From: Candidatus Poribacteria bacterium
Lineage (GTDB): Bacteria > Poribacteria > WGA-4E > WGA-3G
Length of the DNA stretch: 46,053 nucleotides
Direction: 5' to 3'
Assembly (NCBI GenBank): GCA_028818705.1
Contig: JAPPNJ010000068.1
Coordinates: 1-46,053 of the forward strand
Below the pieces are notes generated by a model. That model was not told the origin of the DNA, searched no databases, and saw nothing but the letters and a program-made list of their open reading frames with translations. The translations under genes and the position numbers were made by a program. Shown here one piece after another: positions 1 through 46,053 of this stretch (positions are counted from its first letter, which is position 1; each line of letters starts with the position of its first letter).

Positions 1-409
1 TTTCCAAAAGTTTTTTGACGATCTCAAAACGATGTTCAGTTGCTTCTGTTTCGCGCTGTTCCAATACGTAACGCTCATAATCAGATTTTACCACTTCTTC
101 CATAGGTGTATCCTCCAATGATTGCAAGTGCTTCGCCGGTTTTTGTTCGCGCAGCCAATTCAGACAAAGCCGATTCGCAATGACATACAACCACCCAAAA
201 AACTGGCTCGGATTTCTCAACGTTGAAAGGTTTTCATATGCGCGAAGGAAGGTATCTTGTGTAATCTCTTCTGCATAGTGGAAATCACCGATTTTCCGCC
301 ACGCCAGGGCGTGAACACTTTTTTGGTATTTTTTAATTAAAGTATCGAATGCTGAGTCGTCACCTGATAAAACGGCATGAATCAATTGAACATCGTCTTC
401 TCTCTCCAT
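1..409 (-). CDS. ECF-type RNA polymerase sigma factor, N-terminal part (runs off left edge)
   Basis: Reading the minus strand from ATG at 409 gives an open frame of 136 codons to the window edge. It starts MEREDDVQLIHAVLSGDDSA and contains a clear sigma region 2: KYQKSVHALAWRKIGDF, then AEEITQDTFLRAYENL and FFGWLYVIANRLCLNWLRE, as in ECF sigma factors. Region 4 and any C-terminal extension lie outside the window. A Shine-Dalgarno-like GAGGAAGGGAAC precedes the ATG, which supports this start. The protein resembles the first 130 residues of the sigma factor at 28125 (shared ALAWRKIGDFH, GWLYVIA), so the two belong to one local ECF family. Regulation and target genes cannot be seen. Confidence 0.88.
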   Translation of the reverse strand, partial: MEREDDVQLIHAVLSGDDSAFDTLIKKYQKSVHALAWRKIGDFHYAEEITQDTFLRAYENLSTLRNPSQFFGWLYVIANRLCLNWLREQKPAKHLQSLEDTPMEEVVKSDYERYVLEQRETEATEHRFEIVKKLLE

Positions 410-774
410 AGAGTTCCCTTCCTCATGAACAAATTCGGCTGCATTGACATCCACTGAAACATCTAATTAAGCACTGAGTCTCGGACTTTGTGCAATACAG
501 TCCACACAATTACTTTACCCCCAATATTAAAGACACTTTTTTTTGCCAAAACCTTACATCACATGAAAAAAATATTTTGCCAAGCAATGATTTGCAAATG
601 TGGAGATTGTGAGTTGCGAGCGGAGATAAGCTACCTGCAACCCTTGTGTGAGTTTCGCAGGACGATACCAATGAATGCCGAGGTGTTCACAGACCTTCTG
701 AACACTTATTGGTTTCCCCGGCGTTTTTGGCATTGAGAATAGCAACTTCGTCAAACTTGCTAAGGAGCATTCCA
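410..774. other. non-coding stretch, nothing firmly recognised
   Basis: This 365-base stretch lies between the divergent sigma factor and the broken transposase gene. Small open frames exist on both strands (for example minus 554-775) but none has a recognisable domain or a good ribosome site. The last 20 bases include AAGGAG, the ribosome-binding site of the orfA remnant at 775, so part of this region is probably the left flank of the former insertion sequence. No matching terminal inverted repeat was found. Confidence 0.4.
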
Positions 775-891
775 ATGGCGAAACGCAAACGAAGAACCTT
801 CACCCCCGAGTTTAAAACGGAGGTCGTTCTTGAGGCACTCCGCGGTGAAAGTCCCCAAGTAGAACTCTGTAGGCGACATAACTTCAGCGAA
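775..891 (+). pseudogene. IS3-family orfA transposase remnant (HTH part only)
   Basis: ATG at 775 follows AAGGAGCATTCCA. The 39 codons read MAKRKRRTFTPEFKTEVVLE and then ALRGESPQVELCRRHNFSE, the classical N-terminal helix-turn-helix of IS3/IS911-type OrfA proteins. Such proteins normally continue with an -LYRWKKQF-like stretch and about 50 further residues. Here the match ends abruptly at about 891, and the next bases are the 3' end of the lipoprotein gene on the other strand. OrfB is absent. It is therefore a truncated insertion-sequence relic. The exact breakpoint is uncertain by a few bases. Confidence 0.75.
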
Positions 892-906
892 CTTCATCAT
901 TCTTCA

Positions 907-1659
907 TCATTCATCGCTGGGGATAATGAAAGCGAAGCGTCCGCCAAGGTCGTCACCATTTTGATCGGCTGGGTTGAATAGCCGGGCGCGGCGGTCTTGA
1001 TCGGCGGCATCCACGACATTGTTGGATATCAGCCACAAGCCGATACCGGTTTCTTTGTGTGGGAACGCATCGTCCCTGATGATACTGAAGATTTTTGGCA
1101 CACCGTCGGCATACAGATCAATCGCTTCAGTCGCCACAAAAAACTGACCGAGCCGGTCACCCGTTGACCAGTCAGGCTGGTCGGTATACTGCAGCCGAAG
1201 CTGCGCGGCAAGCTCAGGTGTACATACTTCAAATCCGAGTTTCTTCGCCCGCTTGATAGTGGTATCAAGGGACACCAGTTCATCTTGAAGGAAGCCCATT
1301 TCTAATAGGCTCATCACAATAACATCAACCTGCTGCTCTTCTGCCTCAACAGGAAAATTCCGATGGGTAAGCACCTGCATCGACCATTTGCTGACTCTGA
1401 AGTGATTTTTGGTCAGTGAATCAAGGAGTGCCTCACCATTCTCATGGGTGCCGAGCGTCACGGTAAAATCCGCGACAATCTCTTCTTCCATATCCTGAAC
1501 TATGTCCTGATCCATAATAACCGGATCAGGGGCTGTTTCCGTGCTTGTTTTCTTGACTATTTCGGTGCCTGTTTCCGTTTCTTCGCGCGAACATGAAAAA
1601 AGAAGGACGACCGACAACAGTATAGACAGAATAACCGACAAAATTGCCGTTATTTTCAT
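907..1659 (-). CDS. small secreted lipoprotein of unknown function
   Basis: The 250-residue product starts MKITAILSVILSILLSVVLL followed by FSCSREE: a hydrophobic signal segment and a lipobox with Cys23, so export and lipid attachment are likely. A Glu/Thr-rich linker (about 24-65) precedes a globular part. The C-terminal half (about 135-245: ELAAQLRLQYTDQPDWSTGD, then FFVATEAI, GLWLISNN, and RARLFNPADQ) resembles small uncharacterised bacterial proteins with a sugar-hydrolase-free beta fold; I know no function for them. GGAGGGAAATACAG before the ATG is a good ribosome site. The stop codon lies within 20 bases of the broken IS3 orfA. Confidence 0.75.
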   Translation of the reverse strand: MKITAILSVILSILLSVVLLFSCSREETETGTEIVKKTSTETAPDPVIMDQDIVQDMEEEIVADFTVTLGTHENGEALLDSLTKNHFRVSKWSMQVLTHRNFPVEAEEQQVDVIVMSLLEMGFLQDELVSLDTTIKRAKKLGFEVCTPELAAQLRLQYTDQPDWSTGDRLGQFFVATEAIDLYADGVPKIFSIIRDDAFPHKETGIGLWLISNNVVDAADQDRRARLFNPADQNGDDLGGRFAFIIPSDE

Positions 1660-1742
1660 CTGTATTTCCCTCCATAAACGTCATTGGAGTTTCCTCCTCA
1701 CGAACTATGATGAACCTTAGAATTAATTAGACATTCAGCACC

Positions 1743-1763
1743 GGCGAGGTTAGAAACCTCGCC
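1743..1763. repeat. palindromic hairpin, GGCGAGGTT type
   Basis: GGCGAGGTT-AGA-AACCTCGCC: a perfect 9-bp stem. A related imperfect palindrome sits at 3303-3329 and a variant with a GGGACAGGTTT stem at 4219-4242, so these are members of a dispersed palindrome class sharing the AGGTTT/AAACCT core. Confidence 0.6.
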
Positions 1764-2136
1764 TACCAGGGACGGGGCGAATGTCTCTTTATTTTTAGGT
1801 TTTACTATAAATTGAATTGTTAGTTCCTTTCTAATTTTCTAAAAGTTTATGCAGTGCAAAGACAAAAACAGCCCGCGACGCAACGCTCCAACAGCGCACG
1901 TGCGGGCACAACAGAAGTTCCGACCAGCAGAAACCGTCGGCAGAGACTGTCTTATAGTGGTCGCATATTCCAACGCCTGGAATAATGAACCATCCTCATT
2001 TATTTTTAGGATTCACCATAAGTTATAATAAGACAATTTTATAATTTTTCAAATTTAAAATTATAAAAGTCTATATCTAACTGATTATATGATACTTTCT
2101 CAGAAAGTGCAAATTATGTCAAGAAAAATAATCACC

Positions 2137-2346
2137 CACTTACCCCCATTTTTTGGTTGTGTGTATTGTTTATGTGCATGTATATGGAAAAGTATGGGAA
2201 AGTCTATGAAAAGGTGATAGAATACCTCCTAAATATCAATGGCATTTGATTATAATGATTTTTTTACGCTATAACCTTTGACTTTCTCACGATTTCAGAA
2301 ACTATCACACGTAAAATCTATACGCTCATAAAAATGGGGGTAAGTG
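2137..2346. repeat. element bounded by 17-bp perfect inverted repeats (MITE-like)
   Basis: CACTTACCCCCATTTTT at 2137-2153 is the exact reverse complement of 2330-2346. The roughly 175 bases between are AT-rich and carry no open frame. Perfect 17-bp ends and lack of coding content suit a miniature inverted-repeat element; no clear target-site duplication is visible, so a large cruciform or bidirectional regulatory structure is an alternative. Confidence 0.5.
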
Positions 2347-2363
2347 ACGCAAAATTTTCTCTG

Positions 2364-2392
2364 TTGAAACAGAAATCATAATCTGTTAGAAT
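2364..2392 (+). promoter_or_regulatory. sigma-70 type promoter for the LamG gene
   Basis: TTGAAA (2364-2369), a 17-base spacer and TAGAAT (2387-2392). Transcription would start near 2399, leaving about 85 bases of leader before ATG 2484. No other candidate of this quality lies in the upstream spacer. Confidence 0.55.
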
Positions 2393-2483
2393 TTAATTGA
2401 GATAGAAGAAAACAACTGTTGTCTTCTACGCTTTGTACGCCAGAATAACATTAGACTTCTCAATTTTCAACGAAGGAGACCAG

Positions 2484-3269
2484 ATGAAAATCTTTTCAAT
2501 AATCACATTTTGCTTACTTTTATGCGCGGCATTCTCTCACGCCGACTTAATGGATGGGCTTGTTCTATACATGCCGCTTGATGAAGGCTCAGGGACCGCG
2601 ACGCAAGACTTCTCTGCCAACGGCTTTGAAGGCGAAGTCAAGGGTAACGCAAAATGGGTCGCTGGGCAACACGGGCAAGCACTCCAATTTGCGGCTGCTG
2701 CAGATCACGTCCTCATTGAAGATGATGCTGCCTTCCACATCGAAGGTGCAATCACGCAAGCAGCATGGGTGAATCTCGATAGGTTGCCAAGCGCACACGC
2801 TATTATCTTCGGTACTCGGCAGAGTGCTGCAACTCGGCATATCGGTTTCGGGTTCGGTATGAATCCAGCGAACGGTATCAAAGTCTGGACAAACGGTGCA
2901 GCCGGTGGATTCAAAGACATCAATGATAACGCAACAAAACTTGATACTGGCAAATGGTATTATCTCGCCTATACCCATACAGACGACAGCAACGGCTTAG
3001 TAGAAATCTACGTAGATGGTGAGGTAACGCACTCTGAGGAATCCGGCAACCCAGTTGCTCCTGCCGCAAATACAAGTGCGGTGACAATCGGCACCTGGGG
3101 CGGTGAAGCATGGACAGGGACCGTGGACGAGGTTCGGCTTTGGAATCGTGCACTCTCAGCCGACGAGATTAAAGCGAGCATGGACCAAGATGCAGCGTCA
3201 TTCCTGACTCCCGTAGAACCGCAAGGAAAACTCACCACGTCTTGGGCGAACATCAAGTCGAACAGATAA
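2484..3269 (+). CDS. secreted LamG/concanavalin-fold protein with C-terminal tag
   Basis: 261 residues. ATG 2484 was chosen over the in-frame ATG 2433 because AAGGAGAC lies just upstream and because it begins a clean signal peptide (MKIFSIITFCLLLCAAFSHA). The mature part is one LamG-like jelly-roll domain (about 22-225): LVLYMPLDEGSG at the start, WVNLDRLPSAHAIIFG in the middle, and the hallmark IYVDGE and VDEVRLWNRALSADEI at the end. Such domains bind carbohydrates or proteins at the cell surface; no catalytic residues are evident. The last 19 residues, PVEPQGKLTTSWANIKSNR, lie beyond the domain and match a tag seen on five other exported proteins in the window. Confidence 0.88.
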   Translation: MKIFSIITFCLLLCAAFSHADLMDGLVLYMPLDEGSGTATQDFSANGFEGEVKGNAKWVAGQHGQALQFAAAADHVLIEDDAAFHIEGAITQAAWVNLDRLPSAHAIIFGTRQSAATRHIGFGFGMNPANGIKVWTNGAAGGFKDINDNATKLDTGKWYYLAYTHTDDSNGLVEIYVDGEVTHSEESGNPVAPAANTSAVTIGTWGGEAWTGTVDEVRLWNRALSADEIKASMDQDAASFLTPVEPQGKLTTSWANIKSNR

Positions 3270-3302
3270 CTCGGTTTATTGTCTAAAGACATATACACTG
3301 TC

Positions 3303-3329
3303 GCTGGCGAGGTTTAAAACTTCGTCAGC
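3303..3329. repeat. 12-bp imperfect palindrome
   Basis: GCTGGCGAGGTT-TAA-AACTTCGTCAGC pairs over 12 bp with two G-T wobbles. It sits 33 bases after the LamG stop codon and could act as a hairpin in the transcript, but lacks a T-run, so it is listed as a repeat of the AGGTTT palindrome class rather than a terminator. Confidence 0.45.
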
Positions 3330-3416
3330 AATAATCCATCGAACAATAACTTGTCAACCAACCATTAAAACCTCTAACACTTTAAGCTTTCTGCTTAAAA
3401 GCAGAAAAGGAGGATC

Positions 3417-4205
3417 ATGATGAAAAGGTTACTTTTTGGATTAGCTTTCTGTGCTGTTCTCGCGTTTTCAGCCAACGTCGAAGCGATTTGGAACGACTCT
3501 GACCTGGTAATCTACTACTCCTTCGACAAAGATGATGATAAAGAGGCTATAGACGACAGCGGTAACGGGTTTGATGCTGAAATTGACGGCGGGGAATGGA
3601 GCAAAGACGGCCAACTCGGTGGTGCAATGGGGTGTGATGGCGCGAAAACTGCTATCAAAACCCCACCAGAGATACCCGGTGTGACCGATGTTGAACTAAC
3701 AGAGTTCACCGTGGAGCATTGGGTTATGCTTGAGGCGCTTACCGGCGGTGTCCAACAAGTCTGGGAATCATTGAATGCCGCGGGAGCCTGGCCCGCTGAA
3801 ACCTTCATTGAAGGACCTGGGAACATGACTTTCTACGTCTACGACACCAAAGGCACGGCACATCGTACACCCATCCCAGCCCTACCAACTAAAAAGTGGG
3901 TACATATCGCCGGCACCTATGACGGCAAGGTTCAGAAGTCTTACCTCAACGGCAAAGTGACTGGCGAAGAGGATTGGAGTGGAAAAACTACAATCTTCGC
4001 CTCACCCACAGGTGCCATTGTCCTCTGTAAGGACAATGAGGCAGACATTCAATACCTCAACGGATTCGTTGACGAGTTCGCCTTCTATACGCGCGCTTTG
4101 AGTGAAGACGAGATTAATGCCGACATGAATGACGGTGTTTTATTTGCCGTTGATCCGAGAGAGAAACTAAGCACCATGTGGGCAGGTATCAAGGCTGGAT
4201 ATTAA
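3417..4205 (+). CDS. secreted LamG/concanavalin-fold protein with C-terminal tag
   Basis: 262 residues beginning MMKRLLFGLAFCAVLAFSAN, a signal peptide cleaved after VEA. AAAAGGAGGATC precedes ATG 3417 (ATG 3420 is equally possible). One LamG domain follows (about 28-240): DLVIYYSFDKDDDKEAIDDS, then FTVEHWVMLE, WVHIAGTYDGKVQKSYLNG and GFVDEFAFYTRALSEDEINA. The C-terminus VDPREKLSTMWAGIKAGY is the same type of tag as in the gene before it. The two LamG genes are neighbours but differ widely in sequence, so this is not a recent duplication. It probably acts at the cell surface or in the matrix; the ligand is unknown. Confidence 0.88.
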   Translation: MMKRLLFGLAFCAVLAFSANVEAIWNDSDLVIYYSFDKDDDKEAIDDSGNGFDAEIDGGEWSKDGQLGGAMGCDGAKTAIKTPPEIPGVTDVELTEFTVEHWVMLEALTGGVQQVWESLNAAGAWPAETFIEGPGNMTFYVYDTKGTAHRTPIPALPTKKWVHIAGTYDGKVQKSYLNGKVTGEEDWSGKTTIFASPTGAIVLCKDNEADIQYLNGFVDEFAFYTRALSEDEINADMNDGVLFAVDPREKLSTMWAGIKAGY

Positions 4206-4218
4206 TCGAAAAACAATA

Positions 4219-4242
4219 GGGACAGGTTTAAAAACCTGTCCC
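4219..4242. repeat. 11-bp perfect palindromic hairpin
   Basis: GGGACAGGTTT-AA-AAACCTGTCCC directly behind the LamG stop codon. It may serve as a transcript end structure but belongs to the same AGGTTT/AAACCT palindrome class as 1743-1763. Confidence 0.55.
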
Positions 4243-4260
4243 TTAAACATGTCCCACGTA

Positions 4261-4350
4261 GGAGCGATCTCCGAATCGCGACTTTTAAAGTCCTCCTGAT
4301 AAGGAGGAGCGATCTCCGAATCGCGACTCTTAAAGCCCCCTGATAAGGCG
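4261..4350. repeat. two direct copies of a 45-bp repeat with internal palindrome
   Basis: Units start at 4261 and 4306, each beginning GGAGCGATCTCCGAATCGCG. Each holds the palindrome GCGAT-n6-ATCGC and then a TTAAAG-CCTGATAAGG stretch. A degenerate single copy (GAGCGATTCGGAGATCAC) lies at about 18808, between the two dehydrogenase genes, so this is a dispersed family. Confidence 0.65.
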
Positions 4351-4352
4351 GG

Positions 4353-4370
4353 GAATGCCATCAGGCATTC
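4353..4370. repeat. GAATGCC/GGCATTC tetraloop hairpin with ATACCGTTG flank
   Basis: GAATGCC-ATCA-GGCATTC followed by ATACCGTTG. Other copies, in either orientation and with changed but still paired stems, are at 34122-34139, 38956-38973, 38982-39001 and 43731-43748. Confidence 0.65.
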
Positions 4371-4441
4371 ATACCGTTGATTTATTTAGGAGGTTAATAC
4401 CAACCAAAAACTGAAAACTCCCTGGCCCATAGGACCTCCCC

Positions 4442-5461
4442 TTGCTAAACACAGAAACCCAGTTAGAATCATATCTATCCGAACCGACAGACGAGGTGAT
4501 AGCGGCAATCGCTGCACTGGAAGGGGATATCCTTATCCTCGGCGTCGGTGGAAAGATGGGACCAACGCTTGCTAAACAGGCAAAACGCGCCATTGACCGT
4601 GCAGGCATCACCAAGAAAGTAATTGGAGTCTCTCGTTTTTCGACACCCGGTGTACAAGAAAACTTACAAGAAGCCGGTATCGAAACAATCACCGCTGACC
4701 TGCTCTCGGAAAACAGCCTGCAAAATCTACCTGATACTCAAAACGTAATTCTTATGGCGGGAAGGAAGTTTGGCTCTACAGGCAATGAAAGTCTGACTTG
4801 GGCAATGAACAGCTACATGCCTGGACGCGTGGCGGAAAAATTTCGCTATTCTCGGTTAGTCGTTTTCTCAACCGGAAATGTCTATCCGCTGACCCCGGTC
4901 TCTTACGGCGGTTCAACTGAGAGTTCACCCGTTGCACCGCTCGGTGAATACGCACAATCGTGTCTAAGCCGTGAACGGATATGCACGCATTTCTCATCAC
5001 AATTCGGCACGCCGATGGCAATCCTACGACTGAACTACGCCATAGACCTCCGCTACGGAATACTCCTGGATATCGCCGAAAAAGTTTACACGGAAGCACC
5101 AATCTCCCTCGAAATGGGAAATGTGAATGTAATATGGCAAGGCGATGCGAATGCGATAGCATTACGGGCTTTAGCACACTGTCAAAGTCCACCGTTGATT
5201 CTCAATGTAACAGGCCCAGAGACAGTCTCTGTCCGATACCTTGCGTCATGCTTCGGCGCGTTTTTCAAGAAACCGCCACGTTTTGGAGGTGAAGAGGCAG
5301 CAACAGCACTGTTAAGCAACGCCTCTCTGTGTCACCAGTTGTTTGGATATCCACGCGTCTCCTTAGGGCAAATGATCGAATGGGTAGCGGAATGGGTTCA
5401 GATTAATGGCACAACGCTTCGCAAACCGACCCATTTCGAGGTGCGCGACGGAAAATTTTGA
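4442..5461 (+). CDS. NAD(P)-binding extended-SDR/epimerase-like protein
   Basis: 339 residues from a TTG start at 4442; no in-frame ATG precedes the Rossmann motif and no strong ribosome site is visible, so the start is the weakest part of the call. Residues 31-40 (ILILGVGGKM) form the glycine-rich nucleotide-binding loop of the NAD-dependent epimerase/dehydratase fold. FSTGNVYPLTP resembles the catalytic Ser/Thr region, but the expected Y-x-x-x-K appears as Y-A-Q-S-C, so the catalytic lysine is missing. ILRLNYAID and VSLGQMIEWVAEWV match the C-terminal substrate domain of sugar epimerase relatives. Substrate and activity are unknown. It lies between secreted-protein genes with no operon partner. 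Confidence 0.75.
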   Translation: MLNTETQLESYLSEPTDEVIAAIAALEGDILILGVGGKMGPTLAKQAKRAIDRAGITKKVIGVSRFSTPGVQENLQEAGIETITADLLSENSLQNLPDTQNVILMAGRKFGSTGNESLTWAMNSYMPGRVAEKFRYSRLVVFSTGNVYPLTPVSYGGSTESSPVAPLGEYAQSCLSRERICTHFSSQFGTPMAILRLNYAIDLRYGILLDIAEKVYTEAPISLEMGNVNVIWQGDANAIALRALAHCQSPPLILNVTGPETVSVRYLASCFGAFFKKPPRFGGEEAATALLSNASLCHQLFGYPRVSLGQMIEWVAEWVQINGTTLRKPTHFEVRDGKF

Positions 5462-5621
5462 TATTTAATCTTCAGTTATCAGCTACCAGCAGTCAGGTGT
5501 AGGTTTGGGTCGTCCAAAAGCTAACAATCGCCACAGGACTTAACTGACAACTGAAAGTGAAGCGCCGCGGAACGCTCTGAAAGCGCAGCGACCTGATAAC
5601 TATAAAAACATAGACAAAAAA
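5462..5621. repeat. dispersed repeat of the CAGTTATCAG / CTGACAACTG family
   Basis: Begins about 5470 with CAGTTATCAGCTACC and ends with CCTGATAACTATAA; the inner part carries AACTGACAACTGAAAG and an imperfect palindrome around 5559-5590. It shares GAAAGCGCAGCGACCTGAT with the copy at 6588-6740. No gene is present. Confidence 0.55.
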
Positions 5622-6581
5622 ATGCGAATTCTGTTAGTATGTCAGAGTAGTTTTTTTTGGGTGTTTGCCCTTTTAATCGACAGTGCCTTGTGTCAGCCAC
5701 ATCCGCCAGTGACGATAGCGTTCGCTTCGGATGTGAGTGGCGACTGGGAAATCTACCTGACAGATACCGTCGGGAAACCTCCGGTAAATCTCACGCGTAA
5801 TCCTGCCGCGGACTACTATCCAACGTGGGCACCTAACGGCACGCAGATCGCATTTTTTTCACGGCGAGATGGAAATCATGAAATTTACCTCATGCAGGCT
5901 GATGGCACCAATCAGCAGCGATTAACGCATCACCCTGCAACGGATAAAGCCCCAGCATGGGCACCCGATGGTAAACGCCTCGCTTTCACATCAAATCGCG
6001 ACGGGCATTTTAACATTTACCTGTTCCATCTTGATAACAATAAGGTGGCCCACGTTACGGAAAATCTGTTTGAAGACGAAGCACCTACCTGGGCACCTGA
6101 TGGAAATACGCTTGTCTTTCACTCAAAACGGGAACTTAACTGGGACATATACATCGTCAATGTAAACAGCCGAGTTGAACGGCGGTTGACACATCAACCG
6201 TTAATGGATACCTATCCGGCTTGGGCACCCGATGGCACACGGATTGTATACGCCGCCATGCACCAAAAGGCAATCCTTGCTGACTTTGACTTATACGTCA
6301 TGGACGCGGCCGATGGCGGAAATAAACAAGCACTTACTGACACACCAACAGATGAAGCCGTCCCAGCATGGGCTCCTGATGGTGATACCATTGCTTTCCA
6401 ATTTGAGAAAGACGGCAGATGGGTTATTCATCTCATGCGTGCTGATGGTAGTGAACGCCGCGAATTGATTAACAACGGGGCATGGGCAGCACAACCGAAA
6501 TGGCACATCGGTTCAGACATGCTCCCTATAGAACCGTTAGGGTTACGAATTCAACAGTGGGGCAAAATCCGAACCCCATAA
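5622..6581 (+). CDS. exported TolB-like WD40 (PD40) beta-propeller protein
   Basis: 319 residues from ATG 5622. A hydrophobic signal region (about 8-24, SFFWVFALLIDSALC) is followed by about six propeller blades, each with the motif P-[AT]-W-[AS]-P-[DN]-G-x-x-[IL]-[AV]-[FY] (PTWAPNGTQIAF, PAWAPDGKRLAF, PTWAPDGNTLVF, PAWAPDGTRIVY, PAWAPDGDTIAF). This is the PD40 repeat of TolB and its relatives, which act as periplasmic interaction scaffolds. The N-terminal TolB domain is absent and there is no Tol/Pal operon, so this is not TolB itself. The end, IEPLGLRIQQWGKIRTP, is a degenerate copy of the tag on neighbouring secreted proteins. No ribosome site is evident before the ATG. Confidence 0.85.
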   Translation: MRILLVCQSSFFWVFALLIDSALCQPHPPVTIAFASDVSGDWEIYLTDTVGKPPVNLTRNPAADYYPTWAPNGTQIAFFSRRDGNHEIYLMQADGTNQQRLTHHPATDKAPAWAPDGKRLAFTSNRDGHFNIYLFHLDNNKVAHVTENLFEDEAPTWAPDGNTLVFHSKRELNWDIYIVNVNSRVERRLTHQPLMDTYPAWAPDGTRIVYAAMHQKAILADFDLYVMDAADGGNKQALTDTPTDEAVPAWAPDGDTIAFQFEKDGRWVIHLMRADGSERRELINNGAWAAQPKWHIGSDMLPIEPLGLRIQQWGKIRTP

Positions 6582-6587
6582 CAAAAT

Positions 6588-6740
6588 GGCTATCAGTCAT
6601 CAGGGCGTTCGCTACGCTCACTTTCAGTGGTCAGCAGTTAGTTAGAGATCGTTATCGGTATTAGTAGAAATTTCTGTAAACACCACAACGCCTTACTGAT
6701 TGCTGAAAGCGCAGCGACCTGATGGCTGACTGCTACAATA
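6588..6740. repeat. dispersed repeat of the CAGTTATCAG / CTGACAACTG family
   Basis: Runs from GGCTATCAGTCATCAGG to CTGATGGCTGACTGCTAC between two genes. It contains TTCGCTACGCTCAC, a decayed form of the inner GCTACGC palindrome seen at 9914 and 43754, and GAAAGCGCAGCGACCTGAT shared with 5575-5600. Confidence 0.55.
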
Positions 6741-6754
6741 AAAGGAGAAACCTT

Positions 6755-7408
6755 ATGCGTTTCACAACTTTAGTATTAGGTATACTTTTCATGTTCGGCT
6801 TACTGCTAACAAGCGGTATAAGTTATGGCTATGAGCGGGCAATTGAGGCAGAAATGGCGGATGCGATCGAAGCACCGATGGAAATCGCTGACGACGCAGA
6901 TGCTTCTGGAGGTCAGTTTATATGGATGGAAGGACCTCCAGTCGCCGGTGGCGGCGGTGAAGGTTGGGCAGAATACATTTTGCCTATTCCAGAAGCCGGC
7001 ACCTATGCACTCTGGGGCAAAGTCATCGCATGGGATGGTAACAGTGATTCCTTCTGGGTGACGTGGCAACCTGCCGATCCAGATGAAAATGCTCAAGAAA
7101 CCCAGAACACCGAGTTCCGCTGGGGCGTCGCCCAAGGCAACGACTGGCACTGGGATCGAATTAACCACTGGCTTGACGGTGGCACGTTTGAACGGGAATG
7201 GGAAATAGAGGACGCTGGGGAAACCACACTTCGGATAGCAGTTCGGGAAGACGCCACTATGTTGGATGTGATCTTCATCACCGACAATCTTTCTGACGAT
7301 GAAGCAGAAGTAGGACCTCGCGATCCCATCCCAGCTGATTCCTTAGTACCTGTTGAACCCCAAGATAAGCTCGCTACAACATGGGCGAAACTCAAAGCGG
7401 AAAGATAG
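6755..7408 (+). CDS. secreted carbohydrate-binding-module-like protein with C-terminal tag
   Basis: 217 residues. ATG 6755 was chosen over ATG 6722 because AAAAGGAGAAACC lies just before it and it opens a normal signal peptide (MRFTTLVLGILFMFGLLLTS). The mature domain (about 30-185) begins with the AEMADAIEAPMEIADDADAS pattern and has AEYILPIPEAGTYALWGKV and LRIAVREDATMLDVIFIT, typical of CBM6/CBM35-like beta-sandwich modules that bind polysaccharide at the cell surface. I see no catalytic domain. The last residues PVEPQDKLATTWAKLKAER are the shared tag. It is followed by a close paralogue. Confidence 0.82.
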   Translation: MRFTTLVLGILFMFGLLLTSGISYGYERAIEAEMADAIEAPMEIADDADASGGQFIWMEGPPVAGGGGEGWAEYILPIPEAGTYALWGKVIAWDGNSDSFWVTWQPADPDENAQETQNTEFRWGVAQGNDWHWDRINHWLDGGTFEREWEIEDAGETTLRIAVREDATMLDVIFITDNLSDDEAEVGPRDPIPADSLVPVEPQDKLATTWAKLKAER

Positions 7409-7416
7409 TTATTGCT

Positions 7417-7442
7417 GCGGGTGGATCAGTGAATCCACCCGC
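7417..7442 (+). terminator. 10-bp perfect hairpin between the CBM-like paralogues
   Basis: GCGGGTGGAT-CAGTGA-ATCCACCCGC, 8 bases after the stop codon. There is no T-run, so intrinsic termination would be weak; it may instead separate or stabilise messages within a two-gene transcript. Confidence 0.45.
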
Positions 7443-7471
7443 GTATTTCAGAGGATAGGAAGGAGGTAACA

Positions 7472-8158
7472 ATGAAATACTGCACAATTTTGTTGCTGGC
7501 TATATTAACGGCATTTGTATCTGGAACAGCAAAGCTCGGCGCCGAGGTTGAGATTGCCCTTGAAGCAGAGTTAGCCCAAGATATCGTAGAACCCATGGTT
7601 ATTGAAGATGGGAATAAAGACGCAAAACTCGCATCTGATGGAAAATTCATCTGGATGGAAGGTGCACCAGTAGCCGGTGGCGGCGGTGCAGGCCACGCCG
7701 ATTTTATCATTAACATTCCCGAAGCCGGTAAGTACGCCCTCTGGGGCCACGTCATCGCATGGGATGGCAATAGCGATTCTTTCTGGGTGACATGGCAACC
7801 CGCCGACCCAGACGAAAATGCACAGGCGACCCAGAATACAGAGTTTCGTTGGGGCGTTGGTCAAGGTGCCGCTTGGCACTGGGACCGCATCAATCACTGG
7901 TTAGACGGTGGAACATTCGACCGAGAATGGAAATTCAACAAAGCAGGTGAGACGTTTCTACGTATCGCAGTGCGCGAAGATGCTACTATGTTAGACGCAA
8001 TTTTCGTGACCACTAACGTGAAAGCCACGGCTCCAGATCAAGCAAACGTCCGTCTTCCAACCGATAGAGACCGGAAGATACAAATTGAGGGACTCGCTGT
8101 GGATGCAAAGGGCAAAGCCGCAACAACCTGGGGGTCCCTAAAACGGGCGTATCAATAA
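7472..8158 (+). CDS. secreted carbohydrate-binding-module-like protein with C-terminal tag (paralogue)
   Basis: 228 residues; GGAAGGAGGTAACA is a near-ideal ribosome site. Signal peptide MKYCTILLLAILTAFVSGTA. The CBM6/35-like domain is close to that of the preceding gene: the block with IAWDGNSDSFWVTWQPADPD and the WHWDRINHWLDGGTF segment are almost the same, while N- and C-terminal parts have drifted. The end VDAKGKAATTWGSLKRAYQ is again the tag. The pair comes from a tandem duplication under selection on the central face, which probably holds the ligand site (several Trp and Asp residues). Confidence 0.82.
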   Translation: MKYCTILLLAILTAFVSGTAKLGAEVEIALEAELAQDIVEPMVIEDGNKDAKLASDGKFIWMEGAPVAGGGGAGHADFIINIPEAGKYALWGHVIAWDGNSDSFWVTWQPADPDENAQATQNTEFRWGVGQGAAWHWDRINHWLDGGTFDREWKFNKAGETFLRIAVREDATMLDAIFVTTNVKATAPDQANVRLPTDRDRKIQIEGLAVDAKGKAATTWGSLKRAYQ

Positions 8159-8570
8159 GAAATGGTGGAACAAACCTACACCTGCAAGTCTCAATACGAA
8201 TATGCGCTTGATGTTCCGACTGCAGGTCAAGGCAAGGTGCAGACTTGATAAATCGGTTGTTCCGAAACATATAGCACTGTTCCTCATAATAGTCAATACG
8301 CCACAAATCGAATCCCTGTTCAAACTGAACCATACGCTCAGGTGGGCCAAGATGGAGCCGCAGTTTCTCCACTGCCCGCCTGTCACGCGTAACAAGGGCG
8401 TGTGTCAGATATGTAAGCCCTGACAAAATTCCAGCCAACGCAATTTTCCCTCTTAATTTAACCGAAATACCCTCCGCAGTCGGTGTCAACCCCCAAATTA
8501 GACACAGAATAAGGGCAAAAGCGCACACTTTTTTTGTTTTTTTACAGCAAATTTGACATAAATTTTTCAT
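8013..8570 (-). CDS. small exported protein of unknown function, overlapping its convergent neighbour
   Basis: Minus strand from ATG 8570, 185 residues: MKNLCQICCKKTKKVCAFAL then a hydrophobic segment ending TPTAEG, which looks like a signal peptide or anchor. The part LHLGPPERMVQFEQGFDLWR, IDYYEEQCYMFRNNRFI looks like real coding sequence. After about residue 112 the frame is less protein-like and its last 146 bases run through the end of the CBM-like gene on the plus strand, which is unusual. A frameshift or lost stop near 8230 would explain this. The ribosome site is weak. No function is recognised. Confidence 0.45.
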   Translation of the reverse strand: MKNLCQICCKKTKKVCAFALILCLIWGLTPTAEGISVKLRGKIALAGILSGLTYLTHALVTRDRRAVEKLRLHLGPPERMVQFEQGFDLWRIDYYEEQCYMFRNNRFIKSAPCLDLQSEHQAHIRIETCRCRFVPPFLIDTPVLGTPRLLRLCPLHPQRVPQFVSSGLYRLEDGRLLDLEPWLSR

Positions 8571-8583
8571 TAGTGTGTTAACC

Positions 8584-8613
8584 TTGACAAAAAAACCATT
8601 TTTCAGGTATCTT
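8584..8613 (+). promoter_or_regulatory. sigma-70 type promoter of nadA
   Basis: TTGACA (8584-8589), an 18-base spacer and TATCTT (8608-8613). Start of transcription would be near 8620, about 139 bases before the nadA ATG, leaving a long leader. Confidence 0.55.
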
Positions 8614-8634
8614 AATAGGAACGATTAAAAAAGA

Positions 8635-8736
8635 GTCGCTAATCTCGTGAGCCGCCCATACTTGTAGATTTTCGATATCGCGAGTTCGCAGACCAATTGA
8701 TTCGCTACCCATAGACAGGGAGCATCTGATTAGCGA
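8635..8736 (+). promoter_or_regulatory. possible structured leader of nadA
   Basis: TCGCTAATC (8635-8643) and GATTAGCGA (8728-8736) are perfect inverted copies that would close a stem around about 85 bases, ending just before the Shine-Dalgarno GGAG at 8743. A small hairpin (CCC-ATAGA-CAGGG region, about 8708-8721) lies inside. The fold could control access to the ribosome site in response to an NAD-related signal, but I could not fit it to the known NAD+ riboswitch (nadA motif) from memory. Confidence 0.35.
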
Positions 8737-8758
8737 TGACTTGGAGCGTACCAAAAAA

Positions 8759-9886
8759 ATGACTGTTATGCGTTCTAACGGAGAAACTCCTCACGCAACA
8801 GATACACCGAATTGTACAACCGACCTCAGCATTGAGGACGTTAAGAAAGAACTATACAATCGCCACCATCCCAGTTTAACGTTTCTCGATATAGAGGCAC
8901 ACGCCAAGACCGTCCACAGAATACGCACACTAAAGCAAAAACATGACGTTGTGATGCTCGGTCACAATTATATGGAGCCACTCGTCTTCGGATTGTCTGA
9001 AAAAGAGGAACAAGGCGATTCACTCGGGTTGAGTATGTTCGCCGCAAAAACGGAAGCACCTTATTTAATCTTTAACGGTGTGCCGTTTATGGCAGAAACA
9101 GCGAAAATCTTAAGTCCAGACAAAACGGTGTTAGTTGCAGATAAAACGGCAGGATGCTCACTCGCCGATAACTTCGGTGCGGAAGACGTCAAGAAATTGA
9201 AAGATCTCTACCCAGGCGCGCCGGTGATGATCTATGTGAATAGCTACGCAGACGCGAAAGCAGAATCGGATATCTGTTGTACATCGGCGAATGCAGCACA
9301 CATCGCAAAAACACTACCGGGCGATACAGTAATCTTTGTGCCAGATATCTTCTTTGCGCAAAACTTAGAAGAAGAATTGAAGAACGAGAAAAACGTTGTC
9401 TACCCTGGTAAAGACAATACAGCGCGGGGCGCAGTTTGCGAAGTCCACGAGAAATTCACACTTGACGATCTTCTCAACGTGCGCGAATCCTTTGAAATCC
9501 CGAAAGGGCACCCTCATCGTAAACTCTACGCCCACTGGGAATGCCGTCCGAATGTACTACAAGAAGCGGATTTTTACGGCAGCACCAGTCAGATTATGAA
9601 AGACATTGCAGAGCGTGTCGCAGTGAACCAATTGGAGCGTGCTTTTGTCGCCTCGGAATGTGAACTGACCTCGAATCTGGCACAGGAATTTCCAGAAGTT
9701 CAATTCTGGACAGCCTGTTCAGTCCGATGCTCACACATGGCACAGGTGAATTTGGGCAAAATTGCGAATATTCTGGAAGCAATTGATCGGGACGACGATC
9801 TCAGTGAATATGAGATTACACTAAGTTCTGAGACTATTGACAAAGCACGGGCACCAATCGAGCGAATGCTTGAAGCAAGCGTTTAA
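8759..9886 (+). CDS. nadA: quinolinate synthase A
   Basis: NadA condenses iminoaspartate with dihydroxyacetone phosphate to give quinolinate, the second step of de novo NAD synthesis, in the cytoplasm with a [4Fe-4S] cluster. ATG 8759 (375 residues) is preferred over TTG 8741 because TTGGAGCG is the ribosome site. Hallmarks are present: LGHNYMEPLVFGLSE, EEQGDSLGLS, VLVADKTAGCSLAD (cluster Cys, about residue 133), MIYVNSYADAKAESDICCTS, FVPDIFFAQNL, HWECRPN, and the C-terminal FVASECEL and CSVRCSHMAQ with the last cluster Cys. The usual H-P-E-C is H-W-E-C here. The length fits the longer NadA class. nadB and nadC are not nearby, so it is probably a single-gene unit with its own promoter and long leader. 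Confidence 0.96.
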   Translation: MTVMRSNGETPHATDTPNCTTDLSIEDVKKELYNRHHPSLTFLDIEAHAKTVHRIRTLKQKHDVVMLGHNYMEPLVFGLSEKEEQGDSLGLSMFAAKTEAPYLIFNGVPFMAETAKILSPDKTVLVADKTAGCSLADNFGAEDVKKLKDLYPGAPVMIYVNSYADAKAESDICCTSANAAHIAKTLPGDTVIFVPDIFFAQNLEEELKNEKNVVYPGKDNTARGAVCEVHEKFTLDDLLNVRESFEIPKGHPHRKLYAHWECRPNVLQEADFYGSTSQIMKDIAERVAVNQLERAFVASECELTSNLAQEFPEVQFWTACSVRCSHMAQVNLGKIANILEAIDRDDDLSEYEITLSSETIDKARAPIERMLEASV

Positions 9887-10053
9887 TAGTTGTCGGTTGT
9901 CAGTTATTGGTTCGCCTGCTACGCAGGCTTTCGGTTACCAGTTATCGGTTAAACAGCTCTTGTGGCAGTTGCGAATTCTGCCCACATCACAAACATCTCT
10001 GGACTGATAACTGATAACTGAAAGGGTTGCGTAGCAACCCGTACTGACAACTA
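9887..10053. repeat. dispersed repeat with TAGTTGTC...GACAACTA ends, filling the gap between convergent stops
   Basis: The left end reads ATAGTTGTCGGTTGTCAG and the right end ACTGACAACTAT, inverted copies with one mismatch over 12 bases. Inside are two perfect palindromes with core GCTAC/GTAGC: GCCTGC-TAC-GCAGGC (9914-9928) and GGGTTGC-GTA-GCAACCC (10024-10040), plus ACTGATAACTGATAACTG. The element occupies exactly the space between the nadA stop and the stop of the convergent porin gene. Confidence 0.65.
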
Positions 10054-11046
10054 TTAAAAACGGGTGATAAAAGAGACGCGATGCGCATTCCCGACATAAG
10101 CATCTGGCACGAAAGCATAATCGAATTGGAAATCAATATTCGCCAACGCGTCCTCACCGCTCCGTCTTACACCAACACCGAGTGACAATCCGTCGCTCGG
10201 ATTCTCATTCAAACCGATACGGTATCCAATACGCGCCGCCACGCTATCGTAGAACCAGCGTTCCGCTCCAACATGGAAACTCGGATTCGCATCAATGAGT
10301 GGGAGGTGTGCGTCTGCAACGAATGCCCATACTTCACGTTCAGGCATCGATGCTTCTGCTTCTTTCCAAGTTCTATAAGCGAAACCTGCGCGAAGTGCCA
10401 TCGGCAAATTCTCCGCGCCATCTAAGACCCCAGCATTTTGGACAGCAACCCCGATACCGAGGTGATTGTCAAGCAACCGTAAGATTAAACCGACATCAGC
10501 GGCAGCACCGTAGACGTTCTGAATATCCAATTGTTCCGAAATCACCTTCGCTGTACCACCGACAGACATAGCCCCACCAAGCTGATAAGCAAAAGACAAG
10601 CCCGTAGCAAAACCTCCGACAGTCACAGTGCTATCTGGATCTTCTGTTGGGCCTTGTCGCCGCTCAATCTCTGTGAAACTGCCGAGGAAACTTGCCCCCC
10701 AGACGAATCGGTCCATCCGTTGTGCGTAACCGATAGATTGATTGTTAATGTCCGCGAATGAGAAGTGCTGCATTGCGGTTAATTCCTGATCCTGAACGGC
10801 AGTCAGACCAGCAGGATTCCAAAAGATGGTGTTAACATCATTGGCAAGCCCTGCAAATGCGCCACCCATTCCGACAGGGCGACTCCCGCCTTCAACCTTG
10901 AGGAAAGCGGCACCTACAGTACCTGCTCCATCGTGGATATTAACCGCACTGGCGCGTGGCGCAACTGTGGCTATTATGAGAAGTGCCATTACATTGTACC
11001 GCCAAGCCCACACGCGGCTTGCGAGAACGGCTCCCCTTTTCTCCAT
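10054..11046 (-). CDS. PorV/PorQ-family outer-membrane beta-barrel protein
   Basis: 330 residues from ATG 11046, behind AAGGAGAATGTATA. A signal peptide ends near PRASA (about residue 34). The start of the mature protein, AGTVGAAFLKVEGGSRPVGM then GGAFAGLANDVNTIFWNPAG, is the diagnostic segment of the PorV/PorQ (UPF0164) family, followed by alternating barrel strands and a terminal aromatic (ending RVSFITRF), as outer-membrane barrels require. In Bacteroidetes PorV is a shuttle of the type IX secretion system; in other phyla relatives are of unknown role. The gene lies 88 bases downstream of the giant Ig-repeat gene on the same strand, so the two are probably co-transcribed and the porin may serve that exported protein. 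Confidence 0.85.
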   Translation of the reverse strand: MEKRGAVLASRVWAWRYNVMALLIIATVAPRASAVNIHDGAGTVGAAFLKVEGGSRPVGMGGAFAGLANDVNTIFWNPAGLTAVQDQELTAMQHFSFADINNQSIGYAQRMDRFVWGASFLGSFTEIERRQGPTEDPDSTVTVGGFATGLSFAYQLGGAMSVGGTAKVISEQLDIQNVYGAAADVGLILRLLDNHLGIGVAVQNAGVLDGAENLPMALRAGFAYRTWKEAEASMPEREVWAFVADAHLPLIDANPSFHVGAERWFYDSVAARIGYRIGLNENPSDGLSLGVGVRRSGEDALANIDFQFDYAFVPDAYVGNAHRVSFITRF

Positions 11047-11133
11047 TATACATTCTCCTTATCCTGACTTTGATATCGGCTTAAAATCCTAACTCTCTGA
11101 TATGGGAAATCTGACCCAGAAAATGCAACACCC

Positions 11134-14100
11134 TTAGTCAACAACAAGCACTTTGCCGACAGCGTTTGCGCTATTTCCGGCCGCATTGATCGCTTCCAAA
11201 TGGAAGATATAGAGCCCTCGTGCAACGGGGTTCCCCGCTTGGTTCTTCAAATTCCACTTCACCAACTGGTCGTTCCGTTGCCCTGACACAACATCCGGAT
11301 AGGTTTGTGAAAGGATCATGTCGCCACTCCAATCATAGATACTCAAAGTGAGCTCAACTGTTTCCCCGAGCGGGACGTTGACATCAAACGAGAAGAATGC
11401 GACATCCCCTCTGGAGATTCGGAGTGGATTTGGCCACCCAAACGTCGGTTCGCGGAAAGTAAGTGACACCGACATCGTATATTCCCCAATGTCGTAGACC
11501 TCGTAGTTTCCCGCATTATCGGTGACGCGAACATCCAGATCGTACTCACCAGAACGAGTCGGTAAGAAATCAATCGACCAAACGCTCCACGGTTCCTGCT
11601 CCGCACTACTATCATCTACAACAGGGACAGGATCTATAGGTTGTTTGTCGGGACCAATACCGACGATTTCAACAAGCCACACGCCAGAGGCTGGAATTGA
11701 GATTGCGCCCTCACCACCGCCCTGCGTACCGCTTGGGTCGGAAGCTGTCCCTTCTAACGGCAATGCTTTGTCAGTGAGTTCGGTTTCACCACCATCGCTC
11801 GTTACAGCGGCAGTAGGTGCTGTAGTTTCATAAAGAAATTCTGTTGTAATGGAATTTGTCGGAGCAAACCCCAGCAATTCCGAGTCATTTCCGATACTAA
11901 TAACCGTAACCTGATAAAGCCCTTGGGTCGATAGACCATCCGATTTGAAGATGATGGTGTCTACACCGTTCTGCTGTGTATTGCCCGAAATTTCAGTGCT
12001 ATTCGGACTTCTGACAACAATTCTCGACTGGGCAAGGTTCACACCTAAACCGGTGTCAAACATATTCGCCTGTATGACAACCCCACCGGTCGTAGAAACC
12101 GCTGTCGGATAATTTTCTGCATCGATATCAACAAGTAGGGGAGCGTCATTAAGAAGTAAAGTACCCGCATCAATCAGCGGTGGACTGGTGTCATAGGTAA
12201 AAACCTTTTCATAAGATATATCACCGTTTCCCGCCTGATCCTTGGGTGTAATAGTAACTCGGTATTCACCATCAGCCGATCCATTGTCTGCAAGCGGTAC
12301 AGTAAGTATGAAGCTGAGAACACTTTGATTATCATCCTCCACCCGTCCAGCAATTTTGGCTGGGTTCGGCGAAACGCGTTCAAAGACTACCCACTCTTCA
12401 TCAACGTTTTTCCAATCAATACCGGACTGTTCATCGGTAGGGTTAACACGAATTTCCGTCAAGGAATTATTAACCTCAGGAGACGCGACAACAAGATTAA
12501 TCGCTTCAGGTTCAATTTCAGGTGCTTCCGTGTCGTGCGTGAAGTTTAATAACTGAACGTCCCCCGCTCGTCCAGAGGAACTGATTGGGGTAAACTCGAT
12601 AGTATAGATTCCGTCGTCGGAACCGTCTGTCGCAAGCGGACGAACAAGATTATAGACCAATCGGTCAGGTTCTCGCAGCTGTTGCCCAGCAATGACTTGA
12701 TTCGCAGAATTCAGTAACCGAAGCGTTGATAGATGATTTTCATCATCTGTTTCAAGCGTTATTTCTATCTCCTCAACTTCCTCATTGGTAAACGCTTCAT
12801 CTGCCGGCGCAGTCGTCGGTGATGTCGAAACAATAGCAGGCAAACGCCTTGAAAGCAGGAAACTACGCTCGAAGACGGTCGCCCCTCCGTTACCTGCACG
12901 GTCAACGGCTTGGACACGAATAATGTATCGTCCATCCTCAATGAGCTGATTGGTATTTAGCGTTAAGTGTGTCGTCCCGTCACTCACAAGTTCACCCGAT
13001 ATTTGAGATCCATTCGGGTCAACTAACGTTACCGTAGTTACCTCCCAGTCTATACCACTGCCTCCGTCATCATTGAGTGTTACTTGTACCTGTGTACGAT
13101 CAGCGGTGACCAAAGCACCGTCAGCAGGAACAGTACTCACAAGCGTCGGCGCCTGGGTATCATAGACAATGAGGTGTCCAACAGTGAACGCATTCGATGC
13201 TTTGTCGGTTAACTCGATAAGGACGGTATATTCTCCATCCATACTGCCATCACGAGACAAGGGTTCATCAAGCGTGAGAAAGAGTTCGCTATTGGTATCA
13301 TGAGTAAGTTGTGTGGGTATTAGGTTGCCATTCGCATCGCGCAGGCTAACTGTCTGGTCTGATAACTCGAGTTCTGCGGGACCAACATCCACGACGGTAA
13401 AGCGAAATTGCGTCAAATTATGGCTGATATATGAGACGGGTTGACTTAAATCAATCGGATCAGCAGAAGTTATCTCTGGTTCTTGGGTATCATAAACAAA
13501 TTCACGATAGACAGCGTTTCCTTGACGTCCGGCTTTATCAACGGGTACAACGTACACACTGTATCTTCCATCTGTACTCCCGTCAGATGTAAATGTCGTC
13601 GGTTCCCAAGCAATTAGGTCCACATTATTAGTGCCAGTAGCTCCCGAAATAGATGTACCATCAGGAGTGCTCACCAGGATTCTTGAACTCTGACTGCCAA
13701 AAGCTAAACCTGTTTCTGTCGGATCAAGGAGTGCAGCAACTATAACCATATTGCTGGCGTTGACATAAGCAACATCGCTTGTCTGACCACCTATAGCAAC
13801 ACTATCTACACTCGGCAGCGGTATATCCAGAACGAATTCGTAAGTCGCCGCGCCTGATGTCGAATTACCCGCTATATCTTGAGGCATCACAGACAATATA
13901 TACGAACCAACCTCAGTCAATTCCAAGAAATTAACAACGACCTCAGACATACTATCGTCTTCCAACGTCAGCGGGATTGGCAGTCTCACAAGTTCATCAG
14001 AGGCATTAAACTCCTCAGGTCCCAGTAATGTAATCTGAGTATTGGAAAAATCAACGCGGGTCGCCTCTTCAAATTTAAGGGTAATACTACTTATAGATTC

Positions 14101-17100
14101 TAATATCTCAGTAACCTGCTGAGGTAGAAGCGCCATCGGCGAAGCAGTATCTACTATGACAGAAGATAACCGCGGTGCTTGCGAATCATAAACAAGTTTA
14201 TGCTCAGCATCAAGACGATTTCCCGATTTGTCAACGAGTGAAAATTTTATCAAATATTCCCCATCTGCACTACCATCTCGAGGAAAAGGTGCAGCAAAAG
14301 TCAGATAGAGTTGGTTGTTTATCTCATCAGTAGTGAGTGTCCCTGCAACAGGCACGCCATCAGCATTATGGAGTTCAATTGTTTGATCTTCTAATTCCAA
14401 ACCTGCCGGTCCCACATCTTCAACGGAAAACTGAAGTTGCGTTAAAGTACCACCAATATAGGAAACAAGCTGGCTCAAGTTGACCGGCACTGCTGCAGTT
14501 ACGCGAGGTTCTTGCGTATCGTAAATGAACTGACGATAAACGACTTCGCCTCGTCTACCCGTCCTATCCACAGGCGTGACAGCGACCGTGTAACGCCCAT
14601 CTGCACTCCCGTCGGTCGGGAGAACTATGGGAATCCATGTTAACTGATTTGTGCCATTGGATGTGGTAATACCGGGGGCAGGGAGACCACTCTCGTTGGT
14701 AACGGTGATCGTTGAACCACCCTCGCCCAAAGCCAACCCAACACCAGTGGGATCCGCGAAGGTAGCGACTATTGACGTAGAGGTCCCATTGACGTAGACA
14801 ATTGTGCCAACTCTTCCATCAATTAAAACGGAACCCACAATAGGTAAAGCTACATCAATCTGAAATCTATAAACAAACGGCGCTGTGCTTTGGTTACCCG
14901 TTAAATCTTGCGGTGTAATCGAGAGAACATATTCACCAGGCTGCGTCAAGTTTCGGAAATTGAGTGTTAAGGTAGTTCGTCCATTATCGAAACGGTTGAT
15001 AGGTATATCCTCGCCACCTGGACTCACAAGGGTAATAGTTGTATTCGCAAAGTCAACGTCACTACCGGAAATCAGTAAATTTTCCGCTACGTTTTGAGAC
15101 GGATCCTTAAAATTTACAATAATCTGTGAGAAACCTACAGTGATATTCGTTGTACTATCAGTAGAAAGTACCAAATCGGATTCGGTGCCGACTCGGACAC
15201 TTTCAATTGCCGGAAATTGTGTATCCAAGAGAAGCGGAAATGCCTGCGTAAAGCGTTTTCCCGTGAAATCAAGGAACGTTGCCGTTATCGTGTATTCGCC
15301 ATCTGCAGTGCCATCGCGTGGAATTACCGCATCGGTACTCCAAGTTAAGATGGTATTCGTTGCATCGGTTTCAATCCTTCTCTCTGGAATAACAACACCC
15401 TGAGAATTGGCAACTGTAAGGGTTGATTCGTCGACATTAATACCAGGACCGATATAATCGATAAGTTCGGCGACAATCACATCCAAATTATTGACTGTTG
15501 TCGTTTCAGGTATTGTTAACTCAACTTCAGCTCGGCTCTGGCTAACAAGATAAAACTCACGCCGAGCAGTAGCACCAATATTGCCAGCACGGTCAGTTGG
15601 TATAACTTCTATAGCATACGTGCCATCGTCAGAACCATCCAAGGCAATCGGCTCTAACACCGTCAAAGTGGCAGTATCCGTTCCGTTATTTGTGATATTA
15701 ACAGGAACCTCCACCTGGGTTCCACCAACATTGTGTATTAACCGAAAACTACTCTGTGTAAAATCTATACCACTGGTCACTTCATTGAGAACAACCCGTA
15801 CCTGTGATAAATTGTCGACAGTCTCATTCGCTGATGGAAAGGTAGATACAAGAGTTGGCAATTGAGTATCATAGAGAAGTAGGAACGCCTCCATATCCAT
15901 ATTACCGATCGTATCGGCGACTTGGACTTCGAGTCTATAGCGGCCATCTTGGCTGACGAGAGGCTCTTCTAAAACGTGGGTAATTTGCGCGTTATTTCTA
16001 TCTATAAAGGTACGACCGGGTAGCACCTCACTCGTATTTCCATCTCCAATAGCACTAAACTGAATCTGCGTGTTCTCCTCAAAATCAACGCCGATGCCAG
16101 TACTGCCATCATTAAATGAGGCAACAATCTGGGTAAGAGGTTGATTATGGTAAATCGTATCTCCAATTCGGTTAAAAGCACCCCCATCTTGGGTCGGACT
16201 TAAAGAGACAATCTCCGGGGCAAGATTATCATAAACAAAAGGAATACGAACAGCACTACTCTGATTACCTGCCCTATCCGTTCCTACAACTTCAATGGTA
16301 TATCCACCATCATGAAGACCATCTCTGGGTGATAAAGGCGATAGAAATACCCACCGAATTTTATCCTTCGCTGGAAATGTCTGCCTACCTAAAATCTCAC
16401 CTGCCGGACCTGTGAGACGTATCGTCGAATCAGAGAGATTAACACCATTTTCAAAATTATCCGCGAGGATAGCTTCAACAAAATTTAACCTTTGGCTAAC
16501 GCCTGCGCCAGGAGAGATCACACCGCTGCTGCCAGCGACCCCTGTCAAAGTGGGTGCCACATTATCGAAAGTAAATTCAGTTGTGCTTTGAACGGAATTG
16601 CCTGCTTCATCAAGGAGGGTAACTGCCAACGTATAACGCCCATTCTCGGAACGTATATCTAAAGGATCTGCCAAGTTAAAACTCAGCTGCGTTGTATAAC
16701 TGAGGGCACCATTAAGCGCAACGCCTTGAGCGTTTTTTAAGACGACCACTGTCCGCTTCGCACCGAAATCAATAGGACTTCCCTCATCTGCTTCCGGTAC
16801 TACAGTTATAGCGCGGAGCGGCACATTGATGAAAATGCCATTGGTAAGCAACAGATTGGTATCCTGGTTGGCAAATACGCTGGAGATGCGCGGCGGTTTC
16901 GTATCTAAAATAGCATCTGCAGATCTTTCTAAGACTTCGCCAGCGGCACCCGCCTTGTTGAGGACAACACTAATTGTATAATTCCCGTCTGGCAACTGCC
17001 TATTGTTAATAGTCCCATTCCAACTGATACGGACCGATTGATCTGCGGACACAGTACCACGTCTAATAAGATGTTGATTCGCTGTGACAATATAGGAATC

Positions 17101-17532
17101 TCCATCATCATCAGTGTTATCATCAACGGTAAAAACAATACTTAAATGCTCCTGCTTCCCCCTAAAAATCGTATCACCGTTTGCATCAAGTGATAAACTC
17201 GTGAGACCTGCCCAAACATCAGCGGGCACCATCAAGACCGCGAGACAGACAAAAATCTGACTTATGATAGCAAGTTTCAGCTTGCAAGCTTCGCTGAAAG
17301 TGAGAACATTTACTAAACCTAAACCAGTTTTTCGCACTTTGGTGGTAGGATAGTCTCCGAGATGACGCTGATCTCGACTTTTGTGTATCGGCTTGCAAGC
17401 AACACCGCACATATTTTTAATTTTTGGCACTCGTTTCTCCCTGCTTGTGGCGAGCCAGAAGGTAATTAAATCGGGAACTCGCGTTGCAGGGGATGTGTCG
17501 GTAACATCCCCGTATTTTTTGTTGCTTCCCAT
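11134..17532 (-). CDS. giant exported Ig-like repeat protein with FlgD-like C-terminal domain
   Basis: Up to 2132 residues. A hydrophobic signal segment (KLKLAIISQIFVCLAVLMVP, ending ADVWA, about residues 85-109) is followed by about 16 beta-sandwich repeats of roughly 110 residues. They are bounded by [YF]-D-[TN]-x-x-P-x-[IL] and hold D-G-S-A-D-G-x-Y-x-[IV] and D-x-[AT]-G-N motifs, as in cadherin/Big-type adhesin repeats. Residues about 767-1113 and 1114-1453 are two copies of a three-repeat unit. The last about 85 residues (TLSIYDWSGDMILSQTYPDV, GLYIFHLEAIN) form a FlgD-type Ig domain, often found at the end of type IX and related exported proteins. The start is uncertain: ATG 17532 and ATG 17412 lack ribosome sites and leave 85 or 45 residues before the signal; GTG 17337 would give a more normal signal peptide. 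It is probably a surface adhesin or matrix protein. Confidence 0.85.
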   Translation of the reverse strand: MGSNKKYGDVTDTSPATRVPDLITFWLATSREKRVPKIKNMCGVACKPIHKSRDQRHLGDYPTTKVRKTGLGLVNVLTFSEACKLKLAIISQIFVCLAVLMVPADVWAGLTSLSLDANGDTIFRGKQEHLSIVFTVDDNTDDDGDSYIVTANQHLIRRGTVSADQSVRISWNGTINNRQLPDGNYTISVVLNKAGAAGEVLERSADAILDTKPPRISSVFANQDTNLLLTNGIFINVPLRAITVVPEADEGSPIDFGAKRTVVVLKNAQGVALNGALSYTTQLSFNLADPLDIRSENGRYTLAVTLLDEAGNSVQSTTEFTFDNVAPTLTGVAGSSGVISPGAGVSQRLNFVEAILADNFENGVNLSDSTIRLTGPAGEILGRQTFPAKDKIRWVFLSPLSPRDGLHDGGYTIEVVGTDRAGNQSSAVRIPFVYDNLAPEIVSLSPTQDGGAFNRIGDTIYHNQPLTQIVASFNDGSTGIGVDFEENTQIQFSAIGDGNTSEVLPGRTFIDRNNAQITHVLEEPLVSQDGRYRLEVQVADTIGNMDMEAFLLLYDTQLPTLVSTFPSANETVDNLSQVRVVLNEVTSGIDFTQSSFRLIHNVGGTQVEVPVNITNNGTDTATLTVLEPIALDGSDDGTYAIEVIPTDRAGNIGATARREFYLVSQSRAEVELTIPETTTVNNLDVIVAELIDYIGPGINVDESTLTVANSQGVVIPERRIETDATNTILTWSTDAVIPRDGTADGEYTITATFLDFTGKRFTQAFPLLLDTQFPAIESVRVGTESDLVLSTDSTTNITVGFSQIIVNFKDPSQNVAENLLISGSDVDFANTTITLVSPGGEDIPINRFDNGRTTLTLNFRNLTQPGEYVLSITPQDLTGNQSTAPFVYRFQIDVALPIVGSVLIDGRVGTIVYVNGTSTSIVATFADPTGVGLALGEGGSTITVTNESGLPAPGITTSNGTNQLTWIPIVLPTDGSADGRYTVAVTPVDRTGRRGEVVYRQFIYDTQEPRVTAAVPVNLSQLVSYIGGTLTQLQFSVEDVGPAGLELEDQTIELHNADGVPVAGTLTTDEINNQLYLTFAAPFPRDGSADGEYLIKFSLVDKSGNRLDAEHKLVYDSQAPRLSSVIVDTASPMALLPQQVTEILESISSITLKFEEATRVDFSNTQITLLGPEEFNASDELVRLPIPLTLEDDSMSEVVVNFLELTEVGSYILSVMPQDIAGNSTSGAATYEFVLDIPLPSVDSVAIGGQTSDVAYVNASNMVIVAALLDPTETGLAFGSQSSRILVSTPDGTSISGATGTNNVDLIAWEPTTFTSDGSTDGRYSVYVVPVDKAGRQGNAVYREFVYDTQEPEITSADPIDLSQPVSYISHNLTQFRFTVVDVGPAELELSDQTVSLRDANGNLIPTQLTHDTNSELFLTLDEPLSRDGSMDGEYTVLIELTDKASNAFTVGHLIVYDTQAPTLVSTVPADGALVTADRTQVQVTLNDDGGSGIDWEVTTVTLVDPNGSQISGELVSDGTTHLTLNTNQLIEDGRYIIRVQAVDRAGNGGATVFERSFLLSRRLPAIVSTSPTTAPADEAFTNEEVEEIEITLETDDENHLSTLRLLNSANQVIAGQQLREPDRLVYNLVRPLATDGSDDGIYTIEFTPISSSGRAGDVQLLNFTHDTEAPEIEPEAINLVVASPEVNNSLTEIRVNPTDEQSGIDWKNVDEEWVVFERVSPNPAKIAGRVEDDNQSVLSFILTVPLADNGSADGEYRVTITPKDQAGNGDISYEKVFTYDTSPPLIDAGTLLLNDAPLLVDIDAENYPTAVSTTGGVVIQANMFDTGLGVNLAQSRIVVRSPNSTEISGNTQQNGVDTIIFKSDGLSTQGLYQVTVISIGNDSELLGFAPTNSITTEFLYETTAPTAAVTSDGGETELTDKALPLEGTASDPSGTQGGGEGAISIPASGVWLVEIVGIGPDKQPIDPVPVVDDSSAEQEPWSVWSIDFLPTRSGEYDLDVRVTDNAGNYEVYDIGEYTMSVSLTFREPTFGWPNPLRISRGDVAFFSFDVNVPLGETVELTLSIYDWSGDMILSQTYPDVVSGQRNDQLVKWNLKNQAGNPVARGLYIFHLEAINAAGNSANAVGKVLVVD

Positions 17533-17671
17533 TATTTATCTTTATGTTCTTGGGGTACAGCAGATACGAAAATCCACTGCATAACAACCCCTTTTGTATC
17601 TGTTAGACGCACAAATTTCAATTAGGTTGATAAAAATCAGAGAAAAGATATAGGTATAGGATACATTTATA

Positions 17672-17694
17672 GAGCGCGGCTTTTAACCGCGCTC
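17672..17694. repeat. 8-bp perfect palindromic hairpin
   Basis: GAGCGCGG-CTTTTAA-CCGCGCTC in the spacer between the two minus-strand genes. It lies downstream of the dehydrogenase gene at 17784 and could form an end structure for that transcript; no T-run is seen. Confidence 0.5.
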
Positions 17695-17783
17695 AAAGTC
17701 CCGACCCCTACAGGAATGGAGTCCCACTCGTCAATCAGAAGCGGATACCACCTCTTAACTGACAGCTGACAACCAACAACTAT

Positions 17784-18791
17784 TTAACCGACATCGCCAT
17801 TGGCAACCATCGTCAACAACGCCGAATCATCTACTGTGAGTGGTAAATTAATCCTCGCCCGCTGTCGGCTCGACTGATACGTTGCAAAAATGAGTTCAGT
17901 TGCTTGAATTGCTTTGCGTCCGCTAAGTTCCGGCTCACGTCCTGTCTTTATACCGTGAATAAGATCCAACACCGAGAGAATCGTGGCGTCGCGTTCAGCA
18001 ACCAAGCCGGTTAAGTCGGGTTCTTCCCATTCGGTGCCACCCTCGCGAAGCATCCGAATGGGTGTGTCCCTTCCACCGACATCAATAATACCTTCCGTGC
18101 CGATGAGACGATTAGCGAAGCCGCTCATACCCGCGTCACCTGTCGCAAGCAATCCCTCTACGCCATTCTTCCAACGTATCCATGAGATTCCACTCGTCTC
18201 AACCTGAACACCGAAAACAGTCTTTTCCTCCACTACATCTATTTGACCCATAACCCAGTCAACAGGTTCGTCATTATTATAAAAAAGGAACATGTCAAAC
18301 CAGTGTGTTCCCCAGTCAAGCAAATTCGGGCAGGAAGCTTCAAGCCGGCGCAGCTCACCAATTGCGCCTTCATTTGCCAAGCGTTTCGCCTTGACAAATT
18401 GCGCACCAAAACGGCGTTGATGACAGAATGTGATTACCACGTTGTTATCAACACACGCTTGATAAAGTGCCTTGGCGTCTCCCCAAGTAGGTGCCATCGG
18501 TTTCTCACAATGGATCGCTCTAATTCCGCTGTTAGCGGCGGCAATCACCATATCCTTATGGAGTTCAATCCAGGTGCATACACTTACAAAATCAAGCGAT
18601 TCTGTATCCAACATCTCCTGATAGTTTTCGTAGGTGTTAGGCACCTCAAACGCCTCAGCAAAGGCGTTCCGTGCGTCTTCAACCGGGTCAGAACAGGCGA
18701 CGATATCAACATCTGGGGATACTTGATACCCGCGGGCATGCGAGCGTCCACGTCCCCCACAACCGATAATACCTGCTTTAAAAGTTGCCAT
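17784..18791 (-). CDS. Gfo/Idh/MocA-family oxidoreductase
   Basis: 335 residues from ATG 18791 with GAAAGGAAAATTTAC as ribosome site. Residues 5-16 (KAGIIGCGGRGR) are the Rossmann loop; CEKPMAPTWGDA (about residues 94-105) carries the conserved E-K-P motif whose Lys is catalytic in this family; NLLDWGTHWFDMF is the typical His-containing substrate region. The family oxidises or reduces sugars and sugar derivatives with NAD(P) in the cytoplasm. The gene follows the LDH2-type dehydrogenase by 46 bases on the same strand, so the two are probably one operon working on a related hydroxy-acid or sugar substrate; the actual substrate is unknown. Confidence 0.92.
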   Translation of the reverse strand: MATFKAGIIGCGGRGRSHARGYQVSPDVDIVACSDPVEDARNAFAEAFEVPNTYENYQEMLDTESLDFVSVCTWIELHKDMVIAAANSGIRAIHCEKPMAPTWGDAKALYQACVDNNVVITFCHQRRFGAQFVKAKRLANEGAIGELRRLEASCPNLLDWGTHWFDMFLFYNNDEPVDWVMGQIDVVEEKTVFGVQVETSGISWIRWKNGVEGLLATGDAGMSGFANRLIGTEGIIDVGGRDTPIRMLREGGTEWEEPDLTGLVAERDATILSVLDLIHGIKTGREPELSGRKAIQATELIFATYQSSRQRARINLPLTVDDSALLTMVANGDVG

Positions 18792-18837
18792 GTAAATTTT
18801 CCTTTCGGAGCGATTCGGAGATCACATCCATAATTCG

Positions 18838-19803
18838 TCACGTTAATTGACTTACAAGCGTGTCGTCCAAGTGAATACCGGAAACGAGATGTGATTCTCG
18901 TTGGCGGTACGCCCGTTCGCCGGGGATCAGGATTTCTGTAACCCCTCTCTCCCGTCGATTCTCTTTGACACAGGTAATAAGTTCATCAACCTCTGTCTTG
19001 AATTGCGCCAAAGGCACGAAACTTGTTGGATTGAGTGCAATGATGAGTAAACCGTAGCTTGCACCCGGAGGTGGGATTGTTGCGGCGTTCACCAACGCCC
19101 CAGCGAGAATTTGTACAATAAGCGCGAGTCCGAATCCCTTATGTCCGCCGAAGGGACGAACGCTACCCTTCAACGCTGCGTCAGGATCCGTTGTCGCTTC
19201 GCCGTCCGGATCAAAAGCAAGTCCTTCAGCAATTTCGGTGCCTTCCCGCATTGCAACGAGTAGATCGCCATTGGTAATCGCAGCAGTGGACATATCAAAC
19301 AAGAGAGGCACTGTATTAGATGGTATTCCGACAGCCAGTGGATTTGTTCCTAAAATAGCCTCGGTCCCGCCTTCAGGCGTAATTCGTGGCAAACAATCCG
19401 CAAAAAACAACCCAACAATATCCGCCCTGCGTGCCATATCGGCATAATATCCTGCCATGCCACAATGCGAGGTATTGTAAACGCCAACAACGCTTACACC
19501 GTTCTGTGTCGCACGTTCAATTGCGAGTTCCATCGCTCGATAGGCGACCAGATAGCCAGGTTGGTTTCCACCGTTAATCCGCATACACTGCCCTTCTTCT
19601 TTATCAACTTGGATCTTAGTCCGTTCGCCTTGTTCATGGCGACTTTTAATGCCCGGCAAACGGATAAATCCATGGGTCTTACGCCCGCGGAGCTCTGCTT
19701 CTAAGAGAATATCTGCAATAATAGTAGCATCCGTCGACGATAGTCCACTCTCCACCAAAAAGGTTTCAGCAAGCCGCCGCGCATCAGCAATGGAAATCTG
19801 CAC
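18838..19803 (-). CDS. LDH2-type (malate/L-lactate/ureidoglycolate) dehydrogenase
   Basis: 321 residues from ATG 19803, preceded by GTGGAGC. This is the Ldh_2 (type-2 malate/lactate dehydrogenase) fold, an NAD(P)-dependent 2-hydroxyacid dehydrogenase unrelated to classical LDH. Seen are ELRGRKTHGFIRLPG (Lys/His region), VYNTSHCGMAGYYADMA (catalytic His; usual form S-N-H-F-G), ILGTNPLAVGIPS, FDMSTAA and RPFGGHKGFGLALIVQILAG. The length is somewhat below the 330-350 usual. The Gfo/Idh/MocA gene follows by 46 bases. The pair resembles catabolic sugar-acid cassettes, but the substrate cannot be read from the sequence. Confidence 0.92.
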   Translation of the reverse strand: MQISIADARRLAETFLVESGLSSTDATIIADILLEAELRGRKTHGFIRLPGIKSRHEQGERTKIQVDKEEGQCMRINGGNQPGYLVAYRAMELAIERATQNGVSVVGVYNTSHCGMAGYYADMARRADIVGLFFADCLPRITPEGGTEAILGTNPLAVGIPSNTVPLLFDMSTAAITNGDLLVAMREGTEIAEGLAFDPDGEATTDPDAALKGSVRPFGGHKGFGLALIVQILAGALVNAATIPPPGASYGLLIIALNPTSFVPLAQFKTEVDELITCVKENRRERGVTEILIPGERAYRQRESHLVSGIHLDDTLVSQLT

Positions 19804-19850
19804 GTTGTAGCTCCACTTCTTCGTAATAATAGAAAATTATGGGTTAGATG

Positions 19851-19879
19851 TTGACTTCTGTTTTTGAGTTTGCTATACT
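19851..19879 (+). promoter_or_regulatory. sigma-70 type promoter for the 19990-nnr operon
   Basis: TTGACT (19851-19856), a 17-base spacer and TATACT (19874-19879): the best promoter in the window. Transcription would start near 19886. The leader of about 104 bases holds an imperfect hairpin around GCGCGGTTTTCTTAACCACGC (19942-19962). Confidence 0.65.
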
Positions 19880-19989
19880 TTACTGTAAATTTAGGTGACT
19901 GTCAAGATGTACTTGGCAAGCCACTTCTTAACCCGTACTGTAGGCGCGGTTTTCTTAACCACGCAGAAATACCCAAGGAGGTCCTACAG

Positions 19990-20397
19990 ATGGCGAATCA
20001 AAAGCACGACCTGGTTGAATATCCTATTCAGGATAACATTCGGTTAGAGACATACTGGCGCGACGATGCCGGTGGACGCGGTCCGGCGGCTTCTTTGTTT
20101 GCTTATGACGATGAGATTATGCGCTTCGACTGCTTCGGCGGTGATAATGGGCATTGCCACTTCAATTTGCGACAGACGCGAGGCAGACGGTGGATGTACC
20201 CGGAAGGCACCTTCCAAGATCACATTCAGCAGAGCTTGTTCGATCTCCGCACAAATTTGAACTTCTGTCTTCAAACCCATCAAGACGACCGGGTTCAAGA
20301 AATTCAAATAGATCAGGAGAGCCTTGAACAGGCAATACCACAGATGGAAATACACTTGTTAGTACTTGCTGACAAGCTGCAGCAAGACACAGCATGA
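19990..20397 (+). CDS. small conserved protein of unknown function upstream of nnr
   Basis: 135 residues from ATG 19990. This start is preferred over an in-frame frame-open start at 19864 because AAGGAGGTCCTACAG precedes it and the promoter at 19851-19879 would lie too close to 19864. The core, RLETYWRDDAGGRGPAASLF, AYDDEIMRFDCFGGDNGHCH and FNLRQTR, then a Gln/Asp-rich alpha-helical C-terminus, resembles a small uncharacterised family (possibly DUF7700; from memory) and distantly the DUF6516/TumE fold. It has no signal peptide, so it should be cytoplasmic. The 19-base gap to nnr points to co-transcription. No function can be assigned. Confidence 0.78.
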   Translation: MANQKHDLVEYPIQDNIRLETYWRDDAGGRGPAASLFAYDDEIMRFDCFGGDNGHCHFNLRQTRGRRWMYPEGTFQDHIQQSLFDLRTNLNFCLQTHQDDRVQEIQIDQESLEQAIPQMEIHLLVLADKLQQDTA

Positions 20398-20416
20398 AAA
20401 ATGCCAGACGGAAAAC

Positions 20417-21991
20417 ATGAAAGTCGTGACTGCGGCGGAAATGCGCCAGATCGATCAGGACACTATTGAGGGTATTGGCATTCCCGGTATCGTTCTCATG
20501 GAGACGGCTGGGAGTGCCATCGTCCGATCAATCGAACAGCATTATTCCGCATGCAAACGGATCGGCATCCTCGCTGGCAAAGGCAATAACGGCGGTGATG
20601 GAATAGTTATCGCACGCCAACTCGCCCACGCAGGACGCGATGTGCATCTTTTCTTAGTCTCCCCACCAGAAAGCTTCACCGGGGAGGCACATATCAATCT
20701 CCAAATTGCGAAAAACCTGAAGTTGCGAATTGAGGAAATCCCTACGGATACAACACCCGGCGTGGAAAAAGATGCCTCTTTAAATTACATCGCGAGTTGT
20801 GAGCTCCTTGTAGATGCCATTCTCGGCACAGGGTTGCGCGGTGCGGTACGCGATCCAATCGCCACCGTAATTAGCACTATCAATAATCTTCCAATACCCA
20901 TTCTCTCTGTTGACCTACCTTCCGGTCTGGATGCAGATACAGGGAATCCACTCGGCACCTGTGTGCAAGCAGATAGAACGGTAACAATAGGTTTACCTAA
21001 AAGAGGCTTGTTAGTCCATCCGGGTGCCGAACTCACTGGAAAACTGGAAGTTGCTGACATCGGTTTCCCAGAACAGGTCATAGAAGCACAAGATATTAAG
21101 GCAAATTGGACAACGGCATTACAAGCGACGAAATGGGTACCACGGCGTCCAGCAGCCTCTCACAAAGGGACTTACGGACGCGTTTGCATCGTCGCCGGCT
21201 CTACAGGTATGACAGGCGCTGCAGCACTCGCAAGTGAGGCTGCGCTGCGCGTCGGGGCGGGGTTGGTATCACTCGCCGTTCCGAGACATCTCAATCCAAT
21301 CTTAGAGGGTCTCTTGCCTGAGGTGATGACCCTACCACTGCCAGAAACAGATGCTGGGAGCTTGGCAGTATCGGCGACCCCAAGTATCCTCGAATTCGCA
21401 GAAAGAACGAAATCTGTACTTGCGATCGGTCCAGGACTTTCCCAAAATCCAGAGACAGTAACACTCGTTCACCAATTGGTTCGCGAGAATCAAGAGCAAG
21501 GGCTCGGTTTACGGATGGTTATTGATGCAGACGGCTTGAACGCTTTAGCACAAACCAAAGAACTCCTCTCATTCCTAAACAAAGAAGCAGTGCTCACACC
21601 GCATCCGGGTGAGATGGCTCGGTTAAGGAATACACCAATTTCAACATTAGAGGCAGACAGGATTAGCACTGCACAACAGTTCGCAAATGAGCACGATATA
21701 ACGCTCGTATTTAAAGGGGCACCCACTGTTACCGGTACCCCAAACGGCGACGTGTGGATCAATTCTACCGGTAACCCCGGCATGGCAACAGGAGGTATGG
21801 GCGACTTACTAACAGGTATAATCGCAGGATTGATGGCGCAAGGCGTATCCAATGAAAGGGCAGCTGCCCTTGGAGTCTATGTCCACGGTTTAGCGGGAGA
21901 CATCGCAGCGGAGAAATTGGGGATGCATGGACTCATTGCAAGCGATGTCCTAAAGTTGGTGCCGGAAGCCATTTCTTCGTTAACTCAGTAA
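20417..21991 (+). CDS. nnr: bifunctional NAD(P)HX epimerase / ADP-dependent NAD(P)HX dehydratase
   Basis: Repairs hydrated NADH and NADPH: the N-terminal domain epimerises R-NAD(P)HX, the C-terminal domain dehydrates the S form using ADP. 524 residues from ATG 20417 (MKVVTAAEMRQIDQDTI, the classical YjeF start). YjeF_N covers about 1-220 with GKGNNGGDGIVIARQLAHAG and SVDLPSGLDADTGNP. The carbokinase-like domain covers about 230-515 with KGTYGRVCIVAGSTGMTGAA, AIGPGLSQNPE, TPHPGEMARL and the anion-binding GNPGMATGGMGDLLTGIIAG. All key motifs are intact. It is the second gene behind the small gene at 19990. The alternative start at 20366 overlaps that gene and is rejected. Confidence 0.96.
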   Translation: MKVVTAAEMRQIDQDTIEGIGIPGIVLMETAGSAIVRSIEQHYSACKRIGILAGKGNNGGDGIVIARQLAHAGRDVHLFLVSPPESFTGEAHINLQIAKNLKLRIEEIPTDTTPGVEKDASLNYIASCELLVDAILGTGLRGAVRDPIATVISTINNLPIPILSVDLPSGLDADTGNPLGTCVQADRTVTIGLPKRGLLVHPGAELTGKLEVADIGFPEQVIEAQDIKANWTTALQATKWVPRRPAASHKGTYGRVCIVAGSTGMTGAAALASEAALRVGAGLVSLAVPRHLNPILEGLLPEVMTLPLPETDAGSLAVSATPSILEFAERTKSVLAIGPGLSQNPETVTLVHQLVRENQEQGLGLRMVIDADGLNALAQTKELLSFLNKEAVLTPHPGEMARLRNTPISTLEADRISTAQQFANEHDITLVFKGAPTVTGTPNGDVWINSTGNPGMATGGMGDLLTGIIAGLMAQGVSNERAAALGVYVHGLAGDIAAEKLGMHGLIASDVLKLVPEAISSLTQ

Positions 21992-22075
21992 TACGCACGG
22001 TCATTTAATTTTTCATTTTTCAATTCCGTCCGAACGGAGATTGGTCAATAGCAGGCTGCCTTTGAACCTACACCT

Positions 22076-22205
22076 GAGTCCTATAGGGACGGTATGTTTA
22101 TAGAAAGACGTTCCGCTCACTCTTGAGTCCCGTCGGGACGGCATTTTTGTAGAAAAATCATTGAAGTAAGGAATTCAGCCCCGTAGGGGCGGCATCTGTA
22201 GAGAC
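22076..22205. repeat. three tandem copies of a GTCCCGT-ACGGGAC type palindromic repeat
   Basis: Copies at about 22076 (GAGTCCTATAGGGACGGTAT), 22125 (GAGTCCCGTCGGGACGGCAT) and 22176 (CAGCCCCGTAGGGGCGGCAT), each followed by T-rich bases and a GTAGA/ATAGA stretch; spacing is about 49-51 bases. The stems differ but keep pairing (TCC-TATA-GGGA, GTCCC-GTC-GGGAC style, GCCCC-GTA-GGGGC). Similar REP-like repeats occur in many bacterial genomes, which I recall but could not check. Confidence 0.65.
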
Positions 22206-22256
22206 ACCGCTACAAATGCCTGAAAGTCCATAAATTGACGTTGATAAGGAGAAATC

Positions 22257-23039
22257 ATGGACCTCGGATTAACTGGAAAAGTTGCCGTTATCACTGGCGG
22301 CAGTGAAGGAATTGGCAAAGGTATTGCACTTCGCCTGGGTCAAGAGGGTGCGAAAGTTGCGATTTGTGGAAGACGTGAAATGGTTTTGGAGGACGCCGCC
22401 GAAGAGATCCGGACACAAACCGGCGGTGAAGTTCTCGCAATCCCCGCAGATGTAACCGTCCCAGGGACGTTGGAAAATCTTATCGAACAAACCGCAACTC
22501 ACTATGGAAAGATTGATATTCTGGTAAACAACGCCGGTAGGTCAGCAGGTGGCGACTTTGAAACGATGAGCGACCAAGCGTGGTACGAGGATCTCGATCT
22601 CAAACTGATGGGTGCTATCCGCTGTGCACGATTGGTGATTCCGCACATGAAAGACAACGGCAGCGGCAGAATTATTAACATCACACATCCCGGTGGAAAA
22701 CAGCCCAGTGCTGGTTCCTGTCCGACTTCGGTAAGCCGAGCCGCAGGTATCGCGCTGACGAAAGCACTCTCTAAAGAGCTTTTACCCCACAAAATCTTGG
22801 TTAACACGGTCTGCCTCACTTCAATCAAAAGTGCCCAAGGGGAACGCGCATGGAAAGCAGCAGGTTCACCGGGAACACTTGAGGAATATTGGGAGGCGAG
22901 TGGCGCGGAGCATCCACTTGGACGCTTAGGCGAACCAAGCGAAGTGGGCAATCTTGTAGCGTTTCTCGTCTCGGATTGCGCATCATTTATTACAGGAACG
23001 GCTATCAACATCGATGGTGGACTCTCCGCAGTCGTATAG
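22257..23039 (+). CDS. short-chain dehydrogenase/reductase family protein with altered active site
   Basis: 260 residues; GATAAGGAGAAATC precedes ATG 22257. The classical SDR cofactor motif is intact (TGGSEGIGKGIALRLG, then DVTVP and LVNNAGRSAGG), and the C-terminus GRLGEPSEVGNLVAFLVSDC, FITGTAINIDGG is typical. However, where Y-x-A-S-K is expected the sequence reads T-S-V-S-R (PTSVSRAAGIALTKALSKEL), so both the catalytic Tyr and Lys are replaced, and the catalytic Ser region is NITHPGGKQ. I recall a bacterial SDR subfamily with just this S-V-[ST]-R variant. It is probably a functional but atypical NAD(P)-binding enzyme or a non-catalytic protein. Confidence 0.88.
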   Translation: MDLGLTGKVAVITGGSEGIGKGIALRLGQEGAKVAICGRREMVLEDAAEEIRTQTGGEVLAIPADVTVPGTLENLIEQTATHYGKIDILVNNAGRSAGGDFETMSDQAWYEDLDLKLMGAIRCARLVIPHMKDNGSGRIINITHPGGKQPSAGSCPTSVSRAAGIALTKALSKELLPHKILVNTVCLTSIKSAQGERAWKAAGSPGTLEEYWEASGAEHPLGRLGEPSEVGNLVAFLVSDCASFITGTAINIDGGLSAVV

Positions 23040-23091
23040 CAGAAGCTACCGTAGTTGGCAAGGTGAGTCTTTTGACCCACTAAACCGTGTA

Positions 23092-23113
23092 GGGGCAGCC
23101 CTTGTGGCTGCCC
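23092..23113. repeat. palindromic hairpin GGGCAGCC type
   Basis: GGGCAGCC-CTTGT-GGCTGCCC about 55 bases after the SDR stop. It starts with GTAGGGGC, as does the longer palindrome at 29459-29485, so the two may be variants of one repeat family. Confidence 0.45.
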
Positions 23114-23151
23114 TCGCTTCATAAAATATAACATCAAAGGAACTTAAAAAA

Positions 23152-23562
23152 ATGGAATTCTATAAAATTTACCCTGTCCCAGCGGCAGATGCATCAACAG
23201 CGTTCCAAGTGGAACTGGATCCGCAGGCGATTGCCGCTGCAGAAGCACTTGAAAACAGTGGTGCCCAAGGCACTCAAAGAGAAGAGATTCTACAGAAACA
23301 CCTCGGGGCCGATTACGAGAAAGGCTACCGAGGCACGGCATGGGGTCTGCACGGTATTTCTGAAGGTTTGACCCCAGCACGCTTGGCGGTCTTACTGGCA
23401 GCACACGGCGAATATCTCGATCCCTGTGCCGAACGCGAAACCTTCGACCACAGTCTGATGGTCAATGTTGAGGAGGAATTAGCATCCCAACTCGAGGATA
23501 TCCCCGAATCCATCTTGGAGGCTATTGTTGAGGAATACAAGGCTGACCTGTTAGGGGTATAA
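23152..23562 (+). CDS. conserved hypothetical protein, cytoplasmic, unknown function
   Basis: 136 residues from ATG 23152 with AAAGGAACTT upstream. No signal peptide or membrane segment. The composition is acidic (many Glu), with helical stretches (PQAIAAAEALENSGAQGTQR, EEELASQLEDIPESILEAIV). The centre, YRGTAWGLHGISEGLTPARL, is the most distinctive part. I do not recognise a family. It ends 59 bases before the first type-A permease; the last bases before that permease resemble the leader of the second copy, so this gene may have been joined to the permease by the duplication. Confidence 0.65.
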   Translation: MEFYKIYPVPAADASTAFQVELDPQAIAAAEALENSGAQGTQREEILQKHLGADYEKGYRGTAWGLHGISEGLTPARLAVLLAAHGEYLDPCAERETFDHSLMVNVEEELASQLEDIPESILEAIVEEYKADLLGV

Positions 23563-23621
23563 AAAAGACATCGCGCTATTCTCTTTGTAGGATTTTGTCG
23601 ATAATACACGGAGACTGCTAA

Positions 23622-25037
23622 ATGTTAATAACACTTATTCAGAAAGAAATGATGCATCATATTCTGAGTGTCCGATTTGTCGCGCTCCTCGTGATGTGTC
23701 TTTTACTAATTCCGCTCACTCTGCACATCAATTATCGCAATTATCTCCAAAACCAAGTCAATTATCAAGCATCTATCAAACTCTCAGTTGCAGAAATCGA
23801 TGATGCACTTCATCCCCTTCGGGATCCGCCCGCCCCAGATGTAGAATTTTCTAAACTTTTTCTCGAACCCACACCTTTAAGCGTGTTTGCGAAAGGTTTA
23901 GAGGAATCGCTTCCCAGTTACCTTGGGATGACACGCAACGGTGTAAAACAGGGTTCAATGTCACTTGGGGAAGCTCCACTCTCCTCTGCTTTGGGAAACC
24001 TCGATTTTCTGTTTGTCGTCAGCACTGTCTTCAGCCTGCTTGCACTCCTATTTACGTTTGATGCTGTCGCAGGCGAAAGAGAGGCAGGGACACTGCGGAT
24101 AACCTTGGCAAACGCACTCCCTCGTGATCTCTTCTTATGGAGCAAGTTGATTGGCGGATACATTGTTTTTGTCCTTCCGTTCCTCGTAGCGTTCCTCTTA
24201 GGTTTGCTCCTGATCGTTTCGCAAGGGTTTCCCTTGGGTGAGGCTGATATCTTCTTACGAGTCTCCAGTTTAACGCTCATCTCGCTGCTCTACATCGGCG
24301 TATTTTTTGCAATAGGGACCTTAATTTCCACCTATTTAGACAATTCCAAGACGGCACTCATTGTAGCCTTTACTGTCTGGGTGCTCGCCGTGTTGATTGC
24401 CCCACGCGTCGGATTTCTCACCGCTAAACTTATTGCACCGACACGCGCGATTCAGAGCGTCTATATGGAAAAAACGGCGATTCGTAATAACCTCAATGCA
24501 GAAAAGGACGAAATGATTGTAAAAAAAATGCTCACTTTAGGAAATCTTAACCTCAACAAGGATCACGAAAAAATTAAGGCACTCAGGGAACCGATTGATA
24601 CCGAATATCGACAGAAATTTCAGGAGCAAGTCAGCAAAATCGAGCGAGCATACCAGCGTGAAAAAAAGCGGCAAGAATCAGTCGGAGAAAATCTTTCTCG
24701 AATCACACCAACATCTTCGCTCATTTATGTTGCCATGAATTTAACGGAGACTGGAAAAATAAAAAGAAACACCTATTTTGAAACCGGGACTCGTTATTAT
24801 AACCAACTTGAGGAGGCGTATTTCAGTGAAATTTCGGACGATCAATTTGCGAGGATGATGCGATTCACATCTCCTGATTCACCAAAACCAAAGAAAATCG
24901 CACCGCCGCCAGACGTGACAGAAACCCCTTTATTAGAAACCCTTCGGCATTCTGCGGCGGATCTACTGCTGCTCTGTTTTTTAGCGGTGGCACTAACAAC
25001 CGCGGCGTTTCTAAAATTCTTCAGATTGGATATTTGA
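23622..25037 (+). CDS. ABC-2 type transporter permease, type A copy 1
   Basis: 471 residues from ATG 23622, preceded by ACGGAGACT. Architecture: first membrane helix at about 14-36 (SVRFVALLVMCLLLIPLTL), an extracytoplasmic loop to about 125, then membrane segments near 130-155, 180-205, 215-240 and 250-270, a charged loop with an amphipathic helix, and a last helix at the C-terminus (about 445-465). The motif FTFDAVAGEREAGTLRITLA between helices 2 and 3 is the coupling segment of ABC-2 permeases of the DUF3526-like type. It needs an ATPase partner; the nearest in the window is at 39158. The substrate is unknown. The gene is a close paralogue of that at 26361. Confidence 0.87.
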   Translation: MLITLIQKEMMHHILSVRFVALLVMCLLLIPLTLHINYRNYLQNQVNYQASIKLSVAEIDDALHPLRDPPAPDVEFSKLFLEPTPLSVFAKGLEESLPSYLGMTRNGVKQGSMSLGEAPLSSALGNLDFLFVVSTVFSLLALLFTFDAVAGEREAGTLRITLANALPRDLFLWSKLIGGYIVFVLPFLVAFLLGLLLIVSQGFPLGEADIFLRVSSLTLISLLYIGVFFAIGTLISTYLDNSKTALIVAFTVWVLAVLIAPRVGFLTAKLIAPTRAIQSVYMEKTAIRNNLNAEKDEMIVKKMLTLGNLNLNKDHEKIKALREPIDTEYRQKFQEQVSKIERAYQREKKRQESVGENLSRITPTSSLIYVAMNLTETGKIKRNTYFETGTRYYNQLEEAYFSEISDDQFARMMRFTSPDSPKPKKIAPPPDVTETPLLETLRHSAADLLLLCFLAVALTTAAFLKFFRLDI

Positions 25038-25059
25038 GACAATATACTGCCACAGATGG

Positions 25060-26061
25060 GTGAAAATTGTGAAATCCATTCTTTACACACTCAGCACACT
25101 GCTCGCTCTCGGTATCCTCTCCACTACTCTCGCAAAAGCACCACCGACTCCCAAAATCGTATTTACATCAAACCGCGACGGCAATTTCGAGATTTATACG
25201 ATGAATCCTGATGGGTCCAAGCAGGTAAACTTAACCGAACATCGCGCTTCCGATTACAATCCCGTCTGGTCACCGACAGGTGAGCAAATCCTTTTTGTCT
25301 CCGATCGACACGAAACGAAGGATCTCTACTTGATGGATGCTGATGGAACGAAGGTGCGTAAAGTATTCCCAAACTTGGTAGGCAGACAACACCCAACTTG
25401 GTCGCCTGACGGAAAACAGTTTGCTTATCACCGCTTCGACAAACTCGCTATCTATACCGCTTCAAGGGATGGGCAAAACGAGGAGAAATTAGTGAGTGGT
25501 TTGTGGCCCGTGTGGTCACCCAACGGCTCTGAGATAGCATTTGTTGCCGATGAAAAGTTTGCGCTCGTTGCTAACGGAGTCCTCCAAGTTGAAGCTCCTA
25601 AGATTCAGATTATCAATTTACAAACCAATACGGAAGAGGTGTTTCTTCAAGGAAAGGAGTTGATGTTTAATCCTGCCTGGTCCCCCAATGGCAACAAAAT
25701 CGCCTTTTCTTGGATAGATCTGGATGCTATCCCCATCGTAGGTAAAGATATAGCAGATAGCGAGGCCGTCTATGTCGTCAACAGGGATGGTAGTGGACTC
25801 AAGCAGATTGTTGATGCAGAGGATGGCGCAACATCACACCCCATCTGGGCACCACAAGGAGACGAACTCATTTATGAAAAGCAGATCCGTGAAAGCATAC
25901 ACCTCTTCAAAATCGCCTTGGATGGAGGAACTCCAGAAAAACTCACAGACCGTGGTGATAACTTCGGTGCGGATTGGTTCGATCCGGAGTTCGCCTTGCC
26001 AGTCTCACCACAACCTCAGTTGTTAACCACGGTCTGGGGGAAAATGAAAACTGGAAATTGA
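25060..26061 (+). CDS. exported TolB-like WD40 (PD40) beta-propeller protein with C-terminal tag
   Basis: 333 residues from GTG 25060, 22 bases after the permease stop, so probably in the same transcript. Signal peptide MKIVKSILYTLSTLLALGIL ending TTLAKA. Propeller blades carry PVWSPTGEQILF, PTWSPDGKQFAY, PVWSPNGSEIAF, PAWSPNGNKIAF and PIWAPQGDELIY. The first blade contains FTSNRDGNFEIYTMNPDGS, the classic TolB blade pattern. The extreme end QPQLLTTVWGKMKTGN is the tag shared with the secreted proteins at 2.5-8.2 kb. A periplasmic or surface scaffold is likely; being between the two copies of a permease it could be the extracytoplasmic partner of that transporter. Confidence 0.86.
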   Translation: MKIVKSILYTLSTLLALGILSTTLAKAPPTPKIVFTSNRDGNFEIYTMNPDGSKQVNLTEHRASDYNPVWSPTGEQILFVSDRHETKDLYLMDADGTKVRKVFPNLVGRQHPTWSPDGKQFAYHRFDKLAIYTASRDGQNEEKLVSGLWPVWSPNGSEIAFVADEKFALVANGVLQVEAPKIQIINLQTNTEEVFLQGKELMFNPAWSPNGNKIAFSWIDLDAIPIVGKDIADSEAVYVVNRDGSGLKQIVDAEDGATSHPIWAPQGDELIYEKQIRESIHLFKIALDGGTPEKLTDRGDNFGADWFDPEFALPVSPQPQLLTTVWGKMKTGN

Positions 26062-26104
26062 GCAAAAAACTCGTCGCTCTTGCAACTTTTCCAGGCAGTG
26101 AGTG

Positions 26105-26110
26105 TATAAT
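26105..26110 (+). promoter_or_regulatory. possible -10 box (TATAAT) upstream of the small coiled-coil ORF
   Basis: TATAAT at 26105-26110 with TTGCAA at 26080-26085, spacer 19 bases, which is long. It would serve the small ORF at 26177 and the second permease. Confidence 0.35.
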
Positions 26111-26176
26111 TAGACGTGCAGTATTGATGATACAAACATTTTTCTGATAATCCAAGGGGAGCAGACAGTAGAAAAT

Positions 26177-26329
26177 TTGGAACGTCAAAACAGGCAGGAC
26201 ATGGCAGAACAGGTCAAAGAGGCCTTGGAACATGCCAAAAAGATTCTGGAACAAATCGAAACGGGAAAGCCATTGTCTGACGAACCAGAGCGGCGTCCGA
26301 AAAAGACATCACGCTATCCACCTTTGTAA
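26177..26329 (+). CDS. small coiled-coil peptide, leader of the second type-A permease
   Basis: 50 codons from TTG 26177 (or 42 from ATG 26201): MAEQVKEALEHAKKILEQIE then GKPLSDEPERRPKKTSRYPPL at its end. AAGGGGAG at 26154-26161 is the ribosome site and favours the TTG. The Ala/Leu/Lys/Glu heptads predict a short helix or coiled coil; there is no signal. It stops 31 bases before the permease ATG. Its last about 12 codons lie in a segment that is also present, but not as an open frame, ahead of the first permease copy (23563-23621). The R-Y-P-P-L end recalls S-Y-P-P-L of the lipoprotein at 37929. Function unknown. Confidence 0.5.
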   Translation: MERQNRQDMAEQVKEALEHAKKILEQIETGKPLSDEPERRPKKTSRYPPL

Positions 26330-26360
26330 GGTTTTGCCGTCTATGTAAGGAGCACACCAG

Positions 26361-27776
26361 ATGTTAATGACCCTAATTCAGAAAGAAATTATGCATCACA
26401 TTCTCAGCGTCCGATTCGTCGCGCTCCTTCTGATATGCCTCTTGCTTATTCCGCTCACCCTCTCCATTAACTATCGAAATTACCGCCAAAATCTCGTCGA
26501 CTATCAAGAAGCCGTTAAACTGGCAAATATTGAAGAGAAGACAGTCAACCCGAAGATGCCGCTGGAACCGGAGATTGAGGTTTCCAAACTTTTTCTCAAA
26601 CCTACACCCTTAAGCGTCTTCGCAAATGGATTAGGACATGCATTGCCGAGCTACCTTGGAATGACGCGCAATGGAATTGTCCAAGGAGCACCATCTTTAG
26701 TCTCAGATTCCCTCTCTTACCTTTTAGGACATCTCGATTTTCTTTTTCTTGTAGGCACTGTTTTCAGTCTGCTTGCGCTGCTGTTTACCTTCGATGCCGT
26801 TGCTGGAGAACGAGAAGCAGGCACCCTTCGCATTACCTTAGCAAATTCCCTCCCGCGTGACCTTTTTCTCTGGAGCAAGTTAATTGGTGGATACCTCGTG
26901 TTCGTCGTTCCGTTCTTGGTGTCGCTTCTATTTGGTTTACTCGTGCTTGTTTGGCAAGGTTTTCCCCTTGGTGAATCCGAAATTTTTCCACGTGTGCTTA
27001 GCCTAATTCTCGTCTCGCTCCTCTACATCGGCGTATTTTTTGCAATAGGGACCGTAATTTCAACCTACTTAGATAACTCCAAGACAGCACTCATTATCGC
27101 CTTTACCGTTTGGGTGTTCGCCGTGCTAATTACGCCACGCGTCGGATTTATCGCGGCGAAATTCATCGCTCCCACACAAACATCACAGAGCGTCTATCTC
27201 GAAAAGACCGCGCTCCGCGAGAATTTCAACGCAGAACTTGAAGAGAAAAAAAAGGAAATACACCAAGAATTCTGGAAAGATCGGCCCCGATCTTCCTTTG
27301 AAGAACAGATAGCGGGGGGAAAAGAGATAGATAAACAGGGGCAACCGCTTGAGGAAGAACTCCGACAGAAATTCAAGGATAGCGCTGACGAAATAGACCG
27401 GCGTTATAAGCGTGACAAAACGCGGCAAGAAGCGGTCGGTGAAACACTCTCCCGAATTACACCTACATCCTCCCTCATTTATCTCACTACGAACTTAACT
27501 CAGACCGGAAAAAGAAAAAGAAACAACTATTTTCAAGCAGGCGATCGCTATTACGATGCACTTGATGCAGATTTGTTCAGCAAAGTCGTAGATCACATCT
27601 CTATGAGGACCATGAGACCAGAAGATACTGTCAAAATCACACAACCGCCTTCCTTAGAGACTATAGCCTTAGGAGAGACATTCCGTCAATCGGCAGTGGA
27701 TGTGTTGCTGCTCTGCTTCTTCGCGGTAGCACTGACAACCGTAGCGTTTCTGAAATTCTTCAGGTCGGATATTTAA
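26361..27776 (+). CDS. ABC-2 type transporter permease, type A copy 2
   Basis: 471 residues from ATG 26361 with TAAGGAGCACACC as ribosome site. Same length and architecture as the 23622 gene: HHILSVRFVALLLICLLLIP helix 1, FTFDAVAGEREAGTLRITLA coupling motif and DNSKTALIIAFTVWVFAVLI later on. The copies are almost the same in the membrane core, but differ in the first loop (about 45-60) and in the charged region (about 285-350), where residues 294-330 (KKKEIHQEFWKD and on) are unlike copy 1. Thus the membrane part is conserved and the soluble loop diverges, which suggests different partners. The pair may form a heterodimer. Confidence 0.87.
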   Translation: MLMTLIQKEIMHHILSVRFVALLLICLLLIPLTLSINYRNYRQNLVDYQEAVKLANIEEKTVNPKMPLEPEIEVSKLFLKPTPLSVFANGLGHALPSYLGMTRNGIVQGAPSLVSDSLSYLLGHLDFLFLVGTVFSLLALLFTFDAVAGEREAGTLRITLANSLPRDLFLWSKLIGGYLVFVVPFLVSLLFGLLVLVWQGFPLGESEIFPRVLSLILVSLLYIGVFFAIGTVISTYLDNSKTALIIAFTVWVFAVLITPRVGFIAAKFIAPTQTSQSVYLEKTALRENFNAELEEKKKEIHQEFWKDRPRSSFEEQIAGGKEIDKQGQPLEEELRQKFKDSADEIDRRYKRDKTRQEAVGETLSRITPTSSLIYLTTNLTQTGKRKRNNYFQAGDRYYDALDADLFSKVVDHISMRTMRPEDTVKITQPPSLETIALGETFRQSAVDVLLLCFFAVALTTVAFLKFFRSDI

Positions 27777-28124
27777 CTTCTCCGCTGCGCGGGCTATTGA
27801 AAAATGTGCTTATTTCCTTAGCTCCACGCAATTTTTTTATCACTCCTCTTCATCCAAAATACTTCTGATAGACAAAAGCCCTGAATTTTTCAGAAAATTT
27901 GTCCCAAAATCTCCTTTTTCTGCAGAATTATGCAACCATTTTCCCTTAACGCGCGTCATTACTGAGCAATTCGGGATTAACGTCAATCCTTTGCGTCCTC
28001 AATTGACGAAAAGCACTGAAGGGGTTATGGTTAATTGGAGAACGCATCAGGAACATTTAACGAACGTGCAGCTAAATAATGACCCGCCTGCACTCATACG
28101 AAAATCCCCTCCTGGAGGTGGCAC
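27777..28124. other. 348-base spacer before the sigma/selenoprotein locus
   Basis: No gene is seen. It carries an inverted repeat CGTCAAT (27981-27987) / ATTGACG (28002-28008) and, nearer the sigma gene, GGAAC (28050-28054) followed 17 bases later by CTAAAT, which is weakly like an ECF -35/-10 pair and would fit self-activation of the sigma gene. CCTGGAGGTGG is the ribosome site of the sigma gene. Confidence 0.4.
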
Positions 28125-29453
28125 ATGAAAAATGACGCTGAATTAATTCGCCGCACACTTGAGGGCGATGAAATCGCTTTCACCACGCTCGTAAAAAAAT
28201 ATCAGAAACAGGTTCACGCCCTGGCGTGGCGCAAAATTGGGGACTTCCATATTGCTGAAGATATTACGCAAGAAACCTTTCTGAAAGTGCACCAGAATCT
28301 GACAACCCTGAAAGAACCAGATCGGTTTCCGGGGTGGTTGTATGTGATTGCGACACGTCGCTGCATTGCGTGGATCCGTAAAAAACGGCTGCACGCTCAA
28401 CTCGTGGAGGACATCGACCTAATGAAAAAAGGAAAAGACACCTATTCCGAACATGTGGCAGACGAGCAAGCAAAAACGACAACTGAGGCACAACGAGAAG
28501 TCGTCAAAAAGTTGCTTATCAACCTACAAGAGAGCGACCGCACTATCATAACGCTATACTACTTTGGAGAGATGACGTATGAAGAAATTAGCAAGTTTTT
28601 GGGGGTATCGGTAAATACGATTAAGAGTCGGCTCAGCCGCGCACGTCAACGTCTGAAGAAGGAAGAACCCTTGATTCAAGAGGCACTCGGTAACTTCCAA
28701 ATTTCCCCAAATTTGACCGAGAACATTTTCCAAGCCGTAAAAGACAAAGGCGGTAGCATCAAACCTGTGCCACCTAAAGGGAATAAACCCTTGGTCCCCT
28801 GGGCGGCTGCGTCAACCGCTATCGTGGCTGTGTTGATCCTCGGAATGGGTAATGAATATATAGCCCACTTCCAGCAACCCTATAGTCTGGAAGCGACTTC
28901 GGAGATGAAGATCGATATCGTGGAGGTTCCTCTAACCTCTATAAGGCAGGTTAAACCGACCGTGAAAACCCAACTTGGTCGTACAGATACCCCGGGGAAA
29001 AACAGCGGATCCAGTCCACAAGCAGATACCCACCGAATCGCAGCGCTCGAAGCGAAGGACATGGAAGTTTCAACAGAAGAAACACAACAGACGCAGATAG
29101 AGGTATTGGACTTTTTTCGGATGCCGGAAAGCGGGCATTTGGAGTATACCGTCGTCCAAATTGATGCCACAGCGTTTGAAGACGGCGGGACACTAACGAT
29201 TGATATTCGAGTTGGCAGCGGCGAAGCAGCGGGTTCATTCGACCTATTTGATGGTGATAGTGAACTTCCAACGGGAGGCATACGGAGGGCAGATGCAGCA
29301 CTTGCAAACCAGTGGGGAATTCCACCTGGCGGAACAGGGACAATCACCTATCAATTTGACAAGGGTCAAGCCTTTCAACTCGGGGCTACAAGTGATTACC
29401 ACAGTGAAAAAGGAAGTACCAACGCCTTTCACGCACGAATTTCTATTCGGTAA
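28125..29453 (+). CDS. ECF sigma factor fused to membrane anchor and exported C-terminal domain
   Basis: 442 residues from ATG 28125 (CTGGAGGTGG ribosome site). Region 2 covers about 10-85 (HALAWRKIGDFHIAEDITQE, GWLYVIATRRCIAWIRKK) and region 4 about 130-180 (ESDRTIITLYYFGEMTYEEI, SVNTIKSRLSRARQRLKKE). A linker leads to a single membrane segment at about 225-241 (WAAASTAIVAVLILG). Behind it an exported linker and a 116-residue domain (327-442) with FEDGGTLTIDIRVGSGEAAG and TITYQFDKGQAFQLG. That domain is also the C-terminus of the adjacent selenoprotein. A sigma factor that carries its own anchor and sensor needs no separate anti-sigma, and none is seen; release by proteolysis would be one way to act. 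It is probably the first gene of the operon with the two selenoproteins (64-base gap). Confidence 0.88.
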   Translation: MKNDAELIRRTLEGDEIAFTTLVKKYQKQVHALAWRKIGDFHIAEDITQETFLKVHQNLTTLKEPDRFPGWLYVIATRRCIAWIRKKRLHAQLVEDIDLMKKGKDTYSEHVADEQAKTTTEAQREVVKKLLINLQESDRTIITLYYFGEMTYEEISKFLGVSVNTIKSRLSRARQRLKKEEPLIQEALGNFQISPNLTENIFQAVKDKGGSIKPVPPKGNKPLVPWAAASTAIVAVLILGMGNEYIAHFQQPYSLEATSEMKIDIVEVPLTSIRQVKPTVKTQLGRTDTPGKNSGSSPQADTHRIAALEAKDMEVSTEETQQTQIEVLDFFRMPESGHLEYTVVQIDATAFEDGGTLTIDIRVGSGEAAGSFDLFDGDSELPTGGIRRADAALANQWGIPPGGTGTITYQFDKGQAFQLGATSDYHSEKGSTNAFHARISIR

Positions 29454-29458
29454 CCCCC

Positions 29459-29485
29459 GTAGGGGCGGGGTTACCCCGCCCCTAC
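29459..29485. repeat. 12-bp perfect hairpin between the sigma and selenoprotein genes
   Basis: GTAGGGGCGGGG-TTA-CCCCGCCCCTAC starts 6 bases after the sigma stop and ends 32 bases before the next ATG. It is very stable and would reduce readthrough or protect the downstream message. The GTAGGGGCG stem suggests a REP-like dispersed repeat. Confidence 0.6.
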
Positions 29486-29517
29486 TTATCCTTTCAATTT
29501 TTGCACGGAGACTTAAA

Positions 29518-31185
29518 ATGAAAACATTCAGCATCGGAACCCTTCTGATTTCTGTCTTATTTTTTCCATACTGGGGGTCCGCAGACGAGACACCTACTCC
29601 CAACAGAGTTGTTCTCACACTTGGGAGCCATTCCCAAGTGTTGGTCAAAGGTTTCATTGCACCAATTGCGTATACCCAAAGCAACTTCCATGTAGAGTGG
29701 AATACATTGGCGAACCTACGAGTCGCTGAACCCGAAAAGCAGTATCTGACTTCGGTCTTTCGGGCGTTTCTTCCGACGGAAGCAGGGTTACGAAAAGGGA
29801 GTGGAAAAACGTTCCTCCAAAGATTGCAGCACCTCCTCCGCGAAAATCCGACATCACGCGGAAATGGTGTCTCCGTTGGCGAAGTCTGGCAAATTGAACA
29901 AGACGGCCTGTTAACTTTGCTAAAACAACTTCACCCGCGTCCAAATCTGGGTATGCACATCAATTGGGGGGATTCCCGTGGGGCATGGGCGTGCCTCCGT
30001 GCTTACAATGACGAAATAGCCCACATTGTGTTTCGCGTTCATGCAGAGTTCAGGTTAGAGGACGGCTGGTTTACACCCTCACAGTTTACTGGGCATCTCG
30101 TCATCAACCGTCCAGATGAGAAAGTCGTTTTCTTTCAAATGTACGTTCCTCACGGCACACTCAACTTCGATGTCAACCGACACCGGGACGACGGTATCAC
30201 CATTACGGATGCAGGCTTTTGCCCGCAAATCGAGCTGCGCGTCGGTACAGAAGATATAATTCAAGATACCCAGTTTTCTGAAGCAATATCCTTAGCAGAA
30301 GCCGAACGTACCTTAATACAACGTTTTTACAAATCACAGCAAATTAACTGGGTATCGGTAGACGAAGCCTTAGAGATCGCACACGCAGAACAGAAACCGA
30401 TTCACATTGTCTCAACAGACGGCCCACTGACCGACGAAGCATGCTGAGGGAGTGGCAAAGGCTTGAGAGCAGTTGCTCTCTCTGATAACCGAAATATTGA
30501 ACTCTTGAACAAAAATTTCATCAACACGTGGGTGCTCAATACTGACATGGAACGCTTACGGGATTCAAAAGCACTTGATGAAATGTCGCCTCTGACTCGA
30601 ATAATCATTCAGGGATGGAAGCGATTCTCACCTGTAGATTGTTTGATTATCTCACCAAAACTTGAACTTATGGGCAGGCAACCTGTTAACGAGCTTCCCC
30701 TGCGTAATAAGGCAGAGGCGTATCGGTTGTTCCTTGTGGGAACGTTAGAAGGAAAACACCCTGGCGTCGGTGAAGACACCCCGATGCCGTTATCAAACAG
30801 TCGGTGGGTTGTCCTCGACCGGATACAACCCTCTGCAGAAGTATTGGACACTTTTCAGACGACAGATACTGATTCCCAAGATTATACCATTGTCCGAATT
30901 GATACGACCGCCTTTGAAAACGGAGGCACACTGACTATTAACATTCAAGTCGGCAGAGCAACCTCAGTAGGTTCGTTTGATTTGTTCGCTGACGGCACCG
31001 AACTCCCCGCACAAGGGTCGCCTCAGGATGCCCTCGCCCAAGCATGGGGGATCCAATCCGGTGAAACGGGAACACTTACTTATCAGTTTGACAAGGGCCA
31101 GGTCTTTCAACTGCGTGCTACCGGGGGTTGGGTCGATGAGAAAGGGAGCATTAACGCTTTTCGAGCCCGGATATTCGTTCGATAA
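29518..31185 (+). CDS. selN: selenoprotein N (SELENON) homologue with Sec at TGA 30445, fused to sigma-shared domain
   Basis: 555 residues if the in-frame TGA at 30445-30447 is read as selenocysteine (Sec310). ATG 29518 follows CACGGAGACTT. Signal peptide MKTFSIGTLLISVLFFPYWG (cleavage after SADE region), so it acts outside the cytoplasm, equivalent to the ER lumen where SELENON resides. IVFRVHAEFRLEDGWFTPSQ, FTGHLVI and LNFDVN match the SELENON core; a thioredoxin-like segment follows with DEAC-Sec-GSGKGLRAVALSD and LLNKNFINTWVL, equal to the S-C-U-G site of SELENON. Residues 442-555 are an added domain (FENGGTLTINIQVG, TLTYQFDKGQVFQLRAT) shared with the neighbouring sigma factor. No EF-hand is seen. 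A SECIS-like hairpin lies 17 nt after the TGA. Read naively it would be split into two genes. Confidence 0.88.
30465..30480 (+). promoter_or_regulatory. bacterial SECIS-type stem-loop (first selenoprotein)
   Basis: GAGAGC-AGTT-GCTCTC, a perfect 6-bp stem with a four-base loop, starting 17 nt after TGA 30445-30447. Loop position (24 nt after the TGA) and a G among the first two loop bases fit the bacterial SECIS model, in which SelB binds the loop and inserts Sec. The stem lies inside coding sequence for L-R-A-V-A-L. Confidence 0.75.
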
Positions 31186-31273
31186 ACTCCCGATCGACTT
31201 CTCTGAGAAATTAAGCAACTTTTCGTTCTTAGATTGTATCTTTATATTCCTGTTCATTGTAAGGAGGTAACAG

Positions 31274-32518
31274 ATGAAAAGAAATTTGTTAATCACCCCA
31301 ATTTTGGTAGTATCAATTATTGGATTAAGCCTAAGCCTTCAAAGTTGCAGCACTAACAAGATAAACCTACGGAACATATTGGATACAAGGGAAACCATAC
31401 AGGTGCAGGCATATTGGGATCCGATTGCGGATGCCTCGCTCGGAATGCCCAATTCTTCACCCAAGCACGAAGCCCTTTTCAACAACCTTTCACCAGCGCA
31501 CCCAAGTCAAGAATATGAGATGGACGCTTTCAAAGCCTTTCTTCTAACAGGCTCTGTTCCCGTCGGACACGTATGGGAACTGGATGTCAACGAAGTCCTC
31601 CCCTTTCTCCGGCAGTTTCACTCAGGTGCAACGAGTGAGATGCATATCAATCCAGGTGGAGAAGCTGCCATAGAACCATTTGGTTGGCGTATAGTTCTGA
31701 TAAAGGTAGGTCTGGAGTCAGAGGGTGCCTTCGCATGTCTTCGCGCACTTTCACCGACGCATGCTGAAATTGTCTTCAGAATCCATGCTGAATTTCAATT
31801 GGATAAGGAGGCGCGTGCTTACTTTACACCTGCACAATTCACTGGCAGATTAATACTTAATCGGAACAATGGGACGATTCGCGACTTTTGGCTCCATCTC
31901 CCGCCCCGCAATACCAATGTCGATATTAACGCCTTTGGAAGCGCAGATATGGTGTTTGTGCCCCGTATGGAACTTATTGGACAGAACACGTATGACAAGA
32001 GCGATATTGTCTGGGAGACTGCCATAACCGAAAACGAAGCGAAAGACTTGTTGGAGGCTCCGTTCTACAAGTTTTCAGAAATTGAGAGACTCCCTATTGA
32101 GGAGGCTGTCGCACAAGCACAAGCCGAGAATCGTCCTATTCATGTGGTCCTGACATGGGGTGTGTTTGATGCCGAATCGTGCTGAGCGAGCGGTAAAACC
32201 TTGAGGGCAGTTGTCCTCTCCGATTCAAAAATCATAAAACTGCTCAATAAGCACTATGTCAATACATTCGTTCTGATTAAGGATTTACGTAAACTTCAAA
32301 ATGGAACACAGAACGAGTCAGTAAGTAAATTCGTAAATACGGTCTCCACAACGTTTGAAGAGGCCGTCGCGCGGGGAGTAGATGGTTCGGTAAACAGTTT
32401 TGTACTATCGCCCCAATTGGAGCTGATAGGTCATTTACCTTATCAGGATCTAAACATGAATGCCATTAACGAAACATATCTGACCTTTCTAAAGGATTCT
32501 CTGACCAAAAACAAGTAA
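31274..32518 (+). CDS. selN: selenoprotein N (SELENON) homologue, lipoprotein form, Sec at TGA 32183
   Basis: 414 residues with TGA 32183-32185 read as Sec304. TAAGGAGGTAACAG precedes ATG 31274. The N-terminus MKRNLLITPILVVSIIGLSL ends in S-L-Q-S-C, a lipobox, so the protein should be a membrane lipoprotein facing the periplasm. The core is closer to vertebrate SELENON than the first copy: IVFRIHAEFQLDKEARAYFT, PAQFTGRLILNRNNGTIRDF and NVDINAF, then ENRPIHVVLTWGVFDAESC-Sec-ASGKTLRAVVLSD and LLNKHYVNTFVLIKDLRKLQ, ending with TYLTFLKDSL. It lacks the extra C-terminal domain. Spacing (88 bases) suggests co-transcription with the first copy. Function in vertebrates: ER redox and calcium-linked oxidoreductase; the bacterial role is unknown. 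Confidence 0.88.
32203..32218 (+). promoter_or_regulatory. bacterial SECIS-type stem-loop (second selenoprotein)
   Basis: GAGGGC-AGTT-GTCCTC: six pairs including one G-U, loop AGTT, starting 17 nt after TGA 32183-32185. Compared with the first copy the fourth pair is G-C in place of A-U and the fifth G-U in place of G-C, so pairing is kept while bases change. Confidence 0.75.
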
Positions 32519-32610
32519 GTGCAGCTTGAAGCAGCATCTTTACCGACTGCCGAAAGTGAGCGGAGCTAACGCCCCGACCGCCGACAGCCATTAATAACGA
32601 GGTTTCGATT

Positions 32611-34086
32611 ATGTTATACACCCTAATACGCCAAGAAATTCTCACCCTTATGATGAGCGCGCGATTCCTTGCTGCTGTCGTCATTACGCTTCTGCTCGTC
32701 GTCGCCAATACCATCGTGCTGATTGACGAGCACAAAAACCGAGTGGCAAGCTACAGCCAGCAAGAACAGGTTCATCATGAGAAAGCCATAGCGGCGGAAA
32801 CCTATTCGCAGTTAGAACTCTTTGTTGAACGGCCCCCGAATCCCTTAAGTCTCTTTAGTGCCGGGTTGGATAAACGAATCGGAACGACGGTTGAAATTTA
32901 TCACGGCGAGGTACCGACAATTTCAAGTGTCTCCGCACGAAACCTGGAGAATCCCTACCTAAATCTTTTTTCACAGATTGATCTGGTGTCTATCTTTCAA
33001 GTCGTGTTGAGTCTACTCGCCCTCCTCTTTGCTTACGATGCGATTGCTGGCGATTGGGAAAGCGGCACCCTGCGTCTGGTTATCTCGCACCGAGTGAGGC
33101 GGGGGGCCATCCTGTTTGGGAAATATATCGCTGCCATGATATGCTTGCTGCTGCCCGTGCTGATGAGCCTATTGATGGTAATGCTTCAACTTTCCCTCGC
33201 GAGTTCGATTCAGCTGGGGACAACAGATTTTCTTAGAATTGGCGGAATAGTCGCCACCACAATTATCTACCTATCCGTTTTCTACCTGATTGGACTGTTG
33301 ATTTCCACCATGACCCGCCGCACTGCTACGTCCCTGATGCTCTGTATGTTCTTATGGGTCGCTCTGGTGCTTGTTTATCCGAACTGGAGTCGGTTTACCC
33401 TTAATCCCGTGGGCAACATGCGCGCAGAAAGACAATCCGCGAATCAACAGATTGATCAGATTTGGGAAGAAGCAGACAGGGAAGAAAAACGTTTTTTAGC
33501 CAACAGTCCGCTTGAGGGGGAGCCTCCGCGGTTTAATATCGGTTATTCAGGCTCCTCTTCCTCTGCCGGCAGAAAATATGGGTTTAACATGACCAAAGTG
33601 AACGCGAGTTCAGAGCCGAGCCTCCCACATTTCCAAAACTATCAGGCATTCATCGGCGCGACGCACATTCGCGCCGCGGAAAAGGCTGGGTTGATAAACG
33701 AACAGCGTTGGGCACGCACCGCCATTCGGCAAGCAACATGGGATGAACGGTTGATGAAATTCAGCCCGGCAAGCCTCTATACCTTTGCAACTTCCGCCTG
33801 GACGGGCACGGATCTGAATGGCATGTTAGATTTTATCGGCACAGTACAGACGTACCGCCAGACGCTGATTGACTATTTGCGCGATAAAGACGCGTTTGCG
33901 AGTCGACAGTGGTTTGCTTCTGACCAAGGTGCCGTGGATTGGTGGGATTTGCCAAGGTTTCGCTTTGCACCGGCGGATGTCTCCGAAAACGCACAACGCG
34001 CCTTGGCAGATGTGTCCCTCCTTTTCCTCATGAATATGGTACTGTTTGTGGTGACATTCCTGATCTTTGTCAAAGTTGAAGTTTAA
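32611..34086 (+). CDS. ABC-2 type transporter permease, type B
   Basis: 491 residues from ATG 32611. Helix 1 at about 12-35 (SARFLAAVVITLLLVVANTI), further helices near 130-155, 185-210, 220-245 and 250-270, and a C-terminal helix (DVSLLFLMNMVLFVVTFLIF). The coupling segment FAYDAIAGDWESGTLRLVIS is the type-B version of that in the type-A permeases. The long soluble loop (about 280-430) ends with YRQTLIDYLRDKDAFASRQW, nearly repeated in the truncated gene at the right edge. It follows the second selenoprotein by 92 bases and precedes the type-C permease; with the ATPase at 39158 it probably forms an exporter of unknown substrate. Confidence 0.86.
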   Translation: MLYTLIRQEILTLMMSARFLAAVVITLLLVVANTIVLIDEHKNRVASYSQQEQVHHEKAIAAETYSQLELFVERPPNPLSLFSAGLDKRIGTTVEIYHGEVPTISSVSARNLENPYLNLFSQIDLVSIFQVVLSLLALLFAYDAIAGDWESGTLRLVISHRVRRGAILFGKYIAAMICLLLPVLMSLLMVMLQLSLASSIQLGTTDFLRIGGIVATTIIYLSVFYLIGLLISTMTRRTATSLMLCMFLWVALVLVYPNWSRFTLNPVGNMRAERQSANQQIDQIWEEADREEKRFLANSPLEGEPPRFNIGYSGSSSSAGRKYGFNMTKVNASSEPSLPHFQNYQAFIGATHIRAAEKAGLINEQRWARTAIRQATWDERLMKFSPASLYTFATSAWTGTDLNGMLDFIGTVQTYRQTLIDYLRDKDAFASRQWFASDQGAVDWWDLPRFRFAPADVSENAQRALADVSLLFLMNMVLFVVTFLIFVKVEV

Positions 34087-34299
34087 TGGTTATGGGTTGT
34101 CAGTTCGCAAATCAACGGTATGAATGCCTTAGGGCATTCCCCGGCTGCGCAGGCTTTCAGTAGTCAGTATATAGGGTTTTTGGTAACCATTTGCCCTGCC
34201 CTGGAGTCCTCCAAGTCTGGGTTTTATGTTACATACCAACTTCTTAACTGACAACTGATAACTGACGACTGACAACTATAGAAAATTGGAGAAAACATA
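34087..34299. repeat. composite dispersed repeat (GTCAGT family plus GAATGCC hairpin)
   Basis: Contains TATGGGTTGTCAGTT at the left, the hairpin GAATGCC-TTAG-GGCATTC with flank CAACGGTAT (34113-34139), and at the right end ACTGATAACTGACGACTGACAACTATA. The last 20 bases hold the ribosome site TTGGAGAAA of the next gene. Confidence 0.6.
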
Positions 34300-35859
34300 A
34301 TGATCGGACATATTATTCAAAGAGAGTTCTTTGACCATCTCAACAGTCTCCGCTTTGCCTTGACTGTCATCATCATGGCTGCACTCATGGTAACCAACGC
34401 CGTGGTGCATCTTCAGAGCCATCCAGACAAAATCCGGAACTATTCCGAGAACGTTGCCAGTGACCGCGACAAATTGCAGTCGCGGACAGAACTCTATGAA
34501 TTGCTGAGGAAGGGGCCCGGAAAACTTTACAAACAGCCATCTGCACTGACTTTCATTGCAGACGGTGGAAATGCCTTTCTGCCGGATCGTGGAACACAAA
34601 ATTGGGGATCTTGGAGTAGAACTGCGGGATTCGGCACACAGGTCAAAAGCATCTGGTGGCTGCACTATCCCACCACCAATCCGAACGCGCGAGACCTGCG
34701 TCCCCAGGCGACAAAGATAGACTATGTATTTATCATTACCTATCTGCTCTCTTTCATCCCGCTCCTGTTTACGTTTGACGCACTCTCTGGCGAAAGAGAA
34801 CGCGGAACGCTTCGGTTGTGTCTCGCGAACTCGATTTCGCGGCCCGCCCTATTAATCGGAAAGTTCTTAGGCACCCTGATAGCTGTCCTTATTCCCTTCT
34901 ATTTCGCGGTCCTGCTGAATCTGACGGTAATTTCTACAGATAGTTGGACGCAGCTTGGAGCGGCAGACTGGGGACGTTTGGGGATGATTATGCTGATCGC
35001 CTCAGGCTATGCGAGTATCTTTATCGCAGTAGGGTTGATGGTCTCTGCCGGCACGCGAGATACCCGTGTGAGCCTTGTCGTGCTATTGATTATCTGGGTG
35101 GCACTCGTCGTCTTTATGCCTTCTACCCTCGGCACACTCGCCACAAAGTGGATGTCCCCCGTCCAAACCGCTCACCAGTGGAAAACCGCAAAAAGGAGCG
35201 CCCTTGAGCCGATTCAAGATGATTTTAATCAGCGAATAACTGACAAACAAGCAGCAAAGTCACAAACTGGAAATCTCCTCAATCAATTCATGGACCTTAT
35301 GAAAACTTCGCCTAAAGAGGCGGAAAAATTGGCAAAGGAGAAAGAGGCAGAACTCATGGCGGCGATGGCGATGGCGGAATCCCAAAAAGCAGATGAAGAA
35401 GAATTGCGTATCAAGGCTGAATTCGTCAACAAAGATGTTGAAATTCGGGAGCGGCTGAACCGAGAGCATCTACAGGCACAACTCGCACAGGTCCAGCGCG
35501 CACGGATGGTGACGCGGTTCTCGCCGGCAGCAATCGTCCAATACGCCCTCGAATCAATGACTGGCACCGGGTTGAAACGTCACTTGCAATTCATTGAAGG
35601 TGTGCACCTCCATATCAGAGCGTTCCGAAATTTCGTTATCGAAACAGATCGTGCCGATACAGAGAGCCTTCACATTATCGGAATCCCAGAGGGAATGTCT
35701 AAAAAGCCGATTTTACCGCAGGCACTTCCTACTTTTGAGGATAAAATCACTTTCAGCGACACGTTCAACGCAGCGCTAATGGATATGCTGTTACTCGTTG
35801 GATTGCTCGGTGTGTTTATTTTTGGCGCGTTCTTCGTCTTCATCCGCTCAGATGTGTAA
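34300..35859 (+). CDS. ABC-2 type transporter permease, type C
   Basis: 519 residues from ATG 34300 (MIGHIIQREFFDHLNSLRFA). ABC-2 coupling motif FTFDALSGERERGTLRLCLA; five to six membrane segments between about 15 and 290 plus one at the C-terminus (LLLVGLLGVFIFGAFFVFI). A long soluble region (about 300-480) is helical and rich in Glu/Lys/Ala (EKLAKEKEAELMAAMAMAES), probably coiled coil, and ends with TDRADTESLHIIGIPEGMSK. That C-terminal segment and the N-terminus recur in the minus-strand permease at 43862, so they are paralogues. The type B and C permeases probably pair. Confidence 0.86.
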   Translation: MIGHIIQREFFDHLNSLRFALTVIIMAALMVTNAVVHLQSHPDKIRNYSENVASDRDKLQSRTELYELLRKGPGKLYKQPSALTFIADGGNAFLPDRGTQNWGSWSRTAGFGTQVKSIWWLHYPTTNPNARDLRPQATKIDYVFIITYLLSFIPLLFTFDALSGERERGTLRLCLANSISRPALLIGKFLGTLIAVLIPFYFAVLLNLTVISTDSWTQLGAADWGRLGMIMLIASGYASIFIAVGLMVSAGTRDTRVSLVVLLIIWVALVVFMPSTLGTLATKWMSPVQTAHQWKTAKRSALEPIQDDFNQRITDKQAAKSQTGNLLNQFMDLMKTSPKEAEKLAKEKEAELMAAMAMAESQKADEEELRIKAEFVNKDVEIRERLNREHLQAQLAQVQRARMVTRFSPAAIVQYALESMTGTGLKRHLQFIEGVHLHIRAFRNFVIETDRADTESLHIIGIPEGMSKKPILPQALPTFEDKITFSDTFNAALMDMLLLVGLLGVFIFGAFFVFIRSDV

Positions 35860-35863
35860 TTTA

Positions 35864-36008
35864 ATGGTTGTCGGTTATCAGTTGTCGGTTGTCAGTTAAC
35901 GCTTGTGGCGGTTACGAACGTTTTTTCTGCCACAAACTGCTCTTTATAGTAGATTTGGAAAATAAGTTCACACCTCTTCTGACGGGTTTTACTATAACTG
36001 AAAATCGA
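35864..36008. repeat. dispersed repeat of the GTCAGTT family
   Basis: Left part has TTGTCGGTTATCAGTTGTCG and GTTGTCAGTTAACGC; the centre TTGTGGCGGTTACGAACG resembles TTGTGGCAGTTGCGAATT in the copy at 9887; the right part GGGTTTTACTATAACTGAAA is shared with 45476-45494 (CTTACTATAACTGAAA). Confidence 0.55.
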
Positions 36009-36033
36009 CAACAAATAAAAAAGGAAAGAAAAC

Positions 36034-37743
36034 ATGATAAACAAATTTGTGAAAGGGGCTTTTAACACCGAAACTTCAAAGCACTTGTGGCTCGCTGCTA
36101 TCTTCAGTGTCCTGCTTATCTCAACTGCACAGGCCCGAACAATAGAAAGTGTCATCCCAGGAGATAGTCTCGTCTATCTCAAACTCCAAAATTTAAAAGA
36201 ATGTCGTGAGGCGATCGAGAGCTCGGAAAACTGGAAGGAGGCAGCAGGTATCATCTCCGCCGCCCCGCAATGGCAGCCGATGAATCAATTCATGCAGATG
36301 CTGCCGATGTTTACGGGAACAGACATTCAAGGTCTCATCGAAACCTTTTTGGGAGGTCAAATCGCAGTGACGGTCTCGCCCGGTGCAGAGGGACTAATGG
36401 TGGGTATCGTCATCGAAAACAGAGGCACCCTCCAACAAGCAGAACAAATTCTGTTCCAACTCATCGGAACCCTCAGCAGCATGGTGGGGAACCCAGTACA
36501 ACCCGAAGAGGGTGACTATCAAGGCATCACATATCACACTGCACAGTTAAACACATTGCAGCTCACCTACGGCAGTATCAATGAAACCCTCCTTCTCGTT
36601 GGCATCACGCCGGGCAGTTTCGAGAAGATGATTGACACCTACAAGGCTGAAGAGAAGGCAATCACTGAAAGTACCGCCTATCGTGCTGCTGTGGATAAAT
36701 TTGGAAAAAGCGAGGTATTCGCGTTTGTGAATGTAGAGATAGGGAGTCCTTATCTGAAAGCGATTCTACCCTCCGTTGTCGGCGCGCAATTGGACGCTTT
36801 CCAGACGTTGACCTACAGTTGGGAGTTGTTGCAACCAGGGGGAACCCAACAACTGTCTGGCACATTGAAGAATGACACACAAGGAACACTCATCTCGCTA
36901 TTTCAAGAACCATCCAAAATGCAAGCCATTCAGGGATTGTCAGGGGACGAGGAGTTCTTCCTTACAACCTCGCCATCAAGTTCCCAGATCCTCTATCAGA
37001 CGATTCTTGGCTCCGAGAATGACACAACCCTCAGCAATGAAAAACTTATCAGTTTTCTGATACCCGATCAGACCGACCTGCTTGAGACAGTGACAGGCGA
37101 ACTTGTCATTTCCGCGGATCTTTCCTTCGTAACCATCCTTGATCAAGGAGAACTTAACTTTGCCATCCAGTCGACAAATGGAGAAATTGGCGGTTTTAAA
37201 GCCGAGTTCCCAGAGATGGATTTAGGTGTGATTTTCAATCCCGCCTCCCCCGCGAAATGGCAGGCACTTTTCAACGGTCTCCTCGAAAAACTTAGCATTG
37301 AGTCACCGCAACAGTTCGACTACAAAGGAAAGACATTTAACACCATCTCTATACCCGGCACCCTCTATTACGGAAACGTTAACAAACTGTTTGTGTTGGC
37401 ATTTTCCAAGGAAAAGTATCAATCTATCGTTGACAACCTCTTAGATGAAAACCTAACACCCTTCCTTAAAAAGAAACTGGAGCGTTTACCTGCAAATCCA
37501 GCGTGCTTGTTTCAACTCAACGTAGAAAAGTTTTTACCTCTTGTTGAGACTGAAGGAATCCCGTGGTGGAGACCGGAAATAGTTGACTTTACGCAAAAGA
37601 TAGGAGTCATGTTCGCTTCGTTTGCTGTCGGAGGGGATACGGCATCGTTGGAACTGACACTCTCACGTGAAGAAAAACCAATTAATGCGGTTGCAAGGTT
37701 AGCACCTATAATCTTCTTCCTCGCTACACTAAACCAGCAGTGA
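36034..37743 (+). CDS. exported DUF3352-like protein
   Basis: 569 residues from ATG 36034 (AAAAGGAAAGAAAAC upstream). Signal peptide ends near STAQA (about residue 34). The opening of the mature part, TIESVIPGDSLVYLKLQNLK, and a repeated plan of alpha/beta units of about 150-200 residues (GLMVGIVIENRGTLQQAEQI, YQGITYHTAQLNTLQLTYGS, then later YKGKTFNTISIPGTLYYGNV) resemble large exported DUF3352-type proteins of Cyanobacteria and Planctomycetes, whose function is not known. It has no lipobox and no membrane segment after the signal, apart from a weak hydrophobic C-terminus (PIIFFLATLN). It lies in the transporter locus, perhaps as an extracytoplasmic partner. Confidence 0.72.
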   Translation: MINKFVKGAFNTETSKHLWLAAIFSVLLISTAQARTIESVIPGDSLVYLKLQNLKECREAIESSENWKEAAGIISAAPQWQPMNQFMQMLPMFTGTDIQGLIETFLGGQIAVTVSPGAEGLMVGIVIENRGTLQQAEQILFQLIGTLSSMVGNPVQPEEGDYQGITYHTAQLNTLQLTYGSINETLLLVGITPGSFEKMIDTYKAEEKAITESTAYRAAVDKFGKSEVFAFVNVEIGSPYLKAILPSVVGAQLDAFQTLTYSWELLQPGGTQQLSGTLKNDTQGTLISLFQEPSKMQAIQGLSGDEEFFLTTSPSSSQILYQTILGSENDTTLSNEKLISFLIPDQTDLLETVTGELVISADLSFVTILDQGELNFAIQSTNGEIGGFKAEFPEMDLGVIFNPASPAKWQALFNGLLEKLSIESPQQFDYKGKTFNTISIPGTLYYGNVNKLFVLAFSKEKYQSIVDNLLDENLTPFLKKKLERLPANPACLFQLNVEKFLPLVETEGIPWWRPEIVDFTQKIGVMFASFAVGGDTASLELTLSREEKPINAVARLAPIIFFLATLNQQ

Positions 37744-37928
37744 TATAGAAGGAACTTTTCTCAGTAACAAGTGTGTAAAACATTACTACTGAAAATAATG
37801 CAACCTTTCCACTCCCAAAACGCGTCACTATGACATAGGCTAAAATATTGTTGATAGCTAAACCGAAAAAAATAGTCCGAAGGGATTTAACGCCTCTTAG
37901 GTTACAATAATAAAGGAGATTCGGAACG

Positions 37929-38840
37929 ATGAGAAGTATTTTTCGCAATACAAGTCTCTCTCTCTTCACAGTTTTGGGACTCGCCTTTTTTTTCAGTGGT
38001 TGCAGCACGTATTCGTTTACACACAGTTCTCAAACAGGATCATCGAACATGATGTTACGTGAATCCGCTAAATTTGAATGGGGAGGACATCATTTTAACA
38101 AACCGTATAACGGTCCACAAAACGCGCAGGAATTGATGAAAGCCTTCGACACGATTTATAACAGTGGATACTCAAAGACCGAGGCGAGTGTCTTTCGTAA
38201 GGTCGCTGGCAAAGAAATCACAAGTCACAGTAGCGAACTCACAGTGAGCGAGATAGATGCAAGGTATCCACGGGCAGCGTGGCTTCAGATGCTTTTGGAC
38301 AGAGGTATCACCATAGAAAATTTCCACGAATACTCAAATTACCTGCTAAAGCGTCACACTTTAGTCCTGCTGGAAGACCACCCGGATCTGCGGCAGTCTG
38401 GCATCCTCGATATTCCAACGACAGAGGATTGGGAAACTTACAAAGAGGCTTACATTAACAAGTTGGTAAAGGATCACACCAAGATTCGGAAAACCACAGC
38501 ACAGATTGAACGCAGCAAGAAGGAAATCGAACTTACCAAAGCACGGATCAAACACAACAAAGAGCAAATCGAACGTGCTATTGAACAGAGCAAGGCAGAA
38601 ATTGAACGCGCCAAGGCTCAACTTGAACACAGCAAGGTTCAACTCGAACATGCCCAGAAAGCGATGAATTCACAGCAGCTTGAACAGATCAGAAAGCAAC
38701 TTGAACATGCTAAGAAACAGATCAAGCACATACAAGGAACGCTATCTGTTCCCAAAGAACTGATTCTGCCTCCAGTACCGATTCCGCCTCCGGTACCGAA
38801 ATTAGAAATGAGAGAGCGGTCTTCCTATCCGCCTCTATAG
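37929..38840 (+). CDS. lipoprotein with long heptad coiled coil and Pro-rich tail
   Basis: 303 residues from ATG 37929 (AAAGGAGATTCGG upstream). Signal and lipobox: LGLAFFFSGCSTYSF, Cys25. Residues about 30-185 are a mixed globular part (AELMKAFDTIYNSG-like helices; sequence NAQELMKAFDTIYNSGYSKT). Residues about 195-275 form about eleven unbroken 7-residue repeats (QIERSKK, EIELTKA, RIKHNKE, QIERAIE, EIERAKA, QLEHSKV, QLEHAQK), a clear coiled coil. A Pro-rich end (LPPVPIPPPVPKLE) and SSYPPL follow. Such proteins often bridge membrane and envelope or act as adaptor rods for an exporter. It precedes the ATPase of the locus. Function unknown. Confidence 0.78.
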   Translation: MRSIFRNTSLSLFTVLGLAFFFSGCSTYSFTHSSQTGSSNMMLRESAKFEWGGHHFNKPYNGPQNAQELMKAFDTIYNSGYSKTEASVFRKVAGKEITSHSSELTVSEIDARYPRAAWLQMLLDRGITIENFHEYSNYLLKRHTLVLLEDHPDLRQSGILDIPTTEDWETYKEAYINKLVKDHTKIRKTTAQIERSKKEIELTKARIKHNKEQIERAIEQSKAEIERAKAQLEHSKVQLEHAQKAMNSQQLEQIRKQLEHAKKQIKHIQGTLSVPKELILPPVPIPPPVPKLEMRERSSYPPL

Positions 38841-38955
38841 GAAATAGATTATTCTGTTTCGGCAGTACTGCGGGGTTACACACTATTCGATTCTGCCAAT
38901 GCATTTTACAAGACATGGACTTGGTATTAGGGCATTCAGTTCTTCTGTAGGCGGG

Positions 38956-39001
38956 GAATGCCACACGGCATTCATACCCGGTTCATGCCATAAGGCATGA
39001 A
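38956..39001. repeat. two adjacent covarying hairpins (GAATGCC and TTCATGCC type)
   Basis: GAATGCC-ACAC-GGCATTC (38956-38973) and TTCATGCC-ATAA-GGCATGAA (38982-39001), the latter followed by TACCGTTGATT. Same family as 4353-4370; stem changes are matched on both sides. Confidence 0.65.
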
Positions 39002-39093
39002 TACCGTTGATTGTGATTCGGAACTCCGATTCCCGACTCCGCAAATCAAGGAAACCACGAAGATAAATGACCCCGAATTGGCATGCATCTCAC

Positions 39094-39122
39094 TTGAAAA
39101 TTCCATAGATTTCTGGTATCAT
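39094..39122 (+). promoter_or_regulatory. sigma-70 type promoter of the ATPase/NEW3/TolC operon
   Basis: TTGAAA (39094-39099), 17-base spacer, TATCAT (39117-39122); start of transcription near 39129, about 29 bases before the ATG. It gives the ATPase, NEW3 and TolC genes their own transcript. Confidence 0.6.
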
Positions 39123-39157
39123 AAGTTCAGAGGTCAACCAACTACAGGAGAAATCCG

Positions 39158-39892
39158 ATGTTAGAAACCCGTGATCTTACAAAAGTCTATAACGAAAGCG
39201 TTTTAGCCGTTAACAATTTAAACCTGAAAGTAGATGATGGTGAAATTTATGTCGTCCTTGGCGCGAACGGTGCCGGAAAAAGCACGACGATCTCCATGCT
39301 CCTGAACTTCATCGAACCGACGAGCGGCACCGCACTCGTCGGCGATATTGAGATTCCGAAGTTTCCGCTCGAGGCGAAGAAGCATCTCGCCTACGTCTCA
39401 GAGAACGTCGAGCTTTATCGTAACTTCACAGCGCGGCAGAACCTCTCCTTTTTCGCAAAACTCGGTGGACGCAAGAAGGTGTCGAATGCTGAGTTAGACG
39501 CGACCCTTGAACGTGTCGGTTTGCCGGAGGAGGCATTTACGCGACGTGTCAAGACCTTCTCCAAAGGGATGCGTCAACGTCTGGGCATTGCAATCGCTAT
39601 TATGAAGAACGCACAAGCCGTCCTACTTGATGAACCTACCTCTGGCTTAGATCCCAAAGGCGGTGCTGATTTCCTAAACCTGCTCCGTGAACTAAGAGAG
39701 GAAGGGAAAGCCATCTTCATGTCCACACACGACATCTTCCGTGCGAAAGAGATCGCCGACAGAATCGGCATCCTTGTGCAAGGTAATCTGGAGCGGGAAC
39801 TAACGCGCCAAGAGATTCAAGAAGAGGACCTTGAGGCACTGTACCTGCACTACGTCGCCGGATATGAACCCGAGGAAGACACAACCGAATAG
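39158..39892 (+). CDS. ABC transporter ATP-binding protein
   Basis: 244 residues from ATG 39158 (ACAGGAGAAATCC upstream). Energy-coupling subunit of an ABC-2 exporter, on the inner face of the membrane. Walker A GANGAGKST (residues 35-43), Q-loop region LAYVSENVELYRNFTARQNL, signature FSKGMRQRLGIAIAI, Walker B AVLLDEPTSGLDP and switch His in MSTHDIF. The ABC signature S-K-G-M-R-Q is the usual ABC-2 (drug/lipid exporter) variant. It is the only ATPase in the window while six permease genes surround it, so it may serve several of them. The next gene starts 21 bases later. Confidence 0.95.
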   Translation: MLETRDLTKVYNESVLAVNNLNLKVDDGEIYVVLGANGAGKSTTISMLLNFIEPTSGTALVGDIEIPKFPLEAKKHLAYVSENVELYRNFTARQNLSFFAKLGGRKKVSNAELDATLERVGLPEEAFTRRVKTFSKGMRQRLGIAIAIMKNAQAVLLDEPTSGLDPKGGADFLNLLRELREEGKAIFMSTHDIFRAKEIADRIGILVQGNLERELTRQEIQEEDLEALYLHYVAGYEPEEDTTE

Positions 39893-39912
39893 AGATAGAA
39901 GGGTGAAAAAAT

Positions 39913-42306
39913 ATGGAAGGATGGAAGAAAAAAGAAAAAAATGGAAGAGTGGATGCCTGGAAGAATGGATGCCTAAAACGAAGCAACGCCATGTCAACCT
40001 TCCAACCTTTCAACCTTCCAATCTTTCAGTCTTTGGTACTTGTGTTGATTTTTACGAGCGCGACGGGGATTTTGCTGCTCATAGGCGCGCCGCTGGCTTA
40101 TGCAGAAGAGACCCAACCCACCAGTGAGAACACTCCGAAAACCAAAGATGAACAGAGCCGGCAAATCGAAGTAGAAACCGAACGCTTGAAGATGGAATTA
40201 AAAGAACAACTGATGAAAAAAAAGTTAGTTGAACTTGAAAATCTCAGAACTATGATGATGGAGGCAAATAACATCGTCACCGTTTCCGAAGTCAATCAAG
40301 CAGAGGAGGATTACGAAACCGCTGTCTCTGAATACGAACAAGCAAAACTGGCACTACAAAAGGTGGAGCTCGACTCGCTCAAAGATGAATGGCACATCAC
40401 TGTCGAAGCGACAAGCTTGTATGAATCCCCTGACGGCAGAGAATTGTTCTCAATCACGCTGCGAAACAGTTCATCGCCAGTTAAACTCATCGAGAGTTCC
40501 AAAGTGTTAGGGCGAGAAATCATCATCAGTGCACAGATTGACGACATCTTTGTATCGATCAAAGAACAGGAAGGTTATGGCACAAGCGGGGCAATCATTG
40601 CCGAACCTTACGAACAACACATTGAGACGCTTAAAGAGGGTGAATCCGTTACTTTGGAGTTTGAACTCATAAAAGAGGATGTGCGCGATGTCGTCGTCTA
40701 TCTGGAGTACTCTGGCGGTTATGAAGAGCACAATATCCACCTCAAACAGGAGGATCCCTATATCTCCGTTGTGTCCGCACGGCGTTATAAAGAGGGGGAT
40801 CGGCGACGTTTAGAAGTTGTCATCACTTATGGCGCAGTGAAAAATGAAACAGAAGAAACAGACACCGGGACTACCACCGGATACTCGAATGGAGCTACCG
40901 CACAAGAAATCAACAACGTCTACGTCTCTATTAAAGACGAAACGGAAGCTATCATCGGCTTCCCCTACGAATACCGTATCCCAACCCTAAAAGACGGGCA
41001 AGAGGAAACACTCGATTTTGAACTCCGACGCAATGTCGACAGTCTCACTGTTTACCTCCAATACCTTGACAAGCCATACCCGAAAAAAATCCATCTTGAG
41101 GAGGATACGCGCCACATCTCTATCCTGAGTGCGAAAAAGTTCCGCGTCGAGAACCAGATGATGGTGACAATTCAGTTGAAGAATACCTCTACAACGGAGG
41201 CAATGCCGAGCAACGCCACCCCCCAAGAGATCGCAGCGGCGAATGAGATCCGTGGCATCTATGTCTCCTTACTCGATGTCACTGACGACACGAACATCGT
41301 CAAACCTTATGAAGAAAAAATCCCAGTCCTCGGCTACAACGAAACCGTGGAATTGACGTTCCAACTCCAGAAAGACGTCGAGAGTTTGAAGGTATCACTG
41401 GATTACTCCGAACTCGACGTACCCGATTTACGACTCATTTATCTGCAAAAAGAGTCTGCCTTAGATGTCGTAAACGTCAGCTCGCTTCGCTTTTCACAAG
41501 AGGGAAACTTGGGAAGCAGCGTTACTTACGACTTGACATTGGATCGGTTGGCGGAAACGGAGAACACATTCCAACTCCGCGTCATTAATCTACTCAACCG
41601 TCTCTCCTTTGAATTCCAAGACCCGGAGACGAAATCTCGGCAGTCACAGGTGAAGTTCACACAGGAACAGTCGAAACGGGATCTGTCACTGATTGTCTAT
41701 CTACCAGAGGAATTAGATGCCACCTACCTCGACAGCACGCTTGAGTTCTATGTTGCCGTCCTTGACGAAGCCGAAGCAACCGAACTCGGCGGTGTCAACA
41801 ATCGTTTGGATTTACCTGCCGATAGGATTGCGGGCATACAAGGCGGTGTTGAGCGGTTTGAACTGATTCCAAAAGGTGTTCCGGAGATTGAAGTATTTGT
41901 GCCGAATGCGTTCCAGACCATCAAGATAGGCGAAGAAGTCAACATGACAGCGACGCTACAGAACATCGGCACCCGCGATCTCGTTGATATCCGCATGCTC
42001 GTCGATGTCAACACGGATTGGAAATATACTGTTGTGCCAGAAGTTATAGGTTCGCTTAAGCGGAATGAGGAAATAGAGATCCAACTCACACTGAGTCCGC
42101 CTGTGGACATTGGCGTAGGTGAATATCAGGCGAAGTTGAACGCCGAAGTCACTGTTGATAACCGGAAGTTTGAGGCACGCGATCGCTCGATCACCGTGCA
42201 GGTGGAATCCAAGACGCAAATGTCGGTGACGACACTGCTTTTCGGTGCGCTGATACTTCTCATGATTGGGATTGTCATCGTCACAATCCGTATTAGCCGA
42301 CGATAG
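39913..42306 (+). CDS. large exported membrane-anchored NEW3-type protein of the ABC locus
   Basis: 797 residues from ATG 39913, or 771 from ATG 39991. The N-terminal signal/anchor is about 45-70 (LVLVLIFTSATGILLLIGAP, cleaved near AYA). A helical coiled-coil region (about 85-140, rich in E/K/L) follows, then several beta-sandwich units with similar patterns (VYVSIKDETEAIIGFPYEYR and IYVSLLDVTDDTNIVKPYEE; each followed by L-K-x-G-x-E-E-T-L-x-F-E-L-type strands). Near the C-terminus ETEVFVPNAFQ-like sequence PEIEVFVPNAFQTIKIGEEV, NMTATLQNIG is a NEW3 domain. It ends with a membrane helix (LLFGALILLMIGIVIVTI) and RISRR, so the C-terminus faces the cytoplasm. Such proteins accompany ABC-2 transporters as extracytoplasmic partners. 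The codons just before the signal come from a repeat. Confidence 0.82.
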   Translation: MEGWKKKEKNGRVDAWKNGCLKRSNAMSTFQPFNLPIFQSLVLVLIFTSATGILLLIGAPLAYAEETQPTSENTPKTKDEQSRQIEVETERLKMELKEQLMKKKLVELENLRTMMMEANNIVTVSEVNQAEEDYETAVSEYEQAKLALQKVELDSLKDEWHITVEATSLYESPDGRELFSITLRNSSSPVKLIESSKVLGREIIISAQIDDIFVSIKEQEGYGTSGAIIAEPYEQHIETLKEGESVTLEFELIKEDVRDVVVYLEYSGGYEEHNIHLKQEDPYISVVSARRYKEGDRRRLEVVITYGAVKNETEETDTGTTTGYSNGATAQEINNVYVSIKDETEAIIGFPYEYRIPTLKDGQEETLDFELRRNVDSLTVYLQYLDKPYPKKIHLEEDTRHISILSAKKFRVENQMMVTIQLKNTSTTEAMPSNATPQEIAAANEIRGIYVSLLDVTDDTNIVKPYEEKIPVLGYNETVELTFQLQKDVESLKVSLDYSELDVPDLRLIYLQKESALDVVNVSSLRFSQEGNLGSSVTYDLTLDRLAETENTFQLRVINLLNRLSFEFQDPETKSRQSQVKFTQEQSKRDLSLIVYLPEELDATYLDSTLEFYVAVLDEAEATELGGVNNRLDLPADRIAGIQGGVERFELIPKGVPEIEVFVPNAFQTIKIGEEVNMTATLQNIGTRDLVDIRMLVDVNTDWKYTVVPEVIGSLKRNEEIEIQLTLSPPVDIGVGEYQAKLNAEVTVDNRKFEARDRSITVQVESKTQMSVTTLLFGALILLMIGIVIVTIRISRR

Positions 42307-42315
42307 AGAAAACAT

Positions 42316-43701
42316 ATGAAAATTGTAGTGAACAAAAGATTAACGGCACTTGCAGTCTGTCTGTTTTTCGGTATTGCAGGTGCCGTTTCAGCGCAGCGAC
42401 TCGTTTCGCTTCAGCCAAAACGCGCAATAGAACTCGCCTTACAAAAGAACGAAACAGTAAAAAAAGCAGAGAAAGTGGTAGAACGCGCCAAGGCGAACCT
42501 GCGTGTGTCTAAAGCCGTTTACCTACCGCAGGCAGGACTCACCGCCGAATACCAACGCCAAAAAGATGGCGATATCGATGAAAGAGACTATCTCACGCGC
42601 GCACAAATGAGCATGCTTTTTGCCCAATTCGGCGAGATTCCAGTAGGGCTTGATGACACACAGGAAGAGGTACGGAAAGCCGAAATTGAATACGAACGCG
42701 CAAGAAAAACAAGTGTCCACACCGTTCGAAATCTCTGGAACAATATTATCCTCACCCAAGAAGAGATTGAAGAACGCGGTGCGATTGCCGCCGAACTCGA
42801 GAAAAAACTCGAAGGCACACAAATCAAACAGACCCAAAAGCGGATCCCGTTCCTCAGCCAACTCAACACGGAACTGGAACTCTCAGAACAGCAACTCGCC
42901 CTCAACGAACTCCAGCGACAACTCGATGTTGACACCGCCGAACTCATCAGCCTCATCGGACTCGATCCACTCGCACGGGTCGTCCTTTCACAATCCCTTC
43001 CCGATGATGACCTGTCCCTGGCGGCCGCCGTTGAACTCGCACTCGCAAACAGTCTCGACCTACGCGATTTACAAGGCGATATCGTTCGTCAAGAGCGTCT
43101 CGCCGTAGAGACGATCTGGCATCGTTTCCCTGAACTCTCTGCTGAAGCACGCTACAAAGATTTCAGCGTACAGTTGGAACAACATCAACAGAACCAGACG
43201 TGGGATGCAAAAGCCGTCTTTGATCCAGTGATACTCGACCCCGGACGAGACGTACCAAGTATTTTTGAAACAAGCCCGCGTACCCAAGACGGATGGGAGT
43301 TACGTTTCAACTTCAACATTCCGCTATACGATGGAAACAAAACGAAAAATCTCCGTTCCCGAGAACTCGCGGAACTCGATCGACTTCAGTTGGAATACAT
43401 TGAAATAACAAAATCAATCCGTGTAGAGGTGCGGCGTGACTACCGTGAGGTGGCGAATGCCAAAGAACGGATGGAAATTGAAGAAAAACGCGTGCGCATT
43501 TTCGAGCAACAGTTACGGACGATCGAGCGTGTACTTGATGAAGTCACGGTCGAAATACCCGGCTATCAAGGGCTTACTTACAACGACGCCTTTCAAGCAC
43601 AAGCGCAATTTACAGAGGCACAGCGTGTTTACTATCAAACCCGCCGCGACTACGCAAAAGCAAAAGAAAAACTCCGTGAAACAATGCAATGGATCGAATA
43701 A
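42316..43701 (+). CDS. TolC-family outer-membrane channel protein
   Basis: 461 residues from ATG 42316, 9 bases after the NEW3 gene, so translationally close. Signal peptide MKIVVNKRLTALAVCLFFGI ending AVSA. The two tandem TolC repeats are visible: LQPKRAIELALQKNETVKKA with ERAKANLRVSKAVYLPQAGL in the first half, and AVELALANSLDLRDLQGDIV with ELRFNFNIPLYDGNKTKNLR in the second. Long helices at 150-230 and 390-460 form the periplasmic tunnel. TolC-type trimers carry substrates across the outer membrane; with the ATPase, permeases and NEW3 protein this makes a trans-envelope export system. No membrane-fusion protein of the HlyD type is seen, and the NEW3 protein may fill that place. Confidence 0.93.
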   Translation: MKIVVNKRLTALAVCLFFGIAGAVSAQRLVSLQPKRAIELALQKNETVKKAEKVVERAKANLRVSKAVYLPQAGLTAEYQRQKDGDIDERDYLTRAQMSMLFAQFGEIPVGLDDTQEEVRKAEIEYERARKTSVHTVRNLWNNIILTQEEIEERGAIAAELEKKLEGTQIKQTQKRIPFLSQLNTELELSEQQLALNELQRQLDVDTAELISLIGLDPLARVVLSQSLPDDDLSLAAAVELALANSLDLRDLQGDIVRQERLAVETIWHRFPELSAEARYKDFSVQLEQHQQNQTWDAKAVFDPVILDPGRDVPSIFETSPRTQDGWELRFNFNIPLYDGNKTKNLRSRELAELDRLQLEYIEITKSIRVEVRRDYREVANAKERMEIEEKRVRIFEQQLRTIERVLDEVTVEIPGYQGLTYNDAFQAQAQFTEAQRVYYQTRRDYAKAKEKLRETMQWIE

Positions 43702-43861
43702 GTTACCAGTTATCAGTAAACCAACGGTATGAAGCCCGTGTGGGCTTCACCGGGGTTTGCTACGCAAACCTTTCAGTCATTAGTTGTCAGAACATAGATG
43801 TTGTGGCATGCAAGTATCACGTAACCGTCGCCAGGCTTAACTGACTGCTGATGGCTGACCG
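43702..43861. repeat. composite dispersed repeat between convergent genes
   Basis: AGTTACCAGTTATCAGTAAA leads into the hairpin GAAGCCC-GTGT-GGGCTTC (43731-43748, flank CAACGGTAT) and the palindrome GGTTTGC-TAC-GCAAACC (43754-43770). The right part reads TTAACTGACTGCTGATGGCTGACC. As at 9887, the element fills the whole gap between two convergent stop codons. Confidence 0.65.
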
Positions 43862-45313
43862 CTACTTCACCTCACCCATCAGAAAAGAAACCTGTGCCAA
43901 AGCAAAGAATAGCAGATTAAACAGCACCAATAAACCCACCTGTGATAACACATTCCGATACGAGATCTGCTCTGTGAACACCGGCACCGCCGCCGGATCC
44001 ACCGGCTTCTGCGACAACCCCTCTTTTACAGGATAAATATGTAAACTCTCCGGGTCGCTTCGATCCTCCGCTTCAACAAAGCCTATGAACGTCTGCCGAT
44101 AACGACGCGCTTGTTTGACGAAATTCATATAACCGACGATACCAGTATTCGCAAGCCCCTCCATCCCATATTGAAAAGTCGTTATCGGTGAGATTTGGGT
44201 AATGTTACGAGCAAGCTGCACCTGCCCAAACTGCTGGTCAATCTGTCCATCATTAAATCGAGTTTTCGTCTCTATCTCTTTAGTGAAGTAGGTTGCCCAA
44301 AGGCGCGTCGCTTCGGGATTCTCGACAGCTGCTGCCTTCCTTAACTTAGATTCTGACCCGCCAAAAGGTCGGTATTCATCTCTCAACTGTTTTAACTGTA
44401 CATCTTTCTGCATTGATACTTCGTCAACGGAGGGGATCGGATTCAGATTGCCAACAAAAGTCCCAAGCAGACTCGGAAATACAAACGCCAAGCAGACCCA
44501 AGTCAATAAGAGCCACACCAAACTTGTGATTGCGTTTGAGACACGACTTGAGAAAAACAACCCGAGAAAGATGAAAACAGAGATGTGCAATGCAAACAAC
44601 CCCACCATGCCCAAAATCCGTAACCCTTCACTCGACTCAAACGGGATATTCCCGGAAATAAGGATAAGCAACAGGTTCATCAGGATGCCAATCACAAGCG
44701 GAACCATAAGCGTCAAAAACGCTCCGAGATATTTCCCCAACAGCACCTGTCCGCGCGAGATTGTGTTGGACATTATGAGGCTCAGCGTGCCGCGTGCTCT
44801 CTCCCCTGCGATCGCATCGAAAGTGAATAAAATCGCAAAGAAACTCATGAGGACCCCGATAAAGACCCAGTCGATTTTAATCCGCTGCGTCGCGCCACCG
44901 ACTTTACTCTGCAAGGGATACTCCAGTGTCCACGGCGGTGTCCACCCGTAATCTTCAGTCTGATCCTGACCGCTGCGGCTGGACGATCCTTCGCCGATCA
45001 TTTTGACAAAACGCGGAACGAGTTCATCCGTTCCATCCGCACAGAAAGTCAATCGACTGGGCCGCTTTGGAACCTCCCCAGGACCTTTCAGTGCCAGCTC
45101 CGCTAAACTCTTATCCGCTTGCTTTTTAATATGTTCTCTTTTCTGTTCCACCTGTCGATTATAGGTATTAATTCGTGTAGTATAGCCGTAACCGCCTAAA
45201 CTGTATATCAAAGCATTCGCCAAAAACAGGAGAGGCAAAAGAACAATCATCAAGGCAAATCGGAGCGTCGTGAGATTGTGATGTATTTCTTTCATCGCAA
45301 TGTGTAAAATCAT
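43862..45313 (-). CDS. ABC-2 type transporter permease, type C paralogue
   Basis: 483 residues on the minus strand from ATG 45313 (MILHIAMKEIHHNLTTLRFA), which lines up with the start of the type-C permease at 34300. Coupling motif FTFDAIAGERARGTLSLIMS. Membrane segments near 18-40, 150-175, 205-230, 240-262, 268-290 and at the C-terminus (VLSQVGLLVLFNLLFFALAQ). Its late soluble part, AEDRSDPESLHIYPVKEGLS, matches the same place in the 34300 protein. No clear ribosome site precedes the ATG. It lies convergent to tolC and downstream of the truncated type-B paralogue. Confidence 0.85.
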   Translation of the reverse strand: MILHIAMKEIHHNLTTLRFALMIVLLPLLFLANALIYSLGGYGYTTRINTYNRQVEQKREHIKKQADKSLAELALKGPGEVPKRPSRLTFCADGTDELVPRFVKMIGEGSSSRSGQDQTEDYGWTPPWTLEYPLQSKVGGATQRIKIDWVFIGVLMSFFAILFTFDAIAGERARGTLSLIMSNTISRGQVLLGKYLGAFLTLMVPLVIGILMNLLLILISGNIPFESSEGLRILGMVGLFALHISVFIFLGLFFSSRVSNAITSLVWLLLTWVCLAFVFPSLLGTFVGNLNPIPSVDEVSMQKDVQLKQLRDEYRPFGGSESKLRKAAAVENPEATRLWATYFTKEIETKTRFNDGQIDQQFGQVQLARNITQISPITTFQYGMEGLANTGIVGYMNFVKQARRYRQTFIGFVEAEDRSDPESLHIYPVKEGLSQKPVDPAAVPVFTEQISYRNVLSQVGLLVLFNLLFFALAQVSFLMGEVK

Positions 45314-45524
45314 TTTTAGTAGTTGCCAGAGTCACAATCATCAGTTGTCAGTTAAGAGGTCTCCGTTTAACAAAACCCTCTTTTGTAGCGCAAACTGTTA
45401 GTTTGCGTGCCTACTTTGCACAAACCCTCACTGCAAGGCAAGTTTGTGTTACAAGCGTCCACATATTTTAAGACCTTACTATAACTGAAAACCGAAAACT
45501 TTTGTAACTGACAACCCTCCTTTT
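45314..45524. repeat. dispersed repeat between the two minus-strand permeases
   Basis: Left part CATCAGTTGTCAGTTAAG; centre has the perfect hairpin CGCAAACT-GTT-AGTTTGCG (about 45389-45407) and inverted CACAAAC / GTTTGTG arms (about 45419-45454); right part CTTACTATAACTGAAAACCG and TAACTGACAACCC. These arms match other members of the GTCAGTT family. Confidence 0.6.
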
Positions 45525-46053
45525 TCAACTCATATCATACCGCAGGAAGGACACATAAGCCGTCATGAACAGGACGATATTCCACGCTAACAATATCAAA
45601 ATATCCATTGATGCCCGTGAAAAACTTTCGGAGAGGGAAAGCCGCCGATGTTTGAAAACCGGTAAATCCGCCAATTCCGCAGCACCCTTATCCGTGGAAA
45701 ACCACGCCCGTGACGAAAACGCCTTCTTATCCTTCAAATACTCAACAATCTCACGCTTATAGGCTCTGGAGTCTGCAATAAAATCGTTATAACGCTGCCG
45801 ATCAGTCCCTGCTATCGCCCCAACAGCAAAGTGGTATGTATCCGCGAAAGAGATACGGGAGAGCGCGTCCGCGAACCTCGCGTTCCGCTCTCGATTTTCC
45901 GCAGGTTCTTTGAGAATCTCCTCCGCTTTATCTGCGTATGTAATCCGAAGTTGTTCCTGATAACCTAAAATCTCCTGGAAAATAGAGGTATCCGCCTTGC
46001 TAACACTGTTGACGCTATAACTCTCTGTCAAGAAATAACCGCCAGACATAGAA
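45525..46053 (-). CDS. ABC-2 type transporter permease, type B paralogue, C-terminal part (runs off right edge)
   Basis: The minus-strand frame is open from the right edge to the stop at 45525. The visible 175 residues are the late soluble loop and last membrane helix: YNDFIADSRAYKREIVEYLK, DKKAFSSRAWFSTDKGAAEL, ADLPVF, then DILILLAWNIVLFMTAYVSF. These match the type-B permease at 32611 (YRQTLIDYLRDKDAFASRQW, FASDQGAVDWWDLPRF). The ATG at 46049 is internal, not the real start. Together with the gene at 43862 it forms a B-C pair, as at 32611-35859 but inverted. Confidence 0.82.
   Translation of the reverse strand, partial: SMSGGYFLTESYSVNSVSKADTSIFQEILGYQEQLRITYADKAEEILKEPAENRERNARFADALSRISFADTYHFAVGAIAGTDRQRYNDFIADSRAYKREIVEYLKDKKAFSSRAWFSTDKGAAELADLPVFKHRRLSLSESFSRASMDILILLAWNIVLFMTAYVSFLRYDMS

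Follow-up and report, generated by a model that had tools for sequence, protein, structure and literature searches.

Two tandem homologues of the luminal part of selenoprotein N in Candidatus Poribacteria, with in-frame UGA codons likely read as selenocysteine

Two neighbouring genes of a Candidatus Poribacteria bacterium are homologues of the luminal part of animal selenoprotein N (SELENON), which underlies a human muscle disease. Considering the evidence together, we hold it highly probable that in both of them a hairpin in the coding region assists the reading of an in-frame UGA as selenocysteine, and that their products are thioredoxin-like oxidoreductases with predicted export. The pair is located in a stretch of 46,053 nucleotides (contig JAPPNJ010000068.1 of assembly GCA_028818705.1), hereafter the window; the source assembly comprises 6.04 Mb in 232 contigs and is 95% complete. 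The features of the pair and of its upstream neighbour are as follows.

28125..29453, + strand: ECF sigma factor gene, likely partner (Pfam Sigma70_r2 and r4 over cut-off)
29518..31185, + strand: copy 1, SELENON homologue, 555 amino acids on read-through, candidate selenocysteine at residue 310, signal-peptide-like start
About residues 430-555 of copy 1: extra C-terminal beta domain
30445..30447, + strand: in-frame TGA of copy 1, matching the selenocysteine position of the SELENON motif
30465..30480, + strand: hairpin of copy 1, GAGAGC-AGTT-GCTCTC, 17 nt from TGA to stem and 23 nt from TGA to loop
31274..32518, + strand: copy 2, SELENON homologue, 414 amino acids on read-through, candidate selenocysteine at residue 304, lipoprotein-like start
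32183..32185, + strand: in-frame TGA of copy 2, inside the SELENON motif S-C-U-G-S-G
32203..32218, + strand: hairpin of copy 2, GAGGGC-AGTT-GTCCTC

When TGA was translated as a residue, each copy contained exactly one, placed after Cys and before [GA]-S-G-K-x-L-R-A. The two in-phase frame pairs with one TGA each, which had been proposed in an earlier sequence-only reading of the window, were borne out as open frames of 555 and 414 amino acids. The same reading had let the second pieces begin at 30463 and 32201; the split at TGA stood, but these positions are not true starts, being the first TTG past the TGA in frames that are open from 30448 and 32186. Judged by eye, ribosome-binding-like sequences are situated ahead of both starts, the N-terminus of copy 1 resembles a signal peptide, and that of copy 2 (LSLQSC) fits a lipoprotein, in agreement with the earlier assignment. 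The domain said to have been added to copy 1 was confirmed as a C-terminal domain that is also present in the upstream sigma-factor gene. All five genes of the window cited as using TGA for ordinary termination do end in TGA, as do 44 of the 141 family copies with their end inside the examined sequence, so the code is unchanged and an altered genetic code was ruled out.

The structure predicted for copy 2 had pLDDT 86.6 and pTM 0.80. A thioredoxin-like domain surrounds the selenocysteine site. The model of copy 1 was weak, with mean pLDDT of 67.7, and the assorted beta sandwiches returned by Foldseek for its C-terminal part were set aside. Searches of Pfam (none at E 0.01), NCBIfam and PDB sequences returned no significant match for either copy.

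Apart from the pair itself, four ABC-2 type permease genes were located around it (23622-25037, 26361-27776, 32611-34086 and 34300-35859), and the minus strand at 11134-17532 encodes a 2132-residue protein with many matches to bacterial Ig-like domains. In the gap that separates the sigma gene from copy 1, positions 29459-29485 form a perfect, G+C rich 13-base inverted repeat with one-base spacer, which has the look of a terminator or of a mobile repeat. With as many as 3 mismatches allowed, it did not recur in the window.

The relationship to SELENON, put forward in the sequence-only reading, holds in two-way BLASTP and profile searches against named vertebrate sequences with shuffled controls. 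Copy 2 matched named vertebrate SELENON with up to 164 bits and 33% identity over 360 residues. With the profile built from 12 bacterial rows, the eight chosen vertebrate proteins all scored between 117 and 187 bits, and 1000 shuffled sequences gave no match. The reciprocal profile, from the 8 vertebrate proteins, scored 153 bits with copy 2 and 120 bits with copy 1. Blocks FRIHAEF and PAQFTG are common to the bacterial proteins and vertebrate SELENON. With these bacterial relatives, the protein family is therefore not confined to eukaryotes. Quick unrooted tree separated the 8 vertebrate from 49 bacterial rows by a fully supported branch, a split that does not give the direction of descent.

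The identity of the genes as SELENON was upheld for the luminal redox part and not for the EF-hand. Long alignments start at residues 38-40 of copy 2 and at residue 119 of the protein P0245, that is, behind the vertebrate EF-hand region, placed around D80 in the relevant passages of PMC7474598; the shared region is therefore limited to the luminal redox part. No EF-hand was found in copies 1 and 2 (none in Pfam at E 0.01, alignments starting beyond the vertebrate EF-hand region), and the two are thus homologues of the SELENON luminal part rather than SELENON proper. What they have in common with vertebrate SELENON (SEPN1) is the homologous region of about 360 residues, the selenocysteine site in S-C-U-G within a thioredoxin-like domain, as far as described in the corresponding parts of PMC12839072 and PMC7474598, and predicted location outside the cytosol. 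In contrast to the vertebrate protein, the bacterial ones lack the EF-hand, possess a SECIS-like hairpin in the coding region and occur as many paralogues; their N-termini are lipoprotein-like, signal-peptide-like or formed by a sigma factor, and copy 1 has the extra C-terminal domain. With regard to the single-pass type II membrane topology of SELENON, copy 2 is lipoprotein-like, and a fusion protein in locus L083 is ordered as sigma domain, hydrophobic stretch and SELENON part.

Other thioredoxin-like proteins, namely DsbH, AGR2/AGR3 and the ER protein O95881 (1sen), have a motif of the C-x-x-C type, whereas the bacterial proteins studied here differ from them by the adjacent C-U and by a large N-terminal beta domain. 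As to the motif itself, selenocysteine of vertebrate SELENON is situated in S-C-U-G according to the pertinent section of PMC12839072. Among vertebrate database rows (best 120 of 372 proteins, many annotated as selenoprotein N), SC-SGRTLR was present in 38/120 and no such motif in 70/120, the gene models mostly skipping selenocysteine; the match between UGA and selenocysteine therefore rests on the flanks and on that published motif.

At the DNA level, the site codon was TGA in 147 and GGC in 2 of 149 distinct family copies, counted as distinct 180-base contexts covering the site from the window and 136 loci. In the family the TGA stands between Cys and [GA]-[STN]-G-K-x-L-R. A random mixture of stop and sense codons, named beforehand as an outcome that would speak against selenocysteine, is therefore not what the site shows. 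Furthermore, the family-profile search in six genomes yielded 60 rows, of which 55 reached the site, all with TGA inside (two of these 55 also with TAA), the remaining five being pieces short of it. Two in-frame TGA were reported in G010:C1:3622577-3623686 and in G003:C107:18905-19993; none of the 149 copies scanned had two TGA inside the matched domain.

Both flanks of the TGA are under purifying selection. For copy 1, pN/pS was 0.255-0.316 before and 0.251-0.335 after the codon (7 orthologues, including two Gly forms), and for copy 2 it was 0.18-0.33 before and 0.32-0.46 after (eight rows, two of which have identical values and are likely from one genome); the ninth copy 2 row is a paralogue, with 0.55 before and 0.54 after. 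The view that sequencing error is implausible is thus strengthened by TGA in 147/149 copies and by similar pN/pS on both sides in copy 1, and error or pseudogene was ruled out by conservation of TGA across copies together with purifying selection.

The TGA might still be a true stop, the product being an exported 303/309-residue protein ending in Cys, with the downstream frame a separate or dead gene. Public gene calls do end there, annotation frequently gives the downstream part as a separate protein, and of 239 listed database proteins 160 end with [EQ]-x-Cys at the site, similarly to the window copies before their TGA; a further 60 end elsewhere and were left out of the site evidence, 18 span the site and one was unmatched by the profile. 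Against this stand the frame past the TGA, open for at least 101 codons in all 141 copies with an end inside the examined sequence and under purifying selection, the continuation of vertebrate SELENON and of the Gly and Cys relatives as one protein, and a hairpin kept at silent sites directly behind the TGA. We consequently regard termination at this codon as very improbable and favour its reading as selenocysteine.

The hairpin behind the TGA is kept by silent codon choice. Codons +6 to +11 past the TGA form a six-pair hairpin in most copies. Bases at the loop place in the 147 TGA copies were AGGT (69), AGTT (49), GGGT (26) and ACGT (3), the fold in GGGT copies being shifted with GGT remaining in the loop; the two GGC copies have kept the stem and have AACT in the loop. 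Arginine at +7 was encoded by AGR in 147/147 copies (against 24%), leucine at +11 by CTC in 143/147 (against 18%), and leucine at +6 by a codon with final G in 143/144 (against 40%). The stretch from +5 to +13 was more stable than the mean of its synonymous shuffles in 113/113 distinct regions (z from -5.5 to -0.5, mean -2.2), and region by region this stability was reached by at most 5 of 200 synonymous shuffles in only 51/113; at five control offsets in the same genes, with 60 stretches each, mean z was between -0.24 and 0.19. The arrangement thus corresponds to that of bacterial selenoproteins, with an in-frame UGA and a hairpin shortly downstream, although for copy 1 the minimum-energy structure of the single 60-nt fold differs from the hairpin; z-scores of five such 60-nt folds were weak (-2.1 to 0). 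Rfam search over 29400-32700 gave no credible match and no SECIS.

The genome encodes the apparatus for selenocysteine insertion. The search for selA, selB, selC and selD suggested in the sequence-only reading found all four, selC only as two overlapping pieces at contig ends. Complete genes were identified for selA (596 bits) and selB (over cut-off), and selD has an in-frame TGA of its own, in K-C-A-G-U-A-S-K. The tRNA-Sec gene selC is split by a contig break, with bases 1-52 at the end of the selB contig and bases 42-94 at another contig end; the pieces (G000:C202:1-52 and G000:C27:1-53) were found by searching with tRNA-Sec of a relative and are each 100% identical to a relative's gene. Five below-cut-off Rfam places for selC in the same genome were rejected, being ordinary tRNAs (Trp, Ser, Ser, Leu, Lys/Glu) according to ARAGORN. 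In relatives, tRNA-Sec was detected in 20/21 at 70.6-78.1 bits and in one at 48.1 (cut-off 47), with the UCA anticodon in 13/13 checked. Moreover, selB was over cut-off in 59/64 family-bearing genomes, the five without it being 73-83% complete. It should be added that, besides the complete selA, two partial matches (G000:C78:2539-3462, model positions 1-308, and G000:C154:3-488, model positions 292-452) were observed, representing either a second gene split across contigs or contamination. On these grounds it is very likely that UGA is read as selenocysteine, as predicted.

Alignment with homologues carrying Cys or selenocysteine at positions 310/304 had been suggested as a check. The selenocysteine codon was indeed present in 147/149 copies; cysteine did not turn out as the main alternative, the 18 listed database proteins spanning the site having Gly (14), Trp (2), Thr (1) and Cys (1), and the usual exchange of selenocysteine and cysteine is therefore nearly absent. 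In the copy-1 group, 15 Gly and 47 UGA rows were interleaved in a quick tree that implied 9 changes, 6 of them forced by starred branches; two of the Gly rows are based on DNA, and the other 13 are database proteins, which hold subject to the genetic code used in gene calling. Replacement of selenocysteine by glycine recurs in copy-1 orthologues (G001 L015:2428 and G009 L016:2242; proteins P0003-P0013, P0015 and P0019). Such forms alone are not novel, since a precedent for selenocysteine replaced by Gly has been described in formylmethanofuran dehydrogenase of Planctomycetes, in the relevant part of PMC4807772.

Glycine as the commonest residue in stop-free relatives (14/18 listed) and as a repeated replacement of UGA in the copy-1 group could be taken to mean that UGA is read as another amino acid (Gly or Trp), by a suppressor tRNA or through leakiness. 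This we consider hardly credible, given that selA, selB, pieces of selC and selD are in the genome, that TGA does terminate genes elsewhere in this genome and in the family itself, that the G of the hairpin loop is gone in both Gly copies with DNA, and that selenocysteine occupies this motif in vertebrate SELENON, as stated in the corresponding section of PMC12839072. Selenocysteine accordingly remains our preferred reading.

The family has many paralogues, of which the window pair is only a small part. Relatives of copy 1 were found in 30/40 genomes, and those of copy 2 in 64/84 genomes of the phylum, in 6/21 genera; the protein listings comprised the best 120 of 172, 505 and 372 matches and do not imply absence outside the phylum. 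Counted by hand in six genomes, site-bearing copies numbered 5 (own genome), 12, 8, 15, 6 and 9, the genome with 15 including two gene pieces and one TAA-bearing copy. Contig scan with copy 2 pointed at two loci, 80% identical, both in Candidatus Poribacteria assemblies, and no match to relatives was obtained on plasmids. Neighbouring TGA-bearing SELENON-like genes were seen clustered in G018:C1:3777982-3786972, G083:C1:3895849-3903440 and, twice, in G005:C1 (1239911-1246784 and 5401873-5409367).

The product of the sigma gene at 28125..29453 begins with an ECF sigma part (residues 1-180); a membrane helix is predicted near residues 226-243, and the C-terminal domain, which resembles that of copy 1, is predicted to be outside the cytoplasm. 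The product therefore has the make-up of a tethered ECF factor (sigma domain, membrane helix, extracytoplasmic domain), with membrane insertion predicted. A gene for a predicted membrane-tethered ECF sigma factor was present upstream, within 2.5 kb, of 9/9 copy-1 orthologues examined, these being the full-length best matches of copy 1, two Gly ones included; it lies 2.3 kb upstream in G001, whereas in the other eight the distance from the end of the sigma domain was 0.8-1.0 kb. In addition, 2/149 copies, L083:1825 and L084:1828 (minus strand), are in-frame sigma-SELENON fusions with TGA, and an identical arrangement, though with Cys at the site, is found in P0124, a 690-residue database protein. 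Of the sigma frames in the examined loci (overlapping loci unmerged), 26/38 bear the domain that forms the C-terminus of copy 1, and a hydrophobic 19-residue window lies behind the sigma domain in 23/24 distinct sigma frames with a tail of more than 150 residues.

Membrane-tethered ECF factors are known, e.g. SCO4117 (ECF52) and IutY (ECF243), which likewise combine an ECF sigma domain, a membrane helix and an extracytoplasmic domain in one protein, as described in the relevant part of PMC8999054; the new part is therefore the proposed sensor module. What differs here is the extracytoplasmic part, for which one of two modules is used, a SELENON-like domain with in-frame UGA or the domain found at the C-terminus of copy 1. 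The SELENON-like domains may thus be extracytoplasmic redox modules of tethered sigma factors. Alternatively, the link could be accidental, the proteins being plain periplasmic reductases and the fusions reflecting no more than a common membrane anchor or reshuffled C-terminal domains. Consistent with such an accident, only 6/86 copies with 2.5 kb of upstream sequence had a sigma gene there, 80/86 being without, and only the two copies named above are sigma fusions; the sigma gene ahead of every copy-1 orthologue examined, the in-frame fusions in L083, L084 and P0124, and the domain shared by 26/38 sigma frames argue in the opposite direction. We rate an accidental link at slightly below an even chance.

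The following mechanism may be proposed for the pair. The hairpin starting 18 nucleotides past the UGA would help its reading as selenocysteine, presumably by binding SelB. The selenol and its Cys neighbour (C-U) would then reduce or reshuffle disulfides outside the cytoplasm, in a compartment that would be the topological equivalent of the ER lumen, the site of SELENON action. The tethered ECF sigma factor, whether encoded next to the selenoprotein or fused to it, might read the extracytoplasmic redox state and would probably be freed by proteolysis, by analogy with what is described for other tethered ECF factors. Both the periplasmic reductase role and the sigma-sensor role are inferred; redox activity, export and the connection to the sigma factor are predicted.

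SELENON has been regarded as an animal protein with algal relatives, in the pertinent parts of PMC12839072 and PMC7539508. Algal SELENON, likened here by description (passages of PMC7539508), contains selenocysteine and occurs outside animals, yet it is eukaryotic. The section of PMC7016017 on SelN regards the EF-hand as an accretion of metazoans and makes no mention of a bacterial SelN. Among the titles and abstracts listed in the literature searched, with subscription papers and preprints outside its scope, no bacterial or prokaryotic SELENON was found, and within the same scope no paper joined Poribacteria and a selenoprotein; two papers contain both Poribacteria and selenocysteine. No SELENON entry is present in the May 2026 list of 119 prokaryotic selenoprotein families (PMC13188914, Table 1), and the main text of PMC5029168 contains neither Poribacteria nor SelN.

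The family hence adds to that 119-entry list (PMC13188914, Table 1), and bacterial homologues would bear on the origin of SELENON. SELENON was without solved structure in 2020, according to the relevant part of PMC7474598; an EF-hand-free, lipoprotein-like bacterial homologue would make a human disease gene tractable for structural work and enzymology. Furthermore, fusion to sigma factors marks the SELENON domain out as a candidate for redox sensing. For Poribacteria, we tentatively suggest, giving it clearly less than an even chance, that selenocysteine may act in a transcriptional switch, a SELENON-type domain, fused or as partner, on the outer side of a tethered sigma factor reporting the extracellular redox state to RNA polymerase, and that the animal ER enzyme may descend from this bacterial family, with the EF-hand gained later.
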